NCBI RefSeq assembly: GCF_900112315.1
Contig: NZ_FOLL01000011.1
Span: 62,001-126,000 of the forward strand
Length of the DNA stretch: 64,000 nucleotides
From: Parapedobacter composti
GTDB lineage: Bacteria > Bacteroidota > Bacteroidia > Sphingobacteriales > Sphingobacteriaceae
Direction of reading: 5' to 3'
How positions within the stretch are numbered: the stretch's first letter is position 1; every line of letters begins with the position of its first letter. Position numbers and translations under genes: made by a program. Under the pieces are notes generated by a model, which was not told the DNA's origin, did no database searches, and saw nothing but the letters and a program-made list of their open reading frames with translations. Below are positions 1-64,000 of this stretch, in pieces.

Positions 1-58
1 GCAGAATCCAGGGCCTACCCCCCGGTTCTTCAACTTCGGATTGGATTTGACGCTGTAA
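1..58 (+). CDS. SusC-type TonB-dependent receptor, C-terminal end only
   Basis: Frame 2 is open from the window edge to a TAA at 56-58 and ends in FFNFGLDLTL. An aromatic, alternating last beta-strand like this is typical of SusC/RagA outer-membrane receptors. A SusD gene follows 32 bp downstream, which is the usual SusC-SusD order. Only about 18 codons are visible, so the call rests mainly on context. Confidence 0.7.
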   Translation, partial: QNPGPTPRFFNFGLDLTL

Positions 59-90
59 CCATATACTGATGGAAAACTAAAAAGAAGACC

Positions 91-1923
91 ATGAAAACAA
101 TAATAAAGCGAAGCATTTACCTTTCCCTATTGCTCTCGGTATCAGCTGCGGGCTGCAAACGGGAATTTTTGGAACCTAACCCTTTGTCTATTTATACACC
201 TGAAGAAACGTTTCAATCTGCTGATGCACTTTGGGCAACGCTGGTCGCTTGTGAGCGGAATATGCGGCACGAGTTCATGGGCGATGGAGCGCCACTGGTT
301 ACTGAAATGATCTACTCGGACATCGCAGTGGAAGGGACTACCGACAAGCCGGGGCCGGCCCAGGATTTGATGCTGGCCATCACGCCGGACGCGCAATTGG
401 ATAATGTAGATTACAACCGAATTGGTTGGTACTGGCGTGAAGGCTACCGGGCTATCCGTTATGCCAACACGGCCATCCGGTACATCGATGTGCCTCAGGA
501 TTACGCGTCTGAGGCCGAGAAAAATCATTTGCTCGGTTCAGCTTATTTCCATCGTGCGCTGCGTTATTACCGGTTGGTTCACCAATTCGGAGACGTTCCG
601 GCGGTCTTTTTCATGCCTACGGAGCCCAAGCTGGATTTTTACAGCACCAAACGCGAGGTGATTTTACAGCGGCTCAAGGAAGATTTAGAGTTTGCTGAAG
701 AATGGGTGCCGGATGATGTGAATAGGGGACAGGTAACCAAAGGTGCCGTGAGCCACTTGTTGACTAAAGTCAATCTTGCATTGGGCCTGTTTGACGAAGC
801 TATCCAATCGGCAAACAACGTGATTGGCGGCGGCAAATATGGGTTGATGACCGAGCGTTTCGGGGCCTACCAAAACGATGCCAGCCGTAACATCATTTGG
901 GACCTGCACCGGCCGGAAAACAAGGCCTTGGCCGGAAACCGCGAAGCACTATTACTGGTAATTGACCGGATCAATATTGAAGGGAATCATGACGGTGGTA
1001 TCCGGCTGATGCGTAATGCTGTGCCTTTCTGGAGCAACGCGGGCATTATTACACCGGCGGGTAACCGCGGGATGTCTGATCAGCCCAATGTGGAGATACC
1101 GCTGGTGTTGCGGTATGGACGCGGCATAGGTCGTATACGCCCCACGTGGTTCAGCCAGCATGGTCTGTGGACCGACGATACCGACTTGCGCCATGCGCCG
1201 GGCAATTGGATGACCATGGAAGACTTGGTTTATAACGATCCGGCCTTGAAGGGCGATGACCCCAACTATGGTCAGCCGCTTCGCTTCCGGAACGAATCGG
1301 GCACGGTGCTTTCGAACGATACCATCCGGCAATGGTTTGACTGGCCGCATTACAAAGTTTTTATTGAAGACCCCCAACGTGTACAGCCGGATGGAGGCAA
1401 CACAGATTGGTATGTATTCCGTTTGGCGGAAACGTATCTGCTGCGGGCCGAAGCTCATGTTTGGAAGGGCGACTTAGCCAGTGCCGCGGCCGATATTAAT
1501 GCGGTAAGGATTCGCGCGAACGCCAGTCCCGTCGATGCAGGAGACATTACCATCGGCACGGTGCTCGATGAGCGCGCGCGTGAGCTGTATTATGAGGAGC
1601 CCCGCAAAACGGAACTCACACGCGTAGCTTATATCTACGCGCAAACCGGCATCACCTCGGAGTATGGCAAGTCGTACAGCCTCGCTAATTTTTCCGATGA
1701 TAATTATTTCTATGATCGGGTCATGGATAGAAGTGATTTCTATAACAAAGGTGTTCGCACGAACTTTGGAACCGAATACCGGATGGCGCAGTACCACGTG
1801 CTATGGCCGATTCCCATAAGCGCAATTAATGGTAACCCACAGGGCGTAATCAACCAGAACAAGGGGTATACCGGTTACGAAAATAACGTGCCCCCATTGG
1901 ATTATGTTATAGAAGAACAGTAA
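91..1923 (+). CDS. RagB/SusD family nutrient-uptake outer membrane lipoprotein
   Basis: 610 residues. SusD proteins are surface lipoproteins that cap a SusC TonB-dependent channel and bind the oligomeric substrate. The N-terminus is a lipoprotein signal, with a basic start, a hydrophobic core and SAAGC placing the lipidated Cys at residue 22. The body is helical and TPR-like (for example [20 protein letters not shown] near 150-170), and the C-terminal part carries [13 protein letters not shown] and a late [10 protein letters not shown], both SusD-like. It follows a SusC end by 32 bp and is closed by a strong hairpin at 1973-2010. The substrate cannot be read from this end of the locus. Confidence 0.93.
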
Positions 1924-1972
1924 ACACTCTTAGGTCGGAGGTACGGCCGCTAAGTCCCCGTAGCGGTTGGCT

Positions 1973-2010
1973 CATAACGGGTGCCCGAACACGTTCGGGC
2001 ACCCGTTATG
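1973..2010. terminator. Bidirectional hairpin between convergent genes
   Basis: Positions 1973-1990 are the exact reverse complement of 1993-2010, giving an 18-bp GC-rich stem with only AC between the arms. It lies between the SusD stop (1923) and the stop of the convergent MFS gene (2011). There is no long T-tract on either side, so it may act as a barrier or an RNA 3'-end stabiliser as much as a classical intrinsic terminator. Confidence 0.75.
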
Positions 2011-3243
2011 TTAATCCCCGTTGCGGATAACTTTCGTCCTTGATACCATGGTGGTAATAAGCAGGCCGGCTAACGCGATGACCGCGTAAGAATACCGTAA
2101 ACTGGCCAATTCGGCAATGTAGCCAATGAGCGGCGGTCCCATCAGAAAACCCAGGTAAGCCACGCTGGACACCATGGCCAAGGCTACTCCGGGAGGTATT
2201 TTGTCGTTCCGCCCAGCCGCGCTGTATACGGACGGAACAATACAGGCGACGCCGAGCCCGACCAGCATAAACCCGGCCGTGGCCGCCCCGATGTTGGGAA
2301 ATAGCACGGAAATGCCCATGCCCATGAAGATGAAACAGCCGCTGATTTGCAGTAACGTTTTCCGGCCGATGCGCCGTATGGCCCAGTCGCCTATGAACCG
2401 GCCCAAAGCCATCATCACCATGAACGAAGCATAGCCCACCACCACCAGCGATTGCGGAGCCTGTACAATATCCTTGAAATATACGCCGCTCCAGTCGAAC
2501 ATAGCACCTTCGGCTGCCATGCTGCAAAAGCCAATCACGCCCAACTGAAACAAGGTGCTGTCCGGCTTTATGAATAGTCCTGTCTTTTTAGGCTGGGTGA
2601 CCACCCCTTGAACTAAATGCCGATGGTTGAGCCAGGTATTGGCGGCAACCAAAACGGTGATAATCCAGAAATGTGCATACGGCCCGACATGGAGATTAAT
2701 CATCAGGAGGCCGATGAGGGCACCGGTAAAACCCGCGATGCTCCACGCGCCGTGGAAAGAAGTCATGATGGAACGGCCATACATTTTTTCAGCAGCCACC
2801 CCCTGTGTATTCACGGCGATGTTGCACATGTTGCCCACTACGCCGAACGCCAGGAGTGCCGCGCCAAGCTGCCACGCACTGCCGGCCAGCCCGATGCAGG
2901 TGAGCACCAGCGCATAAAGCGGTGCCGCCACGCGCAACACGCGTTCACTGCCGTATTTGGTAACCAGCCTGCCCGACAAAGGCATCGTAACTAACTGCCC
3001 CACCGGCAAAGCAAAGAGCAAGGTGCCCAGTTGTGCATCCGATAGGTGCAAGGCAGCCTTGATATCCGGTATACGACTTGCCCATGAGGCAAACGCCAGT
3101 CCCTGACCAAAATAAAATAAAGAAACGGCTATCCGTATTCTCGTCCGCGAAACAATCGGGTTTTCCTGGCCGGTAAGTTCCGGCGCCTCCTGCTTGGGCA
3201 CCGGAATGGAAGGGGGTGCCACTGCTAACTCTTTCAACTTCAA
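2011..3243 (-). CDS. MFS transporter, YbjJ-like
   Basis: 410 residues with about 12 hydrophobic segments after a 40-residue hydrophilic N-terminus rich in Pro and Glu. The first membrane segment (FYFGQGLAFASWASRIPDIK) resembles the YbjJ-like branch of the major facilitator superfamily. The loop LSGRLVTKYGSERVLR fits the MFS loop 2-3 signature. No ATG occurs before the second membrane segment, so the start is the TTG at 3243 or a nearby TTG/GTG. A TACCTTTG -7 element on this strand (3270-3263) lies just upstream. The substrate is unknown. It is monocistronic and convergent with the SusD gene. Confidence 0.85.
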   Translation of the reverse strand: MKLKELAVAPPSIPVPKQEAPELTGQENPIVSRTRIRIAVSLFYFGQGLAFASWASRIPDIKAALHLSDAQLGTLLFALPVGQLVTMPLSGRLVTKYGSERVLRVAAPLYALVLTCIGLAGSAWQLGAALLAFGVVGNMCNIAVNTQGVAAEKMYGRSIMTSFHGAWSIAGFTGALIGLLMINLHVGPYAHFWIITVLVAANTWLNHRHLVQGVVTQPKKTGLFIKPDSTLFQLGVIGFCSMAAEGAMFDWSGVYFKDIVQAPQSLVVVGYASFMVMMALGRFIGDWAIRRIGRKTLLQISGCFIFMGMGISVLFPNIGAATAGFMLVGLGVACIVPSVYSAAGRNDKIPPGVALAMVSSVAYLGFLMGPPLIGYIAELASLRYSYAVIALAGLLITTMVSRTKVIRNGD

Positions 3244-3262
3244 ACGCTACTAAAAACTGCCG

Positions 3263-3270
3263 CAAAGGTA
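3263..3270 (-). promoter_or_regulatory. Bacteroidota-type -7 element (TACCTTTG) of the MFS gene
   Basis: The minus strand reads TACCTTTG, matching the TAnnTTTG consensus of the primary sigma factor in this phylum, about 20 bp before the TTG start. I see no clear TTG -33 element at the expected distance. Confidence 0.5.
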
Positions 3271-3403
3271 CGGCAAATCTTTGGCCATTTCATGCAGCCG
3301 GATTGTCAGGATTACGTAAACGTTATCCGTCACAGCCTTTCGCCGGAAGAACGGATCCAGTGAACACGTGATCCCCGTCATTTTTCATCAACAAAAATCC
3401 GGT

Positions 3404-3411
3404 TAACTTTG
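3404..3411 (+). promoter_or_regulatory. Bacteroidota-type -7 element (TAACTTTG) of the SDR gene
   Basis: TAACTTTG matches TAnnTTTG and lies 25 bp before the ATG at 3436. It overlaps the possible TTG start at 3409, which argues that translation begins at 3436. Confidence 0.55.
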
Positions 3412-3435
3412 TTGTATCACCAAAGCATTTCGATT

Positions 3436-4185
3436 ATGGGAACATTAAAAGACAAGGTAGCCATCGTAACCGGAGCTGCTTCGGGCATCGGCCGCGCGGT
3501 GGCACAGGCTTATGCACGCGAAGGGGCGAAGGTCGTGGTTTCGGACATCAGCGTGGGTGGAGGCGAAGAAACCGTGAAAATGATTAAAGATGCAGGAGGC
3601 GAAGCGTTTTTCATTGCTGCTGATACTTCCAAGGCAGAAGATAATGAACAGCTGGTAGAGCTGACCGTTGAGCAGTACGGCGGGCTTCATATCGCCTGCA
3701 ACAACGCAGGGATCGGCGGGCCATCAGCTCCCACCGGAGAATATACCATTGAAGGGTGGGACAAAGTCATTGCCATCAACCTGTCGGGTGTCTTTTACGG
3801 TTGCCGTTACCAGATACCCGCGCTGTTGCAGGCGGGAGGCGGTGTCATCGTCAATATGGCTTCCATTCTGGGGCAGGTTGGGTTTGCCAACTCAGCGGCA
3901 TACGTGGCAGCCAAACATGGCGTTGTCGGCCTCACCAAGAATATCGCGCTGGAATATGCCGGAGGCGGCATCCGTGCCAATGCGGTTGGCCCGGCTTTCA
4001 TCAACACGCTGTTGCTGAAAGATATGGACAGTGATACCATCGACTGGCTGGTTGCCAAGCATCCCATAGGCCGGCTGGGGGAAGCGTCAGAGGTGGCCGA
4101 GTTGGTGCTCTGGCTGAGTTCCGAGAAGGCATCGTTTGTAAACGGTGCATATTATGCCGTTGACGGTGGATACCTGGCGCAGTAA
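3436..4185 (+). CDS. SDR family NAD(P)-dependent oxidoreductase
   Basis: About 249 residues, a normal length for a classical short-chain dehydrogenase/reductase. It has the cofactor motif TGAASGIG at residues 12-19, the NNAG motif (NNAGIGG), a catalytic Ser in the NMAS segment, and the YxxxK pair in AAYVAAKHG. The C-terminus ends with FVNGAYYAVDGGYLAQ, the usual SDR close. ATG 3436 is chosen because a TTG 27 bp upstream lies inside the promoter -7 box. The substrate is not predictable. It stands alone between divergent and convergent neighbours. Confidence 0.9.
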   Translation: MGTLKDKVAIVTGAASGIGRAVAQAYAREGAKVVVSDISVGGGEETVKMIKDAGGEAFFIAADTSKAEDNEQLVELTVEQYGGLHIACNNAGIGGPSAPTGEYTIEGWDKVIAINLSGVFYGCRYQIPALLQAGGGVIVNMASILGQVGFANSAAYVAAKHGVVGLTKNIALEYAGGGIRANAVGPAFINTLLLKDMDSDTIDWLVAKHPIGRLGEASEVAELVLWLSSEKASFVNGAYYAVDGGYLAQ

Positions 4186-4205
4186 AAGCCCGTCTATAAA
4201 ACGTA

Positions 4206-4565
4206 CTAATCCCGTGGTTTGGCTCCGAAAATACCGTCTAGCAGCATCTGGATGACAGCTACGACTATGGCGAATACAGCCGCCCACCAGAAATTGGCCA
4301 CGTCAAACCGGCTGCCCATAAGATAGCTGGTCAGCTGTACCATCAGTACAGTAATGATAAATGAGATGAGGCCCAATGTCAGGATGTTAAGCGGAAACGT
4401 GAAAAACCGCAATACCGTGCCGATGGTGGCATTGACGAACGCGATGATTAATCCCGCCAAAATGGCCCAACCGAATCCATCTACACTTGCTGCTGAATCC
4501 GGTAGGATAAGTGCCGCGAGGAAAATCGCAAGGCCTGATAATAATACTTCGATAATGAATCGCAT
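4206..4565 (-). CDS. Phage holin family (PF04020-like) small membrane protein
   Basis: 119 residues from ATG 4565. Four hydrophobic segments are visible (IIEVLLSGLAIFLAALILP, GWAILAGLIIAFVNATIGTV, ILTLGLISFIITVLMV and AAVFAIVVAVIQMLL). The pattern matches the four-helix family named after phage holins but found widely as a chromosomal envelope protein. No lysis genes lie nearby, so a prophage role is not supported. An upstream extension to 4604 is possible but adds a hydrophilic segment atypical for the family. Confidence 0.75.
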   Translation of the reverse strand: MRFIIEVLLSGLAIFLAALILPDSAASVDGFGWAILAGLIIAFVNATIGTVLRFFTFPLNILTLGLISFIITVLMVQLTSYLMGSRFDVANFWWAAVFAIVVAVIQMLLDGIFGAKPRD

Positions 4566-4582
4566 ATTGCTGTTTGTTGGTT

Positions 4583-4590
4583 TATCTTTG
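4583..4590 (+). promoter_or_regulatory. -7 element (TATCTTTG) for the DAC-like gene
   Basis: TATCTTTG is a perfect TAnnTTTG match, about 74 bp before the ATG at 4664. It lies inside the 5' region of the divergent holin-family gene, so the two transcripts share this spacer. Confidence 0.5.
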
Positions 4591-4663
4591 CTAAGATAGT
4601 TCAATAGATGTTTTCATCCAATAATAACAATTGCGGCCGAAATGTTTGGCCGGAAGGTAAAAA

Positions 4664-5770
4664 ATGATTTCAGAACCCACGTATTTAGCTGCTAGGCTGG
4701 TGTCGCACCGTATCGCCGCCCACTTCGGTGCTGCAACGAACCAGTCGCCTATACCGCAGGCCTATATACCCGACACCGTTACCGTTGAAGCCTTGCTCGA
4801 CGCGGCATTCTGGGCAAGCCTGCGTAAGGAAGAGGGCTACGAGCCCAAGATCTCTTTAGTGTTTGCCGCTCCCGAATTTACCGGCGATAACCTGGTGTTC
4901 CATACGAAGCAACGGCTGACACCCCATCACCTGGTGAAGTTATCGCCGGCAGTGGTGCAGCCCGGTATTCACCTGGGAATCTGGCTGGAGGGCGACGATT
5001 ACTATATCTGGGGGACGACGCACGATGTGCCACCCCAGAGCATGGTAGTAGAAGTGGTAGAAGCGGGTTTATTGATTGTAAAGCAACGGCACGGTTATTC
5101 AACGGGCAAGTTTATCAACGTGGCGGTGCTCAATGGAAACCAAATCAAGGTCATTGACGATAATCATTGGGGCTTGGCCGATAGCCCGGGCATACTGTCG
5201 TCGTTGCTCGGCCTGCCCAGAGAAAAGCGTTCGGATAACCTCCTGGTTCAATTTGCGCTGGCCATGCGTAAGCACGGACGGGGCGCCTTGTTACTCATTG
5301 TTCCCCAAGCCAGCACCGCCTGGCTGCATTCCATCGTGAAGCCCGTCAACTATTTTATGGTGCCGCAGGAAGCCACTGTTCCCGGCGATGCTTCGGAGGC
5401 AAACGCTACACCTGCCGGTTCCCTGCGGAAGATGGTTGATGCCGTGGGGGGCTATTCCGCCATCGATGGGGCCACGGTAATTACCCAAGATCACCGTCTG
5501 CTGGCTTTCGGTGCCAAAGTGGCCCGGTCGCCCCATGCCCAGCCTGTGGAGCAACTGATGGTAACCGAGCCGATCGAAGGAAATACGCTGGAACTGCTTG
5601 ATGCTACCAAAATCGGGGGTACCCGGCACCTCGCCGCGGCGCAGTTTGTGCACGACCAACGCGATTCATTGGCCATGGTGGCCTCGCAGGACGGCACATT
5701 TACGGTTTTCAGTTGGTCGGATAGGCACCGGATGGTACACGCCCACCGCATAGATGTATTGCTGATGTAG
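4664..5770 (+). CDS. Putative DACNV sensor / diadenylate-cyclase-like protein
   Basis: 368 residues, no signal peptide, so probably cytosolic. The C-terminal third looks like a diadenylate cyclase (DAC/DisA_N) core: YSAIDGATVI with DGA at 268-270, then GGTRHLAAAQF with GTRH at 319-322, then SQDG at 341-344 before a final strand. In DAC enzymes the DGA and RHR motifs bind ATP and metal and make c-di-AMP. Here the second Arg of RHR is Leu. The N-terminal 200 residues contain a conserved-looking sensor region (ISLVFAAPEF, GIHLGIWLEGDDYYIWGTTH), which I recall as the DACNV domain placed before DAC modules. It is monocistronic. Enzyme activity is an inference and the exact product is open. Confidence 0.65.
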   Translation: MISEPTYLAARLVSHRIAAHFGAATNQSPIPQAYIPDTVTVEALLDAAFWASLRKEEGYEPKISLVFAAPEFTGDNLVFHTKQRLTPHHLVKLSPAVVQPGIHLGIWLEGDDYYIWGTTHDVPPQSMVVEVVEAGLLIVKQRHGYSTGKFINVAVLNGNQIKVIDDNHWGLADSPGILSSLLGLPREKRSDNLLVQFALAMRKHGRGALLLIVPQASTAWLHSIVKPVNYFMVPQEATVPGDASEANATPAGSLRKMVDAVGGYSAIDGATVITQDHRLLAFGAKVARSPHAQPVEQLMVTEPIEGNTLELLDATKIGGTRHLAAAQFVHDQRDSLAMVASQDGTFTVFSWSDRHRMVHAHRIDVLLM

Positions 5771-5798
5771 TCGGATGCGGAGAAAAATTCAGAAAAAA

Positions 5799-5830
5799 TT
5801 TGGAGGTATGGACTAAACCTGTTACTTTCG
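5799..5830 (+). promoter_or_regulatory. Promoter of the ABC/GntR operon
   Basis: TTTG at 5799-5802 is followed after 20 bp by TACTTTCG at 5823-5830, one base off the TAnnTTTG consensus. The predicted transcription start falls inside the palindrome at 5831-5856, as expected for a repressed promoter. Confidence 0.55.
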
Positions 5831-5856
5831 TACTGTACTATTTAACTAATACAGTA
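5831..5856. promoter_or_regulatory. Operator-like palindrome for the GntR/YtrA regulator
   Basis: A 26-bp near-perfect inverted repeat with outer arms TACTGTA and TACAGTA. Only four positions (two symmetric pairs) break the dyad. It begins right after the -7 element and ends 4 bp before the first ATG of the operon. YtrA-type GntR repressors bind dyads of this size at the promoter of the ABC operon they belong to, and a YtrA-like gene is third in this operon. Confidence 0.7.
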
Positions 5857-5860
5857 ATAC

Positions 5861-6694
5861 ATGGTGAGTCTTACAAACCTGTCGTTCAATTACCGAAAGC
5901 AGCCTGCGCTTTTTGAAGGTTTAAATCTGGAATTGTACCCGGGGAATATTTATGGATTGCTGGGCAAAAACGGGGCTGGGAAAACCACGCTGCTGAAAAA
6001 CATGATGGGGCTTGCGTTTCCATCGGCGGGCCGGTGTACCGTTGGCGGTTTTGATGCCGCAAAACGGGAACCTGCTTTTTTGCGCAGCGTATTTTTTTTG
6101 CCGGAGGAACCTGATATCCCCAACGCTTCGGCTACGGCCTTTGTAAACGTTACCCGTCCTTTTTATCCCGATTTTGATGACCAGCAGTTTGAACAGTGCC
6201 TGGATGCGTTTGAGGTGCCTCGGCGCCGTGTACTAAGCAAGCTTTCGCTTGGACAGCAAAAAAAGTTCATGATTTCGTTTGCACTTGCATGCTGCACTCC
6301 CCTGGTGGTTATGGATGAACCAACTAACGGGTTGGACATCCCCTCAAAAATCCAGTTCAGGAAGGTGATTGCCGCTGCATTTGATCAAAACCGGTGCATG
6401 GTTATATCCACCCATCAAGTGAAAGATTTAGAAAACCTCATTGATACCGTGCTGGTGCTGCACGAGCGCCAGATCGCCCTGCACGCCCGGTTAGAAGCGC
6501 TGGCTACCAAGGTATCATTCGGAACGGTCTCGGCGGTGGCCCTGGGCGATGCGCTTTACTATGAAGAAACGTTCAACGGTATACGGGCCATCATGCCCAA
6601 CCTCGCCGGTATTCAAAGCCAGCCTGATTTGGAATTATTATTTAACGCGGTGACGGCAAACCATGCGCGGTTGGCCGATTACTTAAAGCAGTAA
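5861..6694 (+). CDS. ABC transporter ATP-binding protein (first of operon)
   Basis: 277 residues. Walker A GKNGAGKT is at 35-42, the signature LSLGQQ at 128-133, Walker B VVMDEP at 149-154 with the D-loop NGLD, and the H-loop His at 185. The signature is LSLGQ rather than LSGGQ, a common variant in YtrB/EcsA-like exporter ATPases. It is the first gene of a six-gene operon and is followed 5 bp later by a membrane protein, presumably its permease. It probably powers an ABC-2 type transport or membrane-stress module regulated by the GntR protein encoded downstream. Confidence 0.93.
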   Translation: MVSLTNLSFNYRKQPALFEGLNLELYPGNIYGLLGKNGAGKTTLLKNMMGLAFPSAGRCTVGGFDAAKREPAFLRSVFFLPEEPDIPNASATAFVNVTRPFYPDFDDQQFEQCLDAFEVPRRRVLSKLSLGQQKKFMISFALACCTPLVVMDEPTNGLDIPSKIQFRKVIAAAFDQNRCMVISTHQVKDLENLIDTVLVLHERQIALHARLEALATKVSFGTVSAVALGDALYYEETFNGIRAIMPNLAGIQSQPDLELLFNAVTANHARLADYLKQ

Positions 6695-6699
6695 ACTGG

Positions 6700-7500
6700 A
6701 TGGACAACCTGTTTAATTTCCGGCGATTCGGCCTTCTGGCAAAACGGCATTTCAGCCAATATTTGAAGATTTATGGCATCGGCGCATTGGTGTTTGGCGG
6801 TGTCATCGCACTATTGTTTGTCGTGGTAATCCCAAGTCATCGTTCGACGGTACCGGCGGGGCATCAGTATGCCGTCTATTTTTTGGCGGTATTCGGCGGA
6901 TTGTTTGTGTTCACGAGTTCGGTATTCCGGCCTTATCACCGTCCGCGGCAAGCGGCGTTTAACCTGTTGTTGCCGGCTTCTACGTTAGAAAAATACCTGT
7001 TGGCCTGGCTCCTGTCATGTGTATTTTATTTCATCTGTGCCCAAGGTGTTTTTTTTGCCGTCCATTATTTGGTGATGTCCTACTACCAGAGCCGGGGGTA
7101 TGCGATTGAATCCATGTGGACGTACGACCGCCTCGTCATCGGCAGTAATGGTCATGTATTCCGCTATGTGGCCGTGACCGCTTATTTCTTTGTTCACGCC
7201 GCTGCGCTGCTGGGTGCTGCCGTATTCCGGAGCTACGCAACATTGAAATCGGCCTTCGCCTTGTTGATAATCGGCCTAAGCTATGGGTATTTCAACAGCG
7301 CATTAGTTGCTGCCCTGCTCGCCGAAGGCAAGGTTCAGGGTTCGCAGTTGCCCTTCCTTTCGTCCTATGTGCAAGTAGGCGATGTTTCGTATACCGTTTC
7401 ATTAGGCATATCTCATTGCTGGATGTTGGCCTTTTACCTGCTGGTAGCGGTCCTGCTGTGGATATCCGCCTATGTTAAATTGAGGGAAAAAGAGGTTTAA
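6700..7500 (+). CDS. ABC-2 type membrane permease subunit, hypothetical
   Basis: 266 residues with about six hydrophobic segments (for example IGALVFGGVIALLFVVVIP, AVYFLAVFGGLFVFTSSVF and the last one MLAFYLLVAVLLWISAYVKL). The segment RQAAFNLLLPASTLEKYLLAWL resembles the cytoplasmic stretch of many Bacteroidota ABC-2-like permeases. It starts 5 bp after the ATPase and ends one base before the GntR gene. Function is inferred from topology and context. Confidence 0.75.
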   Translation: MDNLFNFRRFGLLAKRHFSQYLKIYGIGALVFGGVIALLFVVVIPSHRSTVPAGHQYAVYFLAVFGGLFVFTSSVFRPYHRPRQAAFNLLLPASTLEKYLLAWLLSCVFYFICAQGVFFAVHYLVMSYYQSRGYAIESMWTYDRLVIGSNGHVFRYVAVTAYFFVHAAALLGAAVFRSYATLKSAFALLIIGLSYGYFNSALVAALLAEGKVQGSQLPFLSSYVQVGDVSYTVSLGISHCWMLAFYLLVAVLLWISAYVKLREKEV

Positions 7501-7501
7501 G

Positions 7502-7888
7502 ATGGATTTTAAGAGCAACGAAGCGATTTACCTGCAAATAGCGGCTCACATCAGCGAGCAGATTGTGCTTGGCCGGTGGGCGGTCAATGAGAAAATACCT
7601 TCGGTCAGGGAGCTGGCAGCTGATTTCCAGGTGAATCCGAACACGGTGATGCGTACGTATGAACACCTGCAGCAGTCGGGCATCATCTTCAACAAGCGGG
7701 GCATCGGATTTTTTGTGGCCGAAAAGGCGGTTGAACACATCAACAAGCAACAAAGAGAGCGTTTCTTAACCCAGGATTTACCTGAATTTTTTAAGAATAT
7801 GTACCTATTGGGAATCTCACTGGAAGAAATTAAAAGCAGGTATGAAGCATACCTTTCAACATACCATAAAGATGAAGACAAGCAATAA
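7502..7888 (+). CDS. GntR family transcriptional regulator, YtrA subfamily
   Basis: 128 residues. The N-terminal winged helix-turn-helix spans about 10-75 (IYLQIAAHISEQIVLGRW, then KIPSVRELAADFQVNPNTVM and GIGFFVAEKA). A short helical C-terminus of about 50 residues replaces the large effector domain of other GntR types, as in YtrA. It lies inside the ABC operon and probably represses it through the palindrome at 5831-5856. Its end overlaps the next gene by 17 bp. Confidence 0.92.
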   Translation: MDFKSNEAIYLQIAAHISEQIVLGRWAVNEKIPSVRELAADFQVNPNTVMRTYEHLQQSGIIFNKRGIGFFVAEKAVEHINKQQRERFLTQDLPEFFKNMYLLGISLEEIKSRYEAYLSTYHKDEDKQ

Positions 7889-8612
7889 GCTATTATTGAT
7901 AACGGGCTTGGTGCTGATGGCAGCGGCCATTGCATATGCGATAGCCATTAAGGCAAAGTTCGAGGACATGACCAATAAGCCTATCGTTCTTGAAACGTTT
8001 CCGGTGGATACCCTTACTGAAGTGGAAATACGGGGCACTGCGCCGCGCGGGCTGAACTTACAGGCTACGCTATCATACCATGAACGAACCGAGGTACGCT
8101 ATACCGATCATGACTTTATCCGTATGGAAAGGGAGGGAACCCGCTTGAAAATCACTATCGCTCACCCAAAGGGGTATAGTAGTGTGATCACGCGACGCCC
8201 GGAGATATTCATCAGCAGTCCGGTGCTGCAGCGAGTAGCGATACACGGCACACCTTTGGATAGCCTGGATCTCCCTCCGGATGCACACGTATTAACCCGC
8301 AACCACTACAGCAAAAGCGAGGTAGACGTAAAAGGTTACCACGGGCCACAGTTGGCGGTTTATGCTTCCAACGGTGCTAAACTTACGCTGAGTGGTATGA
8401 AGATAGACTCGCTTGACGCGCATGCCGCCGAATCGGGAATACTTGTTATCCACGGCAACAGCTTTGGAGATGCGCGGCTTAAGGTCGGTAAGCAAGGCAA
8501 GGCCGAAGTGCGCGGTCCGCAGTTAGGTACACTGTATACCGACGTTGATCTTGACGGCGAATTGGTAATGAAAGGTACAGATTTAGTTATTAAAAATGGT
8601 CAATATCATTGA
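7872..8612 (+). CDS. Membrane-anchored GIN/DUF2807-like beta-solenoid protein
   Basis: 246 residues from ATG 7872. One N-terminal membrane anchor (LLLITGLVLMAAAIAYAIAI) is followed by repeated short beta segments with the look of a putative auto-transporter head GIN domain (DUF2807), such as EVDVKGYHGPQLAVYASNGA and KLTLSGMKIDSLDAHAAESG. Such domains often sit beside GntR-regulated ABC modules in Bacteroidota; the role is unknown. An earlier ATG at 7842 would add ten polar residues before the anchor. It overlaps the GntR gene and the following ATPase gene, so translation is probably coupled. Confidence 0.7.
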   Translation: MKTSNKLLLITGLVLMAAAIAYAIAIKAKFEDMTNKPIVLETFPVDTLTEVEIRGTAPRGLNLQATLSYHERTEVRYTDHDFIRMEREGTRLKITIAHPKGYSSVITRRPEIFISSPVLQRVAIHGTPLDSLDLPPDAHVLTRNHYSKSEVDVKGYHGPQLAVYASNGAKLTLSGMKIDSLDAHAAESGILVIHGNSFGDARLKVGKQGKAEVRGPQLGTLYTDVDLDGELVMKGTDLVIKNGQYH

Positions 8613-9507
8613 AACCACCGCGTTGAGCTTCGGGTATGGCAGACACAAAAAGGTGCTCGATAATGTTTCCCTGCACATACCGGAAGGGGCTATTTACGGC
8701 TTCTTGGGGCCCAATGGTGCCGGCAAATCGACCACCATGCGGCTGCTCACGGGCATCATCCCCGAGCAGGGCAACGCCATCCGCTTATTTGGCGAACCCC
8801 TGCGGCAGCAAATGCCGGGTGTGTTTTCAAAGATCGGTTCGTTGGTGGAACAACCTGCATTATACCTGCACCTTAGCGGTATTGACAATCTCCGTTACAT
8901 CGCCCGGTTACGAGGTGTTTCTCCAAAGCGGATTCCCGCCATGTTGGAACTGGTCGGGCTGGCTAATGACGGGAAGCGAAAGGTTAAGCAATATTCGCTG
9001 GGCATGAAACAGCGGTTGGCCATTGCGATGGCTTTACTGGATGAGCCAGCGCTGCTTTTACTGGATGAACCCGTAAACGGATTGGATCCGAATGGAATTC
9101 AGGAGATCCGCCAGTTGCTGATGCGTCTTAACCGGGAGAACGGCGTAACCATTTTCGTGTCGAGCCACTTGCTGCCTGAGATTGAAAAGATGTGCACCCA
9201 TGTAGGCATTATCCATAACGGACAATTGAAATTTGAGGGGCGGATGGATGAGCTTTCAGCTCGTTTTGCTACCGCCAATATCGTAGTAACCTTAGGTGAT
9301 GCCGTTCGCTGGGCCGAACGATTGGAACCCTTGTATCCTGGCCTAATGGTATTACATGCCCGGCAAATCAGGTTCATGCTCCCCACGAAAGAAGCGGTAC
9401 CAGGCATGGTGCGATCGCTTGTAGACGCGGGCGCCGATATCTATGAACTTCGCATGGAAGGCGGCTTGGAAGATTGGTTTATGTCATTAATCGATACTAA
9501 CAAATAA
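8596..9507 (+). CDS. ABC transporter ATP-binding protein (second of operon)
   Basis: 303 residues. Walker A GPNGAGKS is at 38-45, the signature YSLGMKQR at 133-140, Walker B LLLDEP at 154-159, and the H-loop His at 191. This is a BcrA/YtrB-like ATPase with a C-terminal extension of about 80 residues, as in drug or lantibiotic exporters. The ATG overlaps the end of the GIN-domain gene by 17 bp. The following gene encodes a membrane protein that is its likely permease. Confidence 0.93.
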   Translation: MVNIIETTALSFGYGRHKKVLDNVSLHIPEGAIYGFLGPNGAGKSTTMRLLTGIIPEQGNAIRLFGEPLRQQMPGVFSKIGSLVEQPALYLHLSGIDNLRYIARLRGVSPKRIPAMLELVGLANDGKRKVKQYSLGMKQRLAIAMALLDEPALLLLDEPVNGLDPNGIQEIRQLLMRLNRENGVTIFVSSHLLPEIEKMCTHVGIIHNGQLKFEGRMDELSARFATANIVVTLGDAVRWAERLEPLYPGLMVLHARQIRFMLPTKEAVPGMVRSLVDAGADIYELRMEGGLEDWFMSLIDTNK

Positions 9508-9518
9508 TACCGGTGGTT

Positions 9519-11729
9519 ATGGCTATGGTTAACGATTTCCTTACCGCACTTCGCGCGGAGCACATCAAGAAGCGCGGTACGGGCATTTACATGCTAAGTG
9601 CCGCGATAGGGGTATTATTCCCTGCCGTGCTGTGCGTTTTTGGCATTGTCCGTAATACGCAGTTTAATGAGCCGTTTGCGTTCTCCTACTATCTGAAGTA
9701 TATTCAGGACGCTGCGTTGCCATTCACCAATTTTTTCTTTCCGCTGTTGATTATCGTTATATCAAGCCGGGTCACGCAATTGGATCACCGGAACGGTGGA
9801 TGGCAGTTGATGGACACGCAGCCGCTTGGTAAGTTTGCATTGTACTTCGCAAAGTTCTCGGTTGTGCTTATCAGTGCCGTTATTGCGATTTTGTCCCTTG
9901 TTGCCGGGGGGATGTTTTTCGGATGGTTATTAACAAATTTTATCGAAGTGCCCGGTCACGCGCAACTGCATGTTCCATGGAAAGAACTACTCCAATGGGG
10001 CAGCAGACTGTTTGTAGCATGCCTGTACCTTGCTGCGCTCCAATACATGATAGCGGTGTTGATACCCAGTTTTATCTGGTCTATTCTCATCGGTTTCGGT
10101 CTATTGCTGACCGGACTTTTCGCTAAGCCGTACGGTTATGTGTTTGATTGGTATCCGTTTCATATCGTGAGCCGGATTACCGATTTCAAGGCGGGCAGCG
10201 ATCTGGGCTACTGGTTTGTTTATACTGAATATGTAAGCGTAGCGGCCGCCTTGATTTTGTTATACCTCGGCTTTCAGTGGTACAAGCATAAAACATGGCG
10301 CCGGGCATTTTTAGCTACTCCGGCCAAAGCCTTGGCCCTCGGCGTTGTGTTGGCCCTCGGCGCTGTGTGGTTGTTTGCCTTGTTAAGGCCTAAACAAGGA
10401 GATGAACACCCCCGTACAGTGCTGGCAGGCGAACTTGATGCCGGATTGCCGGTAAGCCATGTGTATCTCATCAACCCGACATTGCAAGATACGCTCGCGA
10501 TAATTCCCATGCAGGGTAACCGGTTCCATCAGGTGCTGGAAGGCGAACTGGTGGCCGACCACTATCAGGTGGCGTTCGATCGTTTTTACCAAACTTCCGT
10601 CTATTTTGGTACACGGGATAGCGTATACATTGCTGGAGTTGCCAATGCCGATGCGAGCAAATTTGCTGTCAGGGGCACGAGGCTTGCTGATAATCAGGCC
10701 GGTTCTGTGAAAGCATCATGGAATAGAATCCGTTACTACCTTGAACAAAACATGTTTTTAGACGATCCGCTGCACTTTGCGCGGGAACTCCACGCGGATT
10801 GGAAGAAAACGCAGCGGGAAAGCCGCTTGTTTAAAACGGTAGATAACTACACCCCAAAGGCCGATTTCAATAAGCGGTCGGAGAAACTAATTGCGGTAAA
10901 TTACTTAAGTCTCTGGACGGGTTTTGTCCGGAAACGGATGGCTGTTTTTCCGGATCAGCCAACGGTGCCGCCATCAGCGATTGAAGACATCCAGCGGCAT
11001 GTTTCATTGGCAGATGAAGCATTGCTCAGTGACGAATCTTATCGGGAATATGTGACCGATCAGTTTATACTTGCCGATACCGTGGATATCCCGCTGCCGG
11101 AAAAAGCGCTCGCGGGGATAACCGGCCTTCCGTCAGGCAGGTTCAGGGATAAACTGCTATACTGGCAACTCTCCCGGAGTTTGAAAGAAGCTACGGACAG
11201 CGCTGAACGTACGGCATTGATGGATCGTTTCACCGCTTTTTTTGACGACAGCGTTTACCGTCGCAGAGCGGCGTTTGTATACCACCAATGGCAGCGTGTA
11301 GGTAAAGGCCGTCCGGCAATGCATTTTGAGGCCACTGATTTGTCTGGTAATCGGGTCGCATTGGCAGACCTTCATGGTAAGCTCGTTGCCATTGATGTAT
11401 GGGCATCGTGGTGCGGGCCATGTAAGCGGCAGTCGCCTTATTTCGAACGGTTGGCACTTAAATACCGCGACGAGGCTATTTATTTTATAGCGTTAGGTGT
11501 TGATCGGGACAAAAGTAAGTGGGAAATCGATGCCAAGGGGAAATCAAAGTCGGTGCTGCAATGGTATGCTGCTGATATGGAAAAGTTCGGGTTGGAATAT
11601 AACCTTGCCACCATCCCCCGTTTTATGCTGCTTGACAGGGCCGGCCGATTCATCGCAGCGGAGATGCCCATGCCTTCCGAAAACGCTTTTGAATTGATTG
11701 TCCGTAAGGAGCTGGGACTGCCGGATTAG
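9519..11729 (+). CDS. ABC permease fused to DUF4369-like and TlpA/thioredoxin domains
   Basis: 736 residues from ATG 9519 (GTG 9513 and ATG 9525 are alternatives). Residues about 20-295 hold roughly seven hydrophobic segments, as in ABC-2 permeases plus one extra. Residues about 300-400 look like the DUF4369 domain that precedes many Bacteroidota TlpA proteins. From about 590 to the end is a redoxin domain with active site WCGPC at 631-635. With the N-terminus inside, seven segments place the redoxin domain in the periplasm. It directly follows its likely ATPase partner and ends the operon. The fusion may link export to thiol redox control in the periplasm. The domains are clear; the joint role is inference. 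Confidence 0.85.
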   Translation: MAMVNDFLTALRAEHIKKRGTGIYMLSAAIGVLFPAVLCVFGIVRNTQFNEPFAFSYYLKYIQDAALPFTNFFFPLLIIVISSRVTQLDHRNGGWQLMDTQPLGKFALYFAKFSVVLISAVIAILSLVAGGMFFGWLLTNFIEVPGHAQLHVPWKELLQWGSRLFVACLYLAALQYMIAVLIPSFIWSILIGFGLLLTGLFAKPYGYVFDWYPFHIVSRITDFKAGSDLGYWFVYTEYVSVAAALILLYLGFQWYKHKTWRRAFLATPAKALALGVVLALGAVWLFALLRPKQGDEHPRTVLAGELDAGLPVSHVYLINPTLQDTLAIIPMQGNRFHQVLEGELVADHYQVAFDRFYQTSVYFGTRDSVYIAGVANADASKFAVRGTRLADNQAGSVKASWNRIRYYLEQNMFLDDPLHFARELHADWKKTQRESRLFKTVDNYTPKADFNKRSEKLIAVNYLSLWTGFVRKRMAVFPDQPTVPPSAIEDIQRHVSLADEALLSDESYREYVTDQFILADTVDIPLPEKALAGITGLPSGRFRDKLLYWQLSRSLKEATDSAERTALMDRFTAFFDDSVYRRRAAFVYHQWQRVGKGRPAMHFEATDLSGNRVALADLHGKLVAIDVWASWCGPCKRQSPYFERLALKYRDEAIYFIALGVDRDKSKWEIDAKGKSKSVLQWYAADMEKFGLEYNLATIPRFMLLDRAGRFIAAEMPMPSENAFELIVRKELGLPD

Positions 11730-11747
11730 CCACCGCATATTTCCACG

Positions 11748-11774
11748 CGCGCGCATTAAACCGCGCGCATTAAA
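11748..11774 (+). repeat. Two direct copies of CGCGCGCATTAAA
   Basis: The 13-mer occurs at 11748-11760 and 11762-11774, a 14-bp period. It overlaps the expected -33 region of a weak promoter (TATCTTGC at 11789-11796) before the gene at 11843. It could be a regulator site, but no cognate factor is evident. Confidence 0.5.
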
Positions 11775-11842
11775 TCAAGAAAAATTTTTATCTTGCCAAC
11801 GTATACCGGTTAGTTAATGCTTAATGTAAATATCATATTAAC

Positions 11843-12283
11843 ATGAAGACCCTAATTTGTTTCCTTTCGTTTTCCCTGTTGCCTATCGCCTATGCATTGG
11901 GCCAGGATAACCTTAACAGCCCCTTTGTGGGTATATGGGAAATGGTGGAGATGTCCAACACCACCATCGAGGGCACTGTCGTTGAAGTACCTGCCGGATA
12001 CTATAAGGTTTTCGGTGCCGACGGGAGTTATTTTTTCATGCAGTGGAACCGTTTAGGGTCGCGTTACGTGCAGGAGGGTACATTTAGCGTGCGGACTGAC
12101 AATAGCTATGCCGAGCGCATTGAGCGCGCGCTGAATAAGCGCCTTGAAGGCCGTGAATTTGAAATCCAGTACCGGTTTACGGACCAGGAAATCATGGTTA
12201 TCGAAGGCGTGGTAGATGGCGTTGCCTATACCGAACGCTGGCGGAAGGTAACCAGCCAATTTCCTGGCCAACCTACCCAATAA
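11843..12283 (+). CDS. Small secreted protein, DUF4488/lipocalin-like
   Basis: 146 residues with a cleavable signal peptide ending near ALGQ (residues 1-20). The mature part begins with FVGIWEMVEM, the GxW start seen in lipocalin-like and DUF4488 proteins. It continues with beta-strand-like segments (GYYKVFGADGSYFFMQW, EIQYRFTDQEIMVIEG). Function is unknown. It is monocistronic, after a 113-bp spacer. Confidence 0.6.
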   Translation: MKTLICFLSFSLLPIAYALGQDNLNSPFVGIWEMVEMSNTTIEGTVVEVPAGYYKVFGADGSYFFMQWNRLGSRYVQEGTFSVRTDNSYAERIERALNKRLEGREFEIQYRFTDQEIMVIEGVVDGVAYTERWRKVTSQFPGQPTQ

Positions 12284-12349
12284 CGCAAATGGTTACGTAA
12301 TATTAGGGCTGCCCCTGCGTTGAATTAAAGAAAGGAAAATTTAGATTTT

Positions 12350-13534
12350 GTGAGACTGACCTTTGTTTTAGTTGCCGTTGCTTTTCTCGGTGCCGCCTGT
12401 ACTTCATCCGAAAAACGAAAAATCAAAGCCGAGCGTAAACAGCACGAAAGAGACAGCTTGGCACTTGCTTACGACCCGGCGGATGCCGACCCGCGCCTCG
12501 ACGCGTTTATGCAGCGTTTGCATAGCCGGTCGGGTTTCAATGGCAATGTGCTGATTGCCAAAAACGGGAAAATCCGCTACCAGAACACCTTTGGCTGGGC
12601 CGATTACCTCATGAGAGACAGTTTGAAAATCACGTCCCAGTTCGAATTGGCGTCCGTTTCAAAACCGCTTACGGCCACGGGAGTGCTGATCCTTTGGGAA
12701 GCGGGTAAAATCAAATTGGAACAGACCGTCGATGAGTTTTTTCCGGATTTCCCATATCCGGGGGTAACCGTCAAACAGTTGCTTACCCACCGTTCAGGGC
12801 TGACCAATTACCTGTACTTTACCGACCAGCGGGAGATATGGCCAGACCGTTCCAAAGGCATGTCCAATATGGACGTTATGGAACTCCTGGCCAAACACAA
12901 ACCCAGTAAATATGGCAATCCGGATGCACGCTTCTTTTATAACAATACCAATTATATGGTGCTGGCGGCTATCATCGAGAAAGTAACGGGACAGGATTTC
13001 GCGGTATATATGCGCGAAAAAGTGTTTAGACCAGCCGGCATGAAACATACCGCCGTATATTCTAAAGCGGTGTATGAGAAAATCCCGAACGATGTTGTCG
13101 GGCACGACAAGGTATGGCGGCGGTCGGTCGTGCAGAACTTCCAAGACGGTCCGGTGGGCGACAAGGGGATTTACAGTACCGTGCAGGACCTGTATCTGTT
13201 TGACCGTGCGCTGCGAGATGGCCGTTTGCTCAAACCTGCCACGTTGGATTCGGCTTATGCAGGCTATAGTAAACCAACCAAGGAGCTTTTCAACTATGGA
13301 TTCGGATGGCGCACGTTCGATCCGGGTAATCACAAGGTGGTTTACCATACGGGATGGTGGCACGGTTTTCGCAATTTGTATATCCGTGATCTGAAGGAAG
13401 ATATTACCATCGTATTGCTCACCAATTTGGCCAACGGCAGCTTACTGCACCTGGATGAGCTCTACAAAATCCTGGAGATGCCGGTAATCCGGCAGGCAGC
13501 TTATTCTGCCCAGGGAGAATTTATGGGCGACTGA
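12350..13534 (+). CDS. Beta-lactamase-fold serine hydrolase, lipoprotein
   Basis: 394 residues from a GTG start. Lipobox GAAC is near residue 17. The class C/penicillin-binding fold is shown by the SxxK motif SVSK, a YNN motif in FFYNNTNYMVL as the YxN element, and HTG in VVYHTGWWHGF. The family includes esterases, D-amino-acid peptidases and DD-peptidases. True antibiotic hydrolysis is not implied. It probably faces the periplasm or the cell surface. The next gene starts 2 bp after its stop, so the two are co-transcribed. Confidence 0.88.
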   Translation: MRLTFVLVAVAFLGAACTSSEKRKIKAERKQHERDSLALAYDPADADPRLDAFMQRLHSRSGFNGNVLIAKNGKIRYQNTFGWADYLMRDSLKITSQFELASVSKPLTATGVLILWEAGKIKLEQTVDEFFPDFPYPGVTVKQLLTHRSGLTNYLYFTDQREIWPDRSKGMSNMDVMELLAKHKPSKYGNPDARFFYNNTNYMVLAAIIEKVTGQDFAVYMREKVFRPAGMKHTAVYSKAVYEKIPNDVVGHDKVWRRSVVQNFQDGPVGDKGIYSTVQDLYLFDRALRDGRLLKPATLDSAYAGYSKPTKELFNYGFGWRTFDPGNHKVVYHTGWWHGFRNLYIRDLKEDITIVLLTNLANGSLLHLDELYKILEMPVIRQAAYSAQGEFMGD

Positions 13535-13536
13535 AC

Positions 13537-13902
13537 ATGGAAAAGAAAAAGACCCTCATCCTGGGCGCCACGGATAATCCGGGGCGCTATGCCTACCTCG
13601 CTGCACAGCGCCTGGCCGGGGCCGGGCATGAAATCGTGAACATCGGCATCAAACCGGGAGAAGTGGCTGGTGTGCCGATACGACCGGCCGGCGACGTGTT
13701 GCACGATATCCATACCATTACCTTATATATCGGGCCACAGCGACAACCTGAATACTATGATTACATCATCGCTACCAAACCCCAGCGCATCATTTTCAAT
13801 CCGGGCACGGAAAATCCCGAGTTACGGGATCTGGCCAAACAGCATGGTATCGCTACACAGGAAGCTTGTACACTGGTGCTGTTAAGTACGGGGCAGTATT
13901 AA
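13537..13902 (+). CDS. CoA-binding (YccU-like) protein
   Basis: 121 residues forming one Rossmann-like CoA-binding domain: TLILGATDNPGRYAYLAAQR, then GHEIVNIGIKPGEVAG, then RIIFNPGTENPEL. Length and motifs match small stand-alone CoA-binding proteins of unknown role. It is tightly packed between the serine hydrolase (2 bp) and the LacI regulator (4 bp). Confidence 0.88.
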   Translation: MEKKKTLILGATDNPGRYAYLAAQRLAGAGHEIVNIGIKPGEVAGVPIRPAGDVLHDIHTITLYIGPQRQPEYYDYIIATKPQRIIFNPGTENPELRDLAKQHGIATQEACTLVLLSTGQY

Positions 13903-13906
13903 CGCA

Positions 13907-14941
13907 ATGACATCCAGAAAACCAAAGTCAGAAAACAGTATCGTGGATATTGCCAGGGCGCTGGGTATATCCCCGGCCACTGTATCGCGGGCGCTCAATG
14001 ACAATTCCCGCATCAGCGAAGCCACGCGGATGCGTGTAAAAGAAATGGCCAAGGAGATGGGGTATCGGCATAACAGCATGGCATCTTCACTCCGTAACCG
14101 GCGTTCCAATATTATCGGACTGATTGTACCCCGCATATCGATGTATTTCCATGCCTATTTCATCACCTCCTTACAACGGCAGTTGCAAGCGGCGGGATAT
14201 AACCTGATGATTTGCCAATCGAATGACTCGGTAAAGCTCGAAAAGGAACTGGCCAATTCACTCTATTCGGCGCGTGTAGATGCCCTTGTGGTATCACTCG
14301 CGTTGTATACCGAAGATATTTCCCATTTCGACGGATTTTTGCAGCAAGGCATTCCCCTGGTATTCTATGACCGCGTGCCGACCGTTGAAACAGGCGCTTA
14401 CGTTATCAAAGGCGATGATTACCGCGGCGGGTTGCTGGCCGGTAATCACCTCATGCAGGCCGGGTGCCGGCAGATGGCCTATATCAGCGGGCCATTATCA
14501 TGCAGCATTTATCAAGAGCGGACCCGCGGCTTCGTTGATGCGTTGGCCAAACATGGCATCGCGTTGCGTGAGGATTGGGTTTTCCACCAAGAGCTGACCG
14601 CTGAAAATGCATGGAACAGTTTGCGCAAGCTATTTAAAGGAAAGCATATACCGGATGGCTTATTCGCTGCGAATGATACCACTGCGATTGCTGCTGTTGA
14701 GTTTGCCCGGGAGCGCCAGATCCCTATTCCCGATAAACTGAAAATCATCGGTTATTCCAATGATCCGCGGACTTCCATCATCACGCCACCTATCACTTCC
14801 GTTGAGCAATATCCAAGTGAAATGGCCGATAAGGTGGCCGATACGTTAGTTGGTGCACTGCAGCGGCAGGGCAGCGCGGTAACCCGTCTTGGAGAACCCC
14901 TGGTATGTCCGGTAGATTTGGTTCGGCGGATGACGACGTAA
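13907..14941 (+). CDS. LacI family transcriptional regulator
   Basis: 344 residues. The N-terminal helix-turn-helix (SIVDIARALGISPATVSRAL, then hinge helix SMASSLRN) is followed by a periplasmic-binding-protein-like effector domain starting NIIGLIVPRISMYFH, with GNHLMQAGCRQMAYISGP and DGLFAANDTTAIAAVEFA. It probably senses a sugar or related small molecule. The target is not evident, because the co-transcribed genes are a CoA-binding protein and a serine hydrolase. Confidence 0.93.
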   Translation: MTSRKPKSENSIVDIARALGISPATVSRALNDNSRISEATRMRVKEMAKEMGYRHNSMASSLRNRRSNIIGLIVPRISMYFHAYFITSLQRQLQAAGYNLMICQSNDSVKLEKELANSLYSARVDALVVSLALYTEDISHFDGFLQQGIPLVFYDRVPTVETGAYVIKGDDYRGGLLAGNHLMQAGCRQMAYISGPLSCSIYQERTRGFVDALAKHGIALREDWVFHQELTAENAWNSLRKLFKGKHIPDGLFAANDTTAIAAVEFARERQIPIPDKLKIIGYSNDPRTSIITPPITSVEQYPSEMADKVADTLVGALQRQGSAVTRLGEPLVCPVDLVRRMTT

Positions 14942-15300
14942 TGGATAGCGCTTCCTACTTTTCTTTATGCCCGGGCGGAGGAAACCGCTTAGGGTGGTTC
15001 CGTACCGCCCGGGGCCCGCTTGGGACCTGCTTGTCTGGTAGACCGGAACTGCTTCGGGGTTTGTCCGGCACTCAGACGGCCCTTGTCCGGGAGAAATCCC
15101 AACGAAATCCGGTCAAGTGCCCGACGAGATCCGGACGAGTCTGCACCAAGCTCCACCGCCGTCCCCAACAGACCGGGAGTCTGCACCCACCACCGATCCC
15201 CCACCACCGGTCACCGATCCCCCACCACCCACCACCGATCCCCCACCACCGGTCACCGATCCCCCACCACCGATCACCCCTCTCCGACAAAATAAAAAAA
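14942..15300. other. Gene-free GC-rich spacer before the ribosomal cluster
   Basis: No credible gene. Open frames here exist because the sequence is GC-rich and repetitive, and they encode only Pro/His/Arg/Ser/Thr repeats. The left half has several loose copies of TCCGG; the right half holds the tandem repeat at 15186-15285. It marks a break point between accessory genes and the conserved ribosomal cluster. Confidence 0.7.
15186..15285 (+). repeat. Tandem 42-bp repeat (two full copies plus a partial)
   Basis: A 42-bp unit at 15186-15227 is repeated at 15228-15269, followed by a partial copy. The unit is itself made of shorter pieces such as CACCGATCCCCCACCAC and CCACCGGTCACCGATC. A related sequence in inverted orientation lies at 21916-21951. 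There are no unique spacers, so it is not a CRISPR array. Confidence 0.8.
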
Positions 15301-15314
15301 TAATTCACTAACTG

Positions 15315-15345
15315 TTTGATACTTAAAGTAAGTTTCCTATCTTTG
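15315..15345 (+). promoter_or_regulatory. Promoter of the rplC-led ribosomal operon
   Basis: TTTG at 15315-15318, a 19-bp spacer, then TATCTTTG at 15338-15345: a full match to the Bacteroidota housekeeping promoter. It gives a leader of about 70 nt before rplC. Confidence 0.8.
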
Positions 15346-15377
15346 CCGTCCCTTTTGAGGGGATGGTATGTCTTGAG

Positions 15378-15395
15378 CGAAGCCCTACTGCTTCG
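15378..15395 (+). other. Leader hairpin before rplC
   Basis: CGAAGC, a 6-nt loop, then GCTTCG, in the leader of the rplC operon. It could take part in ribosomal-protein feedback (in some bacteria L4, encoded second here, binds the S10 leader), but the hairpin is short. Confidence 0.4.
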
Positions 15396-15421
15396 ATGGA
15401 CGTTTATAGATAAATAAAAAC

Positions 15422-16039
15422 ATGTCAGGAATTATTGGTAAAAAAGTAGGAATGACCAGCATTTATGACGCCAACGGGAAGAACATCCCGTGTACGGTGA
15501 TCGAAGCTGGCCCGTGCGTGGTAACGCAGATACGCACGGAGGAAAAGGATGGCTATTCCGCGGTTCAGCTCGCTTATGATGAAGCGAAAGAGAAGAACAC
15601 GCCGGCCCCTTTGAAAGGGCACTTCGCCAAAGCGAAGACGACGCCCAAGCGTAAATTAGTGGAATTTAAAACCTTCCCCGACGAAAAAACCCTTGGCGAC
15701 GTGGTAACCGTTTCCATCTTTGAAGAAGGCGAGTACGTTGATGTAGTCGGCACTTCAAAAGGTAAAGGTTTTCAAGGTGTTATGAAACGGCATGGCTTCG
15801 GCGGTGTTGGTGGGGCTACCCACGGACAGCACAACCGTCTGCGTGCTCCCGGTTCATTGGGTGCTTCGTCATGGCCTTCGCGCGTGTTCAAAGGCATGCG
15901 TATGGCGGGCCGCACGGGGGGAGAACGGGTGAAGATCCAAAACTTGCAGGTGCTGAAGGTTTATGAAGAGCAAAACCTGCTGGTGGTGAGCGGTTCAATT
16001 CCCGGAGCCAAAGGTTCTTACGTAATCGTAGATAAATAA
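15422..16039 (+). CDS. rplC: 50S ribosomal protein L3
   Basis: 205 residues. It starts [19 protein letters not shown] and has the conserved central loop ([14 protein letters not shown], then [18 protein letters not shown]) that reaches toward the peptidyl-transferase centre. L3 starts large-subunit assembly on 23S rRNA. It is the first gene of the cluster here, behind its own promoter; rpsJ, which usually precedes rplC, is absent. Confidence 0.98.
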
Positions 16040-16043
16040 GGAG

Positions 16044-16673
16044 ATGGAAGTTAACGTTTTAGATATATCAGGTAAAGAAACAGGTGCCAAGGTGCAACTT
16101 CCTGAATCGGTATTTGGGGTAGAACCCAATGACCATGCGATTTATTTGGATGTGAAACAATACCTCGCTAATCAACGGCAAGGAACACATAAATCCAAGC
16201 AACGTAACGAAATTGCCGGATCGACCCGCAAGCTGCATAAGCAAAAGGGAACAGGCGGCGCCCGCGCAGGTAGTATTAAATCGCCGTTGTTTAATGGCGG
16301 AGGCCGTATTTTCGGTCCGCAACCGCGCGACTATAGCTTCAAGCTGAATAAGAAGCTTAAAGCACTGGCCCGTAAGTCTGCATTGAGCTACAAAGCCAAG
16401 GAGAACAATATAGTGGTGTTGGATGATGTCAACTTTGATTCCATCAAGACCAAAAACTACATCAACTTGGTTAACAATCTGAAGGTAGCTGAAGAAAAGA
16501 CCTTGCTGGTGCTGGCTGAGCAAAATAACAACGTGTATTTATCAAGCAGGAACCTGAAGAAGACGAAAGTGATTACAGCCAACCAATTAAATACGTATGA
16601 CGTATTGAACGCTGGTAAACTTTTGTTGACTGCAGCTTCTGTAAAAACATTGGAGGAGGCATTTGCCAAGTAA
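16044..16673 (+). CDS. rplD: 50S ribosomal protein L4
   Basis: 209 residues. The conserved extended loop ([20 protein letters not shown], then [13 protein letters not shown]) lines the exit tunnel. L4 is also the classic autogenous repressor of S10-type operons in some bacteria. It follows rplC by 4 bp with a GGAG-type spacer. Confidence 0.98.
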
Positions 16674-16674
16674 T

Positions 16675-16965
16675 ATGGAAATCATCAAGAAACCCGTATT
16701 GACCGAAAAAGCATCGCTGCTTACTGAGAAGTTGAACCGCTATGCTTTTAAGGTGGATCCGAAGGCAAACAAGATACAGATTAAGCAGGCCATAGAGCAG
16801 ATGTTCGGTGTCACGGTAGTGGCCGTAAACACGATGGTTGTAGCCGGGAAAGCAAAGAACCGCTATACCAAGGCAGGGTTTGTATCGGGAAGGACCCCGA
16901 AGTATAAAAAAGCCATCATCACCATTAAGGATGGCGAAACGATTGACTTTTACAGTACTATATAA
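16675..16965 (+). CDS. rplW: 50S ribosomal protein L23
   Basis: 96 residues from ATG 16675, one base after the rplD stop. GGAGGAGG at the end of rplD serves as the ribosome binding site. It starts MEIIKKPVLTEKASLL and includes KIQIKQAIEQMFGV, as usual for L23, which sits at the tunnel exit and docks SRP and trigger factor. A TTG 12 bp upstream is in frame, but the ATG fits the family start. Confidence 0.97.
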   Translation: MEIIKKPVLTEKASLLTEKLNRYAFKVDPKANKIQIKQAIEQMFGVTVVAVNTMVVAGKAKNRYTKAGFVSGRTPKYKKAIITIKDGETIDFYSTI

Positions 16966-16971
16966 TTAGAG

Positions 16972-17796
16972 ATGGCAGTTAAAAGATTTAAACCGGTTAC
17001 CCCCGGCACTCGGTTCAGAGTAGGAGGAGATTATTCGGACATCACCACCAACGTACCTGAGAAGTCGTTGGTTGTGAAGCTGAAGAAGTCGGGCGGTAGG
17101 AATAATTCCGGTAAAATGACTATGCGTTACATCGGTGGGGGACATAAGAAATCATACCGATTGATAGATTTTAAACGCGATAAAAAGGATATCCCCGCAA
17201 AAGTTGCCACGATAGAGTATGACCCGAACCGCACAGCGCGTATCGCATTGCTGCATTACGTAGACGGCGAGAAGCGTTATATCATCGCGCCGGAAGGGCT
17301 TAAGGTAGGACAAACAATCGTTGCGGGCGATAACGTAGCCCCTGAGATTGGCAACACCCTGCCGTTGCAGAACATCCCGTTGGGTTCTATTATTCACAAT
17401 ATTGAATTGAACCCCGGCCAGGGCGGTTCTATAGCGCGCAGCGCCGGTACCTATGCCCAGTTGTCTGCGCGTGACGGTAAGTACGCCATCATCAAGTTGC
17501 CATCCGGAGAGAGCCGCATGATTCTGGCTACCTGCTTGGCCACCATCGGTTCGGTATCTAATGCCGAGAAAGCCAATGAGGTGTTGGGTAAAGCCGGCCG
17601 GAAACGTTGGCTGGGTCGCCGCCCAAGAGTACGTGGTGTGGCAATGAACCCGGTGGATCACCCGATGGGTGGTGGTGAAGGACGTGCGTCCGGTGGGCAC
17701 CCGCGTTCGCGCAAAGGCCTATTGGCTAAAGGCTACAAAACACGTAGCAAGAAGAAAACATCGAATCGTTACATCATTGAGAGAAGGAAGAAATAA
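16972..17796 (+). CDS. rplB: 50S ribosomal protein L2
   Basis: 274 residues. The C-terminal segment [20 protein letters not shown] holds the conserved His near the peptidyl-transferase centre. The N-terminal part ([20 protein letters not shown]) is the RNA-binding OB-like domain. It overlaps rpsS by one base (TAATG). Confidence 0.98.
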
Positions 17797-18062
17797 TGGC
17801 TCGCTCAATTAAAAAAGGTCCTTATATCGACCACAACTTAGAAAGAAAAGTTCTTTCTATGAATGAAACAAACAAGAAATCAGTGATTAAGACTTGGTCT
17901 CGCCGGTCAATGATCTCTCCTGATTTCGTTGGCCATACTTTCGCAGTGCATAATGGTAATAAGTTCATACCGGTGTATGTAACAGAGAATATGGTAGGTC
18001 ATAAGCTCGGTGAATTTGCGCCCACGCGCACGTTCAGGGGGCACGCAGAAAAGAAAAAATAA
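17796..18062 (+). CDS. rpsS: 30S ribosomal protein S19
   Basis: 88 residues. It starts [18 protein letters not shown] and contains [20 protein letters not shown], the S19 core that with S13 contacts the A-site finger in the 30S head. The ATG shares a base with the rplB stop. Confidence 0.98.
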
Positions 18063-18068
18063 TAGGCA

Positions 18069-18500
18069 ATGGAAGCAACACGAAAACTGAAGAAGTCTGT
18101 TATCATCAAACAGCGCAAAGAGCAGGAAAAGGCTCAGGTAGGAGGAGCTTCTACTGCCAAATTATTGAACTGCCCTACCTCGCCGCGTAAAATGCGCCTG
18201 GTGGTGGATCTTATCCGTGGCGAAAAGGTTGAGCACGCGCTGTACATCCTGAAGCATACGAATAAGGAGGCAGCCATCCGTGTAGAGAAGTTATTGCTCT
18301 CAGCGATTAAGAACTGGGAAGCAAAGAATGAAGATAAGTCTGTGGAAGAAAGCGAATTGTTTGTCAAGGAAGCTTTCGTAGGGGGCGGGCGCCAGCTGAA
18401 GAGACTGCGTCCGGCACCGCAAGGCCGCGGGTACCGTATTCGCAAACGTTCGAACCACGTTACCTTGGTAGTTGACAGCAAAAACATAGCACAAAACTAA
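18069..18500 (+). CDS. rplV: 50S ribosomal protein L22
   Basis: 143 residues, longer than the usual 110-115 because of a basic N-terminal extension ([20 protein letters not shown]) before the core [20 protein letters not shown]. The C-terminal hairpin ([11 protein letters not shown]-type, here [20 protein letters not shown]) lines the exit tunnel. It lies between rpsS and rpsC in standard order. Confidence 0.97.
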
Positions 18501-18510
18501 TTTATCAATA

Positions 18511-19305
18511 ATGGGACAAAAAGCAAATCCAATAGGTAACAGATTAGGAATCATCAAAGGTTGGGATTCCAATTGGTTCGGAGGCAAGAACTATTCCGAT
18601 AAATTAGTTGAAGACGAAAAAATCCGGAAATACCTGTCTGTCCGTATCGCTAAGGGCGGCGTGGCCAAAGTGGTTATCGAACGTACGTTGAAGCGCATTA
18701 CGGTTACTATTCATACCGCCCGTCCAGGGATTGTTATCGGTAAAGGTGGCCAGGAGGTTGACAAGATTAAAGAGGAATTAAAGAAGCTGACCAAAAAGGA
18801 CGTTCAGATCAACATTTTTGAGATAAAACGGCCCGAGTTGGAAGCTCAGTTGGTTGCCGAAGGCATTGCGAAACAGCTTGAAGCACGTATCTCGTTCCGC
18901 CGGGCCATGAAGACAGCTATTGCTGCTACCATGCGCATGGGGGCAGAGGGCATCAAGGTGATGTGTTCCGGACGCCTTGGGGGAGCCGAAATGGCACGGA
19001 CCGAACAATACAAAGAAGGACGTATACCTTTGCACACGTTCCGTGCGGATATCGACTATGCGTTGGTAGAAGCGCTGACGACGTACGGCAAAATCGGCGT
19101 GAAAGTGTGGATTTGCAAAGGCGAAGTATATGGCCGGCGTGACCTGTCGCCTAATGTAGGGCAGATGTCCGGAGTGAAAACACGTGGAGAAGGTGGCGGT
19201 GAACCGCGCCGCGAACGCCGTGGCGGTGGCGACCAGCGCCGTGGTGGCGGCGACCGTCGTGGCGGCGACCGCCGTGGTGGAAACCGCGGAGGAAGCAGGG
19301 GTTAA
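18511..19305 (+). CDS. rpsC: 30S ribosomal protein S3 with RGG-like tail
   Basis: 264 residues. It has the N-terminal KH domain ([20 protein letters not shown], with the GKGG loop) and the S3 C-terminal domain ([20 protein letters not shown]). The core ends near 224; the last 40 residues are almost only Arg, Gly, Asp and Glu, with several RRGG units. S3 forms the mRNA entry helicase with S4 and S5. The tail is an extra feature compared with the 233-residue E. coli protein. Confidence 0.97.
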
Positions 19306-19345
19306 CGATAAGATAGATTAAGCAACGCATTAACAAGATACGAAC

Positions 19346-19762
19346 ATGTTACAGCCAAAAAGAACAAAGTTCAGGAAGATGCAGAAAGGCCGGATGAAAG
19401 GCAATGCTACCCGCGGGTCGGAGTTGGCTTTCGGTTCGTTCGGCATTAAGTCGATGGAACCGGCGTGGATTACCAGCCGCCAAATCGAAGCGGCCCGTAT
19501 TGCGGTGACCCGCTATATGAAACGGGAAGGGCAGGTCTGGATCCGCATTTTTCCTGATAAGCCAGTAACCAAGAAACCCGCTGAAGTTCGGATGGGTAAA
19601 GGTAAAGGTGCACCGGAATACTGGGTGGCCGTGGTGCGCCCCGGCCGGATGCTATTTGAAGCCGAAGGGGTTCCCCTGGAAGTGGCTAAGGAAGCTTTGC
19701 GTCTTGCCGCTCAGAAGTTACCGGTACAAACCAAGTTTGTGATACGTAGGGATTACGTATAA
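19346..19762 (+). CDS. rplP: 50S ribosomal protein L16
   Basis: 138 residues. It starts [19 protein letters not shown] and has the conserved ESWxTxRQIEAAR-like segment [20 protein letters not shown] and [19 protein letters not shown]16 binds near the A-site tRNA. A 40-bp spacer follows rpsC. Confidence 0.98.
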
Positions 19763-19853
19763 GCATAAAGATGTTGGCGCTGCATGCAGCCGGGCTTGTT
19801 GCCGTTACCAACAAGTGCCTTTAGCAAGTATCCAGCTTTACAAATAACAGAAA
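19763..19853 (+). other. Structured spacer between rplP and rpmC
   Basis: 91 bp without a gene, in a cluster where most gaps are 0-15 bp. It contains the palindrome GCTGCATGCAGC (19779-19790) and a 7-bp hairpin, CTTGTTG (19795-19801) with CAACAAG (19809-19815). There is no T-tract, so processing or mRNA stability is more likely than termination. Confidence 0.5.
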
Positions 19854-20090
19854 ATGAAAAATTCAGAAATCGTAGAATTGTCAACGGAAGATTTGGTGGC
19901 TAAGATCGCAGAGGAGAAAGTTGCACTCACCAAATTGAAATTTGCACATGCTGTTTCAGCGATAGAAAATCCAAATCGGATTAAATACACGCGCAAAACC
20001 ATCGCTCGTCTGATGACGGAGCTGACCAAACGGAGAAAGGCCGAACAAGCCGCTGCGCAAACAACAACCGAAACAGCCGCTGAGGCATAA
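19854..20090 (+). CDS. rpmC: 50S ribosomal protein L29
   Basis: 78 residues. Two-helix L29 with the family pattern ([20 protein letters not shown], then [18 protein letters not shown]), followed by a short Ala/Thr/Glu tail. It binds near the tunnel exit beside L23. Confidence 0.96.
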
Positions 20091-20104
20091 AAATCAAAGT
20101 CGAA

Positions 20105-20359
20105 ATGGAAAGAAATTTAAGAAAAACAAGGATCGGCTTGGTAGTAAGTAATAAGATGGACAAGTCCATTGTGGTGGCTGTTGAACGTAAGGTGAAGCAC
20201 CCGATTTATGGAAAGTTTGTGAAAAAGACTACCAAATTCAAGGCTCATGACGAGAACAACACGTGCGGTATCGGCGATACGGTGTTGATCATGGAAACGC
20301 GTCCGCTGAGCAAAACGAAAAATTGGCGGTTAGTAGAAATTTTAGAAAGGGCTAAGTAA
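20105..20359 (+). CDS. rpsQ: 30S ribosomal protein S17
   Basis: 84 residues. OB-fold S17 with [20 protein letters not shown] at the start and [20 protein letters not shown] in the middle. A primary 16S rRNA binder. It starts 14 bp after rpmC and ends one base before rplN. Confidence 0.98.
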
Positions 20360-20360
20360 C

Positions 20361-20729
20361 ATGGTACAACAGGAATCAAGACTCAATGTAGCCGACAATA
20401 GCGGAGCTAAAGAGGTGTTAGTTATCCGTGTTTTGGGCGGTACCGGCAAGCGTTACGCTTCTATCGGTGATAAAATCGTTGTAACCGTAAAAAGTGCTTT
20501 GCCTTCTGGAAACGTCAAAAAAGGAACGGTAACCAAAGCAGTGGTCGTAAGGACGAAAAAGGAGATTCGCCGTAAAGACGGCTCTTATATCCGCTTCGAT
20601 GACAATGCTGCCGTATTGTTGAACAATCAGGATGAACCCCGCGGAACACGTATCTTCGGCCCCGTAGCTCGGGAATTGCGTGAAAAGCAGTTCATGAAAA
20701 TCGTATCATTAGCACCGGAGGTATTATAA
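20361..20729 (+). CDS. rplN: 50S ribosomal protein L14
   Basis: 122 residues. It starts [20 protein letters not shown] and ends with [20 protein letters not shown], both signatures of L14, which contributes to intersubunit bridge B8. The length equals the family norm. Confidence 0.98.
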
Positions 20730-20731
20730 TT

Positions 20732-21082
20732 ATGGGACAGACAAAGACAACAACGCATAAGCTTAAGATCCGTACCGGAGATTTGGTGAAGGTCATTTCT
20801 GGCAACTCCAAAGGTGCACAGGGCAAGGTGTTGGAAGTGCAGATAGCCGAGAATCGCGCTATTGTAGAGGGAGTCAATATGGTAAAGAAGCATACGAAAC
20901 CGAGTGCTGCCAACCCCAACGGCGGGATTATCGAAAAAGAGGCTTCTATCCATATTTCCAATCTGGCGCTGATCGATCCGAAAACAGGTAAGCCTACCCG
21001 TGTAGGACGGAAAGTAGTTGAAGTAAACGGCAAGAAGAAAATCGTTCGCGTAGCGAAAAAATCAGGGGAGGTGATTGACTAA
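20732..21082 (+). CDS. rplX: 50S ribosomal protein L24
   Basis: 116 residues. It has an N-terminal KOW motif ([20 protein letters not shown]) and the L24 core [13 protein letters not shown]. An assembly initiator protein of the large subunit. The stop overlaps the ATG of rplE by one base. Confidence 0.97.
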
Positions 21083-21654
21083 TGACTTACGTACCAAGAT
21101 TGAAAGCAAAGTACAACGAAGAGATTCGTACTGCGCTGAAAGATAAATTCCAATATAAAAGCGTCATGCAGGTTCCGCGGTTGGAGAAGATCGCGTTGAG
21201 CCAGGGTATCGGTGCGGCTACCGCCGACAAGAAACTGATTGACAACGCCATCAATGAAATGACGTTGATAACCGGACAGAAAGCGGTGGCTACCAAGTCT
21301 AAAAAGGACGTTTCAAATTTTAAACTCCGTAAGGGCATGCCTATCGGTGTGAAGGTGACGCTGCGCGACAACAAGATGTATGAGTTCCTGGATCGCCTGA
21401 TTGCAGTAGCACTTCCCCGTATCCGTGATTTCCGCGGTATCAACGATAAAGGTTTTGACGGACGTGGAAACTATACGCTGGGTATCACGGAACAGATTAT
21501 CTTCCCTGAAATCGATATCGATAAAATCAATAAGATTCAAGGGATGGACATTACGTTTGTAACGAGTGCCGAAACCGATGTTGAGGCATTGGAATTGCTG
21601 AAGGAGTTCGGATTACCATTCAAGAATCAAAATAATACGACGAATAATGGCTAA
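21082..21654 (+). CDS. rplE: 50S ribosomal protein L5
   Basis: 190 residues. It contains [14 protein letters not shown] and [19 protein letters not shown], the conserved L5 core that binds 5S rRNA and contacts the P-site tRNA. The start overlaps rplX and the end overlaps rpsN by 8 bp, suggesting coupled translation. Confidence 0.98.
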
Positions 21655-21916
21655 AGAAGGAATTAAGGCACGTGAGATTAAGCGGGCCAAATTGGTGGCG
21701 AAATATGCGGAGAAACGTGCAGCACTGAAGGCTGCCGGAGATTACGCGGCATTGGACAAGTTGCCGAAGAATGCTTCGCCTGTTCGCTTGCACAACCGTT
21801 GCAAGCTCACCGGACGCCCCAGGGGCTACATGCGCCAGTTCGGTATTTCACGGGTTACGTTCCGTGAGATGGCCCTGGCCGGAAAGATCCCGGGAGTGAA
21901 GAAAGCGTCTTGGTAG
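21647..21916 (+). CDS. rpsN: 30S ribosomal protein S14, zinc-free type
   Basis: 89 residues, the long C-minus form: no CxxC pairs, only one Cys in [20 protein letters not shown]. It ends [10 protein letters not shown] as usual for S14. The 8-bp overlap with rplE is followed by an unusual 132-bp gap before rpsH. Confidence 0.97.
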
Positions 21917-21951
21917 ATTGGTGGTTGGTGACCGGTGGTCGGTGACCGGCG
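21916..21951 (-). repeat. Copy of the GGTCACCG-type intergenic repeat inside the spc operon
   Basis: The plus strand here reads as combinations of GGTGACCGG and GGTGGTCGGTG. Its reverse complement has the same words as the tandem repeat at 15186-15285. It starts right at the rpsN stop and accounts for about 35 bp of the 132-bp gap before rpsH. Confidence 0.65.
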
Positions 21952-22048
21952 TAGCGGTGCGCCAAGCATATATTAGAATTTTTAACCGATAAAAGGTCCT
22001 AAGGCCAGGGTGGCTAAGGGAAACCGTTATCATAATGCATCATAATTA

Positions 22049-22447
22049 ATGAATACAGATCCAATAGCGGATTACCTTACCAGAGTAAGGAATGCCATTA
22101 AGGCCAACCACAGGGTTGTAGAAATTCCTGCATCGAACCTTAAAAAGGAGATTACCAAGGTACTCTTTGACAAAGGTTACATTGCCAATTACAAGTTTGA
22201 CGATGATACCGTGCAAGGCACCATAAAAATAGCCTTGAAGTACCATCCTGTAAGCAAAGTTTCGGCTATCCGTACCTTGACACGTGTGAGTAAACCCGGT
22301 CTGAGGAAGTATGCAGGCGTAGATAGCATGCCCCGTGTGTTAAACGGTTTAGGAATTGCCATCCTATCCACGTCTAAGGGGGTAATGACAGACAAGGAAG
22401 CGCGCCTTCTGAATGTCGGTGGCGAAGTTTTATGTTACGTATATTAA
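22049..22447 (+). CDS. rpsH: 30S ribosomal protein S8
   Basis: 132 residues. It starts [20 protein letters not shown] and ends with the S8 core [18 protein letters not shown] and [10 protein letters not shown]8 is a primary 16S binder and, in enteric bacteria, the feedback repressor of the spc operon. Here a 132-bp spacer precedes it. Confidence 0.98.
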
Positions 22448-22465
22448 TCAGGAGGAACGCACAAG

Positions 22466-23023
22466 ATGTCAAGAATTGGAAAAGCGCCCATCGCCATCCC
22501 TACGGGTGTGACGATTACGGTATCAGACAAGAACCTGGTAACGGTGAAGGGCCCCAAAGGTGAATTAACACAGCAAGTAGACCAGGATATTATTGTATCT
22601 CAAGAGGATGGCCAGTTGCTCGTAAAGCGGCCAACAGATCAAAAGCGGCATAAGGCGCTTCATGGCTTGTACCGCGCATTGCTTAACAACATGGTAATCG
22701 GGGTGACAGAAGGGTATAAAACCGTTCAGGAGCTGGTCGGTGTAGGTTATCGGGCGAATGCCCAGGGCAGTACGCTGGAACTTACGCTGGGCTTTTCACA
22801 CCAAGTGGTAATGATTTTGCCCAAGGAGATAAAGGCCACCACCACTGCCGAGAAGGGAAAGAATCCGACCATTATATTGGAATCTATCGATAAGCAGTTG
22901 CTGGGGCAGGTAGCCGCAAAGATCCGTTCATTGCGTGCACCGGAGCCATATAAAGGAAAAGGTATTAAATTTGTTGGCGAGCAATTACGCCGGAAAGCAG
23001 GCAAATCTGCGGCTAAAAAATAG
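22466..23023 (+). CDS. rplF: 50S ribosomal protein L6
   Basis: 185 residues. It starts SRIGKAPIAIPTGVTITVSD and has the C-terminal motif EPYKGKGIKFVGEQLRRKAG of L6, located near the GTPase centre. AGGAGG upstream gives a clear ribosome binding site, which many genes in this window lack. Confidence 0.98.
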   Translation: MSRIGKAPIAIPTGVTITVSDKNLVTVKGPKGELTQQVDQDIIVSQEDGQLLVKRPTDQKRHKALHGLYRALLNNMVIGVTEGYKTVQELVGVGYRANAQGSTLELTLGFSHQVVMILPKEIKATTTAEKGKNPTIILESIDKQLLGQVAAKIRSLRAPEPYKGKGIKFVGEQLRRKAGKSAAKK

Positions 23024-23032
23024 GAGTTGATC

Positions 23033-23386
23033 ATGGCAGGAACTAAAGTATCGCGTAGAGAGCGTATTAAAAAAGGGATTAGGAAACGTGTTTCCGGATC
23101 ACCGGAGCGTCCGCGTTTGTCTGTATACAGGAGTAATAAGGGGATCTATGCCCAGGTGATTGATGACCAGTCGGGAGTGACCTTGGTGTCGGCGTCATCG
23201 CAGGCGAAGGATTTCTCGGTGTCAGGCAATAAGGTCGAACAGTCTAAAGCTGTGGGCAAACTGATTGCGGAGAAGGCGTTGGCTGCAGGGATTAGTAAAG
23301 TAGTTTTTGACCGCAATGGGTATCTGTATCATGGCCGCGTGAAATCATTGGCCGAGGGAGCCCGCGAAGCCGGTTTGGATTTTTAA
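23033..23386 (+). CDS. rplR: 50S ribosomal protein L18
   Basis: 117 residues from ATG 23033 (an in-frame TTG lies at 23027 but the ATG fits the family). It contains [19 protein letters not shown] and [20 protein letters not shown], the L18 5S-rRNA-binding core. Confidence 0.97.
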
Positions 23387-23397
23387 TCATCGATAAC

Positions 23398-23916
23398 ATG
23401 TCATTAAGTAATATAAAAAGAGTAAAATCGAGCGAAATCGAATTGAAAGATCGCTTGGTTAGCATCCAGCGTGTGGCCAAAGTAACCAAGGGAGGGCGTA
23501 CATTCAGTTTTTCGGCCATCGTTGTGGTGGGTGACGAGAACGGCGTGGTAGGATACGGATTGGGCAAAGCGAAGGAAGTGACCGAAGCGATCACCAAAGG
23601 CATCGATGACGCTAAGAAAAATCTGATCAAGGTACCGGTTATCAAAGGTACCGTACCGCATGAACAGTACGGTAAGTATTCAGGTGGCCAGGTCTTGATT
23701 AAGCCCGCCGTGCATGGTACAGGCGTGTTGGCCGGCGGCGCGATGCGTGCCGTGTTGGAAAGCGCCGGTGTAACAGACGTATTGGCGAAGTCACTTGGGT
23801 CATCTAATCCGCACAATGTGGTTAAAGCCACCATCGATGCGTTGCTGAAAATGCGCGACGCCTATACCGTAGCACAACAACGCGGTGTTGATTTGAATAA
23901 GGTATTTAACGGATAG
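23398..23916 (+). CDS. rpsE: 30S ribosomal protein S5
   Basis: 172 residues. It has the N-terminal double-stranded-RNA-binding-like domain ([34 protein letters not shown]) and the C-terminal S5 domain ([20 protein letters not shown]). It contributes to mRNA entry and decoding fidelity. Confidence 0.98.
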
Positions 23917-23922
23917 AGTATC

Positions 23923-24102
23923 ATGGCAAAGATCAAAATTACCCAGATAAAAAGCGTAATCGACCGCAGCGAGCGCCAGAAGCGTACCATGCAGGCATTG
24001 GGGTTGCGCAAGATTAACCATACCGTAGAAGTGGAAGCAACACCGGCAATCATCGGTATGATCCGTAAGGTAAACCACCTTGTGGCAATAGAGCAAGTAT
24101 AA
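23923..24102 (+). CDS. rpmD: 50S ribosomal protein L30
   Basis: 59 residues, from ATG 23923 to TAA at 24100-24102. It begins AKIKITQIKSVIDRSERQKR and contains the L30 signature TMQALGLRKINHTVEVEATP with MIRKVNHLVAIEQ. Gene order (rpsE-rpmD-rplO) agrees. Confidence 0.96.
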   Translation: MAKIKITQIKSVIDRSERQKRTMQALGLRKINHTVEVEATPAIIGMIRKVNHLVAIEQV

Positions 24103-24165
24103 ATACGTTTAATCGTTGTAACCTGTTTAGTGAAAGCGAAGGTGCAACATAATAGTAATTTCAAG

Positions 24166-24612
24166 ATGAACTTAGGTAATCTAAAACCGGCAACGGGATC
24201 AGTAAAAAGCAAGAAACGTATCGGACGTGGACAAGGTTCAGGCCGTGGGGGAACGTCTACCCGTGGGCACAAGGGTGCTCAGTCGCGTTCCGGCCATAGC
24301 ACTAAAATCGGTTTCGAGGGCGGGCAGATGCCATTGCAGCGGCGTGTTCCGAAATTCGGTTTCAAAAACCCTAACCGGGTCGAGTATGTGGGCATTAACC
24401 TGGACGTGTTGCAGGGATTGGTCGAAAAATACAACCTAACCGCTATCGATTTCGATACGCTGCGGTCGCATGGGCTGGTTTCCAAGAATGATTTGGTGAA
24501 GATCTTGGGCCGGGGAGAACTGACGTCAAAGATCGAAGTAAAAGCACATGCCTTTTCTTCCACAGCACAGAAGTCGATTGAAGCAGCGGGAGGCTCGATT
24601 GTAAAACTTTAA
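24166..24612 (+). CDS. rplO: 50S ribosomal protein L15
   Basis: 148 residues from ATG 24166. The start NLGNLKPATGSVKSKKRIGR and the Gly-rich GQGSGRGGTSTRGHKGAQSR are characteristic of L15. An in-frame GTG at 24130 would add 12 residues not found in the family. secY follows 3 bp later. Confidence 0.97.
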   Translation: MNLGNLKPATGSVKSKKRIGRGQGSGRGGTSTRGHKGAQSRSGHSTKIGFEGGQMPLQRRVPKFGFKNPNRVEYVGINLDVLQGLVEKYNLTAIDFDTLRSHGLVSKNDLVKILGRGELTSKIEVKAHAFSSTAQKSIEAAGGSIVKL

Positions 24613-24615
24613 TAC

Positions 24616-25950
24616 ATGAAGAAGCTAATCACAACCTTAACCAATATTTGGAAGATCGACGATTTGAGGACGCGTATTCTGAATACGCTCTTATTCCTGT
24701 TGGTCTATCGCATTGGGTGCCATATCGTGCTGCCCGGAGTCAACCCTGCTGCACTCCAGCATGAGGCAAAAGAGGGGTTGCTGGGCTTGTTGGACATGTT
24801 TGCCGGTGGGTCTTTTTCCCGTTCAGCAATATTTGCACTGGGCGTAATGCCCTATATTTCGGCGTCCATTGTGGTGCAATTGCTGGGAATTGCCGTGCCT
24901 TATTTCCAGAAACTGCAGAAGGAAGGCGAGAGCGGGCGGAAGAAAATGAACCAGATAACCCGCTACCTGACATTGGCCATTACCCTGGTTCAATCCATTG
25001 CATACGTGCGTACGCAGATTGATAGCGGAGCCAAAACAATTGACGACCCGATGTTCACCATACTGGCGGCGTTCGTGCTTACCGCGGGCACATTGTTCGT
25101 GATGTGGCTCGGCGAGAAGATTACCGACAAGGGCATCGGAAATGGTATTTCCTTGATTATCATGGTCGGGATCATTGCGCAATTGCCCAGTGGCATTACC
25201 GCTGAGTGGTTTTCGCGGATGAGTACCGGCGGGGGAGGACCAATTCCTTTGCTGCTGGAGTTCATTGCGTTGTTCTTTGTGGTGATATTCACGATACTTA
25301 TTGTGCAGGGCGTCCGCAAGATTCCGGTTCAGTATGCAAAGAAGATAGTCGGCAATAAGCAGTACGGGGGTGTTCGGCAATATATCCCGCTTAAGGTTAA
25401 TGCGGCCGGAGTTATGCCTATCATTTTCGCCCAAGCCATCATGTTTGTGCCGATGAGCTTAAGTCAGTTTTTCCCGAATCTGCAATCACCGTTCCTGACA
25501 TCGTTGAGCAACTATACCTCGGTGGCGTATAACGTAACGTTTGCGATATTGATCATCGCGTTTACTTTTTTTTATACGGCCATTATGGTTAACCCCCAGC
25601 AAATGTCGGAAGACATGAAAAAGAACGGTGGCTTTATTCCCGGCGTGAAACCGGGACAGGCTACGAACTTTTATATAGACAGTGTGATATCAAAGATAAC
25701 CCTGCCGGGAGCGGTATTTTTGGCGGTTATTGCTATCCTACCTGCTATCGCGAGCTTGTTTGGGGTGAACAACCAGTTTGCGCACTTTTATGGCGGAACC
25801 TCACTGTTGATTCTGGTGGGAGTGGTATTGGATACCCTGCAGCAAATAGAAAGTCACCTGTTGATGCGCCATTATGACGGATTGATGAAAACAGGGCGGA
25901 TAAAGGGACGTACTCCCGTGGCTTCCGGTTCCACCCCGTCGGTCATTTAA
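24616..25950 (+). CDS. secY: Preprotein translocase subunit SecY
   Basis: 444 residues with ten predicted membrane segments, forming the SecYEG protein-conducting channel. Recognisable parts are LGVMPYISASIVVQLL near the plug/TM2 region and FTFFYTAIMVNPQQMSEDMK before GGFIPGVKPGQAT, the conserved cytosolic loop that contacts ribosome and SecA. Position between rplO and map is standard. Confidence 0.98.
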   Translation: MKKLITTLTNIWKIDDLRTRILNTLLFLLVYRIGCHIVLPGVNPAALQHEAKEGLLGLLDMFAGGSFSRSAIFALGVMPYISASIVVQLLGIAVPYFQKLQKEGESGRKKMNQITRYLTLAITLVQSIAYVRTQIDSGAKTIDDPMFTILAAFVLTAGTLFVMWLGEKITDKGIGNGISLIIMVGIIAQLPSGITAEWFSRMSTGGGGPIPLLLEFIALFFVVIFTILIVQGVRKIPVQYAKKIVGNKQYGGVRQYIPLKVNAAGVMPIIFAQAIMFVPMSLSQFFPNLQSPFLTSLSNYTSVAYNVTFAILIIAFTFFYTAIMVNPQQMSEDMKKNGGFIPGVKPGQATNFYIDSVISKITLPGAVFLAVIAILPAIASLFGVNNQFAHFYGGTSLLILVGVVLDTLQQIESHLLMRHYDGLMKTGRIKGRTPVASGSTPSVI

Positions 25951-25957
25951 TTGGGGC

Positions 25958-26743
25958 ATGTCAAAAGTAAATTACAAGTCGGCCGAAGACATTGAACAAC
26001 TGCGGAAGTCTGCTACAGTGCTTTCGCAGTTGCTTGGTGAGATTGCCAGGGAGATTCGGCCCGGTATTACAACCTTGTCCCTGGATAATTTAGCTTTCGA
26101 GTATATTCAGGATCACGGTGGGCGTCCGGCCTTTTTGAATTATAACGGTTTTCCCAACTCATTATGTATTTCGGTCAACGATCAGGTGGTGCACGGAATC
26201 CCGAGTAGCTATGAGCTGCGTGAAGGCGATATCGTGTCTGTCGATGGCGGGGTTGATCTCAATGGTTACATCAGTGATTCGGCCTACACATTTATGGTGG
26301 GTGAGGTTGCCGAAGATGTGAAGCAGCTGTTACGCGTAACACGCGAGTCGTTGGAACTGGGAATTAAACAAGCCGTGGCGGGTAAGCGCGTAGGTGATAT
26401 TGCCTACGCAGTACAGGAACACGTTACCCGATATGGTTATGGTATTGTCCGGGAACTCGTTGGTCATGGAGTTGGATTCCAGCTCCATGAGAAGCCGGAG
26501 GTGCCGAACTATGGTAAGCGCGGCTCGGGTCCGAAACTGGAGGAAGGGCTGGTAATCTGTATCGAACCGATGATCAACCAAGGTAAAGCCGGTGTGAAAT
26601 TCTGGGACGACGGATGGACGGTCAGTACGGTTGATGGGAAACCGTCTGCACATTATGAACATATGGTGGCGGTACACAAAGGGGAAGCTGAGATTTTGAC
26701 CACTTTTTCATATATTGAAGAAGTTTTAGGTAAAAAGGGTTGA
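25958..26743 (+). CDS. map: Type I methionine aminopeptidase
   Basis: 261 residues. It removes N-terminal Met from new proteins. The dinuclear metal site is visible: Asp in IVSVDGGVDLNGYISDSAY (two Asp), His in LVGHGVGFQLHEKP, Glu in ICIEPMI, and Glu in HYEHMVAV. The length fits the type I cytosolic form. Its stop codon overlaps the -33 element of the infA promoter. Confidence 0.97.
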   Translation: MSKVNYKSAEDIEQLRKSATVLSQLLGEIAREIRPGITTLSLDNLAFEYIQDHGGRPAFLNYNGFPNSLCISVNDQVVHGIPSSYELREGDIVSVDGGVDLNGYISDSAYTFMVGEVAEDVKQLLRVTRESLELGIKQAVAGKRVGDIAYAVQEHVTRYGYGIVRELVGHGVGFQLHEKPEVPNYGKRGSGPKLEEGLVICIEPMINQGKAGVKFWDDGWTVSTVDGKPSAHYEHMVAVHKGEAEILTTFSYIEEVLGKKG

Positions 26744-26769
26744 CATTCAGTTTTTTTTGCTTATCTTTG
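26740..26769 (+). promoter_or_regulatory. Internal promoter before infA
   Basis: TTG at 26740-26742, a 19-bp spacer, then TATCTTTG at 26762-26769: a full Bacteroidota consensus. It overlaps the end of map and would give the infA-rpmJ-alpha operon part its own transcript. Confidence 0.75.
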
Positions 26770-26815
26770 CAACCCTGTTTGTGCAGGGGTATAATTAGAT
26801 AATAATCAAGACTAT

Positions 26816-27034
26816 ATGGCGAAACAGGCTTCCATTGAGCAGGACGGAGTCATAAAAGAAGCGCTTTCAAACGCGATGTTTCGCGTTGAGCTGGAAAACG
26901 GGCATGAAATTATAGCCCATATATCGGGTAAGATGCGCATGCATTATATCAAGATTTTGCCCGGTGACCGGGTAAAACTGGAGATGTCGCCCTATGATTT
27001 GACAAAGGGAAGAATAACATATCGATATAAATAA
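26816..27034 (+). CDS. infA: Translation initiation factor IF-1
   Basis: 72 residues, the exact family length. An OB-fold with [20 protein letters not shown] and [20 protein letters not shown]. It binds the 30S A site during initiation. It sits behind its own consensus promoter. Confidence 0.98.
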
Positions 27035-27084
27035 GATAGCTAACGTAAGAAAGTAGAGCCCTGTTGGGGACAATATAGAAGATC

Positions 27085-27201
27085 ATGAAAGTCAGAGCAT
27101 CCATTAAAAAGCGTAGTGCGGATTGCAAGATTATCCGTCGCAAAGGCAAGGTATTTGTAATCAATAAGAAAAACCCTAAGTACAAACAACGTCAGGGATA
27201 A
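27085..27201 (+). CDS. rpmJ: 50S ribosomal protein L36, zinc-free type
   Basis: 38 residues, ATG 27085 to TAA 27201. It starts [20 protein letters not shown] and ends KYKQRQG. Only one Cys (residue 14) remains of the zinc-binding CxxC-C-H set, so it is the C-minus form that does not need zinc. It lies between infA and rpsM as in most bacteria. Confidence 0.96.
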
Positions 27202-27216
27202 AATCGTAATAAGCAT

Positions 27217-27594
27217 ATGGCAAGGATCGCAGGTATAGATTTACCTAAAAACAAGAGAGGGGAGATTGGTCTCACATACATTTACGGGATTGGTCGCTCC
27301 ACTGCCCAGCGCATTTTGGATAAGGCTGGTATCGATTACAATGTAAAGGTACAGGATTGGGATGATGACCAATTAGGTGCTATCCGGAACATCATCAACG
27401 AAGAGATCAAAGTTGAAGGAGCGCTCCGTTCCGAGGTTCAGTTGAATATCAAGCGTCTGATGGATATCGGCTGTTACCGCGGCCTTCGCCATCGTAAGCA
27501 TTTGCCAGTTCGCGGCCAGCGTACCAAAAACAACTCGCGTACACGCAAAGGGAAACGCAAGACTGTTGCAAATAAGAAAAAGGCTACTAAATAA
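27217..27594 (+). CDS. rpsM: 30S ribosomal protein S13
   Basis: 125 residues. It starts [20 protein letters not shown] and contains the [16 protein letters not shown] helix-hairpin-helix segment and a basic tail ([20 protein letters not shown]). It bridges the 30S head to the 50S subunit. Confidence 0.98.
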
Positions 27595-27612
27595 TAATTG
27601 AGAAGAATTACA

Positions 27613-28002
27613 ATGGCAAAAACTAAAAAAGTCAGCAAGAAGCGCATTGTTGCCATCGAACCGGTTGGTCAGGCACACATTAACGCTACTTTCAATAATA
27701 TCATCATTACGCTTACCAATAACCAAGGACAGACAATTTCTTGGTCAAGTGCAGGCAAGATGGGCTTTAAGGGTTCCAAGAAGAACACGCCTTATGCGGC
27801 TTCTCAAGCGGCGGCTGATTGTGGCAAGGTAGCCCATGACCTGGGATTGCGTAAAGTGGAGGTTTTTGTGAAAGGCCCGGGAGCCGGAAGGGAATCCGCT
27901 ATCCGGACGTTGGCCAATTCCGGTATCGAAGTTACGGCCATTAAAGATATTACCCCGTTGCCGCACAACGGATGCCGCCCTCCGAAACGCAGAAGGGTTT
28001 AA
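27613..28002 (+). CDS. rpsK: 30S ribosomal protein S11
   Basis: 129 residues from ATG 27613; a TTG at 27598 is in frame but unlikely. It has [20 protein letters not shown] and ends [10 protein letters not shown], the S11 signatures. It lies on the 30S platform near the mRNA exit. Confidence 0.97.
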
Positions 28003-28024
28003 GAACGGAATTATATACACACTA

Positions 28025-28071
28025 TTTTAAAGCTAAGATTCTTCAGCTATAGGCTGAATGATACTTTAAAA
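28025..28071 (+). other. Two-tier hairpin in the leader of rpsD
   Basis: The outer stem TTTTAAAG (28025-28032) pairs with CTTTAAAA (28064-28071). The inner stem TTCAGC (28042-28047) pairs with GCTGAA (28053-28058). It fills the 80-bp gap between rpsK and rpsD. S4 autoregulates through such leaders in other phyla, so this is a candidate S4 site. Confidence 0.55.
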
Positions 28072-28082
28072 CCAACAATTAT

Positions 28083-28691
28083 ATGGCGAGATATACAGGA
28101 CCAAAGTCCAAAATTGCCCGTAAATTCAGGGAACCTATTTTCGGGCCTGACAAAGCATTAGAGCGGAAAAATTATCCTCCGGGGCAGCATGGGGCTTCAA
28201 AACGCAGGGGCAAGCAATCAGAATATGCTGTGCAACTGTTGGAAAAGCAGAAGGCGAAATATACCTATGGGGTATTGGAACGCCAGTTTGCCAATTTGTT
28301 TGAAAAGGCCTCTTCAAAACACGGCATCACCGGAGAGGTGTTCCTGAAATTATTGGAAGCCCGTTTGGATAACACGGTTTATCGGCTGGGTATCGCGCCT
28401 ACACGGTCGGCTGCCCGCCAATTGGTTGGACATAAACACATCACCGTAAACGGTGAAGTGGTGAATATCCCTTCATACAGCTTACGCCCGGGCGATGTTG
28501 TGGCTGTGCGCGAACGCTCGAAATCCCTCGAAGCCATTACTAACACTGTTGCCGGCCGGAAAATCAATAAATTTAGCTGGCTGGAATGGGATGCAAACAA
28601 CTTGACCGGCAAGTTTCTCAATTATCCGGAACGTACTGAGATTCCTGAGAATATCAAGGAAAACTTAATCGTCGAGCTGTACTCCAAATAA
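28083..28691 (+). CDS. rpsD: 30S ribosomal protein S4, zinc-free type
   Basis: 202 residues. It starts [20 protein letters not shown], without the Cys cluster found in zinc-binding S4, and has the S4 RNA-binding domain ([20 protein letters not shown], then [20 protein letters not shown]). A primary 16S binder and, elsewhere, a translational repressor of its own operon. Strong hairpins lie both before and after the gene. Confidence 0.98.
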
Positions 28692-28698
28692 GTAACAC

Positions 28699-28731
28699 GG
28701 GAAAAGCATCGCCTATGGCGGATGCTCTTCC
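28699..28731 (+). other. Strong hairpin between rpsD and rpoA
   Basis: Arms built on AGCATC (28705-28710) plus GCC pair with GGC plus GATGCT (28721-28726) around a TAT loop. The stem extends outward through GGAA/TTCC, with one bulge and one mismatch. No T-run follows, so attenuation or processing before rpoA is more likely than termination. Confidence 0.6.
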
Positions 28732-28774
28732 TGCTGTATAGCAAATTTTGTAAACAAACATTAAGAGTAACTAC

Positions 28775-29767
28775 ATGGCAATCTTAGCATTTCAAAGACC
28801 TGATAAAGTTATCATGCAGAAATCCACGGATTTCGATGGCACGTTTGAGTTTCGGCCATTGGAACCGGGTTTCGGTGTGACCATCGGTAATGCTTTACGC
28901 CGTATTCTATTGTCCTCGCTGGAAGGATATGCAATTACGTCGGTTCGTTTTTCCGGGGTATCTCATGAGTTTTCCACCATCAAAGGCGTTGTGGAAGACG
29001 TGACGGAGATTATCTTGAACTTGAAACAGGTGCGTTTCAAGAAAACCGGGGAAATGGGCGATTCGGAGAAGATCTTTATGGTAGTGAATGGCCAGGATCA
29101 ATTGACCGCCGGCGATATTACCAGTTTTTCCAATAACTTCACCGTGTTGAATCCCGACCTGGTGATCTGTAATATGGAGAGTACCGTAACGTTGGAAATT
29201 GAACTCAACGTTGGCAAGGGACGCGGCTATGTCAATGCCGAGGAAAACAAGGTGCCCGATGGGCCTGTGGGCCTGATCGCCGTGGACGCTATCTTTACGC
29301 CCATCAAGAACGTGAAATATACCATCGAAAACTATCGGGTGGAACAAAAAACCGACTACGAGAAATTGTTATTGGATATTTCGACCGATGGCTCCGTTCA
29401 TCCCGAAGACGCGTTGAAAGAGGCAGCAAAGATTTTGATTCAGCACTTTATGCTGTTTTCTGATGAAAATATGCTGCTTGAATCACAGGCTAAAGAGGAA
29501 ACGAAGGTGGTGGATGAGGAAATCCTGCATATGCGTAAAATCCTTAAAACCGAGCTGGTTGATTTGGATTTGTCGGTACGTGCCCTCAACTGCTTGAAGG
29601 CTGCCGATATCCGCACGCTTGCCGAATTGGTAACGTATGATGTGGCCGACATGCTTAAGTTCCGGAATTTCGGCAAGAAATCCCTGAGCGAAATTCAGGA
29701 GTTAGTAAAATCAAAAGGCTTGTCATTTGGGATGAATTTAGCCAAATACAAGCTCGACGAAGAATAA
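28775..29767 (+). CDS. rpoA: DNA-directed RNA polymerase subunit alpha
   Basis: 330 residues. It has the N-terminal assembly domain ([20 protein letters not shown]) and a C-terminal domain from about 260 ([20 protein letters not shown], then [20 protein letters not shown]) that binds UP elements and activators. Standard length and place between rpsD and rplQ. Confidence 0.98.
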
Positions 29768-29789
29768 TATATATAAGTTAGCGACCTGT

Positions 29790-29826
29790 TGCATAATTCC
29801 CTCCGATGGTACGGAGACGGTATGCA
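29790..29826 (+). other. Two-tier hairpin between rpoA and rplQ
   Basis: The outer stem TGCATA (29790-29795) pairs with TATGCA (29821-29826). The inner stem CTCCG (29801-29805) pairs with CGGAG (29812-29816). It lies about 18 bp before the rplQ ATG, where it could modulate translation or mark processing. Confidence 0.5.
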
Positions 29827-29843
29827 CAAATTAAACACCAACA

Positions 29844-30440
29844 ATGAGACACGGAAAGAAAATTAATCATTTAGGCCGCACAGCAAGTCATCGTAAAGCG
29901 ATGTTGTCGAACATGGCCACTTCGCTGATCAAACACAAGCGCATCACTACGACATTGGCTAAAGCCAAGGCTTTGCGTCAGTATGTGGAGCCCCTGATCA
30001 CCAAATCGAAGAACGACACGACGCATTCGCGCCGTACCGTTTTCAGTTATCTTCAAGATAAGGAGGCTGTGACCATCCTTTTCCGTGAAATTTCGGAGAA
30101 AGTAGCCAGCCGCCCCGGAGGTTATACGCGCATCATCAAGTTAGAGAACCGTTTGGGTGATAACGCAGAGATGGCGTTCATCGAGCTGGTGGATTATAAC
30201 GAGGTTTACAAGAAAGATGGAGCCGCTACCGAGCGGAAGAGTACGCGACGACGCGGTGGCAAGAAGAAGTCCGGAGCAGGTGCTGCTGCTGAGAACGCTG
30301 TGGAAGCAGCATCAGCAACGCCCGTAGAGACAGCAACAGTTGAAGCTCCTGAAACACCGGACGAGCCGGTTGCTGAGGCAGCCGAAGAACAGGCTCCAGA
30401 AACGGAAGAGACTCCGAAAGAGGAAAAGAAGGAAGACTAA
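29844..30440 (+). CDS. rplQ: 50S ribosomal protein L17 with long acidic tail
   Basis: 198 residues against about 120-130 in most bacteria. The core ([20 protein letters not shown], then [20 protein letters not shown]) ends near 122. The rest is a basic patch ([12 protein letters not shown]) and then about 60 residues rich in Ala, Glu, Pro and Thr. It is the last gene of the cluster, closed by the terminator at 30468-30504. Confidence 0.97.
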
Positions 30441-30467
30441 GCAGCTTCGCGAAAGTGTAAAGAGTTC

Positions 30468-30504
30468 AAACCCGTTTTTTGTTTACGAAAAACGGGTTTT
30501 TTTA
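30468..30504 (+). terminator. Rho-independent terminator after rplQ
   Basis: A 12-bp stem, AAACCCGTTTTT (30468-30479) with AAAAACGGGTTT (30488-30499), an 8-nt loop and a T-run, 28 bp after the rplQ stop. It ends the ribosomal operon 33 bp before argD. Confidence 0.9.
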
Positions 30505-30537
30505 TTGTGTCATTATCACGTTAACCATCTATTGAGC

Positions 30538-31674
30538 ATGAACTTATTCGACGTTTATCCGATTAATCCGATAACCATAACCAGCGCCCAGGGAAGTACT
30601 GTATGGGATGCCCAGGGAAATGAATACCTTGATTTGTATGGAGGCCACGCGGTCATTTCCATTGGCCATACACATCCCCACTACGTAAAGCGACTGACTG
30701 ATCAACTGAACCGGATAGGGTTCTATTCCAACTCCGTTGAGATCCCCTTACAGCAGCAGCTGGCTGATCTGCTGGGGCGTGTGTCTGGGAAGGATAATTA
30801 CCAGCTGTTTCTGTGCAATTCAGGTGCGGAAGCAAACGAGAACGCGCTGAAACTGGCGTCGTTTCATAACGGCCGGAAGAAGATCGTCGCGTTTAAAGGG
30901 GCTTTCCACGGGCGGACGTCGCTTGCGGTTGCCGCTACCGATAATCCCAAGATTATTGCTCCGGTAAACCGGACAGACAATGTGATCTTCTTGCCTCATA
31001 ACGATGTGGCGGCGTTGGAGCAGGTCTTCAGCGAACAAGGCGGGGACATCTGTGCCGTCATCATCGAAGGAATACAGGGCGTAGGCGGTATACAGGTGGC
31101 GTCCGATGCGTTTCTGCGGAGAATCCGTGAACTGACTACCCAGTACGGAGCGGTGTTCGTGGCCGATTCCGTGCAATGCGGGTACGGACGTACAGGCCGC
31201 TTTTATTCGCATGACCATGCGGGTGTACATGCCGACATTTACAGCATGGCGAAGGGGATGGGGAACGGGTTCCCCATCGGGGCTATCGCCATATCGCCGG
31301 CTATAAAGCCGTCATACGGTATGCTCGGAACTACATTTGGGGGTAATCACCTGGCTTGTGCCGCCGCCTTGGCGGTATTGGAAGTGATGGATAAGGAAGA
31401 CCTGATGGGAAATGCTGCTGCTATCGGTGCTTATCTCACCGATGAATTACGTAAATTTGACCGCATCCGGGAAGTGCGTGGGAGGGGCCTGATGATCGGT
31501 ATTGATCTGCCGGAGGAGCTGGCAGTGGTTAGAAAGGATTTGTTGGCCAAAAACCGTATCTTCACAGGCGAAGCCAAGCCTAATGTAATCCGGTTGCTTC
31601 CGGCATTGAGCATAACGAAAAACCATGCCGATCGTTTCTTGGAAGCATTGGAAGAACGGTTGAAGGATGTTTAG
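30538..31674 (+). CDS. argD: N-acyl-ornithine aminotransferase (class III PLP enzyme)
   Basis: 378 residues from ATG 30538; the frame is open further upstream but that part lies in rplQ and the terminator. It makes N-acylornithine from the semialdehyde and glutamate. It has the pyridoxal-phosphate Lys in IYSMAKGMGNGFPIGA (Lys239) and the class III segment AVFVADSVQCGYGRTGRFYS, where the usual D-E-V is D-S-V. It is the first gene of an arg operon with argF', argB, proC and argE. Confidence 0.93.
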   Translation: MNLFDVYPINPITITSAQGSTVWDAQGNEYLDLYGGHAVISIGHTHPHYVKRLTDQLNRIGFYSNSVEIPLQQQLADLLGRVSGKDNYQLFLCNSGAEANENALKLASFHNGRKKIVAFKGAFHGRTSLAVAATDNPKIIAPVNRTDNVIFLPHNDVAALEQVFSEQGGDICAVIIEGIQGVGGIQVASDAFLRRIRELTTQYGAVFVADSVQCGYGRTGRFYSHDHAGVHADIYSMAKGMGNGFPIGAIAISPAIKPSYGMLGTTFGGNHLACAAALAVLEVMDKEDLMGNAAAIGAYLTDELRKFDRIREVRGRGLMIGIDLPEELAVVRKDLLAKNRIFTGEAKPNVIRLLPALSITKNHADRFLEALEERLKDV

Positions 31675-31707
31675 CGTATAGTGTAATTTACGATTTTCGA
31701 TATACAC

Positions 31708-32682
31708 ATGAAGCAATTTTTTTCAGTAGCGGATGTTGAGGATCTGCCCAGTATCGTAGCCGAAGCGCTCGAGCTGAAAAGCAACCCTTTCGGATATGAG
31801 CACTTGGGGAGACGGAAGACCTTGGGCTTGGTGTTTCTTAATCCGAGCTTACGTACACGCTTGAGTACGCAGAAGGCCGCAATTAACCTGGGGATGGACG
31901 TCATGGTGATGAACATGGATAAAGACGGGTGGGCACTCGAAACGAAGGATGGCGTCGCCATGGCGGGGAGTACGGTAGAGCATATCCGTGAGGCTGCGGC
32001 AGTCATGGGACGGTACTGCGATATTCTGGGTATGCGTTCGTTTCCGAAGCTGCAAGACCGTGAGGAGGATTACAGCGAAGATTTATTCAAGAAGTTTATG
32101 CGGTACTGCGGCGTGCCTGTGGTCAGCCTCGAGAGTGCTACACGCCACCCGTTGCAGAGCTTAACGGATTTGGTTACCATCCGGGAGCATTGGCAGGGGG
32201 TGAGCAAACCTAAAGTGGTGTTGGCATGGGCCCCTCATGTAAAAGCCCTGCCGCAGGCCGTGCCTAATTCTTTTTCCGAATGGATGTGCAGGGCGCAGGC
32301 GGAAGGCTTGGTTGATTTCACCATCGCGCATCCGCAAGGATACGAATTGGCGGAGGAGTTTACCAACGGCGCGGCCATCACGCATTCGCTTGATGAGGCA
32401 TTAACCGGTGCCGACTTCGTATACGTAAAAAACTGGTCTTCTTATTCCGACTATGGAAAAATTCTTCCAGTAACGGCGCCCTGGATGATTGATAATTCGG
32501 TACTTGGCACCACCAATGGCGCTAAGGTAATGCACTGCTTGCCCGTACGCCGTGACGTGGAATTGGCAAGCGAGGTGCTCGACGGTCCGCAGGCGCTGGT
32601 CATCGAGGAAGCGGCCAACCGCGTATGGGCGGCACAGGCGGTATTAAAACGGATGCTGGAGCAATTAACCCATAACGTTTAA
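31708..32682 (+). CDS. argF': N-acyl-ornithine carbamoyltransferase, probably succinyl-specific
   Basis: 324 residues. It has the carbamoyl-phosphate motif SLRTR (47-51), ATRHPLQSLTDL, and HCLPVRR near 280. It is close to the Bacteroides N-succinylornithine and Xanthomonas N-acetylornithine enzymes, not to ordinary ornithine carbamoyltransferase. Residue 90 (in AGSTVEH) is Val. In the literature this site is Glu in the acetyl enzyme and Pro in the succinyl enzyme, and Val there gives succinyl specificity. It is co-transcribed with argD (33-bp gap) and argB (no gap). Confidence 0.93.
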   Translation: MKQFFSVADVEDLPSIVAEALELKSNPFGYEHLGRRKTLGLVFLNPSLRTRLSTQKAAINLGMDVMVMNMDKDGWALETKDGVAMAGSTVEHIREAAAVMGRYCDILGMRSFPKLQDREEDYSEDLFKKFMRYCGVPVVSLESATRHPLQSLTDLVTIREHWQGVSKPKVVLAWAPHVKALPQAVPNSFSEWMCRAQAEGLVDFTIAHPQGYELAEEFTNGAAITHSLDEALTGADFVYVKNWSSYSDYGKILPVTAPWMIDNSVLGTTNGAKVMHCLPVRRDVELASEVLDGPQALVIEEAANRVWAAQAVLKRMLEQLTHNV

Positions 32683-33474
32683 ATGATGTCGAAACTGTGG
32701 GTTATTAAAATAGGCGGAAATATCATCGACCACCCGGAAGCGTTGGGGCGCTTTCTGGCGCATTTTGCGGTGCTGCGGGGCAATAAGATACTGGTGCATG
32801 GCGGTGGGAAGATAGCCACACGCATGGCTTCGGATTTAGGTATCACGGCCACGATGGTAGAAGGAAGGCGTATTACCGATGAGGCCATGCTACGGGTGGT
32901 GACCATGGTATACGCCGGACTGACGAATAAGCAGGTAGTAGCCGGTTTGCAGGCCAACGGATGCAATGCCATCGGCCTGAGCGGAGCCGATGGCAATACC
33001 ATTAAAGCCATAAAGCGGCCGGTAGCGGCAATTGATTATGGGTATGTGGGTGATATCTTGCCTAATTCGGTGGATGCGGATGCCATTGGGGCATTGATAG
33101 GAGCTGGGTTTACCCCTGTTTTTTCCGCCATTACCCATGATGGAAACGGACAGCTGCTTAATACCAATGCAGATACCATTGCTTCGGCATTGGCGGTAGC
33201 GCTCGCGTCGCGGTATCAGACTTCATTAGTATATTGTTTCGAGAAGCGTGGCGTACTCCGGGACGTCAACGACGAAACTTCAGCCATACCAGAAATCCGG
33301 ACTGCCGAATTTGAAGCGCTTAAAACCTCAGGTATTGTTGCCGACGGTATGATTCCGAAACTGCACAATGCGTTTGAAGCTATTGCCAAAGGCGTGGATG
33401 AAGTATGCATCGGCCATGCAGATGACCTGCTTCTCCTCCGCGAACAACGGTTTGGTACCCGGCTGATAAAGTAA
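32683..33474 (+). CDS. argB: N-acylglutamate kinase
   Basis: 263 residues, amino-acid-kinase fold: VIKIGGNIIDHPEALGRFLA at the start, then LVHGGGKIATRMASDLGI, and NTNADTIASALAVALASRYQ. It phosphorylates N-acetyl- or N-succinyl-glutamate, the second step of arginine synthesis. The start follows the argF' stop directly, so translation is coupled. Confidence 0.94.
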   Translation: MMSKLWVIKIGGNIIDHPEALGRFLAHFAVLRGNKILVHGGGKIATRMASDLGITATMVEGRRITDEAMLRVVTMVYAGLTNKQVVAGLQANGCNAIGLSGADGNTIKAIKRPVAAIDYGYVGDILPNSVDADAIGALIGAGFTPVFSAITHDGNGQLLNTNADTIASALAVALASRYQTSLVYCFEKRGVLRDVNDETSAIPEIRTAEFEALKTSGIVADGMIPKLHNAFEAIAKGVDEVCIGHADDLLLLREQRFGTRLIK

Positions 33475-33494
33475 CTTAATTATAAATTGACAAC

Positions 33495-34298
33495 ATGAAC
33501 AAGATAACTATTATTGGAAGCGGGAATATTGGCCTGTCATTGGCCAAGGGTCTTGTCAATAAGGCATATTGCAAGGCTGAAGATATCACACTCACACGGA
33601 GGAGCCTCAAGTCACTCAGCGAAGAGGCCGCCAAAGGATTCAAAGTGAGTGACAATAATAAGGTAGCCATTTACGATGCCAATGTCATCGTGCTGGCCGT
33701 ACTGCCTCAGCAGTTAAAGAAGGTGCTCGACGAAATCGCTCCGGCCGTGTCACCTGAGAAACAGATTGTGGTGTCAGTGGTCTCAGGTGTGACCTGTGCA
33801 GATGTACGTGAAAAGCTCGGTAATAATGTACAGGTAATCCGCGCCATGCCTAATACAGCGATTGCTATCGGCCAGTCGATGACCTGCGTGGCATCAGACA
33901 ATGCATCCGATGAGCAGGTGGATCGCGTGACCCGGATGTTTGAAACCGTCGGCGCTGTAGTCACCATCAATGAAGACTTGATGACTTCCGCAACCGCCCT
34001 CTGTGCCTGCGGAATCGCCTTTTTCCTCCGCGCTATCCGTGCCGCCTCACAGGGCGGGGTCGAGATCGGCTTCCATGCACATGACGCGCTGAAGATGGCG
34101 GTGCAGACGGCGAAAGGAGCAGCCGACCTGCTCCTGCAAACGCAAAGTCACCCAGAAGGCGAGATAGACAAAGTGACTTCTCCCAAGGGTTGTACCATCG
34201 CCGGACTGAACGAAATGGAGCATAATGGTTTCAGTTCGGCGTTTATTAAGGGTATCAAGCTGTCCGCACGCAAAGCCGGAGGATTGTATAATGATTGA
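33495..34298 (+). CDS. proC: Pyrroline-5-carboxylate reductase
   Basis: 267 residues. The N-terminal Rossmann motif ITIIGSGNIGLSLAKGL is followed by VIRAMPNTAIAIGQSM and a C-terminal dimer domain with TSPKGCTIAGLNEMEHNGF, the P5CR signature. It makes proline. Its place between argB and argE is a recurrent Bacteroidota arrangement. The end overlaps argE by 8 bp. Confidence 0.95.
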   Translation: MNKITIIGSGNIGLSLAKGLVNKAYCKAEDITLTRRSLKSLSEEAAKGFKVSDNNKVAIYDANVIVLAVLPQQLKKVLDEIAPAVSPEKQIVVSVVSGVTCADVREKLGNNVQVIRAMPNTAIAIGQSMTCVASDNASDEQVDRVTRMFETVGAVVTINEDLMTSATALCACGIAFFLRAIRAASQGGVEIGFHAHDALKMAVQTAKGAADLLLQTQSHPEGEIDKVTSPKGCTIAGLNEMEHNGFSSAFIKGIKLSARKAGGLYND

Positions 34299-35361
34299 TA
34301 AACTCGTACAGGATAGTACCGTACTACTGCGCGATCTCATCCGTATCCCTTCTTTCAGTAAGGAAGAAAACCAAACGGGTGATGCCATTGAGCGATTCCT
34401 GCAACAGCGTGGCGTACGTACGTATCGTAAGTTGAACAATGTATGGGCATATAATAAGTTTTTCGATCCGTCAAAACCGACAATCTTGCTTAATTCTCAC
34501 CACGACACGGTGAAACCCAATACGGGGTATACGCGCAATCCGTTTTCGCCAGATATCGAAGACGGTAAATTATACGGTTTGGGCAGTAACGATGCCGGTG
34601 GATGCCTCGTTTCGCTGATTGCTACCTTTTTGCATTTCTATGCGGCTGAGGGGTTACAGTATAATTTCTGCCTTGCTGCCACCGCTGAGGAAGAGATCTC
34701 AGGCACCAATGGATTGGAGCTGGTGATTCCCGATCTGGGGCCCTTGGACTTTGCCATTGTTGGTGAACCCACGTTGATGCAGCTGGCCGTGGCTGAGCGG
34801 GGGTTGATGGTGCTCGATTGCATAGCCCATGGTAAGGCCGGCCATGCCGCCCGCGAAGAGGGCGACAACGCTATTTACAAAGCACTTAAAGACATTGAGT
34901 GGTTCATCAGCTACCGTTTTCCGAAAGAGTCGGAAGAATTCGGTCCGATTAAGATGAGCGTTACGGTTATCCATGCCGGATCGCAGCACAATGTGGTGCC
35001 CGCCACATGCGAGTTTGTGGTGGATATCCGTGTAACGGACGCTTACCGTAATGAAGAAGTGCTGGATATCATCCGCCAGCATGTTAACTGTGAAGTCAAA
35101 CCCCGTTCGGTAAGGCTCAAACCCTCGTCCATTCCCAAAGATCACCCTGTGGTACAAGCCGGCATCGCGCTGGGACGCACCACCTATGGGTCGCCCACAA
35201 CAAGCGACCAGGCGTTGCTGGACATCCCGTCGCTGAAGCTGGGGCCGGGCGACTCCGCCCGTTCGCATATGGCTGATGAGTTTATCTATGTGGATGAAAT
35301 CCGGGAAGGGGTCGCATTGTATATCGCGATATTGGAAAAGGTGGTGATTCCTAAAAAATAA
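34291..35361 (+). CDS. argE: M20 family N-acyl-citrulline/ornithine deacylase (ArgE-like)
   Basis: 356 residues from ATG 34291, overlapping the proC stop. M20 metal ligands are visible: His in LNSHHDTVKPN, Asp in YGLGSNDAGGCL, the Glu pair in AATAEEEISG, and Asp in FAIVGEPTLM context. Because ring closure uses an N-acyl-ornithine carbamoyltransferase here, this enzyme most likely removes the acyl group from N-acyl-citrulline rather than N-acetylornithine. It is the last gene of the operon. Confidence 0.9.
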   Translation: MIDKLVQDSTVLLRDLIRIPSFSKEENQTGDAIERFLQQRGVRTYRKLNNVWAYNKFFDPSKPTILLNSHHDTVKPNTGYTRNPFSPDIEDGKLYGLGSNDAGGCLVSLIATFLHFYAAEGLQYNFCLAATAEEEISGTNGLELVIPDLGPLDFAIVGEPTLMQLAVAERGLMVLDCIAHGKAGHAAREEGDNAIYKALKDIEWFISYRFPKESEEFGPIKMSVTVIHAGSQHNVVPATCEFVVDIRVTDAYRNEEVLDIIRQHVNCEVKPRSVRLKPSSIPKDHPVVQAGIALGRTTYGSPTTSDQALLDIPSLKLGPGDSARSHMADEFIYVDEIREGVALYIAILEKVVIPKK

Positions 35362-35394
35362 TCCTGTTGGCGAGCGAAAGTCTTTATCTTTTTC

Positions 35395-35402
35395 TATTTT
35401 TG
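35395..35402 (+). promoter_or_regulatory. -7 element (TATTTTTG) for the outer-membrane protein gene
   Basis: It matches TAnnTTTG about 100 bp before ATG 35504. The nearest upstream TTG is 25 bp away, longer than ideal, so support is modest. Confidence 0.4.
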
Positions 35403-35503
35403 GGTAGCGTTAACACATCGTTTACGTTACCGGTTCTTGTTAAGAACCAACCAGATACAGATACGAGAACAAACAACGGACGGCGCCCCGAGCGCTGACG
35501 AAG

Positions 35504-37903
35504 ATGAAGATTTACGTTTTTTACCGCTTATTCACCGTGGCCGCCATAACCGCGGTGGTCTTGGCTCCCGTCTATGGGCAACATGCCGGACAGCTACAGG
35601 GTGTCGTGAAAGACAGGCAGACGGGGCAGGTGATTGAAGGAGTAACCGCGAGCCTGCGGGAAAGCCAGCAGCGCGCTAAATCCGATGGGAATGGGGTGTT
35701 CGTTTTTGATGCCCTGCCCTTTGGTGAATATACCATCCAGCTATCCAGTATTGGCTATAGCACACGAACACTTAACCCGATTTTAATCAGTGCCAGCAAA
35801 CGGACTGCCGATTTAGGTGAGGTTTTCCTGGATGCTGTGCAGAATAAACTGGATGAAGTGGTCATTACTCCCGATCCGCCGATGGTGGAGTTTGGCGCCG
35901 ATACAATCACGTTCAATGCTTCCCAAAGCATGATGGCTGAAGGCAGTGCCGCCAGCGATATGCTGAAAAGCGTACCGATGGTGGATGTGGATATTGACGG
36001 GAACCCGACGATAGCCGGTATGTTGAATACCCGTATCTTCATCAATGGCAAACCTGCGGACTTCACGGCGGAGACAATCGCCGATTTGATGAACGTATTA
36101 CCCGCCGATATGATTGCCAAAGTGGAAGTGGTGACAAACCCCGATGTACGCTATGCTGCGGACGGAGATGGCATTATCAATATCGTGTTGAAAAAGGGGA
36201 TCAAACTCGGGCTCACCGGGTCGGCATCGGTGACAGCCGGTACCCTAAATAATTATAATGGCAGTACCTACGTTGCCTACCGTGGAGACAGCCTTTCGAT
36301 CAATACCGGCTATGGATACAGGTATGGTACTCGCGTGACAACAGCCGCTGTATCCCGCCGTAATTTCAGCGCCGGGGAAGATACGCCGAATTCGTTTATT
36401 GATCAATGGTCTGCCGATCGTAACCACCAGCAGGGGCATAACCTGAATACCTCAATAGATTGGGATGCGACATCTAATCAGAACCTCACGGTAATGGCCA
36501 ATGTGAATGCAACAAACCAGACATCGCTGGCTGATATGGACGATTATCGGTTGAATGCCGAAGGTGTGCAGCGGGAGTTTCGGACACAACGGAACGATAG
36601 GGGCGTGAAAGGGCTGAATTATAAGATTAACGCCCAATATACCGCGAAGCTCCGTGGGAAGAATGAGCGGTTGGAGGCTGGGCTCGTTGCTTTCAGCAAT
36701 AGCAGGCAGCAAGACCGCGCTATTCTACGGGAGATTGAACGGGCCAATGGAACGGAAGTAGATCCGTTTAACCAGTACATGGGTAACCTGATTGGCAATA
36801 ATCGGCTGGAAATGAACATCGACTATCGACGTAGTGTGGGACAGTGGTCGACCGTCAGTTTCGGCGCACAGGGATCCTTTGCCAGTAATGACAATAACCA
36901 GTCTGTCACGGTGTATGATTATGCGCTGGGAATGGACGCGGTGAATGCCGCCCTTTCCAACCGGTTTAGGTATCGTGAAACGATATACGCTACCTATGCG
37001 AGCTATCAATTGCGTACTCAAACCCGGTGGTCGTTCAGAGCCGGGCTACGAGCCGAGGGCACATACCTCACGTTGACAGAACGCTTGGACGAGCATGCCG
37101 ACATTCGGCCGTATGTGAATTTTTTTCCGAACCTGTCAATAAATAAGGTTGTGGCTAAAAAGCACCGCTTCGGGTTGAGTTACAGCATGCGGCTGATGCG
37201 CCCCCGGGAGCACATGCTCAATCCACTTATCAACGATACTAATCCAGCCAATGTGAGCTTCGGAAATCCCGGACTCCGACCGGCGTTTAGCCATCGGTAC
37301 CAACTGAGTTATGGCGTGGCGACGAAGCAATGGTCTTTTACGCCCAGGTTGAGCTACGCCGCTACAGGTGATCTCATCGAACGGTTCCGTATCAGTGCAG
37401 ACAGTGTAACTTTTTTGAACCTGGCATCACGCAATGAGCTGACCCTTAACCTCGTGGGTAGCTATAAACAGGGCAAAAACTTAACATTGAATTGGGGCGC
37501 GTTGATTTCAAGGGTGGATTATCACTCCCCGGCGGCCCTTGTGGAACATCGAACGGGATGGAACCGGCGGGGTAATATCGGGGCCAGCTTTTCATTGCCC
37601 AAACGTATTTCGGCTGAGTGCCGTATTACCTATACCGACCGGATGTTGTCACAGGGTAGGAGAAGGAGTACGGCCACTGCTGATTTCGGTGTGCGGAAAG
37701 CATTTTTGAATAACAGACTGCTGGTACGCCTGATGGCTACCGATCCGTTCACCGACCAGAATACGATGGAGTATATTGATGGCATAACAGCTTCGGGGGC
37801 CACTTACTTTCAGGAGAATGACCGTGTGCTTCGCACACGGAATTACCGGTTGGGCCTGAGCTACCGCTTTATGAATGCTGGAACCAGCAAAAGGGGGCTG
37901 TAA
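35504..37903 (+). CDS. Outer-membrane beta-barrel protein with CarboxypepD_reg-like domain
   Basis: 799 residues with a signal peptide ending near VYGQ. Residues about 28-110 form a carboxypeptidase-regulatory-like beta sandwich ([20 protein letters not shown]). A plug-like part ([40 protein letters not shown]) and a long barrel follow. This matches the TonB-receptor-like outer-membrane beta-barrel family without a SusD partner. It is preceded by the arg operon and followed by a YbjQ-family gene. The ligand is unknown. Confidence 0.88.
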
Positions 37904-37944
37904 CTTTTTTCCCCCAACAGCATCCAACAGTAAAAACCACGATT

Positions 37945-38265
37945 ATGCTGATTACGACAACACCTCAGGTTGAAGGGAAAAAGATTACCCGGTACATCGG
38001 ACTGGTAAGCGGCGAAACGATTATTGGCGCCAATTTCTTCAGGGATATCTTTGCCGGCTTACGGGATATTGTAGGGGGGCGCTCAGGTTCCTATGAAAAG
38101 GTCCTGCGTGAAGCCAAAGAAACAGCGGTCTATGAGATGCAGCAGTATGCAGCCTCGTTGGGAGCCAACGCCGTAGTCGGGGTGGATCTCGATTATGAAA
38201 CGGTAGGCAGCGGTGGCAGTATGCTGATGGTAACTGCCAGCGGCACCGCGGTAGTCATTGAGTAA
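37945..38265 (+). CDS. YbjQ/UPF0145 family protein
   Basis: 106 residues, the family length. It has [20 protein letters not shown] and [18 protein letters not shown], characteristic of YbjQ-like proteins, which form cytosolic rings of unknown role. It starts 41 bp after the barrel protein and is convergent with the gene at 38347. Confidence 0.9.
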
Positions 38266-38346
38266 CAGGTTTAAAAGCACTCGTTCCTTACCCGAACGCC
38301 CAAATGTTCAAACCGGTTCCGGAGCGCCAGCCAAGCGGCCCAAATA

Positions 38347-39768
38347 TCAATATACCTTTTTAAACCATACGTTTCTTGCGCGATCGACCGTGACATACAG
38401 CCCTGTCACGTGGCCATTATCATCACGTGCGAACCGGATGCTACCTAACCCCCGGCCTATGAAATGGTCTGGCCCAGTGGGTATCAGCGTGTGTTTGCGC
38501 GTATGTGGAAATTTAGTGGCCTGCAGTCGATCTCCAGCCATGTTGATGGTAAGCCTGCCGTCTGCTGCTTCACTGGTATACTGTCCCGAGAAATCCTTCA
38601 ATAAGTCGGGATCGGGTTGGTAAGACGGCTGGTCATCCTGGCCGTCGGACTGGGCTGCTGTGGTAGCACCGTCGCTTGTATCGTCGCCGACAAACACGGC
38701 CGCCAGTCCCCTGCCGGTGGCTGTTGTTTTTGCACCGGCATCGTTGCTGAGGTATACGATAGAAAGGTCTTCGCCGGGAAAATAGGAGAGCCAGGCGCGG
38801 TAACCCGCGGTTGCTCCGCTGTGGTGTACAACACGTTTAGTGCCTTGATCGCCAATGCGCACCCCGCCAGCGTAGTCAATGGTATCGCCATTGTTAAGGA
38901 TGCCGCGCGCTGTGCGCAAAGCTAGCAGCGACTCGTCGAAGTGAGCACGACCCCAGCTGGTGTTCCAGCGGTCAAGATCGCGCGTGGTCGTCAGCAATGC
39001 TGCATGTCCATAGGTGTTTTCGAACGGCATATCCATGAGGTATGCACCGCTTCCTTGTTGGTAGCCGATGGCCCTGCCGGGAACTATCTCCCTGAAGTCA
39101 GTGCGCCATAAGGTTTGTGTCATTCCCAGCGGCTTGAAAAACCGCTCTTCGGTGAAGGCCGCCAAGGATTGCCCCGACACCCGCTCCAAGAGGATGGTAA
39201 GCAGCGTGTAGTTGGAGTTGCTGTACAGGTACTCTTCGCCCGGCGGGTGATTGAGATCGGGTTGGCGAACGATGTAGTCGAGGGCGATATCATTGGTATA
39301 CACGCGGCTGCCCCGCGGCCAACCACCGATGGCTGCTATGGATCCCCAATCCTTTAGTCCGCTGGTGTGATTCAATAGATGCCGGATGGTGATCGGCTGG
39401 CCGTAGTCGGGTAATTCCGGAATATATTTTCTCACTTCGTCGTCAAGTGATACCTTCCCCTCATGAGCCAGTAGCAGCACGGCTGTGGCGGTAAATTGTT
39501 TCGAAACGGAGCCGGCCTCAAACCGGGTGCTGTCGGTTACCGGTATCCCGTGTTCCAGGTCGGCCATCCCGAAATGACGATGGTAGATGATTTCACCCCG
39601 CCTGCTGATGGTCACGGAAGCTCCCGGTGTACGGGTATTGTGGTGCGCAAAGTAGGCATCTAGCTTCGCCACCGTATCGGTTGCCAGCGGTTGTGCGAGT
39701 ATGGCCATGCAGATGGTCTGAAGGGCAATGGCCAATGCTATCCCTATTGAATAAAAAGTTCGGTTCAT
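38347..39768 (-). CDS. Beta-lactamase-fold serine hydrolase, secreted
   Basis: 473 residues with a signal peptide (to about 26). SxxK is seen as GSVSK, YxN as YSN in YLYSNSNYTLL, and HxG as HSG in VVHHSGATAGYRAW. An extra C-terminal domain of about 100 residues (from about 370, after a linker rich in Asp and Gln) is lipocalin-like, as in some D-amino-acid peptidases and esterases. It is the last gene of a minus-strand locus with a dipeptide epimerase and a second serine hydrolase, so peptide or cell-wall-peptide cleavage is a reasonable guess. Confidence 0.88.
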   Translation of the reverse strand: MNRTFYSIGIALAIALQTICMAILAQPLATDTVAKLDAYFAHHNTRTPGASVTISRRGEIIYHRHFGMADLEHGIPVTDSTRFEAGSVSKQFTATAVLLLAHEGKVSLDDEVRKYIPELPDYGQPITIRHLLNHTSGLKDWGSIAAIGGWPRGSRVYTNDIALDYIVRQPDLNHPPGEEYLYSNSNYTLLTILLERVSGQSLAAFTEERFFKPLGMTQTLWRTDFREIVPGRAIGYQQGSGAYLMDMPFENTYGHAALLTTTRDLDRWNTSWGRAHFDESLLALRTARGILNNGDTIDYAGGVRIGDQGTKRVVHHSGATAGYRAWLSYFPGEDLSIVYLSNDAGAKTTATGRGLAAVFVGDDTSDGATTAAQSDGQDDQPSYQPDPDLLKDFSGQYTSEAADGRLTINMAGDRLQATKFPHTRKHTLIPTGPDHFIGRGLGSIRFARDDNGHVTGLYVTVDRARNVWFKKVY

Positions 39769-39797
39769 TTTGAGTATGTGGTTTAATTGAGTTTACT

Positions 39798-40844
39798 TTA
39801 GTATATGTTAACAGTTTCCAAGGCCTCCCAGTTGGCGGGTTCCAGGCCTATTCCGGGACTGGAGGACAACGTCAGCAGCCCATTGTCTACTACTGTTCCT
39901 GTATAAGGGTCGTTTACCGCATCCAAGTTGCCGTCTAAGTCTATCCAATCGGCCAGCGCACTTAGCTGGGAGGCGGCGGATATGGCACAGCTCGTTTCTG
40001 ACATACAACCCAGCATGACCTTCATGCCGAGCGCTTTTGCGGTAACCGCCATCTTAAAGCCCTCCCGCAGTCCCGTACACTTCATCAGCTTAATGTTAAT
40101 GCCATGGTAAATACCCGATGCTTCTTTCAGGTCGCAAAGCCGCTGCACTCCTTCGTCGCCCACGATAGGAAGCGGGCTACGCGCGCTGAGCCATGCGTTA
40201 GCGGCTTTGTCTTCTTTTGGCATAGGTTGTTCGATGAACACTGCGCCGGCTTCTTCCAGCCAGTGGATGGTATCTAATGCTTCATGGCGATCGGTCCATC
40301 CTTGATTGGCATCGATGAAAAAGGGCTGCGAGCTCACCTGCCGGATGGCATTGATCATCGCCCTGTCGTTTTCCGTACCCAGTTTGATTTTAAGGTACTT
40401 GAAGGAAGTAAATGCTCGGGCGCGGTCGGCCATCTTTTCGGGGCTGTCGATACCGATAGTCATTGAAGTGGGCCGTTGTGCGGCGGTTAATCCGAAATAG
40501 TGGTGTGCTGGTATGCCCAACAGCTTGCCAATAAGGTCATGCAGGGCGATGTCTACAGCAGCTTTGGCTGCCGGATTCCCTGGGGCGATTCCGTCCACAT
40601 ACGAAAGGATACTTTCTGTATCAAACGGATCGCTGAATTGGGAAAGGTTGAGGCGCGACAGGAATTCGTGTGCGGAGGCATGCGATTCGCCGTATAGCGG
40701 AGGCATGGAAGCTTCTCCGTATCCATGTGCACCTTCGTAGCTTAGCCGGATAAGCATCAGTGGGGCCGTACTTCTCGATCCACGGGCTATCCTGAATACG
40801 TGCTTCAACTGTAGTGTATAGGGTTTGAAAGCTAATGTTAGCAT
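39798..40844 (-). CDS. Dipeptide epimerase (L-Ala-D/L-Glu epimerase-like, enolase superfamily)
   Basis: 348 residues from ATG 40844, chosen because it lies just past the upstream gene's stop; upstream in-frame ATGs fall inside or at that gene. Enolase-superfamily residues are in place: KxK in KIKLG, metal Asp in FFIDANQGW, Glu in VFIEQPMPKE, Asp in IVGDEGV, and Lys in INIKLMKCTG. This pattern is that of dipeptide epimerases, which convert L-Ala-D-Glu from cell-wall peptides to L-Ala-L-Glu. It lies between two beta-lactamase-fold hydrolases in a SusCD locus. Confidence 0.9.
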   Translation of the reverse strand: MLTLAFKPYTLQLKHVFRIARGSRSTAPLMLIRLSYEGAHGYGEASMPPLYGESHASAHEFLSRLNLSQFSDPFDTESILSYVDGIAPGNPAAKAAVDIALHDLIGKLLGIPAHHYFGLTAAQRPTSMTIGIDSPEKMADRARAFTSFKYLKIKLGTENDRAMINAIRQVSSQPFFIDANQGWTDRHEALDTIHWLEEAGAVFIEQPMPKEDKAANAWLSARSPLPIVGDEGVQRLCDLKEASGIYHGINIKLMKCTGLREGFKMAVTAKALGMKVMLGCMSETSCAISAASQLSALADWIDLDGNLDAVNDPYTGTVVDNGLLTLSSSPGIGLEPANWEALETVNIY

Positions 40845-40854
40845 ATGGTTTAAT

Positions 40855-41964
40855 CTAAAATAAGTCATTGTCCGGCCATGTGACCGGTGCATTGATGATA
40901 TTATTCAATAAAGCATCTAATTGGGTGGCATTGTTGTTTACCAAGATAGCGGCGATCATCCCTGTTCCGGTACGTACGAAATGGCTGCGGCTTCCGGAAA
41001 AGGATCCCCCGTGATACCAAGTGCTCCCTTGTACCATGAATCCCAATGCGTAACCGGTGTGACTAAACGGCGGGCTCGTCATCGTTTGTATGGTGCTGCT
41101 CTGAAGAATGTCCGGTACAGACGGGAAGCCATCAACATGGACAAACAATCTCGTCAAATCCGTCGCTGTTGCGATCCAGCCGCCATTGGCATCCCGCCGA
41201 GCGAAATTTTGTGTATAGGCCGAGGCCTGGTGATACCGCGACTCGTTAGGTTTCCGGTCGCTGAGTGTATTGCCGCCTATCTCCATGCTGGTGATGCCCA
41301 ACGGTTCCAGTATTTCATCCTTCACAAACTGTTCGTACGGTTTCTGGCTAATTTTTTCGATGACTCGGCCAAGGATCATGAATCCAACATTGGAGTAAGC
41401 ATAACTGGTGCCCGGCGGCGAACTCAGCGGCACATTATCGATGATATATGAAATCAACTGCGGCGCATCCAGTTCATTTCGCATACCGGTGGGGTCATTA
41501 CTTGTATTGCCCCACCCGCCTACGTGATGCGAAAGGCAGTGCTTGACGGTCAGGTCGGTAATGTAGCTCCGATAAGGTCTGACCGAACCGAAGTCGTCAC
41601 CCAGGATGCCATCGGTGCCGAAGATTTTATCGTCAAGTCCAAGCTTACCCGCTTCATACAGTTTCATGATTGCAATGGCCGTCACGCTCTTGGAGATACT
41701 GGATATGCGTGAGCGCGTGTCAGTGGTCATCCGTTCGGCGGTTTCCCTATCGGCAAAACCATACGCTTTGGCATACACCAGCTTCCCGTCTTTTGACACG
41801 GCCAAAGTTGCGCCCGGTACCGCATGCTGGCTCATGTAGCGGTATACCAGGTCATCTACTTTCTCCATGTCGGTCTGTTCGGGCGGTGCAGCGGGGCCAT
41901 CGTCACTTTTCGAACATCCGCAGATGAATGCCACCGTAAGCACGGTGAACAATCTCATTTTCAT
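40855..41964 (-). CDS. Beta-lactamase-fold serine hydrolase, lipoprotein
   Basis: 369 residues from ATG 41964; ATG 41982 would add six residues with two acidic ones before the signal. Lipobox ICGC gives an anchored Cys near residue 17. SxxK is SISK in SRISSISKSVTA, YxN is YSN in YAYSNVGFM, and the late motif is HTG in FSHTGYALGF or HGG in WYHGGSF. The family includes peptidases and esterases acting on D-amino-acid or ester bonds. It is 10 bp before the epimerase. Confidence 0.88.
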   Translation of the reverse strand: MKMRLFTVLTVAFICGCSKSDDGPAAPPEQTDMEKVDDLVYRYMSQHAVPGATLAVSKDGKLVYAKAYGFADRETAERMTTDTRSRISSISKSVTAIAIMKLYEAGKLGLDDKIFGTDGILGDDFGSVRPYRSYITDLTVKHCLSHHVGGWGNTSNDPTGMRNELDAPQLISYIIDNVPLSSPPGTSYAYSNVGFMILGRVIEKISQKPYEQFVKDEILEPLGITSMEIGGNTLSDRKPNESRYHQASAYTQNFARRDANGGWIATATDLTRLFVHVDGFPSVPDILQSSTIQTMTSPPFSHTGYALGFMVQGSTWYHGGSFSGSRSHFVRTGTGMIAAILVNNNATQLDALLNNIINAPVTWPDNDLF

Positions 41965-41992
41965 TAGCTCTTTGATATCCATGTTTTTTAGT

Positions 41993-43534
41993 TTATTCAG
42001 GCCAAAACTCGTTGACGTTCAGTGGTCGGTTTCCCAGTTCCCCTTCGAAGTATACTTCCGGGTCGGCCACGCTGGTGAAGCGCACGCGGTCACCTGAACG
42101 GCTCATCGTAAACTGTTCTGCCATAAGGAAGTTATCCATAATATGCGGAGCCCGTGTTGCGCTGCCATTGCCATCTTGGAAGATAAATTCAAAAGACTGT
42201 ACCGTACCGTCGGTATCCACACGGAACTGGCAGCGGACCTGTCCGATGAACCGTCCACCCGCGGCCGAAAGGTAGAATGTGGCAAAGCGTACATCCTGGA
42301 AATTAAAAGCCGGGTTGAAATAGAGCATGAGCTGATGCAACTGCCTCCCTTGTAAACCGGCAATATGGGTTTTGCCTTCCTGCCAGCGCGTACGGAAGGC
42401 TGATGACTGTACGGCGTCTTCCGGATCGATCAACAAGGTGGTATAATAGCCTCCCTGCCCGTTATTGAACATGTCATGCACTGATGGTGCTTGGGGCAAT
42501 GGCCTTATTGTTCCGGTAGCATTCAGTGATTCCAACGTGCCAAACAGGAAAGAGGAAGGATCGTCGGTACGAAATAGTCCACCCAACTGACGCCCTTCTG
42601 GGGGTGTGATGGTTCCCGGATCCATCCAATCCACGCGAAAGGTATGTTGCTCAAGGTAATCAGCAAGTATCGGTGCGAAATTAGCGCGCTGTGTATTGCC
42701 ATTTCCATTGGCTTCCTGAAATTCCAACTTGCCCTCTCCCTGTGCATTAAGCACCATTTTATAAGTCCAGATGGCTACCGGTCCGGCCGTCAGGCTATTT
42801 CCGCCGCCGCCATAGTATTGGGCCACCACCCGGACGATGTCCTGTGTATCGAAATAGAGGTACATGTTCTGTAACCTTCGAGTGCCGTCGGCAAAAGCTG
42901 CGAGGTTGGCTGCAGACTGTGCTAATCGGTTTTGGATGTCACTGGGTAGGGCAAGGTTCAGCGGGTCCAGGTAGATGCTGTTGAAGAAGCTTTCCGGTCC
43001 GAGTTGCTCATGCAGGGGATGGGATTCGCTGGGCGGACCGGTGAGCGAGATGGTCAAACCCAGTTGTTTGTAGTTTTCGCTTACCCGGACCACATCGCTA
43101 CCCACTAATTCCAGCACTACGGTATCCGCGCCGGGCGCTGACGGAAAGTCGAGCACCTCAATAGCTACCGAACCGGTGGTTTGGTTAGCACCGATGGTAA
43201 AGGTACCGGCATCGGCCAAGCGGAAATGTACCCCTTCAATAGCGGTTGTTTCTTCGGCCACCACCCGGTAACGTACTTCCTGATCTGTGTCCTTGGGGCG
43301 TCCGATTAGGTTTACTTGATAAGTATGTATGCCGCTTCCTTTGGCCAGTGGCCCCAATATGGGGTAGGGCTTCCCGGGTGCCCGGCTCTCCCAGGTTGCG
43401 GCGTCAAACTCGACCATGAAGTCGGTAAACAGGTATTCTTCTTTAAAATCTTTGAAGCAGCCCGAAAGGAGGCTCATCATTCCGAGAAGGAAGATGTTGC
43501 GCAGGCTGTTTATCATATATTTTGATGTACTCAT
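41993..43534 (-). CDS. Surface lipoprotein of the SusCD locus (DUF4843-like)
   Basis: 513 residues from ATG 43534, 16 bp after the SusD stop; an earlier in-frame start at 43561 would overlap SusD. The signal peptide ends in LLSGC. The N-terminal 130 residues resemble the DUF4843/Calx-beta-like domain often found in accessory lipoproteins next to SusD (EVRYRVVAEETTAIEGVHFR). The rest is beta-rich without a clear family. It probably helps bind substrate at the cell surface. Confidence 0.7.
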   Translation of the reverse strand: MSTSKYMINSLRNIFLLGMMSLLSGCFKDFKEEYLFTDFMVEFDAATWESRAPGKPYPILGPLAKGSGIHTYQVNLIGRPKDTDQEVRYRVVAEETTAIEGVHFRLADAGTFTIGANQTTGSVAIEVLDFPSAPGADTVVLELVGSDVVRVSENYKQLGLTISLTGPPSESHPLHEQLGPESFFNSIYLDPLNLALPSDIQNRLAQSAANLAAFADGTRRLQNMYLYFDTQDIVRVVAQYYGGGGNSLTAGPVAIWTYKMVLNAQGEGKLEFQEANGNGNTQRANFAPILADYLEQHTFRVDWMDPGTITPPEGRQLGGLFRTDDPSSFLFGTLESLNATGTIRPLPQAPSVHDMFNNGQGGYYTTLLIDPEDAVQSSAFRTRWQEGKTHIAGLQGRQLHQLMLYFNPAFNFQDVRFATFYLSAAGGRFIGQVRCQFRVDTDGTVQSFEFIFQDGNGSATRAPHIMDNFLMAEQFTMSRSGDRVRFTSVADPEVYFEGELGNRPLNVNEFWPE

Positions 43535-43550
43535 TGCTTTAATGCGTGTG

Positions 43551-44990
43551 TTAGTATCCAAAATTTTGTTTCAGGTTTGTGTTGAGCAGCGTTTCCTGTA
43601 TAGGAAGGGGCGGCAGTATGCGCGATTCTTCGAACCGTACATTGCCGATGGGTTTGATGATGTCCAGCCCTTGGCGTTTAAGGTCGAAAAACCGGTGGCC
43701 CTCAAAGGCGAGTTCCAACCTGCGCTGCAGTAAGATTTCATCCAGCAGGGCTTGGCCAGTGAGGCCGTCATCCACGGGATCCAGTCCTGCCCGTTCGCGG
43801 ATACGGTTGAGGTCCTGGCGCGCCAGTTCCTCTTGGTCATCATGGGCGTAAGCTTCTGCACGATTAAGGATTACCTCGCTGACGCGGATGACCGGTGTAT
43901 TGTCGTGGTTGGTGCCGCTTCTGCTGAGGAATTTGGTGATTTCCGTGCGGTTGGCATTCCGGCCCACACCATTGATAAACAATTGCCTCCGCACGTCGTC
44001 GTTTGTATACAAACTGTACAGGGCAGGAGCTACAACCACATTGCCCCTGTTGGAAAAGGACGTTGAGGAGAGGGAAATGCGCGATGTAAACGTGGCGCGG
44101 AGTGAGGTGTTTACCGGGTTTTCATGGTCACCTACATGGAAGACAATCTCGAAAATCGATTCCGGCAGCTTCATCTGGCGCCATCCCGCAATGTAAGCGG
44201 CGTGAGCCATGAATTTATCGCCTGTGGTGCTCAGCGCGTTCGTGGCCGTGGTGATGACGCGTTCGTAGTCTTCATTATAAAGCGCAACCCGTGAAAATAG
44301 CGCTAGCGCCGCTTCAGCCGAGGCATAGTATTCCGGGTTGCTGGCATTGACGGTTTTCCCTTGCAGCAATTGCGATGCGGCTTCAAGGTCGTTATAGATA
44401 AGTTCATATATGGCATCCACGGTTGCCCGTTCAGGGTAGGTCACTTGGTCGGCGCCCAAGACGGGATCCGTCATCAACGGCACGCTGCCGTAATTGATTT
44501 CGTCTACGCTTGCTTTGGGGTCGTACCCGTAGATTCTGGATAGGTTATGGTAGTAAAGTGCGCGCAGGAAGTGGGCTTGGCCCGCAATGGTTTCGGCAAA
44601 TTCCGCAGATACGCCTGCGGGAGGGGTACTGAGTACGTCAAGAATGTTATTGATTTCGTTGATGGCCGAATAGCTGCTTCCCCAAATGTTCATGTGCGCG
44701 CCCGGCTGGTTTCGGAACTGCCCGTAAAGTTCCGTCGGATTGTTCGTATGGTCTGTATTGTCTGCCAGCAGCTCGGGAATAGCTATCAGGTCGCGGCCAT
44801 ATTGGCTTGGCTGGCGCAGGTAGGCGTATACTGAATTCAGCGCTGCTGTGATAGCTTCGGGGCTTTCCAGGGCAATGCTTGAGTCGATAGATTGTTTAGG
44901 GTTCACGTCCAGTATCTTATTACAGGCCGATATCCATACTGCCATGGTCAAGATACAGCTTATTATCGTTTTGGGATATGTCTTCATCAT
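43551..44990 (-). CDS. RagB/SusD family outer-membrane lipoprotein
   Basis: 479 residues. Lipobox ISAC places the Cys near residue 23. SusD traits are the helical TPR-like core (GQAHFLRALYYHNLSRIYGY) and the C-terminal RVSEVILNRAEAYAHDDQEE with LPIQETLLNTN near the end. It sits directly after the SusC gene (23-bp gap), so the two should form the uptake complex. Confidence 0.95.
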   Translation of the reverse strand: MMKTYPKTIISCILTMAVWISACNKILDVNPKQSIDSSIALESPEAITAALNSVYAYLRQPSQYGRDLIAIPELLADNTDHTNNPTELYGQFRNQPGAHMNIWGSSYSAINEINNILDVLSTPPAGVSAEFAETIAGQAHFLRALYYHNLSRIYGYDPKASVDEINYGSVPLMTDPVLGADQVTYPERATVDAIYELIYNDLEAASQLLQGKTVNASNPEYYASAEAALALFSRVALYNEDYERVITTATNALSTTGDKFMAHAAYIAGWRQMKLPESIFEIVFHVGDHENPVNTSLRATFTSRISLSSTSFSNRGNVVVAPALYSLYTNDDVRRQLFINGVGRNANRTEITKFLSRSGTNHDNTPVIRVSEVILNRAEAYAHDDQEELARQDLNRIRERAGLDPVDDGLTGQALLDEILLQRRLELAFEGHRFFDLKRQGLDIIKPIGNVRFEESRILPPLPIQETLLNTNLKQNFGY

Positions 44991-45013
44991 TAATCGTTTT
45001 TATGCTACGTTCT

Positions 45014-48000
45014 TTAAAACCCGATTTGGATACCTGCCGTTAAACTCATCGTTTGGGGCACAATTCCCTGGTTATTTTCCACGCGGCCATCCACCGCAAA
45101 CTCCGGGTCATAGCCTACCCATTTGGTCCACGTATGGAGGTTTACCGCAGTGAGATATATTCGGGCATTCGATACGTTGATTTTTTGGAGCAGAGCAGGC
45201 TGGAACCGGTAGGCCAAGGTCACGTCCCGTAGTCGGATGAATGATGCATCCTGGAGGAAGAGGGATGAGGCATAACTCCTGGTAGCCGAATTGCGTTCGG
45301 CACCACCCGCTACCGGGCGGGCTACGTAGGTGACCTGTCCTGGTGCGGTCCACCGGTCTTCAAACAGCTCGCGAAGCGTGTTCCGGCCGGGATTGCTCAT
45401 CACGTTATACCACACCTGGTACATCGTATTTGCCATATAGCGGCCCATGTCAAAATGGAAGAGCGCACTGAATTCAAACCCTTTATAGGAAAACGTGTTC
45501 GAGAATCCGCCGAAATAGTCAGATTGCCATCCCTCTTTGGTGGGGACATTATCTTCGGCTGTCGGTAGATACGTGATGTTACCGTCCTTATCGTACCACA
45601 TGGAACGCCCATTGGCGCTATTAACGCCTGCAAACTGCGGTCGGTACCAGATTTTTAGCGGATGCCCAACCCGTATGGTGTTGCCAATGGCGCTCAGTCC
45701 GTCATAAAGTTCTTTCACTTCATTATGCAGGAATGAGATATTGAAGTTGGATCGCCAGGTGAAGTCGCCTGCCAACACATTAACGCTGTTCAGCTCCAGC
45801 TCCAGCCCTTTGTTAACCACGCGCCCGAGGTTGTCATCGACGTTGCTGAAACCGCTGGTCTGGGGAAGCGGCCTGTTAAGCAGTAGGTGTTGGCTGGTCC
45901 GGTGGAATACTTCTACCGTGCCGAAGAGGCGGTTGTCGATGAAGCCGAAGTCGACCCCTACATTAGCAGACGCGTTCCGCTCCCAACCCAGGTAAGGATT
46001 GGCAAGGGTCTGCAGGCGTAGTGCCGCCGCCTCGTTGTATCGTGTGCCGCCCTGGTAGAACCCACGCGAAGATACGTTGTTGATCTGGTCGTTGCCTACA
46101 ACGCCATAGCCAGCACGGAGCTTGATCTGATCCACCCATGCTGTTCTTTTCAGAAAGTCTTCCTGCGCTATATCCCACCCGGCAGATATACCGGGGAAGA
46201 ATCCAAAGCGGTTGTTGACGCCGAACCGCGAAGATCCATCATACCTGGCAACGGCCGACACGAACAACTTGTTCTTGTAATCATAGTTTACCTGTCCGAA
46301 AAAGCCCATCCTTCGGTTGCCGCTCCATGAACCCGTCACCGCGTAGGGTTCTGCCGCCGACTGGTTGGTGCGGAACTGGTATGTCGGGAAGTTATTGGCG
46401 CGGGCCGACTCGTATTCCCTGACGTCGCTGCGGTACTCTGCCCCCAATAACGCGCTGATGGTATGGTTGGATGCAAACGTCTCGCGATAGTTCAGTGTTT
46501 GGTTCGTGCTGAAATTCACATTTTCCGTGTTATCGTCAATCAGGTAGCCGTTCCACGGAGCACCGTTCGGTGTGCGTGGATCCCGGTAATAATCTGCCCG
46601 GATGAAACGGTAATCGATGCCATAGAATGACTTAAAGGTCAGGTTTTCCAATAGTTTATAGGAAGCGCTGAAATTACCGATGAGCGCGCGCTGGCGCACG
46701 ATGTTGTCGTCTACTGTGGCGGCTTGGATGGGGTTGAAGCCGGTGCCGGGCATGCCATCATAAGCGTTGAAGCTGCCGTCTGGGTTGTAGATTGGTACTG
46801 TAGGCGGCATGTATGACGCGGTATACTGAGGAGAGGCGGAACCGGTGGTATTGCCTTGGGAGCCGGTATTGCCGTTTTGGGTGATGAAACTCAGGTTTAC
46901 ACCTCCCTCCATACTCAGCCGCGGAGTAACCTCTTGGTTGAGCCGCATGCGGAAAGTACCGCGCTCAAAGTCGATATTGGTGACATTACCATCGTGTTTG
47001 TTATATGCGCCGGAAAGGTAATACGTCGATCGGTCGCTTCCGCCGGATGCGCTGAACTCGATGTTCCTTACGGCACCTGGTTTAAACGCCTCTCCTTGCC
47101 AGTCGTATGTCGGCAATGCGGCCAATTCCTCGTCCGTCAAGTCGGGGCGTACACCCAAATCGGTCAGTGCCTGTGCCCGAGCTACATCGCGGCTCATCAA
47201 GGGATCATTGTTCATTAGTGCTTCTATACGCAAGGTAATGGCCTCCTGGCTATTAAGCACATCCATGTTTCGGGTTTGCCGCGAGACCCCTTCGTAGTAA
47301 TTTACCGAAAAGTTCGTGCGACCTGCTTGTCCTTTTTTGGTAGTGATTAGTACGACGCCATTGGCCGCTTGCGCACCGTATATCGCTGCTGCTGCAGCAT
47401 CTTTCAATATCTCGATGGATTCGATATCATTGGGATTGATATAGGCCATGGCGTTGGTAGACGTCCGCCCGCTGGGCTCATCACTGTTGAGCTGCACCCC
47501 GTCTACGATATACATGGGCTCGGTACCTGCAGTGATTGATCCGATGCCGCGGATGTTTATCCGCACAGCTCCACCCGGTACACCGGTGGCATTCTGGACC
47601 AGTACACCTGCCGCTCGGCCCTGGATGGCGCGGTCAAAAGACTGCACGGGCATGTTTTCGATTTGTTCGCCCTTAACAGAAGCAACCGAGCCCGTGATGC
47701 TGCGCCGCGATTGGGTGTTATAACCCATCACTACCACATCATCCAGCATGGTCATGTCTTCTTGCATTATAACTGGATTAGGTAAACGATCGGCGCGTAT
47801 TTCCTGTTGTTTATAGCCCACTGCAGAAAACTGCAATGTTGCGTCTGGGGAGACTCCCGGAAGTGAAAAGACGCCACTGAGGTTGGTTTGAACCGCAGTT
47901 GTACCACCTACTACCGTGACAGATACGCCGGGGAGTGCCTCGCCCTGTTCATCGACTACCCGGCCGCGCAACTCCTGCTGTTTAGCAGCCAACGGGGAAA

Positions 48001-48406
48001 CCTTGGGCGGTTGGTTAGCTACAGGACGTTGGTTGTTGGTAGACCGGGGCTTGATAACGATTGTGCCCTCTTGGATTTCATGGATAAACGGTACTGTCCG
48101 TAAAATCGCGCGCATCGCCGTTTCCAGATCAGTGTTTTTTAAGGTTACATGTACATTACCTGCCTGTTTAATCAATTCGGTGTTGTACAGAACATGATAA
48201 CCACTCTGCTGTTTCACCATGTTCAGGACGGTTTCGAGCGGCGTATCGGTTACGCGCAGCGAAATTTTCTGCGAGAAAGCAGCCATGCTGGTTTGCATGC
48301 AGAAGACAATGGCTAAAACGGTGCATTTCATACGTAAAAGGGAAGGATTGTAGCGTAGCTTTTTATTAAATGGACGCCAGCGGTTGCCTGAGAACCATAA
48401 TTCCAT
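45014..48406 (-). CDS. SusC/RagA TonB-dependent receptor with STN domain
   Basis: About 1130 residues from ATG 48406. After a long hydrophilic N-terminus and the signal peptide comes a secretin/TonB N-terminal (STN) domain (ISLRVTDTPLETVLNMVKQQ), then a carboxypeptidase-regulatory-like domain (LRGRVVDEQGEALPGVSVTV), the plug (AIQGRAAGVLVQNATGVPGG, MYIVDGVQLNS) and the barrel, which ends GIQIGF. The STN domain is the part that signals to a FecR anti-sigma factor, and a FecR and an ECF sigma gene lie just upstream. Confidence 0.96.
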   Translation of the reverse strand: MELWFSGNRWRPFNKKLRYNPSLLRMKCTVLAIVFCMQTSMAAFSQKISLRVTDTPLETVLNMVKQQSGYHVLYNTELIKQAGNVHVTLKNTDLETAMRAILRTVPFIHEIQEGTIVIKPRSTNNQRPVANQPPKVSPLAAKQQELRGRVVDEQGEALPGVSVTVVGGTTAVQTNLSGVFSLPGVSPDATLQFSAVGYKQQEIRADRLPNPVIMQEDMTMLDDVVVMGYNTQSRRSITGSVASVKGEQIENMPVQSFDRAIQGRAAGVLVQNATGVPGGAVRINIRGIGSITAGTEPMYIVDGVQLNSDEPSGRTSTNAMAYINPNDIESIEILKDAAAAAIYGAQAANGVVLITTKKGQAGRTNFSVNYYEGVSRQTRNMDVLNSQEAITLRIEALMNNDPLMSRDVARAQALTDLGVRPDLTDEELAALPTYDWQGEAFKPGAVRNIEFSASGGSDRSTYYLSGAYNKHDGNVTNIDFERGTFRMRLNQEVTPRLSMEGGVNLSFITQNGNTGSQGNTTGSASPQYTASYMPPTVPIYNPDGSFNAYDGMPGTGFNPIQAATVDDNIVRQRALIGNFSASYKLLENLTFKSFYGIDYRFIRADYYRDPRTPNGAPWNGYLIDDNTENVNFSTNQTLNYRETFASNHTISALLGAEYRSDVREYESARANNFPTYQFRTNQSAAEPYAVTGSWSGNRRMGFFGQVNYDYKNKLFVSAVARYDGSSRFGVNNRFGFFPGISAGWDIAQEDFLKRTAWVDQIKLRAGYGVVGNDQINNVSSRGFYQGGTRYNEAAALRLQTLANPYLGWERNASANVGVDFGFIDNRLFGTVEVFHRTSQHLLLNRPLPQTSGFSNVDDNLGRVVNKGLELELNSVNVLAGDFTWRSNFNISFLHNEVKELYDGLSAIGNTIRVGHPLKIWYRPQFAGVNSANGRSMWYDKDGNITYLPTAEDNVPTKEGWQSDYFGGFSNTFSYKGFEFSALFHFDMGRYMANTMYQVWYNVMSNPGRNTLRELFEDRWTAPGQVTYVARPVAGGAERNSATRSYASSLFLQDASFIRLRDVTLAYRFQPALLQKINVSNARIYLTAVNLHTWTKWVGYDPEFAVDGRVENNQGIVPQTMSLTAGIQIGF

Positions 48407-48612
48407 ACATTTGTAGTTAAGGGTTAAAATTGTGTAGTGACATTTTATCCTGTAGCCGCCGGATGCGCCAACATCCGGCGGCATTTTGTTGCTATACAGC
48501 AGTTACCGTAATACCAGTAGGGGGGTAGCGAGTGCTGATGAATGAGCCGGGCATCTTGAAGGGTAAGAGATTTGTTTTCATGTTGTTAGATTATATAGTT
48601 TAACTGTTCGGA

Positions 48613-49764
48613 TTAGTGGTTTCGTTTAACGGTTACCTTTCTGTCGTTTAATTCAAAGGAAATATCATCCCTTGTTGCTTCCAACATCCGTAGTACTTTG
48701 GAAAGCGGAACATCTCGCTTAATGCCGCCTGTAAAGTGTAGGTTTGGTAGCTCTGAAAGGGTTACGGTGAAGCCGTACCAGCGCTGTAGCTGTTTCATAA
48801 TTTGGGTTAATGATTCATTGTCAAACAAGAAACTTCCATTTTTCCATGCTATCGCATTACCGGTTGAAGCTTCCGTAATAGCCAACCGGCCATTTATGTC
48901 GGTTGCTTGTTGGCCGGGGCGGAGCAAGGTTCCTTGTGGCTGCCGAGCCGCGTTTGCATGAGCCCCGATCGGAGCAATTTTCACGGCACCGGAGAGGAGT
49001 GTAGTAGTGGTATTTTCGCCTGGGTAAGCGTTTACGTTGAATGTTGTGCCATGTACTTCAATTCGTTGTCCGGCGGTATGCACGACAAAAAGTTTTGGGC
49101 TCGCAGCATTGTTGTCGACTACTTTGGCCACTTCAAAATAGGCCTCTCCCGCCAGCGATACTTCGCGGGAGGAGCCTGTATTAAATTTTCGGGGGTAAGT
49201 GATGCTGCTCTCGGCATTGAGCCACACCTTACTGCCATCGGGAAGCAATAACCGGTATTGCCCGCCGATGGGCGTACTTAATGTTAGCACGTCTGAACCT
49301 TGCTCGTCGCCGGAGGTGACCTCGCTGCCATCGGGGTAGGTAATGCTGGTTTCGGTGACTATGATTTCTTCGTGTTCTACCAAAGTCAGTCTGCTACCGT
49401 CTGCCAATACGAGTTCTGCCCGATAGCCGCCGGGTGGCAGGTCGCCGACCAACCGATGGCCAGAATCACCTGCTCCGTTCCACCGCAGGTATCCCCAATA
49501 AGCGACAGCTGCTATAAACAAAATGGAAGCTGCAGCCGCTGCATAATTGTACCAGCGTAATCGGCGAAGCGGTTGCCTTGGGGCCAGGGATAGCTGTGTG
49601 GCAAGATGCCGCTCCAATGCATCCCAATCGGGATCGGCTTCGATTGGCGCTTGATCGTCAACGACCTTATTGTACCAAGCCTCCACCAGTGCCCGTTCGT
49701 TCGGTGTACAGTCGCCACTAAGGTATCTGGCTAATAATTGTTTCGCTTGCTGTCTGTCCATCAC
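48613..49764 (-). CDS. FecR family anti-sigma factor
   Basis: 383 residues. The N-terminal cytosolic part (QQAKQLLARYLSGDCTPNER) should bind the sigma factor. A single membrane segment lies near 70-92 (YAAAAASILFIAAVAYWGYL). A periplasmic FecR domain follows (PIGGQYRLLLPDGSKVWLNA), and a C-terminal DUF4974-like domain (TQIMKQLQRWYGFTVTLSEL) contacts the receptor's STN domain. It is placed between the sigma gene and SusC. Confidence 0.95.
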   Translation of the reverse strand: MMDRQQAKQLLARYLSGDCTPNERALVEAWYNKVVDDQAPIEADPDWDALERHLATQLSLAPRQPLRRLRWYNYAAAAASILFIAAVAYWGYLRWNGAGDSGHRLVGDLPPGGYRAELVLADGSRLTLVEHEEIIVTETSITYPDGSEVTSGDEQGSDVLTLSTPIGGQYRLLLPDGSKVWLNAESSITYPRKFNTGSSREVSLAGEAYFEVAKVVDNNAASPKLFVVHTAGQRIEVHGTTFNVNAYPGENTTTTLLSGAVKIAPIGAHANAARQPQGTLLRPGQQATDINGRLAITEASTGNAIAWKNGSFLFDNESLTQIMKQLQRWYGFTVTLSELPNLHFTGGIKRDVPLSKVLRMLEATRDDISFELNDRKVTVKRNH

Positions 49765-49886
49765 AGAGAAAAAGTTGAAGGTGTTATTTTATGGCCTTAT
49801 ACCAATGTGTCGAACAAACAGCACCGAGGGGGACATTGATTTGCGAAAAAAAAGTGAAAAAATTGAAAAAGATTAATTTCTTGCCA

Positions 49887-50453
49887 TTAAAACCATATAA
49901 GAATGAAGGATCGGAGTTTCGATCGAAGGATCTTTAAGGCTCGTGTTATGGTTTTTTTTACTGTTTCGTGCGAAATGTTAAGGTCTTCGGCGATTTCTTT
50001 ATTGGAAAGTCCTTCGAAACGGCTCTTTTGGAAGATTTCCCGCATCCTGTCGGGTAATTGGGCTACCTCGTCATCAATCCTTTTGACGAACTCGTTGAAA
50101 ATGATCGTATTGTCGGTGTTAAATTCGGCCTTTTCCGCAAAAGTAGCCAGCGAATCCAGGTGTTTTTCGTAGTGGAGGTTGCGTCGAATAACATCCAGCA
50201 CCTTAAACCGTACCATTGCATAAAGATAAGCTCTGATGGAATGTTTAATCTGTAAGCCGGAAGCCTGCATCCATAGATCCGTAAAAATGTCCTGAATGAT
50301 GTCTCTGGCCGCATCATGGTTTTTTAGCATCTTGTAGGCATGGGCAAAAAGCACCGGCCAGTAACGGTTATATATCTCGGTATAGGCCAGACGGTCCTCG
50401 TCGGCGAGCAATTCAATAAGTCGTTGGTCAGTATAGGCGCTGTAATCTTCCAA
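49887..50453 (-). CDS. ECF RNA polymerase sigma-70 factor (FecI-like)
   Basis: 188 residues. Region 2 is MLKNHDAARDIIQDIFTDLW and region 4 is EIFQKSRFEGLSNKEIAEDL plus NISHETVKKTITRAL. It belongs to the FecI-like Bacteroidota group paired with FecR and SusC. It probably drives the downstream SusCD locus when the receptor is occupied. Confidence 0.95.
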   Translation of the reverse strand: MEDYSAYTDQRLIELLADEDRLAYTEIYNRYWPVLFAHAYKMLKNHDAARDIIQDIFTDLWMQASGLQIKHSIRAYLYAMVRFKVLDVIRRNLHYEKHLDSLATFAEKAEFNTDNTIIFNEFVKRIDDEVAQLPDRMREIFQKSRFEGLSNKEIAEDLNISHETVKKTITRALKILRSKLRSFILIWF

Positions 50454-50601
50454 ACCTCGCGATATCCCAAATTATCCTTACCATTAATGGAGCAATAAAA
50501 ATAAGTAAAATTGTGGATATGGCGCGCCGGTAACAAACAATCCCGTTGTTTAACCTGTTCTTTATACGGGTATAATATAAAGACGGAGCGGTTAAATAAT
50601 T

Positions 50602-51297
50602 ATGACGATGAAAAGAATATTAATGGTTCTCACCTCCCATGGTGAGCTGGATAATACCGATAGCAAAACAGGTGTATGGTTAGGCGAATTTACTGACCCT
50701 TATTACATGTTAAGCGACGAGGGCTACGAAATAACGCTGGCTTCTCCGGCCGGGGGCGAACCTCCGGTTGATCCGATGAGTAAGCTGACGGAAAACATCA
50801 CGGCTTCCAATAGGCGCTTTAACGACGATAAAGAGGCGCAAGCTGCATTTGCTTCCACCATGAAACTGGATGCGGTCGATCCGGCTGGATACGATGCCGT
50901 GTTTTTCCCCGGGGGGCACGGGCCGCTTTGGGATTTGGCAACGGATGAAGCATGTGCAAGGATTGTGCTTGACTTTTACCGGGCCGGAAAACCCATAGCT
51001 GCGGTTTGCCATGGACCGGCTGCGCTTATCAAGGCTGCGGAATTAGAGCCCGGGCTGCTGCAAGGCAAGCGGCTGACAGCATTTACCAATACCGAAGAGG
51101 CAATGGTAATGAAAATGGACAATATCCCCTATAAATTAGAAGACAAGTTAATGGAGCTGGGGGCCGATTTCCGTTCGGCATTGATACCAATGGCTGTTAA
51201 TGTTGAGGTGGATGGTTGGTTGATTACGGGTCAGAACCCGGCATCGGCATCGCGAACAGCGAAAGCGTTGGTGGAACGATTGAGGGAGACGGCTTAG
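50602..51297 (+). CDS. DJ-1/PfpI family, Hsp31-like protein
   Basis: 231 residues. The nucleophile elbow AAVCHGPAAL gives Cys136-His137, with a supporting Glu29 in VWLGEF, as in glyoxalase III/Hsp31-type DJ-1 proteins (handling methylglyoxal or acting as a chaperone). An ATG 6 bp downstream is an alternative start. It is divergent from the sigma gene. Confidence 0.9.
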   Translation: MTMKRILMVLTSHGELDNTDSKTGVWLGEFTDPYYMLSDEGYEITLASPAGGEPPVDPMSKLTENITASNRRFNDDKEAQAAFASTMKLDAVDPAGYDAVFFPGGHGPLWDLATDEACARIVLDFYRAGKPIAAVCHGPAALIKAAELEPGLLQGKRLTAFTNTEEAMVMKMDNIPYKLEDKLMELGADFRSALIPMAVNVEVDGWLITGQNPASASRTAKALVERLRETA

Positions 51298-51607
51298 GTA
51301 AAAATGACTATTTTTTCTGAAATTTAGTTTGGCATAACGGACACCTTGCCCAATTAAACTCATTGTCGGTGGGGCGGCCAATAGAGTAAGTGTTTACGCT
51401 GGTAAAGAGCGTTGTTCAGCAGTGAAAGCTTTCAATAGTTGTTTATCGGTAATCATACATGACAGCGGACGAGCCAAAAGCATCCTTGAAAACATTTTGA
51501 CGTCAGTGACCCGAGTAGTCGGTTATGGTGTCAGAGGAATAAAAATGAAAGCCCTGAAACGGGGAGGATCAGGGCTTTCTCTAACTAACCAATTATAAAC
51601 CTAAATT
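51298..51607. other. Spacer with hairpin and SusC-leader-like sequence
   Basis: 310 bp without a full gene. Positions 51298-51530 show nothing recognisable. A strong hairpin lies at 51547-51579. After it, positions 51580-51607 resemble the A/T-rich leader that often precedes SusC genes in this group. Confidence 0.5.
51538..51579 (-). terminator. Terminator of the catalase gene
   Basis: An 11-bp stem, GAAAGCCCTGA (51547-51557) with TCAGGGCTTTC (51569-51579). On the minus strand it is followed by ATTTTTATT, as for an intrinsic terminator about 80 nt after the catalase stop. Confidence 0.65.
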
Positions 51608-51724
51608 ATGAAAAGACAATTTTATATTAGTCTATCCTCAATTACCGTGCCGAAAATTATTAGGCGGGTACTTTGCGGACCAGTTCCCGTTGCCAAAAAC
51701 GGTGGCCAGCGATTGCCTGGATAA
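51608..51724 (+). pseudogene. Possible SusC-gene 5' remnant (short ORF)
   Basis: A 38-codon ORF starting MKRQFYISLSS behind a leader of SusC type (51580-51607). The reading runs into the antisense 3' end of the catalase gene and stops at 51724. It may be the broken start of a lost TonB receptor. This is inference from leader style and the first residues; coincidence is possible. Confidence 0.3.
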
Positions 51725-53798
51725 ATCGTCGACTCGTCTCTTGCATATTGCCGCCCGTGATAACGCCGGAATCACCTTGGACGTCGATGAACGTCTTGGA
51801 GATAAGAGGTGCCGTATCGTTGCTGAAACAGAGGGCTTTGCAATGGCGGTATGCTTCGTTAATAAAATGGATGGCGTCTGCGTGGGCGGCTAATGTGATA
51901 ACGCTCTTTTCGCCACCGGGTACGTATATGGCATCATATAGCACGGAAGCTGTTGTCATAAATGTCTTGTCTGCTGACAAGCTTTCTTCGTCCGAAGTGG
52001 TGATGGCTCCTAAGCGGGATGCGACTAACTCCACGGTTGCATTTTCGGCTTTTATGGCCGATTTCATGTGTTTTACATCAGATAAACTAACGCCGTCGGC
52101 CACTAAAAATGCAATTTTGCGCGAAGCAATTGTGTTTTTGGCAGTGTTCTCCATGCTTAAAGCTGCCGATTTGTCAATAGGTGGTTTGGCGGCTTTGGGT
52201 TCATATTTTTCCGGGTCTGCGTCTGTGGGTACACCGGCGTTCATCGGTTTTTCGGGTTCATGGGGTACCGCAACGCCGAGGTTCGCTGCTACCGCCCGGG
52301 CAAGGTCTTCGTCTACCTGGGTCAACAGTCCCACCATCCGTTCATGGATGTGGGGGTAGGTGACCTTGCCCAGTTCGAAGCTGAACGCATCGATAATGTG
52401 TTGCTGTTCGGCGGGCGATTGGCTATGGTAGAACAGCGAAGCTTGGGAGAAATGATCTGAAAAGCTGGCACTGCGATCGCGTACTTTATGGGCATCTATC
52501 CGTTCAGGATAGGAGGAAAATCCACCTTCGGACAACATGGCCTGGTATGGGCAGCCACCACCGAGCGAGTTAGGTTGGTAACTGGTCGTGCCGCGATTAA
52601 TGGTGTGACGCATGTGGCCGTCGCGCTGGTTGTTGTGTACGGGAGCTACGGGACGGTTTATCGGAAGCTCATGGAAGTTCGGGCTGCCGAGGCGGCTCAG
52701 TTGGGTATCCAGGTAGGAGAAAAGCCGCCCTTGTAACAGCGGGTCGTTCGTGAAATCAATGCCGGGTACAATGTGGCCGGGATGGAAGGCCACCTGTTCT
52801 GTTTCGGCAAAGAAGTTGTCTGGATTGCGGTTCAGCACCATCTTGCCGATGCGCTGCACGGGAACCATTTCTTCGGGGATAATTTTCGTGGGATCAAGCA
52901 AATCGAAAGGGAAGTTATGTTCGTCTTCTTCTGCTACGAGCTGTACACCTAATTCCCATTCAGGAAAAACACCGCTTTCGATGGCCTCCCAGAGGTCTCG
53001 CCGATGGAAGTCGGGGTCCACACCGGATATTTTCTGCGCTTCGTCCCATGCGACAGCATGGACACCCAGCATAGGCTTCCAGTGGAATTTGACAAATGTA
53101 CCTTTGCCGTCAGCATTGACAAAGCGGAATGTGTGCACGCCGAAACCTTCCATCATACGGTAGCTGCGTGGGATAGCGCGGTCAGACATTGCCCACAAAA
53201 TCATATGCATGGACTCTGGCATCAGTGAAATGAAGTCCCAGAAGGTATTGTGCGCGGCCGTGGCTTGGGGAATTTCGTTATGGGGCTCTGGTTTAATCGA
53301 ATGGACCAGATCGGGGAATTTCATTGCGTCCTGTATGAAAAATACAGGGATGTTGTTGCCAACCAGATCGAAGATGCCCTCATCGGTATAGAACTTGACC
53401 GCAAATCCGCGCACATCTCTCGCCAAATCGGTTGAACCGCGGGAACCGACGACGGTGGAAAAACGTACGAACACTGGGGTTTGCTTGTCGGGATCGGCTA
53501 AAAAGCCTGCCTTGGTCACGGCCGCCATTGATTGATAGGGCTGAAAGTAGCCATGGGCACCGGCACCCCGGGCATGTACGACCCGTTCTGGTATGCGCTC
53601 ATGGTCAAAATGGAACATCTTTTCGCGGAAAATAAAGTCTTCCAGCAGCGAAGGGCCCCGATCACCGGCCTTGAGGGTGTTCTGGTTGTCTTGTATGCGT
53701 ACGCCCTGATTGGTGGTAAGGAATTGGTCCGTGGATGAACGGGTGTCCTTGTCTAAATCAATTTGCTTCGGTGTGGGAGTTGGAGTCTTTTTTGCCAT
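51660..53798 (-). CDS. katE: Large-subunit catalase (KatE/HPII type)
   Basis: 712 residues. It degrades hydrogen peroxide. The catalytic His75 is in ERVVHARGAG, the distal Asn region is VGNNIPVFFIQDAMKFPD, and the heme-ligand Tyr is in RLFSYLDTQLSRLG. The last 150 residues (from KIAFLVADGVSLSDVKHMKS) form the DJ-1/PfpI-like domain typical of large-subunit catalases. A separate DJ-1 family gene lies nearby at 50602. Confidence 0.96.
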   Translation of the reverse strand: MAKKTPTPTPKQIDLDKDTRSSTDQFLTTNQGVRIQDNQNTLKAGDRGPSLLEDFIFREKMFHFDHERIPERVVHARGAGAHGYFQPYQSMAAVTKAGFLADPDKQTPVFVRFSTVVGSRGSTDLARDVRGFAVKFYTDEGIFDLVGNNIPVFFIQDAMKFPDLVHSIKPEPHNEIPQATAAHNTFWDFISLMPESMHMILWAMSDRAIPRSYRMMEGFGVHTFRFVNADGKGTFVKFHWKPMLGVHAVAWDEAQKISGVDPDFHRRDLWEAIESGVFPEWELGVQLVAEEDEHNFPFDLLDPTKIIPEEMVPVQRIGKMVLNRNPDNFFAETEQVAFHPGHIVPGIDFTNDPLLQGRLFSYLDTQLSRLGSPNFHELPINRPVAPVHNNQRDGHMRHTINRGTTSYQPNSLGGGCPYQAMLSEGGFSSYPERIDAHKVRDRSASFSDHFSQASLFYHSQSPAEQQHIIDAFSFELGKVTYPHIHERMVGLLTQVDEDLARAVAANLGVAVPHEPEKPMNAGVPTDADPEKYEPKAAKPPIDKSAALSMENTAKNTIASRKIAFLVADGVSLSDVKHMKSAIKAENATVELVASRLGAITTSDEESLSADKTFMTTASVLYDAIYVPGGEKSVITLAAHADAIHFINEAYRHCKALCFSNDTAPLISKTFIDVQGDSGVITGGNMQETSRRFIQAIAGHRFWQRELVRKVPA

Positions 53799-53926
53799 GG
53801 TTCATCATTTAATTGTTTAACATCCTCATTATGTTGAACAATGACGCTTTTTTATTGTTTGATTGAGTTTCAGAAGCTGGCATAAAGTTCGCAGCTATGG
53901 TTAACTTTACGCAAACGTTCTGATTT

Positions 53927-54715
53927 ATGGATACATCATTAAACAGTAGATACGCCTTGGTTTGCGGAAGTACGCAGGGTATTGGGTTGGCCGCAGCCCG
54001 GGAGTTGGCGGCTTTAGGGGCTACCTGCATATTGTTGGCACGGAACAAAGCGAAACTTGAAGCGGCGATAGCGGGTTTGCCTACTCCCGAAGGGCAGCAA
54101 CATTACTATGAAGTGGCGGATTTCACCGATTTGGGCGCAGTTAATGGAGCTGCCAACCGTATCATGGCGCGCTTCCCGGTGACGGTGCTGGTTAACAATA
54201 CGGGCGGCCCCCCGGCGGGCGCTATAACGGATGCTCCGGTTCAGTCGTTTGAGCAGGCGTTCAGGCAGCATTTGGGATGTAACCAGTGCCTGGTAAGTGC
54301 GGCATTGCCGGCAATGAAGGCTGCCGGTTATGGTCGGATTATTAATGTCATTTCTACTTCGGTGAAAACCCCATTACCTGAATTGGGGGTTTCCAATACC
54401 GTCAGAGCCGCTGTTGCTGCGTGGGCTAAAACATTGGCCAATGAGGTTGGAGCGTTCGGAATCACGGTTAATAACGTGTTGCCGGGCCCAACGTATACGG
54501 GACGATTGGAGAGCCTGATGAAGCACACTGCGGAAAAGACAGGGAAACCGCTTGATGAGGTGGAACGTTCCATGGTGAGCACGATACCGCTAAGGCGCTT
54601 CGGTCAGGCGGAAGAAATTGCACATGTGGTTGCCTTTCTGGCTTCACCGGCAGCCGCTTACATCACAGGTGCCAGCATACCCGTGGATGGGGGCAAGACG
54701 CCAAGTTTATCATAA
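53927..54715 (+). CDS. SDR family oxidoreductase with atypical active site
   Basis: 262 residues. It has the cofactor motif CGSTQGIGLAAA and the NNTGGPP variant of NNAG, and it ends AAYITGASIPVDGGKTPSL. In the segment after ISTSVKTPLPELG, where classical SDRs have YxxxK, the sequence is SNTVRAA, so the catalytic Tyr and Lys appear to be Asn and Arg. Related FabG-like proteins share this change, so it is a subfamily trait rather than damage. The stop lies inside the recA terminator T-run. Confidence 0.85.
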   Translation: MDTSLNSRYALVCGSTQGIGLAAARELAALGATCILLARNKAKLEAAIAGLPTPEGQQHYYEVADFTDLGAVNGAANRIMARFPVTVLVNNTGGPPAGAITDAPVQSFEQAFRQHLGCNQCLVSAALPAMKAAGYGRIINVISTSVKTPLPELGVSNTVRAAVAAWAKTLANEVGAFGITVNNVLPGPTYTGRLESLMKHTAEKTGKPLDEVERSMVSTIPLRRFGQAEEIAHVVAFLASPAAAYITGASIPVDGGKTPSLS

Positions 54716-54738
54716 AAAAAGGAGCTTATTCAAGCTCC
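54714..54738 (-). terminator. recA terminator overlapping both gene ends
   Basis: On the minus strand, GGAGCTT, GAAT, AAGCTCC, then seven T. The left arm encodes the last recA residues, and the T-run contains the stop codon of the convergent SDR gene. Confidence 0.85.
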
Positions 54739-55736
54739 TCTAATTTCTCTGCGGTAACTTCCGCCTTGATCTTAGCTTCCAGCTCGTCCATCAGGTCGGG
54801 GTTGTCAAGCAACAGGTTTTTCACGGCATCGCGGCCCTGGCCGAGTTTGGTGTCGCCGTAGCTGAACCACGACCCTGATTTTTTGATGATGCTGAAATCG
54901 ACACCCAGGTCAATGATTTCCCCCGCTTTGGAAATCCCCTCGCCGAATAGGATGTCAAATTCTGCGACACGGAAAGGAGGGGCTACCTTGTTTTTTACGA
55001 TTTTTACCTTCACACGGTTACCGGAAACTTCGTCTGCATCCTTGATTTGTGCCATACGGCGGATATCGAGCCGCACCGAAGCATAGAACTTAAGCGCGTT
55101 TCCCCCGGTGGTGGTTTCCGGGTTACCGAACATTACACCTATTTTTTCGCGTAATTGGTTGATGAAGATGCAGCAACAGTTGGTTTTCGAAATGGTTCCG
55201 GTGAGTTTGCGCAGGGCCTGAGACATCAGGCGGGCCTGTAAACCCATTTTAGAATCGCCCATCTCTCCTTCGATTTCGCCTTTGGGAACAAGGGCGGCTA
55301 CCGAGTCGATGACAATGACGTCAATAGCGCCGGAACGGATGAGGTTATCCGCAATCTCAAGGGCTTGCTCGCCGTTATCAGGCTGTGAAATGAGCAGATT
55401 TTCGATATCTACACCTAACTTTTTAGCATAATACTTGTCAAATGCATGTTCGGCATCGATGATGGCTGCGATACCTCCTTTTTTCTGTGCTTCTGCAATG
55501 ATATGTGTAGCCAATGTGGTTTTCCCGGAAGACTCAGGGCCGTAAATCTCAATGACACGCCCTTTCGGCACACCGCCGATGCCCAAAGCGATATCCAATC
55601 CAATGGAGCCGGTTGAAATCGCTTCGATGGGTTCCACCGCCGAATCGCCCAATTTCATAATGGTGCCCTTACCGTATGATTTTTCCAATTTATCTAAGGT
55701 AAGTTGCAAGGCTTTTAGTTTCTCTTGATTGCTCAT
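54726..55736 (-). CDS. recA: Recombinase RecA
   Basis: 336 residues. Walker [10 protein letters not shown] is at 66-74; [20 protein letters not shown] covers Walker B and loop L1. It forms the RecA filament for homologous recombination and SOS induction. A TATCTTTG -7 box (minus strand, 55764-55757) lies about 20 bp upstream. No obvious LexA site was found by eye. Confidence 0.98.
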
Positions 55737-55756
55737 TGATTTAGTAATTATTCGGC

Positions 55757-55764
55757 CAAAGATA
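55757..55764 (-). promoter_or_regulatory. -7 element (TATCTTTG) of recA
   Basis: A perfect TAnnTTTG match on the minus strand, 20 bp before the recA ATG. No TTG at -33; the upstream bases belong to the end of nth. Confidence 0.55.
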
Positions 55765-55784
55765 AAATTTATTTAATCTGTTTA

Positions 55785-56438
55785 CTAAGTTTTTTCGTTT
55801 TTTTTATATTTCTCGAAATACCGGCACATCCACGTAATCGGACATGTTGCGCACTTGGGGTTTCGAGCCACGCAGATGTAGCGTCCATGTAAAATTAGCC
55901 AATGATGGGCAATTGCCAAAGTGTCTTTGGGTAAATATTTAACTAATTGTTTTTCTGCAGCGAGGGGCGTTTTGGCGTTGTCGGTAAGTCCAATGCGGTT
56001 AGCTACCCGGAAAACATGCGTGTCTACGGCAATGGCGGGCGCTTGGTATACCACTGAGGCGATAACGTTGGCGGTTTTGCGTCCTACACCCGGTAGTCGT
56101 TGAAGCTCTTCTATCTTTTGGGGTACTACACCGCCGAAATCGTTTACCAATGTCTGGGCCATGCCGACCAGGTGTTTGGCTTTATTGTTAGGGTAGCTGA
56201 CGCTCCGGATATAGGTGAATACCTCATCCGGCGTACTTGCTGCGAGGCTTTCGGCATCAGGGAATCGGGCAAATAAGGCAGGGGTAACCTGGTTGATGCG
56301 TTTGTCTGTGCATTGAGCAGATAAAATAACCGCCACCAGCAACTCATATGGATTGCTGTAGTTGAGTTCGGTCTGGGCATCCGGATTGTGTGTGGAGAAA
56401 TAGTCTACGAATGCCCGGTATCGTTCTTTTTTGAGCAT
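55785..56438 (-). CDS. nth: Endonuclease III
   Basis: 217 residues. A DNA glycosylase/AP lyase for oxidised pyrimidines. The helix-hairpin-helix LPGVGRKTANV holds catalytic Lys121, and Asp139 is in VDTHVFRV. The [4Fe-4S] cluster Cys are at 189, 196, 199 and 205 (spacing 6-2-5). It is just upstream of recA on the same strand, a DNA-repair pair. Confidence 0.97.
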   Translation of the reverse strand: MLKKERYRAFVDYFSTHNPDAQTELNYSNPYELLVAVILSAQCTDKRINQVTPALFARFPDAESLAASTPDEVFTYIRSVSYPNNKAKHLVGMAQTLVNDFGGVVPQKIEELQRLPGVGRKTANVIASVVYQAPAIAVDTHVFRVANRIGLTDNAKTPLAAEKQLVKYLPKDTLAIAHHWLILHGRYICVARNPKCATCPITWMCRYFEKYKKNEKT

Positions 56439-56453
56439 AATCCGGCCCGGTAA

Positions 56454-56648
56454 CTAAGCGGTATGCCAAGCCTTTGAGTATGCAACGATTTTGTTGATAC
56501 TTCCCTGATTGGGCTGGCGGAGCAGCTCATCCATCTTGCTTTTGAGCGAATCGTAGAATAATTCATCATCTAAATCCAAGCGGAAGTGCTCCTTCTCTAA
56601 TTTTCTGATGATACCGCGGGCCTGTTTCTTGGTGTAAATTTCTGTCAT
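56454..56648 (-). CDS. Small conserved-looking protein of unknown function
   Basis: 64 residues from ATG 56648 (a GTG lies 6 bp upstream). Mostly helical and charged (KKQARGIIRKLEKEHFRLDL). No recognised domain. It lies 15 bp before nth, so probably one transcript. Confidence 0.6.
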   Translation of the reverse strand: MTEIYTKKQARGIIRKLEKEHFRLDLDDELFYDSLKSKMDELLRQPNQGSINKIVAYSKAWHTA

Positions 56649-56736
56649 AAGCACAATGATTTAGCGTTTCGCGTATATCGTTTATAACGATTTGAACCGC
56701 ACATTAGTATGTGACGGAAAGCATGGAGCGGCATTT

Positions 56737-58365
56737 TTACTGTTTTTTCTTGCTTGATTTTGAAGCCTGCTGCGCTGCGAGCTGCAAGGCCTTGTAGGCG
56801 TTAACAACACCTCCGGTCACACACACTTCGTTCATGGATACGCGCCTGTTCTGGCCGTCTGGCCCCTTCACCTTTACGCGCTGGTCTACACGGGTAACTG
56901 ACTGCATGATGATGCGCTTTACCTCCACGGCCGGAAGCTCGGGGTAGTATGACCGTATCAGGGCCGCAAGGCCGGCCACTACCGGTGCTGCCATGCTGGT
57001 GCCTTGTTGGTCTTTATAGGTTGACCCGGGCATGGTGGAGTGTATTTTTACGCCTGGAGCAAACACATCGACAGAACGGCGGCCGTAGTTGGAGAACGAG
57101 GCGACCAAATCGCCGTCATTTTTCCATTGGCTGGCCCCAACTTCTATCCAAGCATCGGCTTCGCCTTTATTGATGCCCAAGCTATCCACGTAATTCCGGT
57201 TGGGGAAATTGGGGTTGGCGTCATTGTCCTGACCTTCGTTTCCGGCAGCATGGACTATCAGTACATCGTTTTCCATCGCAAAACGTACGGCGTCATCCAC
57301 CACCTGTTTGTCTTTGGCAAAGGCTTTCCCGAAGCTCATATTGATGACTTTGGCTCCGTTTTCTACTGCATACAGGATGGAATTGGCCACATCCTTATCG
57401 CGCTCATCGCCATCGGGAACGGTACGTATGGCCATAATCCGCACGTTATCTGCCACCCCTTTTATGCCAATATCATTGTCGCGCACGGCACCGATAATAC
57501 CGGCAACATGGGTGCCATGATCCGCATCCGGGCCCGTTACATCGGCATTGCCGTAATACCGCTCACGACTGTTTTCATAATCATCGCCAACGATGTGGCG
57601 CGGGTCGTATTCCTTGTTGAGGTGGTAGTTTACTTGGTTGTTAAAGTACTCCACGCCGTCTTTGAGTTGTTCGTAGAATTTACTGAAGTCGGGTTCGTCT
57701 TTCAGTTCTTTCTTAATGATCTTTAAGGCCATCTTTTCCAGATCGTCTTCGGCTCTGTATCGATCAAAGTCAGCGAGGGTAGGGTTTTCTTTCCCGATCC
57801 GGGCTACGATGGTGTCTACGGCTCGTTTCAAGCCGGTGTAGCTAACCTGGCCGAACCGGGCCTCCTGCGTCTTGTTGGCGTAGTAGGTAACCATCTTTTG
57901 GTATTCCTGAAATTCCCGCCGTTCTTCGCCGCTCATCGGGGTGGATGGCAATACGGAAATGTATTTGGGTTCAAGGACCCTCACCAGGCGGGTGACCTCA
58001 AGATTATCGTAATGAACGTTTTCACCGTTTGCATTGCCGATGAAATTCCATCCGTATTTGTCATTTATATAGCCGTTTCCATCTTCATCCTTGCCGGTGG
58101 CAGCGCTGTCCTTTTCGTTGATCCACATCACATCGCGCAAATCTTCATGGTTGACATCGATACCACCGTCAATCACGGCAACGACCACCGGTGTGCTTCT
58201 TTTGCCTTTCAGCAGCAGTTCATACGCCTTTTCGGTGCTGATACCCATCACACCGTCGCGCTCATAATCAAGGTTGAACCAGTTAGGGGGAGGATTGTCT
58301 TGTCCGACAGAAAGTAAAGGGATTAGGATGAGAAAGAATGCATTGCGCAATTTCCAGAACGCCAT
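56737..58365 (-). CDS. S8 family serine peptidase (subtilisin-like)
   Basis: 542 residues with a signal peptide ending near SVGQ. The catalytic triad is Asp66 (VVAVIDGGID), His283 (DADHGTHVAG) and Ser457 (GTSMAAPV), with the oxyanion Asn375 in HAAGNEG. More than 200 residues separate Asp and His, against about 30 in subtilisin, so there is a large insert (about 110-275) of helical, charged sequence. Probably secreted or periplasmic. Confidence 0.95.
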   Translation of the reverse strand: MAFWKLRNAFFLILIPLLSVGQDNPPPNWFNLDYERDGVMGISTEKAYELLLKGKRSTPVVVAVIDGGIDVNHEDLRDVMWINEKDSAATGKDEDGNGYINDKYGWNFIGNANGENVHYDNLEVTRLVRVLEPKYISVLPSTPMSGEERREFQEYQKMVTYYANKTQEARFGQVSYTGLKRAVDTIVARIGKENPTLADFDRYRAEDDLEKMALKIIKKELKDEPDFSKFYEQLKDGVEYFNNQVNYHLNKEYDPRHIVGDDYENSRERYYGNADVTGPDADHGTHVAGIIGAVRDNDIGIKGVADNVRIMAIRTVPDGDERDKDVANSILYAVENGAKVINMSFGKAFAKDKQVVDDAVRFAMENDVLIVHAAGNEGQDNDANPNFPNRNYVDSLGINKGEADAWIEVGASQWKNDGDLVASFSNYGRRSVDVFAPGVKIHSTMPGSTYKDQQGTSMAAPVVAGLAALIRSYYPELPAVEVKRIIMQSVTRVDQRVKVKGPDGQNRRVSMNEVCVTGGVVNAYKALQLAAQQASKSSKKKQ

Positions 58366-58391
58366 ATAGTAGTTAATTTTTCGTATGCTGA

Positions 58392-58399
58392 CAAATATA
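58392..58399 (-). promoter_or_regulatory. -7 element (TATATTTG) of the S8 peptidase
   Basis: It matches TAnnTTTG on the minus strand, 27 bp before the ATG at 58365. Confidence 0.5.
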
Positions 58400-58483
58400 C
58401 TGTTTATTGCTGTATACTATTTATTACCGCCGAATATTTGCAAAAGTTGACAAATATCTCCACCAAAGGTTTAACTAAACTGT

Positions 58484-58491
58484 TATCTTTG
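58484..58491 (+). promoter_or_regulatory. -7 element (TATCTTTG) of the S9 peptidase
   Basis: A perfect TAnnTTTG match, 25 bp before ATG 58517. The two peptidase genes are divergent and share this 151-bp spacer. Confidence 0.55.
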
Positions 58492-58516
58492 TTTACTAAT
58501 CGTGTAACTAAGCGGC

Positions 58517-60673
58517 ATGCCGATGAACCGAAAATCAACTAATTTTTTAATAATGAGTGTTTTAATGACTTCCTGTGCGCAGGAGAAGTCCCGGACGCCT
58601 TACGAGTGGCCATCGATTGCTGCGCCGATCGCTGCGGTGAAGCCGCATGTAAGAGCGCTGCATGGCGATACGGTGATCGACAATTATTATTGGTTGAATG
58701 ATTACTTTAAAAAGGGACCGGATACCGCGGCCGTTATTCAGTATCTTGAAGCGGAGAACGCGTATACCGACGCCATGATGAAAGATACCGAACCGTTGCA
58801 GGCCAAATTGTTTGAAGAAATGAAGGGGCGTGTTAAGGAGCAAGACGAGTCTGTGCCTTATTTTAAGAACGGGTACTATTATTATACACGCACCGAAGAA
58901 GGCAAGCAATATTACAAGTTCTGCCGTAAGAAAGAAAGCTTAGATGCGCCGGAAGAGGTGCTGTTGGATGTGGATGCACTGGCGGAGGGCCATTCTTATT
59001 ATTCCGTAAGGGGTTTCAATGTAAGTCCGGACAATAAGTTGCTGGCGTACGGGGTTGATACCGTGTCCAGACGGCAGTATACCATCCATATTAAAAAGCT
59101 GGAAACCGGCGAACTGATGGCGGATGCAATCCCTGGGACGACCGGGGGATCCGTGTGGGCCAACGATAACCAGACGTTGTTTTATACAAAAAATAATCCC
59201 GCTACGTTGCTTACGGAGAAAATCATGCGGCATACGCTTGGTAATGGGGTGGAGGGAGACGCGACCGTTTATCACGAACTGGATAACACGAACTATATTG
59301 GTGTAAGTAAGGCCAAATCAGGCCGGTTTATTTATATCTATTCTGGCGGTACACTATCGTCAGAGACCCGGTACCTGGATGCGGATAAGCCCATGGAAGC
59401 TTTCAGGGTGTTTCAGCCCCGCATGAAGGATGTGTTATACAGCGTCACAGCGTTATCGGATCGCTTTCTTATTGTAACCAACCGCGACGCTAAGAATTTC
59501 AAATTGATGGAATGCCCCTTGGACGAAACGGGCGTAGCGCATTGGAAAGAGATGATTCCGCACCGCGAGGATGTGCTGCTGGAAGATGTAGATGAATTTA
59601 AGGATTTTCTGGTTATATCCGAGCGGAAGAACGGCCTTGTTCAATTGGCGGTACGTAACCTGATGGACGGCAGTGAGCATTATCTGGATTTTGGCGAGGC
59701 AGCGTACACGGCCTACCCGGCAACGAATCCCGAGTACAATACCTCCACCTTGCGGTACGCGTATACATCGCTGACCACGCCGGCATCGACCTATGATTAC
59801 GACATGTTATTGCGGGAAAAGACCTTGAAGAAGCAACAGGAGGTTGTGGGCGGTTATAACGTTGAAGATTATACTACCGAGCGATTGTATGCGACGGCTG
59901 ACGATGGCACAAAAGTGCCTATATCGTTGGTCTATAAAAAAGGTTTCAGGAAGGACGGCAGCGCTCCGCTGCTGTTATATGGGTATGGCTCTTACGGTGC
60001 TACCATGGATCCTTCCTTCAGCTCCGCGCGGCTGAGCTTGTTGGATCGTGGGTTCGTGTTTGCCATTGCGCATATCCGTGGTGGACAGGAAATGGGCCGC
60101 CAATGGTATGAAGACGGTAAAATGATGAAAAAGAAAAACACATTCACCGACTTTATCGCTTGCGGCCAGTATTTAGTGGCCGAAAAATACACGGCCCCGG
60201 AACATCTTTACGCGCAGGGAGGCAGTGCCGGAGGGTTGCTTATGGGGGCTGTGATCAACATGGCGCCGCAGCTTTGGCATGGTGTCATTGCCCAAGTGCC
60301 ATTTGTAGATGTGGTTAATACCATGCTTGACGAGACCATACCGCTTACCACAAATGAATATGATGAATGGGGCAATCCGAATGATCGAGAAGCCTATTTC
60401 TACATGAAGAGCTATTCGCCTTATGAGCATGTAGAAGCGAAGGCATATCCGAATATGCTGGTGACTACCGGCTTGCACGACAGCCAGGTGCAGTACTTTG
60501 AGCCGGCTAAATGGGTTGCTAAACTGCGCGCGACCAAGACGGACAACAATGTGTTGTTACTGAAGACCGAGATGGATTATGGCCATGGGGGAGCATCCGG
60601 GCGGTTCGACTATCTGAAAGAAATCGCGCTGGTATACGCCTTCTTATGTGCATTGGAGGGCATCACGGATTAG
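58517..60673 (+). CDS. S9A family prolyl oligopeptidase, lipoprotein
   Basis: 718 residues (ATG 58523 is an alternative start). Signal with MTSC as a probable lipobox. An N-terminal beta-propeller (for example RGFNVSPDNKLLAYGVDTVS) is followed by an alpha/beta-hydrolase domain with Ser570 in GGSAGG, Asp in GLHDSQVQYFEP and His in DYGHGGASG. It cleaves short peptides, usually after Pro or basic residues. It is divergent from the S8 peptidase. Confidence 0.95.
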   Translation: MPMNRKSTNFLIMSVLMTSCAQEKSRTPYEWPSIAAPIAAVKPHVRALHGDTVIDNYYWLNDYFKKGPDTAAVIQYLEAENAYTDAMMKDTEPLQAKLFEEMKGRVKEQDESVPYFKNGYYYYTRTEEGKQYYKFCRKKESLDAPEEVLLDVDALAEGHSYYSVRGFNVSPDNKLLAYGVDTVSRRQYTIHIKKLETGELMADAIPGTTGGSVWANDNQTLFYTKNNPATLLTEKIMRHTLGNGVEGDATVYHELDNTNYIGVSKAKSGRFIYIYSGGTLSSETRYLDADKPMEAFRVFQPRMKDVLYSVTALSDRFLIVTNRDAKNFKLMECPLDETGVAHWKEMIPHREDVLLEDVDEFKDFLVISERKNGLVQLAVRNLMDGSEHYLDFGEAAYTAYPATNPEYNTSTLRYAYTSLTTPASTYDYDMLLREKTLKKQQEVVGGYNVEDYTTERLYATADDGTKVPISLVYKKGFRKDGSAPLLLYGYGSYGATMDPSFSSARLSLLDRGFVFAIAHIRGGQEMGRQWYEDGKMMKKKNTFTDFIACGQYLVAEKYTAPEHLYAQGGSAGGLLMGAVINMAPQLWHGVIAQVPFVDVVNTMLDETIPLTTNEYDEWGNPNDREAYFYMKSYSPYEHVEAKAYPNMLVTTGLHDSQVQYFEPAKWVAKLRATKTDNNVLLLKTEMDYGHGGASGRFDYLKEIALVYAFLCALEGITD

Positions 60674-60681
60674 GTGACTGA

Positions 60682-60897
60682 CTATTTTTTCTCTTGTGCT
60701 TCTTTTTTCCGCATCTCAAAATTCACGGCCGCGTTTTTACTGGCCCGCGACGAAACGTAAATGGCGGCGGATGCAAGCAGGATGACGATGAGAATACCCC
60801 AAACTCCCTTGCGCTTATCCTGCTTCATAAGCCAGATGAGCAACGCGATGAGGGGAACGGCGAAGAAAAGAATGAAAAACCAGCTTGTGCCTGTCAT
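60682..60897 (-). CDS. Small two-helix membrane protein, unknown
   Basis: 71 residues. Two hydrophobic segments (SWFFILFFAVPLIALLIWLM and GVWGILIVILLASAAIYVSS) separated by a basic loop, with a charged C-terminus. No known family recognised. It converges on the S9 gene, whose stop is 8 bp away. Confidence 0.6.
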   Translation of the reverse strand: MTGTSWFFILFFAVPLIALLIWLMKQDKRKGVWGILIVILLASAAIYVSSRASKNAAVNFEMRKKEAQEKK

Positions 60898-60998
60898 GCC
60901 GCAAAGTTCTGAATAAAAAGCAAGGTATGCAAATGGTATCTGTATGGCAGTCAGCCGCTAACATGACAGGGCTGGGATAAAAATAAAATATCAATAAA

Positions 60999-61031
60999 TT
61001 TGTGTAAAGAAAAATATTTTCTCTACATTTG
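60999..61031 (+). promoter_or_regulatory. Promoter of the second arg operon
   Basis: TTTG at 60999-61002, a 21-bp spacer, then TACATTTG at 61024-61031, matching TAnnTTTG. The predicted start near 61038 gives a leader of about 310 nt before the GNAT gene. Confidence 0.65.
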
Positions 61032-61038
61032 GCACCTT

Positions 61039-61330
61039 AATTGCAGCCCGGGTTGCAATACTATTCAGAATGAACACAAAAAATATAATCGCCGTATCTA
61101 CCGTGTCGTGCTTCCAGCACCACATGTTGTGCTTTTTGTGTGAAGTTTTAACTGCCGAGAGACCGGTACTCCGGCTCCGACGACCCATTTTGCCCCGGGC
61201 TTAATTGTGGGGCAACGCTCTCCGAAAAACGTACAGTATTAGGTCCGATAGCTGTACATCGAATCAACGGTTTTCGTTTAACGATTTAATTACCAAAACA
61301 CACCACTTCGTTGGCTGTTTTTAATTTTTT
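61039..61330 (+). promoter_or_regulatory. Candidate arginine attenuator leader
   Basis: Hairpin A: ATTGCA (61040-61045) with TGCAAT (61054-61059). Long-range option: AGCCCGGG (61045-61052) with CCCGGGCT (61194-61201), plus flanking AATT/AATT. Third option: TTGCCCC (61190-61196) with GGGGCAA (61209-61215). The last two share bases and exclude each other, and the long-range option also excludes hairpin A. A further hairpin, GTACAG (61231-61236) with CTGTAC (61252-61257), follows. Last, AAAACA (61295-61300) with TGTTTT (61316-61321), plus a T-rich tract to 61330, resembles a weak terminator 17 bp before the GNAT ATG. Confidence 0.55.
61070..61204 (+). CDS. Putative arginine leader peptide
   Basis: 44 codons, ATG 61070 to TAA 61202-61204. 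There are no Arg codons in the first 30. Five occur in the last 14 (AGA, CGG, CGA, CGA, CGG), in the segment ERPVLRLRRPILPRA. The middle is rich in Cys and His (CFQHHMLCFLC). It lies about 30 nt after the predicted transcription start of an operon that makes arginine. A ribosome slowed on these codons would change which RNA pairings form (see the attenuator entry). Function is inferred from position and codon content. Confidence 0.5.
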   Translation: MNTKNIIAVSTVSCFQHHMLCFLCEVLTAERPVLRLRRPILPRA

Positions 61331-61347
61331 AGGGGTCGTATATTCCA

Positions 61348-62058
61348 ATGCAACTTTCAGACTTTTTGATTATACCTGCTTCTGAGCAACATATTGCATA
61401 CGCTCAGCAGATTTGCGACGAGATGGCAGAGTCGGCCAAAGCCCGGGGAACCGGGATTGCCCAGCGCAGTCCGGAATACGTAGCGAATAAGATGCGTGAA
61501 GGCAAGGCGGTGATAGCGCTGCGTAAGACAGATTGGGCGTGGGCCGGTTTCTGTTATATTGAAACCTGGAGCCATGGGGATTTCGTGGCCAACTCCGGTT
61601 TGGTGGTAAACCCCGAATTTCGTAAGGTAGGGTTGGCCCGCGCCATTAAAAAGCGTATCTTCGACCTCTCACGGGAGAAGTACCCGAAAGCTAAGATATT
61701 TGGCCTTACCACCGGACTTGCGGTAATGAAGATTAATTCGGAGCTGGGTTACGAGCCGGTAACGTATTCCGAACTCACACAAGATGAAGAGTTCTGGAAG
61801 GGATGCCAAAGCTGCGTGAACTATGACATCCTGACCAGCAAGCAACGTAAAAACTGCATGTGCACGGCCATGTTGTGGGACCCGGTAGAGAAAGAGAAGG
61901 AGTTGCGTGAGCGTATTGAAATGAAGGCCAAAGCGCGCGAACGGTTGAAGCAAATTACCAAGAAATCGTCGCTCCTGAAACGGATAGAAGCGAAACTGTG
62001 GAAATCGACCAAAAAAATGATCACCGCGTTTATCGCCAGACATCCAAGGACGGCATAA
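61348..62058 (+). CDS. GNAT family acyltransferase, candidate N-acylglutamate synthase
   Basis: 236 residues. GNAT core: GLVVNPEFRKVGLARAIKKR is the acyl-CoA-binding motif (a variant of RxxGxG/A), and FGLTTGLAVMKINSELGYEP is the late beta-strand/helix. A C-terminal region carries Cys (KGCQSCVNYDIL, KNCMCTAMLW) and a charged coil. Its place directly before argG and argC suggests it makes the N-acylglutamate that starts the pathway, since no argA or argJ is seen. I recall a similar GNAT proposed for this role in Bacteroides; this is not proved here. Confidence 0.85.
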   Translation: MQLSDFLIIPASEQHIAYAQQICDEMAESAKARGTGIAQRSPEYVANKMREGKAVIALRKTDWAWAGFCYIETWSHGDFVANSGLVVNPEFRKVGLARAIKKRIFDLSREKYPKAKIFGLTTGLAVMKINSELGYEPVTYSELTQDEEFWKGCQSCVNYDILTSKQRKNCMCTAMLWDPVEKEKELRERIEMKAKARERLKQITKKSSLLKRIEAKLWKSTKKMITAFIARHPRTA

Positions 62059-62082
62059 GCTGTATAAACTCAATAGATATCA

Positions 62083-63273
62083 ATGAAGAAAGTCGTATTA
62101 GCATTCAGCGGAGGGTTAGACACCTCATTTTGTTGCATTTACTTGTCCAGAGATCTCGGACTGGAGGTACATTCAGTCATCGTTAACACGGGTGGTTTTT
62201 CAGCGGAAGAACTCGGCCAGATTGAGCAACGGGCTTATTCCCTCGGCGTGAAGTCCCATACTGTTGTCGATGAAACGCAGCACTATTACGACAGTTGTAT
62301 CAGATACCTTATTTTCGGAAACGTACTGAAAAATGCTACCTACCCGTTGTCAGTAAGCGCGGAACGGGTAAGCCAGGCCACGGCCATTGCTCATTATGCC
62401 AAACAAATCGGTGCGGAATATGTGGCACATGGCAGTACTGGAGCGGGTAACGACCAAGTACGGTTCGATATGATTTTCAACACGCTTATCCCGGAGGTGG
62501 AAATCATTACCCCCATACGCGATTTAAAGCTGAGCCGTGAAGAAGAAATTGCATACCTGCATAAACATGGAGTGGAGTTCAGTGCCGAAAAAGCCAAATA
62601 TTCCATCAATAAAGGAATATGGGGCACTTCAGTGGGCGGGCAAGAAACACTTACCTCTCATGAAACGCTGCCGGAAGAGGCCTGGCCTACACCGGTGACA
62701 GCTACGGAAACCCGGCGACTGGCGATTGACTTTGTAAAGGGCGAACCGGTGGCATTGGATGGCATGGAATTGGGACCGGTGAAGGTTATCCAAGAATTGC
62801 AGGCCATAGCCCAGCCTTATGGTATCGGGCGTGATATCCATGTGGGCGATACCATTATCGGCATAAAAGGGCGGGTTGGCTTTGAAGCGGCGGCCCCCAT
62901 CATTCTTATCAAAGCGCACCATACGCTGGAAAAACATACGCTGACCAAATGGCAGCTGAGCTGGAAAGATCAATTAGCCGCGTTTTACGGCAACTGGATG
63001 CATGAAGGGCAAATGCATGATCCGGTAATGCGGGATATCGAAGCTTTCTTGCAAAGCGCGCAGCAGACGGTGAGCGGAAAGGTATTCGTTGAACTGAATC
63101 CTTACCGTTTTACCATCGTTGGTATTGAATCGGCCCACGACCTGATGTCCAGCAAATTCGGCAGTTATGGAGAGATGAATAATACCTGGACTGGCGATGA
63201 CGTAAAAGGGTTTTCCAAGATTTTCGGTAATCAAGTGTCTATCTGGCACAAGGTGAACAGGGGGGGGGAATGA
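62083..63273 (+). CDS. argG: Argininosuccinate synthase
   Basis: 396 residues. The ATP-binding P-loop of the PP-type is AFSGGLDTS (8-16); GSTGAGNDQVRFD follows. It joins citrulline and aspartate. It starts 24 bp after the GNAT gene. The 3' end has nine consecutive G (63260-63268) and overlaps argC by 4 bp. Confidence 0.97.
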   Translation: MKKVVLAFSGGLDTSFCCIYLSRDLGLEVHSVIVNTGGFSAEELGQIEQRAYSLGVKSHTVVDETQHYYDSCIRYLIFGNVLKNATYPLSVSAERVSQATAIAHYAKQIGAEYVAHGSTGAGNDQVRFDMIFNTLIPEVEIITPIRDLKLSREEEIAYLHKHGVEFSAEKAKYSINKGIWGTSVGGQETLTSHETLPEEAWPTPVTATETRRLAIDFVKGEPVALDGMELGPVKVIQELQAIAQPYGIGRDIHVGDTIIGIKGRVGFEAAAPIILIKAHHTLEKHTLTKWQLSWKDQLAAFYGNWMHEGQMHDPVMRDIEAFLQSAQQTVSGKVFVELNPYRFTIVGIESAHDLMSSKFGSYGEMNNTWTGDDVKGFSKIFGNQVSIWHKVNRGGE

Positions 63274-64000
63274 GTAAGGTAAAGGTAGGCATCATCGGTT
63301 CCGCCGGTTATACGGGCGGTGAACTGCTCCGTATCCTTATCCACCACCCGCATGTGGATATTGTATTTGCGTATAGTGCCAGCAATGCAGGCAATCTCAT
63401 TGCTGATGTTCACACCGACCTGTTGGGCGATACCAGCCTGCGCTTCAGTGATACCTTCCATAGCGATATAGACGTATTGTTCCTCTGTGTAGGCCACGGC
63501 GATGCCCGGAAATTTCTGGAAGCCAACACGATTGAACCGCATGTGAAGATTATTGACCTTTCCCAGGATTACCGCTTACGTGCCCGGACGGAATACCAAG
63601 GTCGGTCTTTTGTATACGGATTGCCGGAGTTGCAGCGGGAGACCATCCGGTCCGCGCAGTATATCGCCAACCCGGGTTGCTTCGCTACAGGTATCCAGCT
63701 GGCTTTGCTGCCGCTAGCGGCGCAAGGGCTGCTTACCGGCGAAATCCACATCAATGCAACAACGGGTTCTACGGGCGCAGGGCAAAAACCGTCAACCACC
63801 TCCCATTTTAGCTGGCGGAATAATAATTTATCTGTATATAAGGCATTTACGCATCAACACTTGCAGGAAATCAGCGAATCGTTCGAAAGCCTGCAGCCGG
63901 GATTCCTGCCAGCTGATGGCGATACCTTGTTGCAGCGGGCGCAGCAGCGGATAAACATTATTCCACAGCGGGGCGATTTCACGCGGGGCATCCTTTCGGC
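63270..64000 (+). CDS. argC: N-acyl-gamma-glutamyl-phosphate reductase, 5' part
   Basis: Open from ATG 63270 (ATGA overlap with the argG stop) to the window edge, 243 codons. It has the Rossmann start VGIIGSAGYTGGELLRIL, YGLPEL, and the catalytic Cys137 in NPGCFATGIQ, then TTGSTGAGQKPS. It makes the semialdehyde used by ArgD. The G tract just before it supplies the ribosome binding site. Confidence 0.96.
   Translation, partial: MSKVKVGIIGSAGYTGGELLRILIHHPHVDIVFAYSASNAGNLIADVHTDLLGDTSLRFSDTFHSDIDVLFLCVGHGDARKFLEANTIEPHVKIIDLSQDYRLRARTEYQGRSFVYGLPELQRETIRSAQYIANPGCFATGIQLALLPLAAQGLLTGEIHINATTGSTGAGQKPSTTSHFSWRNNNLSVYKAFTHQHLQEISESFESLQPGFLPADGDTLLQRAQQRINIIPQRGDFTRGILS

Follow-up and report, generated by a model that had tools for sequence, protein, structure and literature searches.

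Bacteroidota are abundant in soil and gut, and their ribosomes rarely use Shine-Dalgarno (SD) pairing. In Proteobacteria, amino acid operons are classically attenuated through a leader peptide, whose ORF carries control codons for the amino acid that the operon makes. The LEU element, found upstream of leuA in Actinobacteria, was described in a 2005 comparative study (PMC1262725); as outlined there, its leader ORF contains a run of end-product codons, and a base stem with a pseudoknot inside it pairs this codon run with the region in which the first gene starts. Arginine codons are used in the Salmonella orf34-speF leader (PMC6386406), where two of them stand consecutively in the leader ORF, the position of the ribosome chooses between folds that block or free the start of the next gene, and a hairpin near the stop codon is described as important. 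In the S. aureus rbfL-rbf system (PMC13009471), rare Arg codons in the leader are reported to sense arginine and to affect translation initiation. Within Bacteroidota, the F. psychrophilum transcriptome (PMC9723704) and a B. thetaiotaomicron map (PMC7366714) touch on short ORFs or on attenuation by leader peptides in 5′ regions, in F. psychrophilum before amino acid operons; the passages concerned do not name a leader for arginine, a pattern of codons or a structure, which the supplements might do. Among the matches listed in the leader-peptide literature, with subscription papers and supplements outside the scope, no arginine leader in Bacteroidota was found.

The region analysed here lies upstream of an arginine operon in the window, that is, the whole 64,000-nt stretch of Parapedobacter composti DNA. 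It shares with LEU the leader ORF with its run of end-product codons, the base stem and, as a candidate, the inner pseudoknot, but the likeness seen is one of logic rather than of sequence: LEU belongs to leucine and Actinobacteria and, as outlined in that study, the 3′ strand of its stem is the SD box, whereas the strand here reads GGTCG, which is not SD-like, and two predicted hairpins with putative loop-loop pairing are present here, one of them over the stop codon. A LEU-like base stem is found in Parapedobacter- and Sphingobacterium-type loci and is missing from most other genus groups. The orf34-speF leader resembles the present one in the traits given above and differs, by its description, in its host (Gammaproteobacteria), in its target (ornithine decarboxylase), in the participation of Rho and RNase G and in the equivalence there of rare and frequent Arg codons, CGACGA included. 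In rbfL-rbf, by contrast, the paused ribosome is described as covering the next start, which gives repression, and the target is a biofilm regulator. The classical Proteobacterial attenuators differ from this locus in that a terminator is unsupported here and the GNAT start region has the control codons as its predicted pairing partner.

We consider it somewhat probable that the region is a cis-acting arginine sensor of the GNAT-argG-argC operon that exerts translational control through Arg-starved ribosomes. When arginine is ample, ribosomes would read through the leader and leave; once they are gone, helix P0, hairpins P1 and P2 and a loop-loop contact would close into a single folded domain. 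The GNAT start region would then be held in P0, giving low GNAT translation, and argG-argC would be kept low by coupling or polarity. When Arg-tRNA is short, a ribosome would wait with CGA in its A site and physically cover the 5′ strand of P0, which would free the GNAT start region. The components of this proposal differ in strength. Ribosome-mediated control via the Arg codons is well supported by comparison of loci, and the conserved pairing of P0 between the Arg codons and the pre-GNAT region suggests that in Parapedobacter and Sphingobacterium control is exerted on the initiation of translation. In other genera, judging from their sequences, the Arg leader is kept and the output part differs. 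The first-pass annotation had read the region as a ribosome-mediated attenuator; the Arg-codon leader control in that reading is supported by conservation, and the switch partner and the terminator are not supported in this genus. The features are as follows.

61000–61031, forward strand: candidate Bacteroidota-type promoter, with TTG at 61000–61002, a spacer of 21 nt and TACATTTG at 61024–61031 (from sequence).
61040–61059, forward strand: 5′ hairpin ATTGCAGC-CCGG-GTTGCAAT (fold; eight aligned Parapedobacter 5′ UTRs).
61070–61204, forward strand: leader ORF of 44 codons, peptide MNTKNIIAVSTVSCFQHHMLCFLCEVLTAERPVLRLRRPILPRA followed by the stop codon (sequence, conservation).
61178–61183, forward strand: tandem CGA CGA, codons −8/−7, proposed control codons (codon bias).
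61180–61186, forward strand: putative P0 5′ strand ACGACCC, within the control codons (minimum free energy (MFE) fold, group fold, GGTC anchor table, duplex energies).
61190–61215, forward strand: predicted hairpin P1 over the stop codon, TTGCCCC (61190–61196) with GGGGCAA (61209–61215) (50-locus alignment, fold).
61197–61201, forward strand: P1 loop strand GGGCT, proposed loop-loop (kissing) partner (50-locus alignment).
61231–61257, forward strand: predicted hairpin P2, GTACAG (61231–61236) with CTGTAC (61252–61257) (covariation, fold).
61242–61246, forward strand: P2 loop strand GGTCC, proposed partner of 61197–61201, with two of the five pairs G-U in the window (50-locus alignment).
61295–61330, forward strand: P3, a weak hairpin (61295–61321) plus T-rich tract, the earlier terminator candidate (fold).
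61333–61339, forward strand: putative P0 3′ strand GGGTCGT, 9–15 nt before the GNAT ATG (folds, anchor table).
61348–62058, forward strand: GNAT-type acetyltransferase, first gene of the operon, ATG at 61348 (homologue and PDB profile matches).
62083–63273, forward strand: argG, argininosuccinate synthase (protein family matches).
63270–64000, forward strand: argC, N-acyl-gamma-glutamyl-phosphate reductase, extending beyond the window end (family matches).

That the downstream genes make arginine, as had been proposed, agrees with the identification of argG and argC after the GNAT gene; the run of genes ends at argC, and hemL follows on the opposite strand. By itself, the window's GNAT protein matches no Pfam or NCBIfam family at E ≤ 0.01, and Acetyltransf_1 reaches E 0.013 against it, below the cut-off of that family. 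Acetyltransf_1 does match 10 of 10 GNAT homologues (best E 9.6e-5), and a GNAT profile searched against the PDB finds PA4794 with E 2.2e-7. In the genome collection used, the closest named relatives by GNAT identity are Parapedobacter luteus (94%) and P. indicus (91%), and the gene was found in 178 of 201 genomes of the window's family. Some variation was seen: the GNAT match is in two pieces in three Sphingobacterium-group assemblies (G141, G210, G224), several genomes of the same group (G235, G233, G211, G243, G249) have a second copy about 50% identical to the window's, and in two genomes of family f21 the homologue sits inside a longer open frame, of 630 aa in one and 601 aa in the other, which might be a fusion (G281:C87:76074-76622 and G422:C136:8416-8964).

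Upstream of the leader, a promoter-like arrangement similar to that of the window is visible by eye in most relatives; we take TTG with TACATTTG as a candidate match to the Bacteroidota promoter consensus, and a sigma-70 scan gave matches at chance level only. The 5′ hairpin proposed at first pass holds up as a fold (dG −8.6; 12 of 200 shuffles as good) and is foldable, by eye, in most of the eight aligned sequences, namely the window and seven relatives. The switch that had been built on it, AGCCCGGG (61045–61052) pairing with CCCGGGCT (61194–61201), fared less well: the 8-bp complementarity is present in the window, 4–5 bp at most are found in eight other Parapedobacter, and the pairing was rejected since its equivalent is missing at 8/8 of these loci. 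In nine loci (L081, L083, L084, L109, L112, L113, L121, L132, L133), a conserved 5′ UTR stretch, ACTGTAAGTCAAA, stands immediately 5′ of the leader start.

The leader ORF is as first annotated, with 44 codons on the forward strand (61070–61204); its first 30 codons contain no Arg, and five of the 14 sense codons after them encode it. It is a conserved short ORF located between the candidate promoter and the first gene, its control codons encode the amino acid that the operon makes, and its conservation is far beyond chance. A search with the 44-aa peptide gave E values of 1.8e-21 to 1.1e-11 in the eight other genomes of the genus that were searched, always upstream of GNAT, and weaker matches upstream of GNAT outside the genus; a search of the own genome for a second copy gave three matches, and the only other one listed had E 0.26. 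An Arg-tailed ORF ending 70–165 nt before GNAT passed the leader filter (28–100 codons; stop 70–165 nt before GNAT; at least two Arg in the last 13 residues and Arg or Lys among the final three) at 109 of 110 family loci and, with 54 further Sphingobacterium (genus g16) loci added, at 163 of 164, these being counts without a shuffle control from a filter that by design selects for the Arg-tail motif. The sole failure, L125, has a 44-codon ORF with the end FRRPLMPQA. A looser filter, applied to the named loci (80 taken, one of them with too little upstream DNA), found a leader in 76 of 79 and none in L263, L287 and L288. A control independent of the Arg-tail filter is given by 40 loci of other Bacteroidota families, taken from the 83 genomes of the phylum in which GNAT was found: 19/40 of these loci have an upstream ORF whose last 12 codons include four or more for Arg, compared with 1/40 on the reverse strand, and the mean best Arg count is 3.17 versus 1.75 (reverse) and 1.50 (shuffled). 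Examples of these leaders end in ...VPTRRRP, ...RRRP and ...IPRRR. The ORF, its Arg codons and its position before the arginine operon are kept in the family and beyond, which is the outcome of the conservation check suggested at first pass.

What is conserved within the leader is its end and its length. The mean identity of 124 distinct 44-aa leaders is 16% over residues 2–30 and 68% over residues 31–44, and the frequency of Arg per residue is 0.284 in residues 31–44 versus 0.042 in residues 1–30, in leaders chosen by a filter requiring tail Arg. The kept tail is mostly RRPxxPRx, with RRPILPRA in Parapedobacter and Sphingobacterium, the clade-specific variant RRPFMPR[VTF], SRRRLFIPRV in Mucilaginibacter, SRQNYTPRI in Pedobacter and RPFPRR in an Anseongella MAG. 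Exactly 44 codons are found in 80 of 109 leaders (the others have 31–45) and in 133 of 163 loci of the larger set. The exit tunnel, or the spacing of ribosomes, may underlie this near-fixed length despite drifting residues 2–30 (L002–L031, L062–L195). The Cys/His-rich middle, which had been thought possibly to matter for stalling, is partly kept within Parapedobacter only and is without a conserved role.

Codon usage singles out the two Arg codons at −8/−7. Across 123 non-redundant tails, CGA accounts for 207 of the 224 Arg codons at these positions, whereas in the window it is rare, with 61 of 900 Arg codons over 41 long ORFs. The tRNA-Arg anticodons among 41 tRNA hits in the own genome are ACG, TCT, CCT and CCG; TCG is absent among these hits, and the ACG (inosine) tRNA should therefore decode CGA, through a wobble that is slow. 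CGA is probably chosen for this slowness, the ACG-anticodon tRNA being its sole reader. No RNA partner for CGACGA is shared across 13 MPR[VF] or nine IPRV loci, in which the motif is nearly fixed nonetheless, and the codon choice at −8/−7 thus seems itself to be under selection. A candidate partner in the MPR[TN] group, a 6-bp GACGAC/GTTGTC pairing at GNAT codons 7–8 in 11 of 12 loci, was set aside as uninformative, since this coding stretch is nearly invariant anyway; GTTGTC at these codons was noted in L088–L092, L095, L097, L099, L103, L104 and L108.

The same Arg codons form one strand of the predicted helix P0. It emerged unprompted, both in the MFE structure of a 201-nt segment of the window (z −1.98; 9 of 200 shuffles as good) and, with P1, P2 and P3, in RNAalifold on eight Parapedobacter sequences. 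By comparison of loci, P0 is conserved and covaries between genera: of 50 non-redundant loci of the Parapedobacter/Sphingobacterium type, 47 have a GGTC that starts 12–15 nt before GNAT (14 in the window), and leader base −16 and the base adjoining GGTC are T-A in 27, C-G in 15, T-G in two and mismatched in three, so that the stem is longer by one pair in 44 of the 47. Duplex energies between leader tail and pre-GNAT segment are far below those of shuffles in the LPRA group (z −6.7; 0/60 as good), better than all 60 shuffles in the five PRR loci (z −2.9) and borderline in the MPRA group (3/60 as good). By the same measure P0 was not found in the MPR[VF], MPR[TN], IPRV and Pedobacter-type groups, which indicates that this leader does not act through P0 in general. 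Within Parapedobacter P0 is conserved and never covaries, five of the seven pairs being invariant and two broken in one row each, and RNAalifold on all 50 loci recovers P1 alone, with the alignment one base off register at the P0 3′ strand. The 3′ strand is not a Shine-Dalgarno box, GGTCG not being SD-like. In constraint folding of the other LPRA loci, a ribosome placed at CGA lowers predicted pairing of the GNAT start from 0.74 to 0.60, a small effect that a ribosome at the stop codon equals (0.60); in Parapedobacter, where the freed strand re-pairs with 61218–61229, pairing goes from 0.79 to 0.77 and neither ribosome position frees the start. This segment of the window, CTCTCCGAAAAA, can pair with the T-rich tract plus GGGG before GNAT and is a possible alternative partner in Parapedobacter.

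P1, the hairpin straddling the stop codon (61190–61215), had been proposed at first pass and gains support from the 50 non-redundant loci kept, in a MAFFT alignment, from 101 with LPRA/IMPRA/FMPRA tails: 96.9% of its cells are paired, both sides change at 3/7 pairs, and RNAalifold recovers it unprompted. Folded alone in the window it is unexceptional (z −1.0; 31 of 200 shuffles as good). The loop-loop pairs are paired in 93.8–96.9% of cells, with columns 30/100 going from A-U to G-C in 16 rows. Taken together, P1 and the loop-loop contact are paired in 96.1% of cells versus 35.6–48.9% for slid controls, and none of 500 shuffles attains either their 39 cells with changes on both sides or their covariation score of 0.266; of the five measures, two are not extreme, namely pairs with both-side changes (33/500 shuffles as high) and further pair types (58/500). 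P2 has both-side changes at 3/6 pairs in seven Parapedobacter loci, and 6 of 200 shuffles are as good as its window fold; in several Parapedobacter loci the loop of P2 contains GAGTCC.

These counts should be read against the GNAT tree, on which the covarying positions of P0, P1 and the loop-loop contact changed only one to three times each; the sequence counts thus overstate the covariation evidence, and the independent-pairs test is without power. The same-way fractions from this test are 0.9 (P0), 0.6 (loop-loop pair) and 1.0 (P1 pair 24/50); P1 pair 27/47, with one supported row pair, gave 0.0 same way, 0.1 other way and 0.9 no difference. On covarying stems, the other check named in the first-pass annotation, both-side changes were counted for P1, P2, the loop-loop contact and, between genera, P0, with few independent changes and without covariation of P0 inside Parapedobacter. 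Rfam 15 gave no gathering-score match in 18 loci of relatives, and in window positions 60600–61700 a single match with E 1.7, far under its gathering score.

In a classical transcription attenuator the stalled ribosome would prevent termination at P3 (61295–61330) or a related hairpin, and P0 would be a by-product; we regard this as rather unlikely here, although leader, control codons and T-rich tract are all in place. The hairpin with T-rich tract ending before the GNAT ATG, which the first-pass annotation took for the terminator, folds no better than chance (dG −4.3, z +0.4; 129 of 200 shuffles fold as well), and an intrinsic terminator at 61290–61330 was rejected because hairpin plus U-tract is not above shuffles in Parapedobacter (4/9 real versus 15/27 shuffled). 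In groups of at most 16 loci, the other LPRA loci give 7/16 versus 14/48, whereas the combination is commoner than in shuffles in the sister groups MPRA (5/6 versus 4/18), MPR[VF] (6/13 versus 3/39) and PRR (3/5 versus 2/15), and Daejeonella-like loci have two conserved small U-run hairpins before GNAT. On the other side, a U-run is absent before GNAT in several Sphingobacterium loci, a non-exhaustive search found no conserved antiterminator mutually exclusive with P3, and the 3′ strand of P0 lies downstream of the T-rich tract, so that P0 should come too late to decide termination there. A transcriptional output is possible at loci with two successive U-run hairpins. Such an arrangement, conserved between genera, reads AAAGACTA..TAGTCTTTTTT and TCCG..CGGATTTTTT, each followed by a U-run and the first shorter in some loci (L086, L088–L092, L095, L097, L103, L104, L108, L114, L115, L120).

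The tail could also act as a peptide. In the fungal arginine attenuator peptide, the nascent chain stalls the ribosome in response to arginine, and a C-terminal x-P-R-x-stop, whose distance from the start codon is fixed, might likewise stall on arginine rather than at hungry codons, a reading that we find improbable. In its favour, 118 of the 123 non-redundant tails have Pro at −3 and 122 have Arg at −2, encoded by four and six codons, respectively (for Arg CGG 43, CGA 42, AGA 16, AGG 13, CGT 7, CGC 1), and 80 of 109 leaders keep exactly 44 aa while residues 2–30 drift; the leader filter, which wants Arg or Lys in the last three residues, does favour Arg at −2. The strict CGA at −8/−7 is a codon signal and not a peptide signal, the tail nucleotides double as P1 and loop-loop pairing, and the leaders of other families end otherwise (...RRRP, ...IPRRR). 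That the ORF encodes a small functional protein with no cis regulation is extremely improbable: an ATG ORF has indeed been conserved across long evolutionary time, but with 16% mean identity over residues 2–30 the part kept is the RNA-embedded tail only, and the strong peptide matches are located at the GNAT site.

Translational control by Arg-starved ribosomes is thus the reading we prefer. If it is true, the LEU-element logic, in which control codons also serve to lock the following start site, emerged a second time, for arginine and without SD pairing, and the freezing of the single codon CGA within an otherwise drifting peptide would be explained. A more elaborate version, which we put forward as an unlikely speculation, would have three layers and be widespread in Bacteroidota: an inosine-read CGA pair would set the sensitivity and lock the start of the first gene, a Pro-Arg-x-stop nascent-chain pause would act at a fixed 44 codons, and the loop-loop contact would latch the off state. 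If the preferred reading holds, the leader region would also offer a simple, mutable test bed for the hiding and exposing of non-SD start sites.

In family f4, the leaders of L209, L210 and L234 and a later ORF in L212 end in Arg codons followed by CGCCCGTAA. At these four loci a small hairpin of the type CGCCC GTAA GGGTG spans the stop codon, and AGGTGAGTCC forms the loop of a further hairpin.
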